NCBI GenBank assembly: GCA_955652265.1
Contig: CATPBD010000122.1
Span: 1 to 10,388, forward strand
DNA from: an uncultured Gemmatimonadaceae bacterium
GTDB taxonomy: Bacteria; Gemmatimonadota; Gemmatimonadetes; Gemmatimonadales; Gemmatimonadaceae
DNA length: 10,388 bases
Reading direction: 5' to 3'
Shown: positions 1 through 10,388 of the stretch, piece by piece
Layout of the letters: the number at the start of each line of letters is the position of its first letter
Numbering within the stretch: the first letter of the stretch is position 1
The notes under the pieces: model-generated
Told to the model about the DNA's origin: nothing
The model's database searches: none
What the model saw: the letters and a program-made list of their open reading frames with translations, nothing else
Position numbers and translations under genes: made by a program

Positions 1-303
1 ATCGTAGACCGCCGTTGTTGCTCTCTGCTCGCTGCTGGTTCCCGAGCCCACGACGTCGAATCCGCGGTCGCGCAGAAACAGAACGGCGAGGCGCGCCAGC
101 CCTTTCGTCTTCGTTGCGTTGAAGACTTCGACCTTGATCCGGACTCCCTCCGGCGCCTGGGCGTCGTCTGGCACGTAGGGCGCTCCCCCACTCCGATTGT
201 TCAGGGCTCGCAGGGCTAGCCAGCCGATTGCAGCCAACACGAGCACGGCGAGAATGATTCGCCCGTAGCGACGCCTTGGGCGCGTTACCTCAGGCTGTTC
301 CAG
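1..303 (-). CDS. LytR_C-domain membrane protein (partial, cut by left edge)
   Basis: Reading down from 303, the frame gives a short basic stretch (RPRRRYGR), one hydrophobic segment (IILAVLVLAAIGWLAL), a Ser/Gly/Pro/Asp linker, then VEVFNATKTKGLARLAVLFL and RDRGFDVVGSG. The last part matches the LytR_C domain found at the C-terminus of LytR-CpsA-Psr proteins and in small stand-alone envelope proteins. The domain starts only about 25 residues after the membrane helix, so the catalytic LCP domain is absent: this is a single-pass anchor with an extracytoplasmic LytR_C domain. The frame stays open to the window edge. The start is uncertain because there is no ATG; candidates are CTG at 303 or GTG at 351, both overlapping the end of yqeK. 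A LytR-type gene after yqeK is a common bacterial arrangement, often followed by rsfS, which may lie just outside. The family call is fairly sure, the start is not. Confidence 0.72.
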   Translation of the reverse strand, partial: MEQPEVTRPRRRYGRIILAVLVLAAIGWLALRALNNRSGGAPYVPDDAQAPEGVRIKVEVFNATKTKGLARLAVLFLRDRGFDVVGSGTSSEQRATTAVYD

Positions 304-830
304 AGCTCGACGGTTTCGGGGAAGATGTGATTGCCCTCGCGCACCGACCACTCGAGTCGAAAGCGCACGACCTGGCGAAACACGCCCTCGAAGTTGTGCG
401 GCACCTGACTCGCGAGGAAACCGCGATCCTCGGCGAGGAATTTCCGGCCAGGCTCGAGATAGTCGGCCATGTATAGCGCGCGACCCGTCCGATCCCATTT
501 CGCCGAGCCAACGGTGTGATACCGGATCGCATCGAGAACAGTTTTTCTGCGTTCGCCTTCCGCCTCGAGTTTTTTCGCAACGGCCGGACCATTCAAGAGC
601 CCATCGGGCGACGTGCGATCGCCCGTTATCTCGCGCAGCTCGGGGAGAGGTGCATCACGCAAGGCGTCGTGCCACGTGCCCGCGTCGATCCAGGCATTTG
701 CTTCGTCTGTACCGATACGCATCGCTGCCCCCCAAGCTCGAAGGAGCGACGTAACGCGCTGGATGTGCGCGAACCTTCTCTCGCTCACCTGCGCCCACAC
801 GGGCAGCCCAGAGGGTTGTGTTTGAACCAT
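285..830 (-). CDS. yqeK: YqeK-like HD-domain hydrolase (predicted symmetrical Ap4A hydrolase), one metal ligand substituted
   Basis: This 181-residue protein is the usual length for YqeK, an iron-dependent HD-domain enzyme that splits diadenosine tetraphosphate into two ADP. Visible motifs in order are R-F-A-H with His22, WHDALRD with His54/Asp55, AIRYHTVG with His105 and LYMADYLEPGR with Asp123. The last two match the Bacillus subtilis protein closely (AIRYHTSG and YVADYIEPNR). One oddity: where the family has a metal-binding His in a segment like LWHAPVGAY, this protein reads LLNGPAVA, with Asn80 (codon AAT at 593-591). A single base change from CAT would explain it. Activity is therefore not assured. 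The ATG at 830 lies one base after the panC stop, and the 3' end runs into the LytR_C gene. Elsewhere yqeK usually sits beside nadD; here pantothenate genes take that place. Confidence 0.87.
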   Translation of the reverse strand: MVQTQPSGLPVWAQVSERRFAHIQRVTSLLRAWGAAMRIGTDEANAWIDAGTWHDALRDAPLPELREITGDRTSPDGLLNGPAVAKKLEAEGERRKTVLDAIRYHTVGSAKWDRTGRALYMADYLEPGRKFLAEDRGFLASQVPHNFEGVFRQVVRFRLEWSVREGNHIFPETVELWNSLR

Positions 831-831
831 C

Positions 832-1674
832 TCAGAAGATGATGTTGTCGATCAACTTGGTTTCGCCGACCCGAACGGCGCCGACGGCCGCATCTCCGTG
901 GCGTACGTTGTTCACGCGTTGAAAGGTGTCGGCGTTCACTGCTGCCAGATAGCGCGGCGTTAGTCCGACAACTCGCTCGAGCATGCGCCACCCAGTCGCC
1001 TCGAGTGCGCTGGCCCGCCGTTCTCCCTTGGCGAACGCGTCGCGCATCGCAAACAGGGCCCTGGAAAGAATCAGCCCGAGCTCACGGTCTCTCGGGGACA
1101 GGTAGCGGTTCCGGCTCGACATGGCGAGACCATCCGGGTCCCTCACGATCGGGGCAACAAGAATTCCCACTGGAAAATTCAGATCACGGACCATGGCCTT
1201 CACCGCCGCGGCCTGTTGAAGATCCTTCTGGCCAAAAACCGCTACGTCGGGCATCACGATGTTAAAGAGCTTTGCGACTATTGTGAGAACACCCTCGAAG
1301 TGATGCGGCCGCACAGCACCCTCCCATTCCTTTCCAATGCTTCCCGGATGGACGAAGACCACGGGCGCGTGTTCGGGGTAAACGTCTTCCTTTGTCGGTG
1401 TGAACAGGAAGTCTACTCCCCTTTCCGATGCGAGTTTTGCGTCCTCGTCGAGCGTACGAGGGTAGCGAGCAAAGTCCTCACTCGGAGCGAACTGTAGAGG
1501 GTTGACGAAGATGCTCATTACGACCACGTCAGCCACGTTCTTGGCCTCATCGATGAGCGTGAGGTGACCTTCGTGAAGCGCGCCCATCGTCGGCACCAAG
1601 GCAATGCTCTGCCCTTTCGCCCGCACGTCCGCTACGACGTGGCGCATCTCAGAAATCGTTCCGACTGATTGCAT
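832..1674 (-). CDS. panC: Pantothenate synthetase (pantoate-beta-alanine ligase)
   Basis: PanC joins pantoate and beta-alanine with ATP to make pantothenate, the precursor of coenzyme A, in the cytoplasm. The 280-residue protein has the family's nucleotidyltransferase motifs: VPTMGALHEGH (residues 28-37, the HIGH-type ATP site), FVNPLQF (56-62), VFGQKDLQQ (147-154) and MSSRNRYLS (185-193, the KMSKS-like loop). Length is normal. The reading frame is open further upstream to an ATG at 1737, but I chose the ATG at 1674 because it lies one base after the panB stop (TAGCATG) and the protein then begins as PanC proteins do (an MQSVGTISEM-type N-terminus). No clear Shine-Dalgarno precedes it, so translation probably depends on ribosomes finishing panB. 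It is followed one base later by yqeK. Confidence 0.96.
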   Translation of the reverse strand: MQSVGTISEMRHVVADVRAKGQSIALVPTMGALHEGHLTLIDEAKNVADVVVMSIFVNPLQFAPSEDFARYPRTLDEDAKLASERGVDFLFTPTKEDVYPEHAPVVFVHPGSIGKEWEGAVRPHHFEGVLTIVAKLFNIVMPDVAVFGQKDLQQAAAVKAMVRDLNFPVGILVAPIVRDPDGLAMSSRNRYLSPRDRELGLILSRALFAMRDAFAKGERRASALEATGWRMLERVVGLTPRYLAAVNADTFQRVNNVRHGDAAVGAVRVGETKLIDNIIF

Positions 1675-1675
1675 G

Positions 1676-2500
1676 CTAGAAGCTGTGGTCGGCATCCGGA
1701 TAGGTGCCGTCTCGTACGTCGCGGGCCCAGCCTCCAATGGCTGTCCGTACTTCCTCCGCCATCTCCGCGTACCGCTTTAGAAACTTCGGCTGGAACGTGT
1801 CGTTCAGACCAAGTACGTCCGGGAGCACCAGCACTTGCCCGTCGCATTGTGCGCCCGCTCCGATGCCAATGGTCGGGATTCCCACGGCAGCGGTGATACG
1901 AGCAGAAACCGCGGCGGGAACCAGCTCGAGGACGATCGAGAACGCGCCAGCTTCTTCGAGGCCCTTTGCCTCGCCAATCAATCGCTCCGCTCCTTCCTCT
2001 TCGCGCCCCTGAACGCGCGCGCCTCCAATCGTATTCACCGACTGCGGCGTGAATCCGATGTGAGCCATGACCGGAATTCCGGTTCGGACGAGAGCGTGCA
2101 CCGTGTCGAGCATCTCGTGGCTGCCACCCTCAACCTTCACTGCGGACACTCCAGTCTCCTGGATCGCGCGCCCGCAATTGAGTACTGCGCTCTCGATGCT
2201 TGCCTGGTAGGAGAGAAAAGGCATGTCGATGATGATGAGCGCGCGCTTCGCCCCGCGACGAACCGCGGCGGCGTGGTAGATCATGTGGTCCAGGGTTACC
2301 GGAAGTGTCGAGGAATACCCCATTACGGCAGTCCCGACGGAATCGCCGACGAGAATGGCATCGACGCCGGCCTCATCGACCAGTCGCCCAAACAGCGCGT
2401 CGTACGCCGTCATGACAACAATCTTCTCGCCCTTGCGCTTCCGCTCGGCGAAATCGCGCACCGTTATGGGCCGTTGCTCGCGACCTCCGCTACTCGACAC
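1676..2500 (-). CDS. panB: 3-methyl-2-oxobutanoate hydroxymethyltransferase (ketopantoate synthase)
   Basis: PanB adds a hydroxymethyl group from 5,10-methylene-THF to 2-oxoisovalerate, the first committed step to pantothenate. From the chosen GTG start it is 274 residues, normal for the family. Motifs: ITVRDFAERK near the N-terminus, MTAYDALFGRLVDEAGVD, LVGDSVG (Asp53), IIDMPFLSY (Asp92), VKVEGG (Lys122 and Glu124), and LELVP with Glu192 as the presumed catalytic base. Asp53, Asp92 and Glu124 correspond to the Mg-binding residues. The frame is open upstream to an ATG at 2656, but that part overlaps folK and is not PanB-like. GTG at 2500 overlaps the folK stop by 11 bases and has GGAG five bases upstream. 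The enzyme consumes a folate cofactor, so its place next to folB and folK makes metabolic sense. Confidence 0.95.
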   Translation of the reverse strand: MSSSGGREQRPITVRDFAERKRKGEKIVVMTAYDALFGRLVDEAGVDAILVGDSVGTAVMGYSSTLPVTLDHMIYHAAAVRRGAKRALIIIDMPFLSYQASIESAVLNCGRAIQETGVSAVKVEGGSHEMLDTVHALVRTGIPVMAHIGFTPQSVNTIGGARVQGREEEGAERLIGEAKGLEEAGAFSIVLELVPAAVSARITAAVGIPTIGIGAGAQCDGQVLVLPDVLGLNDTFQPKFLKRYAEMAEEVRTAIGGWARDVRDGTYPDADHSF

Positions 2501-2906
2501 GCGAGCTCCGTAGCGTCGCCAGCTCGCGCAGCCAGAAATCGCGATTGGACAACTCCGGGTGAGGAACTGTGAGTTCCTGCTCATGCACGGATTGATGCTC
2601 GAACAGCACAATGTCGAGGTCCAGTGTACGTGGACCCCACCGCGTGCGCCGCACACGTCCAGCCTTGGCCTCTATGCGGTGGAGCTCGGTGAGCAGCTCG
2701 CTCGGCGACAGTTCGGTCTCGATGGCGATCATCTGATTGAGAAATTGTCCCTGAGCGATGGGCCCGATTGGAGCGGTCTCCTCGACCTCGGTTTGGCCGA
2801 GCACTCTGGTGCGGGCTAACGCGGCGATGGCGCCTCGCGCCTGCGCCAAAAATACCTCACGCTGGCCGAGGTTGGAGCCGAGCGCTATGTAGGCGACATC
2901 TTTCAC
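2490..2906 (-). CDS. folK: 6-hydroxymethyl-7,8-dihydropterin pyrophosphokinase (HPPK)
   Basis: FolK moves pyrophosphate from ATP to 6-hydroxymethyl-dihydropterin, the step after FolB and before FolP in folate synthesis. The 138-residue protein shows ALGSNLGQR at residues 8-16, TRWGPRTLDLDIVLF at 88-102 with the Mg-binding pair Asp96/Asp98, and VPHPELSNRDFWLREL at 114-129. It is shorter than many HPPKs (about 155-165 residues), ending soon after the last motif, but all signature motifs are present. The start is GTG at 2906, forming a GTGA overlap with the folB stop. The 3' end overlaps the panB start by 11 bases. folP and folE are not in this window. Confidence 0.95.
   Translation of the reverse strand: MKDVAYIALGSNLGQREVFLAQARGAIAALARTRVLGQTEVEETAPIGPIAQGQFLNQMIAIETELSPSELLTELHRIEAKAGRVRRTRWGPRTLDLDIVLFEHQSVHEQELTVPHPELSNRDFWLRELATLRSSRVE
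2506..2509 (-). promoter_or_regulatory. Ribosome binding site setting the panB start
   Basis: GGAG on the minus strand lies inside the end of folK, five bases before GTG at 2500. It is the reason for choosing GTG at 2500 for panB over the in-frame upstream ATG at 2656. Confidence 0.6.
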
Positions 2907-3280
2907 GCACGCTCTCTCTCGAGCGCCACCTCGGCATAGGCGAGGGGGCCCGGGAGCGCGACATTTGGCTTCCGCACGGCGATTCGCACCCGCGTGACCA
3001 AAGGCAGGTCGAGCGCGCGATCAGCGATCCGCTCGCCAACTTCCTCCAGGAAGCTGATATGTCCCTTCGTGACGACCTCGGCGACAAGATCGTAGACGCG
3101 CCGGTAGTCGACGATGTCCTTCGCCGACACCTGGGCGCCTGAACGTCTCACCCAGAGCGACGCATCGACTTCGATCGATTGCGCGATCTCTGCCTCGTGG
3201 GGAAGAACTCCGATGCGTGCATGAAAGCGCATCGCTTTGAGCGTCACCACGTCGTCTTTGTTCGGACCGTCGCTACGCAT
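2903..3280 (-). CDS. folB: Dihydroneopterin aldolase
   Basis: FolB cleaves 7,8-dihydroneopterin to 6-hydroxymethyl-dihydropterin and glycolaldehyde, supplying the substrate of FolK. The 125-residue protein matches the small tunnelling-fold family: LKAMRFHARIGVLPHEAEIAQ with Glu29 in the position of the pterin-anchoring Glu22 of the Staphylococcus aureus enzyme, VDYRRVYDLV with Tyr59 in the position of Tyr54, SFLEEVGERIADRAL, and VRIAVRKPN with Lys104 as the likely catalytic lysine. The ATG at 3280 overlaps the trpA stop by eight bases (ATGCGTAG) and has a strong GGGAGG six bases upstream. A short N-terminal extension (MRSDGPNKDD) precedes the usual start of the fold. Confidence 0.95.
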   Translation of the reverse strand: MRSDGPNKDDVVTLKAMRFHARIGVLPHEAEIAQSIEVDASLWVRRSGAQVSAKDIVDYRRVYDLVAEVVTKGHISFLEEVGERIADRALDLPLVTRVRIAVRKPNVALPGPLAYAEVALERERA

Positions 3281-4070
3281 CCAGCGCCTCCCTCAGGCTC
3301 CGCGTGAGAGCTAGTACAGCCTCCGTACCTTCTTCGGCCGCCCTCACGATCGCACTGCCAACGACAACACCATCGGCGAGCATCCCCACTTTTCTCGCCT
3401 GTGCCGGCGTCGATATTCCGAAGCCAACACATATCGGCAGAGCTGTCGTCGAGCGCAGTCGCGAGATCGTCTCCGGCAGAGAAGCAGCCGTGCTTTCCTG
3501 CAAGCCGGTGACGCCGAGACGACTGATAAGATAAACGAACCCGCTGCCGTGCCGTGCGATCTCCGCCATGCGATCCCGGGGCGTGGTCGGGGCGACCAGC
3601 CTGATGAACGCGAGCGGGCTGTTCCCCAGCCATTCCTCCCGTTTGGGATCTGCGCCGACGGGGACGTCGGTGATCAGGATTCCGCTGGCGCCAGAATCCG
3701 CGGCGCGTGTCAGCGCGCGTTCGCCGGCCGCGAGTATCGGATTCAGGTAACTGAAGAGAACAACCGGTATTGTCAGTTTCGCTCGTTCCACCAGGTCGAG
3801 AACGCGGTCATAGGTCATTCCGTTCTCGAGCGCCCGCTGCGAGCTGGCCTGAATGATGGGTCCGTCGGCAATTGGATCTGAGAAAGGAACTCCGAGCTCC
3901 ACGATGTCGGCGCCCCCTTCCTGCAACGCGTGGAGAGTCTCGAGTGAGCGGGACACATCTGGATGTCCGGCTGTGACGTAACAGACCAGTCCCCGCCGGG
4001 ACTCTCTGTGGAGAGCGTCGAAGCGACGCGCGATTGCGTTAGATGAGGTAGTCGCCGGGGGTGATGCCAT
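3273..4070 (-). CDS. trpA: Tryptophan synthase alpha subunit
   Basis: TrpA cleaves indole-3-glycerol phosphate to indole and glyceraldehyde 3-phosphate and passes indole through a tunnel to TrpB. From the ATG at 4070 it is 265 residues, the family norm. Motifs: YVTAGHPD, VELGVPFSDPIADGP with the catalytic pair Glu58 and Asp69, YLNPIL, ILITDVPV, IRLVAPTT, VYLISRLGVTG (phosphate site region), ICVGFGIST and GVVVGSAIV. A further in-frame ATG exists at 4115, but the 15 extra residues are Arg/Ser-rich and the 4070 start gives the normal A-I-A-R-R-F opening soon after. With that start it overlaps the end of the HD-GYP gene by 32 bases. It is separated from trpB by two unrelated genes, which is unusual because TrpA and TrpB act as one complex. 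It probably still belongs to the same transcript. Confidence 0.96.
   Translation of the reverse strand: MASPPATTSSNAIARRFDALHRESRRGLVCYVTAGHPDVSRSLETLHALQEGGADIVELGVPFSDPIADGPIIQASSQRALENGMTYDRVLDLVERAKLTIPVVLFSYLNPILAAGERALTRAADSGASGILITDVPVGADPKREEWLGNSPLAFIRLVAPTTPRDRMAEIARHGSGFVYLISRLGVTGLQESTAASLPETISRLRSTTALPICVGFGISTPAQARKVGMLADGVVVGSAIVRAAEEGTEAVLALTRSLREALDA
3287..3292 (-). promoter_or_regulatory. Strong ribosome binding site for folB
   Basis: GGGAGG on the minus strand, six bases before the folB ATG and inside the end of trpA. It is the best Shine-Dalgarno sequence I found in the operon, so folB may be initiated independently rather than only by coupling to trpA. Confidence 0.6.
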
Positions 4071-5514
4071 ACCGATCTGGGTCCGCCGTCTTGATGATTG
4101 TGCGCGCGTACTCACCGCCCGCCTCGGGAATCGCGAGGTCTACGACGAGCGGCGGACTGATCCTGTTGCCCTGTGCGTCGCTGATAATCTTAACGATCGG
4201 TCTGGACAATGCTTCCGGATTCGGATTGGACGCCGAGACCACGGCGAGCTCGAACGTGTCGAGGATGACGAGCGTTCCCACCGGATAGATGCCAAGCAGG
4301 TTGATGAAAGCCTTGACGAGGACGGGGTCGAGGCCGCGACGGGGGTTGTCGCGCATCTCCTCGAGCACATCGGATGGAGCCAGCGGTTCAGTCTTGTAGA
4401 CCCGCCTGGAGGTAGCTGCGTCGTACCCGTCCGCGATCGACACGATCTTGCTTAGCAAGCTCACCTGGCGCGGGCGGATGGCCTTGGGGTAGCCGGTAAG
4501 GTCGATCTTCATGTGGTGCTCGTGGCAGACTGTCATCGCACGGTAGGAGAGCTCCTCCTGCTGCCTGCGGAACTGGAAGAGTACGAGAACTCCGAGCCAG
4601 GGATGCGACGCCATCCACTTCCACTCCTCGTCCGTGAGCTCGCCAGACTTCTGCAGAACATCTAGCGGAACGCGTGACTTCCCGATGTCGTGCATCAACG
4701 CCGCCAGTCCAAGCTCGTACAGCTGCAGCTTCGTCATTCCGAGACGGCGGCCGAGCGCGATCGAGAAAATGCACACGTTCACCGAATGGGTAAAAGTGTA
4801 CTCGTCGTAATCGCGGATCGCGGTCAGGCCGATGAGGGAGGTCTCCTCGTTCAGCACCTGGTCGACGATGCCCTGCACCACTCGCTTGATCTTCCTGATG
4901 TTGGGCGTTTTGCCGATGCGCACAGAGTTGATCACGTCCTTCGTTACAGCCACCGACTGCGAGTAAGTGCGGTTGGCGGCGGCTTTCGCTTCTTCGTTGA
5001 ACTCCCTGTCCGTTTGGGTCTCGGTCGGCGCGTCGAGCTGAAAGGTTTCGATTTTCGCGTCTTTCAGTCTGGCAACGATTTCCGTGAAACGCTCAGCCGG
5101 CGAACCCTTCGTTTCGGCGCCGAGAAGAGAGAGCAATACGGTCCAATCCCGCGCGGTTCCCTTCGTGCCAACGTGAATGGCCCCGATGCCGGCTACCTTG
5201 CAAAGCGCCAGGATGTGACCGAAAGTCGCGTAGTTGCTGAGGTCGAGCCTCAGCCGGGTGGAGTTGATGAAGATGAATTCGCCCGAAACGCGAAACTCGA
5301 GCTCTCCTTCCTCGGCGCGCAGAGCCTCCGCGACCTGAGACAGCTCCGCCAGTGTTTTCTGCACCGCGCTGTGCTCGAGAGGATAAAGCTTGATCGCGCG
5401 CAACGCCGCGTAATACGCGATCATGAAGTTTCTTCCGCCGCGGCGAACGTTGGCGCCCGACTGGCCCCCGCTGTCGCTGCGGACGGACTCAGTGACCCCC
5501 TTGGCGGCGGTCAT
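4039..5514 (-). CDS. HD-GYP-family protein with degenerate HHE motif and an extra N-terminal domain
   Basis: This 491-residue protein has three parts. Residues about 29-133 form an N-terminal domain that resembles the start of the preceding HEAT protein. Residues about 235-420 are an HD-GYP domain, the family of c-di-GMP phosphodiesterases: THS with His243, HDIGKSRVPLDVLQKSGELT with His275/Asp276, SHPWLG with His304, HEHHMKIDLTGYP with His333/His334, and IADGYDAATSRR with Asp362/Asp365. Residues about 420-491 form a C-terminal extension, ending in GITPGDYLI, of a kind often seen in HD-GYP proteins. The usual HHExxDGxGYP signature reads HHMKIDLTGYP: Glu is Met and the Gly after Asp is Leu, while GYP and the putative metal ligands are kept. 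Hydrolase activity is plausible but unproven; it could be a c-di-GMP sensor. It starts at an ATGA overlap with the HEAT gene. No signal peptide or membrane segment is evident, so it is probably cytoplasmic. Confidence 0.88.
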   Translation of the reverse strand: MTAAKGVTESVRSDSGGQSGANVRRGGRNFMIAYYAALRAIKLYPLEHSAVQKTLAELSQVAEALRAEEGELEFRVSGEFIFINSTRLRLDLSNYATFGHILALCKVAGIGAIHVGTKGTARDWTVLLSLLGAETKGSPAERFTEIVARLKDAKIETFQLDAPTETQTDREFNEEAKAAANRTYSQSVAVTKDVINSVRIGKTPNIRKIKRVVQGIVDQVLNEETSLIGLTAIRDYDEYTFTHSVNVCIFSIALGRRLGMTKLQLYELGLAALMHDIGKSRVPLDVLQKSGELTDEEWKWMASHPWLGVLVLFQFRRQQEELSYRAMTVCHEHHMKIDLTGYPKAIRPRQVSLLSKIVSIADGYDAATSRRVYKTEPLAPSDVLEEMRDNPRRGLDPVLVKAFINLLGIYPVGTLVILDTFELAVVSASNPNPEALSRPIVKIISDAQGNRISPPLVVDLAIPEAGGEYARTIIKTADPDRYGITPGDYLI

Positions 5515-7211
5515 GTCGCCGCCCCGCGAATCGCCCGGCTGACGGCGTTCCGCACGATGATGTCCTTCTCACCAGCCGCTTTATTCAGCGATTCCATCGC
5601 CTTTGGCGAAGCAATTTTGCCGAGTGCCATCGCCGCGCAGGCGCGAAACTCGGAATCGTCGCGCTTGCCCATGAAACCCTTGGCGTGGAGCACGCTGTCG
5701 AGAAGGGCAATTCCACCATCCCCGGAGAGCAGACCGAAAGCTTCGAAGAACGCCATCTTCTCCGTCAGGTTGCTCTCGCGAAGAACTTTCCCCTTAAGGG
5801 CAGCCTCGACGCGCGGCAGCGCGGCCCGTGCGTTGCGCGCGCCAAGCGCGCGGACGGCGACAATTCGGACCTCGCGATCCTCGTCGCCTAGTGCGCGCTC
5901 CAGCATCTGCATCGCACCGGGGGAACCAATCTCTGTAAGAGCCGTAACCGCCGCGAGGCGCATGTCTGACTCTCCCACGGTCAACAGCTTTCCAAGCGCG
6001 GGGACTGCCGCAGGTGATTTGAGAGCGGCGGCGCGACGGATCGCTTCAACCACCACCGCCTCATCGTCCGAGCCAATCAAACGAATGAGCTCGGCGCTGT
6101 GTGCGGATGCGAGCCTGCCGGCCGCGACCTCGAGCAACATCTTGAGCTGAGGATTGGCGGTGCGACCGATCCAACCAAGGATGGTTTCGAGCGCGCGGGG
6201 TTGAAGAATTCCGAATAGCTCGTCGAGCTCCAGTTGTGGCGCGCGCAGCGGCGAGTCTTCGAGCGCCTGAAGCAGTTGGCCGAGCGGTTTCGGATCGCTC
6301 ATCAATTCGCCAAGCTGGGTCAGCCGCTGCTTCTGCGGCTCGAGGATCTCGGGCGCACGATTGGCGGCGACGCCGGCTTCGCGCAGCAGATACGCAGCGT
6401 TCCTGTACTGCGCGCTCGAGAGCAGTATGAGAAGGAAGTAGTCGAGGAGCCCGCAAATCTCCTCGCGCACGGTAGGGTCCTTGTGCGTCTCGAAGATGTC
6501 CAGCAAAGACGCAACTACGGCCGGCCTTAGATCGGTGGAGAATTCGCGCTTGATCTCGCCCTGCAGGTACTCGACCTCCCGATCGTCGAGGAAGTAAAGT
6601 GTCGAGTCGAAGTCGTCGAGATTTGCGATCGAGGAGTTGGTCGTCTCGAGCCCGGCTTCAGCCTGCGCGGGCGAGAGGATCTTCTCCTTTTGCTCGGCGC
6701 GTTCCATCGATTCGACGCCAGGCCCACCTTCGGCGGTGAGGTCGACGTACTTGTACTGCAGGGTCGCGAATTCGCGCTCCCACATCATTGTGAGCAGATC
6801 GTCGTCGTCGTCCGTGGCCTTGCGAACCCGCTGAAGCAGATCGAAGAATGTCCCCAGCTCTTCTTCCTCGAATCCTTTCAGCATCTTCAGCTCGCGGATA
6901 CCGTCCTTGTAGAGAAGCCACGCAAGGTTGTCGCTAGTCCTCTCCTGTTCGTCCAGAACGACGCGCCCTTCCCACGTGAGCTGCGTCTCGACGATTTGAA
7001 GCTCGAGCTCGTCGGTCTGTTTCCAAATGACGGCGAACGCTTCACGCACCGACTCCAGCGACCGCGCGTGCATGGGGTTGTTGGGAAGGTAGAGCTGGTG
7101 CGCACGAACGGCCTTGACGAAGTACTTCAGCAGCTCGGTGACGTACGCGATGGGAAAGGACGGCTCGTCGAGCTCGTCCTGTGCCGCGCTTGCGGTTGCC
7201 GACGTTGTCAT
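5511..7211 (-). CDS. HEAT-repeat protein of unknown function
   Basis: The function of this 566-residue protein is not recognised. Residues about 24-128 form a mixed alpha/beta N-terminal domain ([24 protein letters not shown]) that aligns with the N-terminus of the next gene's HD-GYP protein. A short acidic run of five Asp follows at 134-138, then a low-complexity linker to about 200. Residues about 226-290 are helical ([21 protein letters not shown]). From about 371 to the end there are about six HEAT-type helical pairs, with markers such as [61 protein letters not shown] and [11 protein letters not shown]. Such repeats usually make protein-binding scaffolds. There is no signal peptide. The ATG at 7211 overlaps the trpB stop as ATGA, and the stop overlaps the HD-GYP ATG in the same way, so all three are probably translated in step. 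It may bind the HD-GYP partner. Confidence 0.87.
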
Positions 7212-8392
7212 TCGGGAAGAAGTCCCATCTCAGTTATTTGCGCGAGCTCCTTGTCGCCCCGCCCGCTGATGCAGATCAGCACGGCGTCGTTCTCTTTCCA
7301 CCGACCCTTGTCTTTGACGACCCAGGCGACCGCGTGTGACGTCTCCAGCGCCGGGATGATGCCCTCCAGCCTGCTGAGTATGCCCAGTCCCTCGACTGCT
7401 TCGTCGTCGGTTACGGAGACGTAGAGCGCCCGTCCGGTGTCCTTCAGGTAGGAGTGCTCGGGGCCGACCCCCGGATAGTCCAGGCCCGCCGAGATTGAAT
7501 GCGCGGGATGGACCTGACCGCTCTCATCCTGCAGCAGGTAGCTCAGTGAGCCATGGAGTACCCCCGGAACACCCCGCTCAAGGGAGGCGGAATGTTCCCC
7601 GCTGTCGAGCCCCCTCCCCGCTGCCTCGACTCCAACGAGCTCGACCGACGAATCGGGGATGAACGGGTGGAAGATCCCCATCGCATTCGACCCACCTCCG
7701 ACACACGCGACTATGCTCGTCGGAAGCCGCCCCGCGGTCTCGAGCATCTGAGCCTTGGCTTCGAGCCCAATCACCGACTGGAAGTCGCGTACCATGCGCG
7801 GATACGGCGCCGGCCCGACCACCGAGCCAATGATGTAGTAGCTGTCAGTTACGTTGGTGACCCAGTCACGTATTGCCTCGCTGGTCGCGTCCTTCAAGGT
7901 CCGGGTGCCGGAACGAACCGGAACCACCGTGGCCCCCATCAGCCGCATCCGAAAGACGTTGAGCTCCTGCCGCCGCATGTCCTCTTCGCCCATGTACACG
8001 GTGCATTCGAGCCCGAAGCGCGCGCACACGGTCGCTACGGCGACTCCGTGCTGCCCGGCCCCGGTCTCCGCGATAATGCGGCGCTTTCCCATTCGCCGAG
8101 CGAGGAGCGCTTGTCCGAGGGCGTTGTTGATCTTGTGCGCCCCGGTGTGGTTCAGATCTTCTCGTTTTAGATAGACGGCGCAGCCGACCTCCTCCGAGAA
8201 CCGCGGCGCGGTGCTGAGCGGTGACGGTCTCCCGACGTATTCCTTGAGCAGTCGGTCCAGCTCGCCAGTGAACTTGGAGTCCCGCATGGCTTCATCGAAC
8301 GCTGCGTCGAGCTCCTCGAGCGCGGGGATGAGCGTTTCGGGTACATATCGTCCCCCGAACGCCCCGAAGCGGTGAACGGTGTCCGCCTGCAC
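7208..8392 (-). CDS. trpB: Tryptophan synthase beta subunit
   Basis: TrpB condenses indole with serine to tryptophan using pyridoxal phosphate. The 394-residue protein is full length and highly conserved: [37 protein letters not shown] with the PLP-binding Lys87, AETGAGQHG with catalytic Glu109, the phosphate-binding loop GGGSNAMG at 232-239, [13 protein letters not shown] at 305-316, and ISGRGDKE at 375-382 with Ser377 near the PLP ring nitrogen. It reads as the standard TrpB1 type that works with TrpA. The start is GTG at 8392, one base after the trpF stop. Its stop overlaps the next gene's ATG (ATGA). trpA does not follow directly but comes two genes later. Confidence 0.98.
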
Positions 8393-8393
8393 G

Positions 8394-9044
8394 TTAGAGG
8401 ACCCGAGAGCCGGAAACCGCCGCGTAGAATTCGCGCATCAGCCAGGGATCTTTGATCCCCGCAGCGCTCTCGACACCCGACGAAACATCGACGACATCCG
8501 GCGCGAGCGTGCGTACAGCCGAGCCGACGTTGCTCGGATTGAGTCCTCCAGCGAGGACTACAGCCGAGCTGCCTCTATCGCGCGCGAGATCCACAGCCAT
8601 CTCACTCCACGGCAGCGCCAGCCCTGTTCCGCCAAGCTGTTTCTCGCTTCTCGCGTCCAGCACGATCGCATCGGCGCTGTCGAAGAGCTCTTCGGCTTCC
8701 TCAGGTATGTGCGTGCCCGCGATCCTGATCGCTGCCCAGATTTCGCCACTGAATCGCTTGCGAATCGCTCGTATGTCAGAGATTGTCGGATCGGCGTGGA
8801 GCTGTGCGACGTCGAGGTGCGTCTCCTCGGAAGTCCGCGCGATGACGTCCGGGTCATTGGTACCGAATACGCCTACGCGTTTCACCTTTTTGCCGAGCGA
8901 TTCGAAGATCCGCTTCGCCTGCGCAGCCGTGACTCGCCGCGGCCCCTCGGCGAACACCACGCCGATGTAGCTCGCGCCGATTTCGGCGCCGAGCGCTGCG
9001 TCCTGGGGCCGCGTCATGCCGCAGAACTTAACCTTTGCGAGCAC
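8394..9044 (-). CDS. trpF: Phosphoribosylanthranilate isomerase
   Basis: TrpF converts phosphoribosyl-anthranilate to the carboxyphenylamino-deoxyribulose phosphate used by TrpC. The 216-residue (beta/alpha)8 protein carries KFCGMTR with catalytic Cys8, [34 protein letters not shown] with the catalytic acid Asp130, [18 protein letters not shown] and [15 protein letters not shown], which together make the phosphate site. The start is GTG at 9044, overlapping the trpC stop by 17 bases. It is a separate gene here, not fused to trpC as in enterobacteria. Confidence 0.96.
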
Positions 9045-9891
9045 CGCCCGTCCGTGTTACGCCCGTGAGAGCGCGAACCGCTGCTTCCGGATCGGGCGAG
9101 CCTGACAGCTCGGAGCCTACCAACACCGCATCGGCTCCGGCTGCTGCCACTCGGTTTACGTCTGCAACCGTCTTCACGCCACTCTCAGCTATTGCGACGA
9201 CGCCCTGCGGGATCAACGGAAGGATACGGAGCGCCGTATCGGCGTCGATCTCCAGCGTTTCGAGGTTTCTGTTGTTGACGCCGATCAACCGTGCGTCGAG
9301 CGAGAGAGCAAGGTCCAGCTCGTTGGCGTCGCGCACCTCTACCAGGATCTCGATCCCGACGTCATCCCCCGCTTTGATGAGCTCCTTGAGACGACTCGGA
9401 GGGACCGCGCGTGCAATGACTAGCGCCGCGGAAGCGCCGAGAGACCGCGCCTCGAGGATCTGCACGACGTCGACATGAAAATCCTTCTTGAGCAGTGGAA
9501 TCGGAACTGCCGCGCGCGCCCGCAGGAGATCCTCGTTCGAGCCACCGAACCGCCGAGGCTCGGTAAGAATCGATATCGCCACCGCGCCCCCGTCGTTGTA
9601 GGCGCGAACCTGTTTCTCGAGGTCAAGACGCATGTTGATCTCACCCTTCGACGGTGACGACCTCTTGACCTCAGCGATTACCGCGACCTGGGCGCGCCGC
9701 AGTACCTGGGCAAATGCGGGGGGTCGGCCGAGGCTCTCAATCAGTCTCGTAAGCTCTGCCGCCCGGGGCGTCAGCGCGTCGGCGCGCATGCGCGCTTGGT
9801 CCGTCAGCTCGCCGAGAGTTCCGCTCGGCGGGGTCCAGGCAGAAAGAGCTTGCGCTTCGGTCGATCTTCGGCTAACGTAGGAATTCGGCAA
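9028..9891 (-). CDS. trpC: Indole-3-glycerol phosphate synthase
   Basis: TrpC closes the indole ring, producing the substrate of TrpA. The protein shows all the family's active-site motifs: IAEVKRSSPSKG (Glu74, Lys76), ISILTEPRRFGGS, LLKKDFHVD with catalytic Lys136, EILVEVRD with Glu185, IGVNNRNL with Asn206, AIAESGVKT with Glu236/Ser237, and VLVGSELSGSPDP. From the TTG at 9891 it is 287 residues, slightly longer than the usual 255-270. The next in-frame start is ATG at 9789 (residue 35), which would cut into the normal N-terminal helix region (GTLGELTDQARMRADAL), so TTG is preferred though no good Shine-Dalgarno precedes it. It is the first gene of the minus-strand operon. trpE, trpG and trpD are not in the window. 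Confidence 0.95.
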   Translation of the reverse strand: MPNSYVSRRSTEAQALSAWTPPSGTLGELTDQARMRADALTPRAAELTRLIESLGRPPAFAQVLRRAQVAVIAEVKRSSPSKGEINMRLDLEKQVRAYNDGGAVAISILTEPRRFGGSNEDLLRARAAVPIPLLKKDFHVDVVQILEARSLGASAALVIARAVPPSRLKELIKAGDDVGIEILVEVRDANELDLALSLDARLIGVNNRNLETLEIDADTALRILPLIPQGVVAIAESGVKTVADVNRVAAAGADAVLVGSELSGSPDPEAAVRALTGVTRTGGARKG

Positions 9892-9897
9892 ATGTTC
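9883..9897 (+). promoter_or_regulatory. Possible LexA operator (direct repeat)
   Basis: ATTC-N7-GTTC lies 63 bases before the lexA start, on the edge of trpC. It differs by one base from the GTTC-N7-GTTC direct repeat known as the LexA box in Alphaproteobacteria. TTCGG itself occurs four times (9856, 9867, 9884, 9895), twice with an 11-base period. LexA usually represses its own gene, so an operator is expected nearby, but the motif used in this organism's phylum is not something I can state. Confidence 0.25.
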
Positions 9898-9959
9898 GGT
9901 AGGAAGAAACCGACCGGTACGTTCTCAAAACCAGCCGCGGAAAAGGGACGAAAAGGGAT
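9892..9959. promoter_or_regulatory. Divergent intergenic region between trpC and lexA
   Basis: Only 68 bases separate the trpC TTG and the lexA ATG, so both promoters must lie here or inside the neighbouring genes. On the minus strand TTGAGA at 9928-9923 resembles a -35 box, but no convincing -10 box follows at 16-18 bases. On the plus strand I see no good sigma-70 promoter. An inverted TCGGT/ACCGA pair with eight bases between lies at 9896-9913. There is no room for a classical trp leader peptide and attenuator unless transcription begins inside lexA. Confidence 0.5.
9941..9958 (+). promoter_or_regulatory. Tandem AAAAGGGA, probable lexA ribosome binding site
   Basis: AAAAGGGA occurs at 9941-9948 and again at 9951-9958, just before the ATG at 9960. 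The first copy has a usable but long spacing of 11 bases; the second is only one base from the start codon and too close to work. The purine-rich stretch supports the ATG at 9960 as the lexA start. Confidence 0.4.
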
Positions 9960-10388
9960 ATGTCGCTCACAAAACGCCAGCGGGAGATTCTCACCTACCT
10001 CGCGAACTACTCTGAAGAGCACGGCTACGCGCCAAGCTTCGAGGAGATTGCGACGCAGTTTAACTATAACTCCCTTGCAACTGTCCACGAGCATCTCACC
10101 AATCTCGAGCGCAAGAACTACATCAAGCGCGCGTACAACGAGAGCCGTGGCATCGAGGTCATGCCATCGGACATTCTTCCTCGAGCGATGTCACTGCCGC
10201 AATTGGGCACTGTGCGGCCGGTCTCCCAATCGAGGCGATCCGGGTCCCCGAATCGATCGGAGTGCCGGAGGACCTGGTCCGGCGCAGCGGCAACCACTAC
10301 GTCCTGCGCGTCCGCGGCAACTCGATGATCGACGAACAGATTCGCGACGGCGACTTCGTTAACGTCAACGAGAAAAACACAGCCGATA
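9960..10388 (+). CDS. lexA: LexA SOS repressor, 5' part, with an apparent one-base frameshift (cut by right edge)
   Basis: LexA represses DNA-damage genes and cleaves itself when stimulated by RecA. Residues 1-70 are the winged-helix DNA-binding domain: LTKRQREILTYLANY, HGYAPSFEEIATQF, LATVHEHLTNLERKNYIKR, ESRGIEV. The frame from 9960 reads correctly to LPQLGTV at 10214, then becomes Arg/Ser-rich nonsense and stops at 10328. Moving to the next frame from 10217 restores a LexA latch domain: AGLPIEAIRVPESIG, VLRVRGNSMIDEQIRDGDFV with the catalytic Ser in GNSM. Inserting one G after 10214 would give GTG GCG GCC GGT, that is Val-Ala-Ala-Gly, the self-cleavage site. The deletion is therefore at the cleavage site itself. 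It may be a sequencing error or a real mutation; the rest of the gene is outside the window. It is transcribed divergently from the trp operon. Confidence 0.88.

Follow-up and report, generated by a model that had tools for sequence, protein, structure and literature searches.

A HEAT-repeat and HD-GYP gene pair between trpB and trpA in Gemmatimonadota looks like an operon-sharing signaling module

The window, by which we mean the whole 10,388-nucleotide stretch of DNA analyzed here, comes from a Gemmatimonadaceae MAG. Gene identities were taken from Pfam and NCBIfam profile matches. The minus strand carries trpB, HEAT, HD-GYP, and trpA in that order (Table 1), with trpC and trpF in the gene run upstream of trpB and folB, folK, panB, panC, and a YqeK-like HD gene (56.5 bits with the YqeK model, under its cut-off of 70.15) downstream of trpA. 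The lexA gene is divergent from the trp operon, and the only two copies of CCGAA-N6-CCGAA in the window lie in the upstream region that the two share. Coordinates and profile matches thus confirmed what the earlier note had described, a HEAT and an HD-GYP gene set between trpB and trpA and joined to them and to each other by two ATGA overlaps and one of 32 bases. The last figure holds for the ATG start of trpA at 4070; with an alternative GTG start at 4115, the HD stop would be 77 bases inside trpA.

Table 1. Features of the trpB-trpA region and of the lexA-side repeats (window coordinates)
Feature	Coordinates	Strand	Evidence or remark
trpB, tryptophan synthase beta	7208..8392	-	TIGR00263, 608 bits, over cut-off
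HEAT-repeat protein, 566 aa, pair gene 1	5511..7211	-	HEAT_2, 71.1 bits, cut-off 27.7
HD-GYP protein, 491 aa, pair gene 2	4039..5514	-	HD_5, 62 bits, over cut-off
trpA, tryptophan synthase alpha, ATG start	3273..4070	-	TIGR00262, 233 bits, over cut-off
N-terminal domain of HEAT protein, about residues 15-165	6717..7169	-	hhalign, homologous to HD-protein counterpart
N-terminal domain of HD protein, about residues 22-162	5029..5451	-	hhalign
HD-GYP catalytic domain, residues 234-398	4321..4815	-	Pfam match and ligand alignment
C-terminal part of HD protein, about residues 410-491	4042..4287	-	its end is the remnant before trpA in scars
trpB/HEAT overlap, ATGA, 4 bases	7208..7211	-	
HEAT/HD overlap, ATGA, 4 bases	5511..5514	-	
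HD/trpA overlap, 32 bases	4039..4070	-	
Two CCGAA-N6-CCGAA direct repeats	9884-9899 and 9856-9871 (span 9856..9899)	-	upstream region common to lexA and trp operon

The N-terminal domains of the HEAT and HD proteins, which have no Pfam name, are homologous (hhalign, 97.6%, E = 4.5e-12; three controls gave 0.06 to 0.2%). This homology is visible with profiles only; single-sequence BLASTP of the HEAT protein against its HD partner gave nothing significant (E = 6.2).

Among solved HD-GYP structures, profile matches were obtained to 4mcw (4e-28), which we take to be PmGH, and to 5z7c (8.2e-29). The PmGH ligands, as listed in PMC4159591 and placed by profile alignment, have equivalents in the HD protein at H243, H275, D276, H304, H333, H334, and D362. 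Seven of the eight ligand equivalents are conserved, each in 64 to 73 of 73 HD sequences: the four H residues and the D of the HD motif are invariant, the H189 equivalent is present in 72, and the D305 equivalent is D in 64 and E in 9. The D183 and K225 equivalents are each present in 71. The HHExxDGxGYP signature retains HH and GYP in all 73 sequences and D in 70, while its first G is mostly L (54/73) and its E is always replaced, by M in 65 and by L in 8. At the E185 ligand position, we found Y in 59 sequences, H in 7, P in 5, Q in 1, and A in 1; the carboxylate of the E/D-T-G subfamily does not occur there, and the Y/F subfamily fits.

The HD protein is probably a cyclic-di-GMP-degrading enzyme. 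Because HHE has become HHM or HHL in every sequence and the E185 position is mostly Y, its activity may be altered. The same two features would also suit a protein that is catalytically weak or dead and acts as a cyclic-dinucleotide receptor or as a structural partner for the HEAT protein. We consider this doubtful, since the seven ligand equivalents and those of D183 and K225 are retained, and since, according to PMC4159591, Y or F at the E185 position characterizes an entire subfamily.

The order trpB-HEAT-HD-GYP-trpA is complete in 40 of 80 loci taken from relatives, a set that was picked by hand and weighted to other families and exceptions rather than sampled at random. Judged by coordinates, the other four genomes sampled from the genus (G016, G033, G121, and G164) all have this order too, so the arrangement is not a chance one. 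Among 198 genomes of the class, the HEAT protein was found in 126 at E ≤ 1e-15 (137 at E ≤ 1e-3; hand tally), and the HD ortholog was found in 123 at E ≤ 1e-60, the ten weaker of the 133 HD matches (E 1e-25 to 1e-60) having been excluded. The HD ortholog is present in 123 of the 126 genomes with HEAT at E ≤ 1e-15 (hand tally). The exceptions are G117 and G183, which carry deletion scars, and G101, which was scored as pair negative although its HEAT gene runs off the contig end. Each of the 74 examined class loci with both genes has HD downstream of HEAT, on one strand and no more than 185 bases away; with heuristic starts, the overlap is exactly 4 bases in 30 of the 74 pairs. Two of the genomes, G039 and G148, are presumably Gemmatimonas aurantiaca T-27 and Gemmatirosa, respectively.

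Relatives of the HD protein about 90% identical to it are named HD-GYP domain-containing proteins and come from Gemmatimonadaceae (best 120 of 5,632 matches). Of 200 genomes drawn on the phylum, a draw that may have held no other class, 132 had HD matches, all of those listed being from the window's class. The HD tree, built without L094 (broken frame), agrees with the family codes (12 groups and 12 changes, the minimum possible being 11); the HEAT alignment omits L038, L062, L065, L074, and L087 because of their length. Recurrence of the order through the class and a tree that matches the families argue that the pair is old and mainly vertically inherited. Recent insertion was ruled out by this tree and by scars that lie in place (see below), and the earlier note was right that the pair is not a recent arrival. 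The note had also proposed that conservation of the order over a whole phylum would support a functional link. The order does recur through the class and among the genus-mates, but outside the class the sampled pairs lie at unrelated loci.

Outside the class, the HD profile weakly matches the N termini of HEAT proteins in other phyla. In the phylum of G243, a Nitrospiraceae genome, HEAT and HD genes are adjacent on one strand, in the same order, in 28 of 28 testable loci. In 30 of 30 loci of that phylum, the stretch of about 1.5 kb preceding HEAT has no trpB (only the upstream flank is informative, as HD fills the downstream side), and the flanks of its loci gave no lexA match. At six further loci outside the class, none of the 10 flanking proteins scanned is a trp product. 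The pairing is less clear-cut in places outside the class: two Omnitrophota loci have a partner without Pfam HEAT repeats, and at L115, HEAT_2 is slightly below the cut-off. The open-license literature that we searched held no description of a HEAT/HD-GYP pair, which is not proof of absence.

One explanation of the locus, favored by the earlier note, is that the pair is made together with TrpA and TrpB and either couples tryptophan synthase to the turnover of cyclic-di-GMP or serves as a scaffold for the enzyme complex. The retention of the order in half of the loci and the tight gene overlaps would agree with this; however, absences of the pair and of the trp genes are independent in both directions. 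Among the 80 loci, 18 have the pair without an adjoining trp gene, yet still at its lexA-side place, whereas L046, L047, L048, L111, and L112 have trpB-trpA without the pair. Presence of trpB does not differ between pair genomes (112/123) and pair-negative genomes (69/75; P = 1.0, Fisher test, relatedness ignored); the presence tables and genus lists were compiled by hand, and the trpA-negative listing is short by one genome. The trp-flanked state changes nine times on the HD tree, counting a move in family f4; parsimony counts are of changes without direction, and this one additionally leaves out L074, L087, L100, and five second copies. Retention of the pair solely together with trpA or trpB was not found. 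Given also the trp-free surroundings outside the class, joint function with tryptophan synthase is unsupported, and we regard this explanation as very improbable. Because the pair is lost and kept independently of the trp genes, it looks less like a part of tryptophan synthesis than like an old paired signaling module in a shared operon.

SOS regulation was a rival proposal, prompted by the divergent lexA and the LexA-like repeats in the common upstream region: DNA damage would regulate the operon with the pair, and the pair would act in the damage response. All 61 loci with a lexA hit, trp-free ones among them, carry CCGAA-N6-CCGAA in the 160 bases upstream of that gene, and 50 of the 61 have two or more copies; in random stretches of the same loci, zero copies are expected. 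Autoregulation of lexA would by itself explain these repeats, however, and they persist at the five pair-less loci named above. Together with the lack of lexA matches in the flanks examined in the phylum of G243, this makes an SOS role highly improbable.

What may hold the pair in the trp operon is suggested by five genomes in which the trpB-trpA interval bears a deletion scar. Four of the scars contain a single open frame (352, 140, 77, or 75 aa) that begins 8 to 11 bases past the trpB stop and extends as far as the former HD stop at trpA; this stop lies in an xTGA compatible with an overlapping start of trpA. The fifth scar, L205, is out of frame. The junctions differ, so the deletions are likely independent of each other. 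The overlaps, which the earlier note took to mean that the pair is produced in step with tryptophan synthase, suit an operon lock on trpA better than they do joint function. Alternatively, the pair could be a neutral passenger whose position is meaningless and whose order is kept solely by slow operon rearrangement, as the mutual independence of pair and trp absences might suggest. We think this unlikely, because the lexA-side spot is kept in the 18 trp-free pair loci and because four of five scars preserve the reading frame as far as trpA. Weak selection for co-expression could be another source of the long retention of the order.

GGDEF is the domain of cyclic-di-GMP synthases. It was found in 123 of 123 pair genomes versus 33 of 75 genomes without the pair (relatedness ignored). 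Counted by genus within family f7, the figures are 13 of 13 with the pair versus 2 of 10 without; this genus-level count is a partial control for kinship, which the Fisher tests ignore. FliG (36/123 versus 5/75; P = 1e-4, Fisher test, relatedness ignored) and pilT_fam (123/123 versus 64/75; P = 1.4e-5, relatedness ignored) are associated with the pair too, making GGDEF the strongest of several correlates; pilT_fam is little informative because most pair-negative genomes also carry it. A flagellar function was rejected as a general role, since FliG, although associated, is missing from most pair genomes. At least three GGDEF hits were found in 21 of the 75 pair-negative genomes, including the scar genomes G104, G117, G183, and G185; disappearance of cyclic-di-GMP thus does not by itself account for loss of the pair. 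A cyclic-di-GMP link, as had been suggested from the window, is plausible.

Our preferred reading, to which we assign a probability of roughly 0.6 on sequence evidence, is that the two genes are an obligate and ancient pair encoding a cyclic-dinucleotide phosphodiesterase module of two proteins, and that translational coupling to trpA keeps them in place. The HEAT partner combines the N-terminal domain with a HEAT solenoid, and the HD partner combines it with an HD-GYP phosphodiesterase domain. Dimerization of the shared N-terminal domains would make the HEAT protein an adaptor, either a sensor or a binder of targets, by which the cyclic-di-GMP or cGAMP phosphodiesterase is placed or switched. 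From the distribution, the pair's arrival between the two trp genes would date to the common ancestor of the class or to an early stage of its history. Translation of trpA would be coupled to the end of the upstream frame, the HD stop overlapping the trpA start, and the pair would stay in place because this coupling makes clean removal costly. A wider claim, for which we would offer slightly less than even odds, is that HEAT and HD-GYP proteins with the unnamed N-terminal domain form a dedicated hetero-complex, a two-protein cyclic-dinucleotide control module found in several phyla; in Gemmatimonadota, translational coupling to trpA would have locked it into the trp operon, and lineages losing it would do so through in-frame deletions that leave the coupling intact.

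If this is true, a widespread two-protein cyclic-dinucleotide module gains a defined architecture. The trp locus would also be a natural experiment on a gene pair held in an operon, its graded series of deletions showing what trpA requires to be kept. The case also calls for caution in inferring function from operon position alone, even with tight, class-conserved overlaps.

The closest known systems are the HD-GYP phosphodiesterases of cyclic-di-GMP and cGAMP (4mcw; 5z7c, which is 3′3′-cGAMP specific; 4r8z; and 3tm8, Bd1817), with which the HD protein shares the HD-GYP domain by profile, most of the PmGH ligands, and an invariant GYP. It differs from them in that the signature is mostly HHMxxDLxGYP; from those with E185 in having mostly Y there, as in the Y/F subfamily of PMC4159591; and from all in its own N- and C-terminal parts and in a HEAT partner with a common N-terminal domain. 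That partner resembles bacterial HEAT-repeat adaptors (HEAT_2; the NblB and CpcE/F models) in the HEAT solenoid of its C-terminal half. It is far under the NCBIfam cut-offs (for NblB, 31.8 bits versus 300), and unlike these adaptors, it has the Pfam-unnamed N-terminal domain found also in the HD protein. Non-trp genes between trpB and trpA, their function described as unknown, were reported earlier in PMC2395257; unlike the intervening genes described there, the pair reported here has a defined identity, is found repeatedly across a class, and erodes in place.

The window corresponds to contig C122, part of a MAG of 1.5 Mb and 55% completeness; the relatives ~90% identical to its HD-GYP protein carry Gemmatimonadaceae names. 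Its minus strand reads trpC, trpF, trpB, HEAT (566 aa), HD-GYP (491 aa), trpA, folB, folK, panB, panC, and a YqeK-like HD gene that scored under the YqeK model cut-off; lexA is divergent from this trp operon. trpB/HEAT and HEAT/HD each overlap in an ATGA, and a 32-base overlap, counted from the trpA ATG at 4070, joins HD to trpA. The order trpB-HEAT-HD-trpA, claimed in the earlier note, was confirmed in the window, and its conservation across the class is stronger than the sequence alone could show. In the lexA frame (9960-10388), the LexA match is confined to the first 86 residues, after which the frame diverges beside the contig end, an apparent frameshift or assembly error.

We searched 198 genomes of the class gene by gene. 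HD orthologs (E ≤ 1e-60) were found in 123, HEAT (E ≤ 1e-15, counted from the match table) in 126, trpA (E ≤ 1e-15) in 177, and trpB (E ≤ 1e-60) in 181. Three genomes had HEAT without HD: G101, at a contig edge, and G117 and G183, which have deletion scars. Eighty regions picked from the survey coordinates were mapped by tblastn with the window proteins. The order trpB-HEAT-HD-trpA was complete in 40 and interrupted by contig ends in 3; in loci L073 and L110, ~0.5 kb separates trpB from HEAT in an otherwise complete order. The pair lay beside lexA without an adjoining trp gene in 18 regions, and in 8, all from family f4, it had neither lexA nor trp within the fetched stretch, some stretches being short. 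Six regions had no pair, with trpB and trpA adjacent in five and ~13 kb apart in one (L113 from G021, f4 genus g39). Most f4 genomes of genus g39 lacked both the pair and GGDEF, the cyclic-di-GMP synthase domain. A second sample of 200 genomes included at least 10 from f1 without an HD match at 1e-60, so loss of the pair inside f1 is not rare.

The remaining five regions were second pair copies at unrelated loci (L038, L041, L042, L108, and L109, from genomes G063, G140, G190, and G191); the pair duplicates or moves as one unit. Two extra HD copies in G191 (f7) group among f2 sequences on the HD tree, which hints at transfer.

At the 18 trp-free loci, drawn from families f1, f2, f3, f6, f7, and f10, the closest matched upstream gene was lexA, divergent and 126 to 747 bases away, and a fol, pan, or YqeK-like match lay downstream of the pair in 14. 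A quickly built tree of 73 HD sequences (SH-aLRT support only, 18 open forks) needed 12 changes for the family codes (minimum, 11) and 9 for the trp-flanked state, counting the f4 move. In our reading, the pair was inherited vertically and the trp genes departed from it repeatedly; parsimony by itself gives no direction. Two genomes with trp-free pair loci, G049 and G106, have trpB elsewhere, and six (G066, G113, G003, G040, G055, and G088) gave no trpA or trpB match at the cut-offs used. Another eight (G084, G087, G096, G099, G170, G180, G192, and G194) have a lexA locus without trp genes and weaker trpA and trpB matches; their trp genes look to have given way to a divergent set at another place.

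An MCP-type protein (GAF + MCPsignal, ~700 aa) lies directly after trpA in L037:4951-7050 and directly after HD in L056:10248-12323. A subtilase occupies this spot in L072 and L079, and other f1 and f2 loci have gaps of ~2.0 to 2.2 kb there.

Five f7 genomes carry scars between trpB and trpA, composed of the beginning of HEAT and the end of HD. The four in-frame scars open 8 to 11 bases past the trpB stop and close at a stop within an xTGA compatible with an overlapping trpA start. If chance retention of frame is one in three, the probability of at least four of five in frame is ~0.045, which makes frame retention no more than suggestive. L048 and L211 have no pair remnant, and their trpB/trpA junction can be read as an ATGA overlap. 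From these junctions we infer that trpA would be translated through coupling to the upstream frame.

Coordinates and frames of the upstream repeats and the deletion scars
Feature	Location	Frame or length	Remark
CCGAA-N6-CCGAA repeats	window 9856-9899		between lexA and trpC; the window's only two
Scar	L204 (G117)	single open frame, 352 aa	
Scar	L206 (G147)	single open frame, 140 aa	
Scar	L207 (G185)	single open frame, 77 aa	
Scar	L208 (G104)	single open frame, 75 aa	HEAT remnant little or none
Scar	L205 (G183)	out of frame	

The short region common to lexA and the operon, which lies between lexA and either trpC or HEAT depending on the locus, contains direct repeats, CCGAA-N6-CCGAA, with a period of 11. 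Within 160 bases upstream of lexA, at least one was present in all 61 loci with a lexA match (among L034-L113), and 50 of the 61 had two or more upstream of lexA; random stretches from the same loci had none. A stricter pattern gave 10 versus 3, 8 versus 1, and 4 versus 0 matches against a reversed control in three genomes. The repeats are likely LexA boxes of Gemmatimonadota; these putative boxes would act on lexA and may control the operon too. The window's two copies overlap the trpC start as called (TTG 9891), which probably places the true start further inside the gene.

The N-terminal 140 to 150 residues of the two proteins are alike: profiles built from 73 HD and 69 HEAT rows aligned over 130 columns (97.6%, E = 4.5e-12), versus 0.06 to 0.2% for three control comparisons with other regions. 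A Pfam search gave no named domain in this region of either protein.

Using a genome-contig scan and HMMs, we found adjacent HEAT-type and HD genes outside the class, among the matches listed, in Nitrospiraceae, Deltaproteobacteria, Acidobacteria, Armatimonadetes, Omnitrophota (two), and one further bacterium. Both partners in these listed pairs matched the N-domain, weakly in some. The Acidobacteria and Armatimonadetes arrangements are tandem, the Nitrospiraceae partner scored just below the HEAT_2 cut-off, and the two Omnitrophota partners had no HEAT repeats by Pfam. Ten flanking proteins scanned at six of these loci belonged to G6PD, 6PGD, OmpH, KaiC/RadA-like, a further HEAT protein, GidA, seryl-tRNA synthetase, B12/radical SAM, Glu dehydrogenase, and amidohydrolase; no trp family was among them. 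In the phylum of G243 (Nitrospiraceae), 151 of 245 genomes had a HEAT match at E ≤ 1e-20. Among the best 30 loci, HD adjoined HEAT on the same strand in 28, and the contig ended in 2; these 30 gave no trp, lexA, fol, or pan match in flanks of ≤1.5 kb, which, with HD filling the downstream side, cover the upstream (trpB) side. The pair is thus a general module, and its trp location is special to the window's class, within this sample. No description of the HEAT-HD pair was found in the literature searched.

We compared the 123 pair-positive with the 75 pair-negative class genomes by Fisher tests that ignore kinship. On that basis, GGDEF was present in 123/123 versus 33/75 (p ~1e-22), at least three GGDEF matches in 119/123 versus 21/75, FliG in 36/123 versus 5/75 (p = 1e-4), and pilT_fam in 123/123 versus 64/75 (p = 1.4e-5). 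The 21 pair-negative genomes with at least three GGDEF matches speak against the pair simply tracking GGDEF and make the relation one-way. By genus within f7, a member with at least three matches occurred in 13/13 pair genera versus 2/10 without the pair. The earlier note had proposed a tie of the pair to amino acid synthesis, which the analysis as a whole leaves unsupported; trpB was present in 112/123 versus 69/75 (p = 1.0, kinship likewise ignored). The HEAT-HD pair itself is a more interesting object than its trp link.

The HD domain keeps equivalents of seven of the eight metal ligands of PmGH, an HD-GYP phosphodiesterase of solved structure, and also of D183 and K225 (ligands according to PMC4159591). 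The E185 equivalent is mostly Y, and HHE is replaced by HHM or HHL. Since the ligands are kept and Y stands at the E185 position, we expect the HD protein to belong to the Y/F subfamily of HD-GYP enzymes described in PMC4159591.
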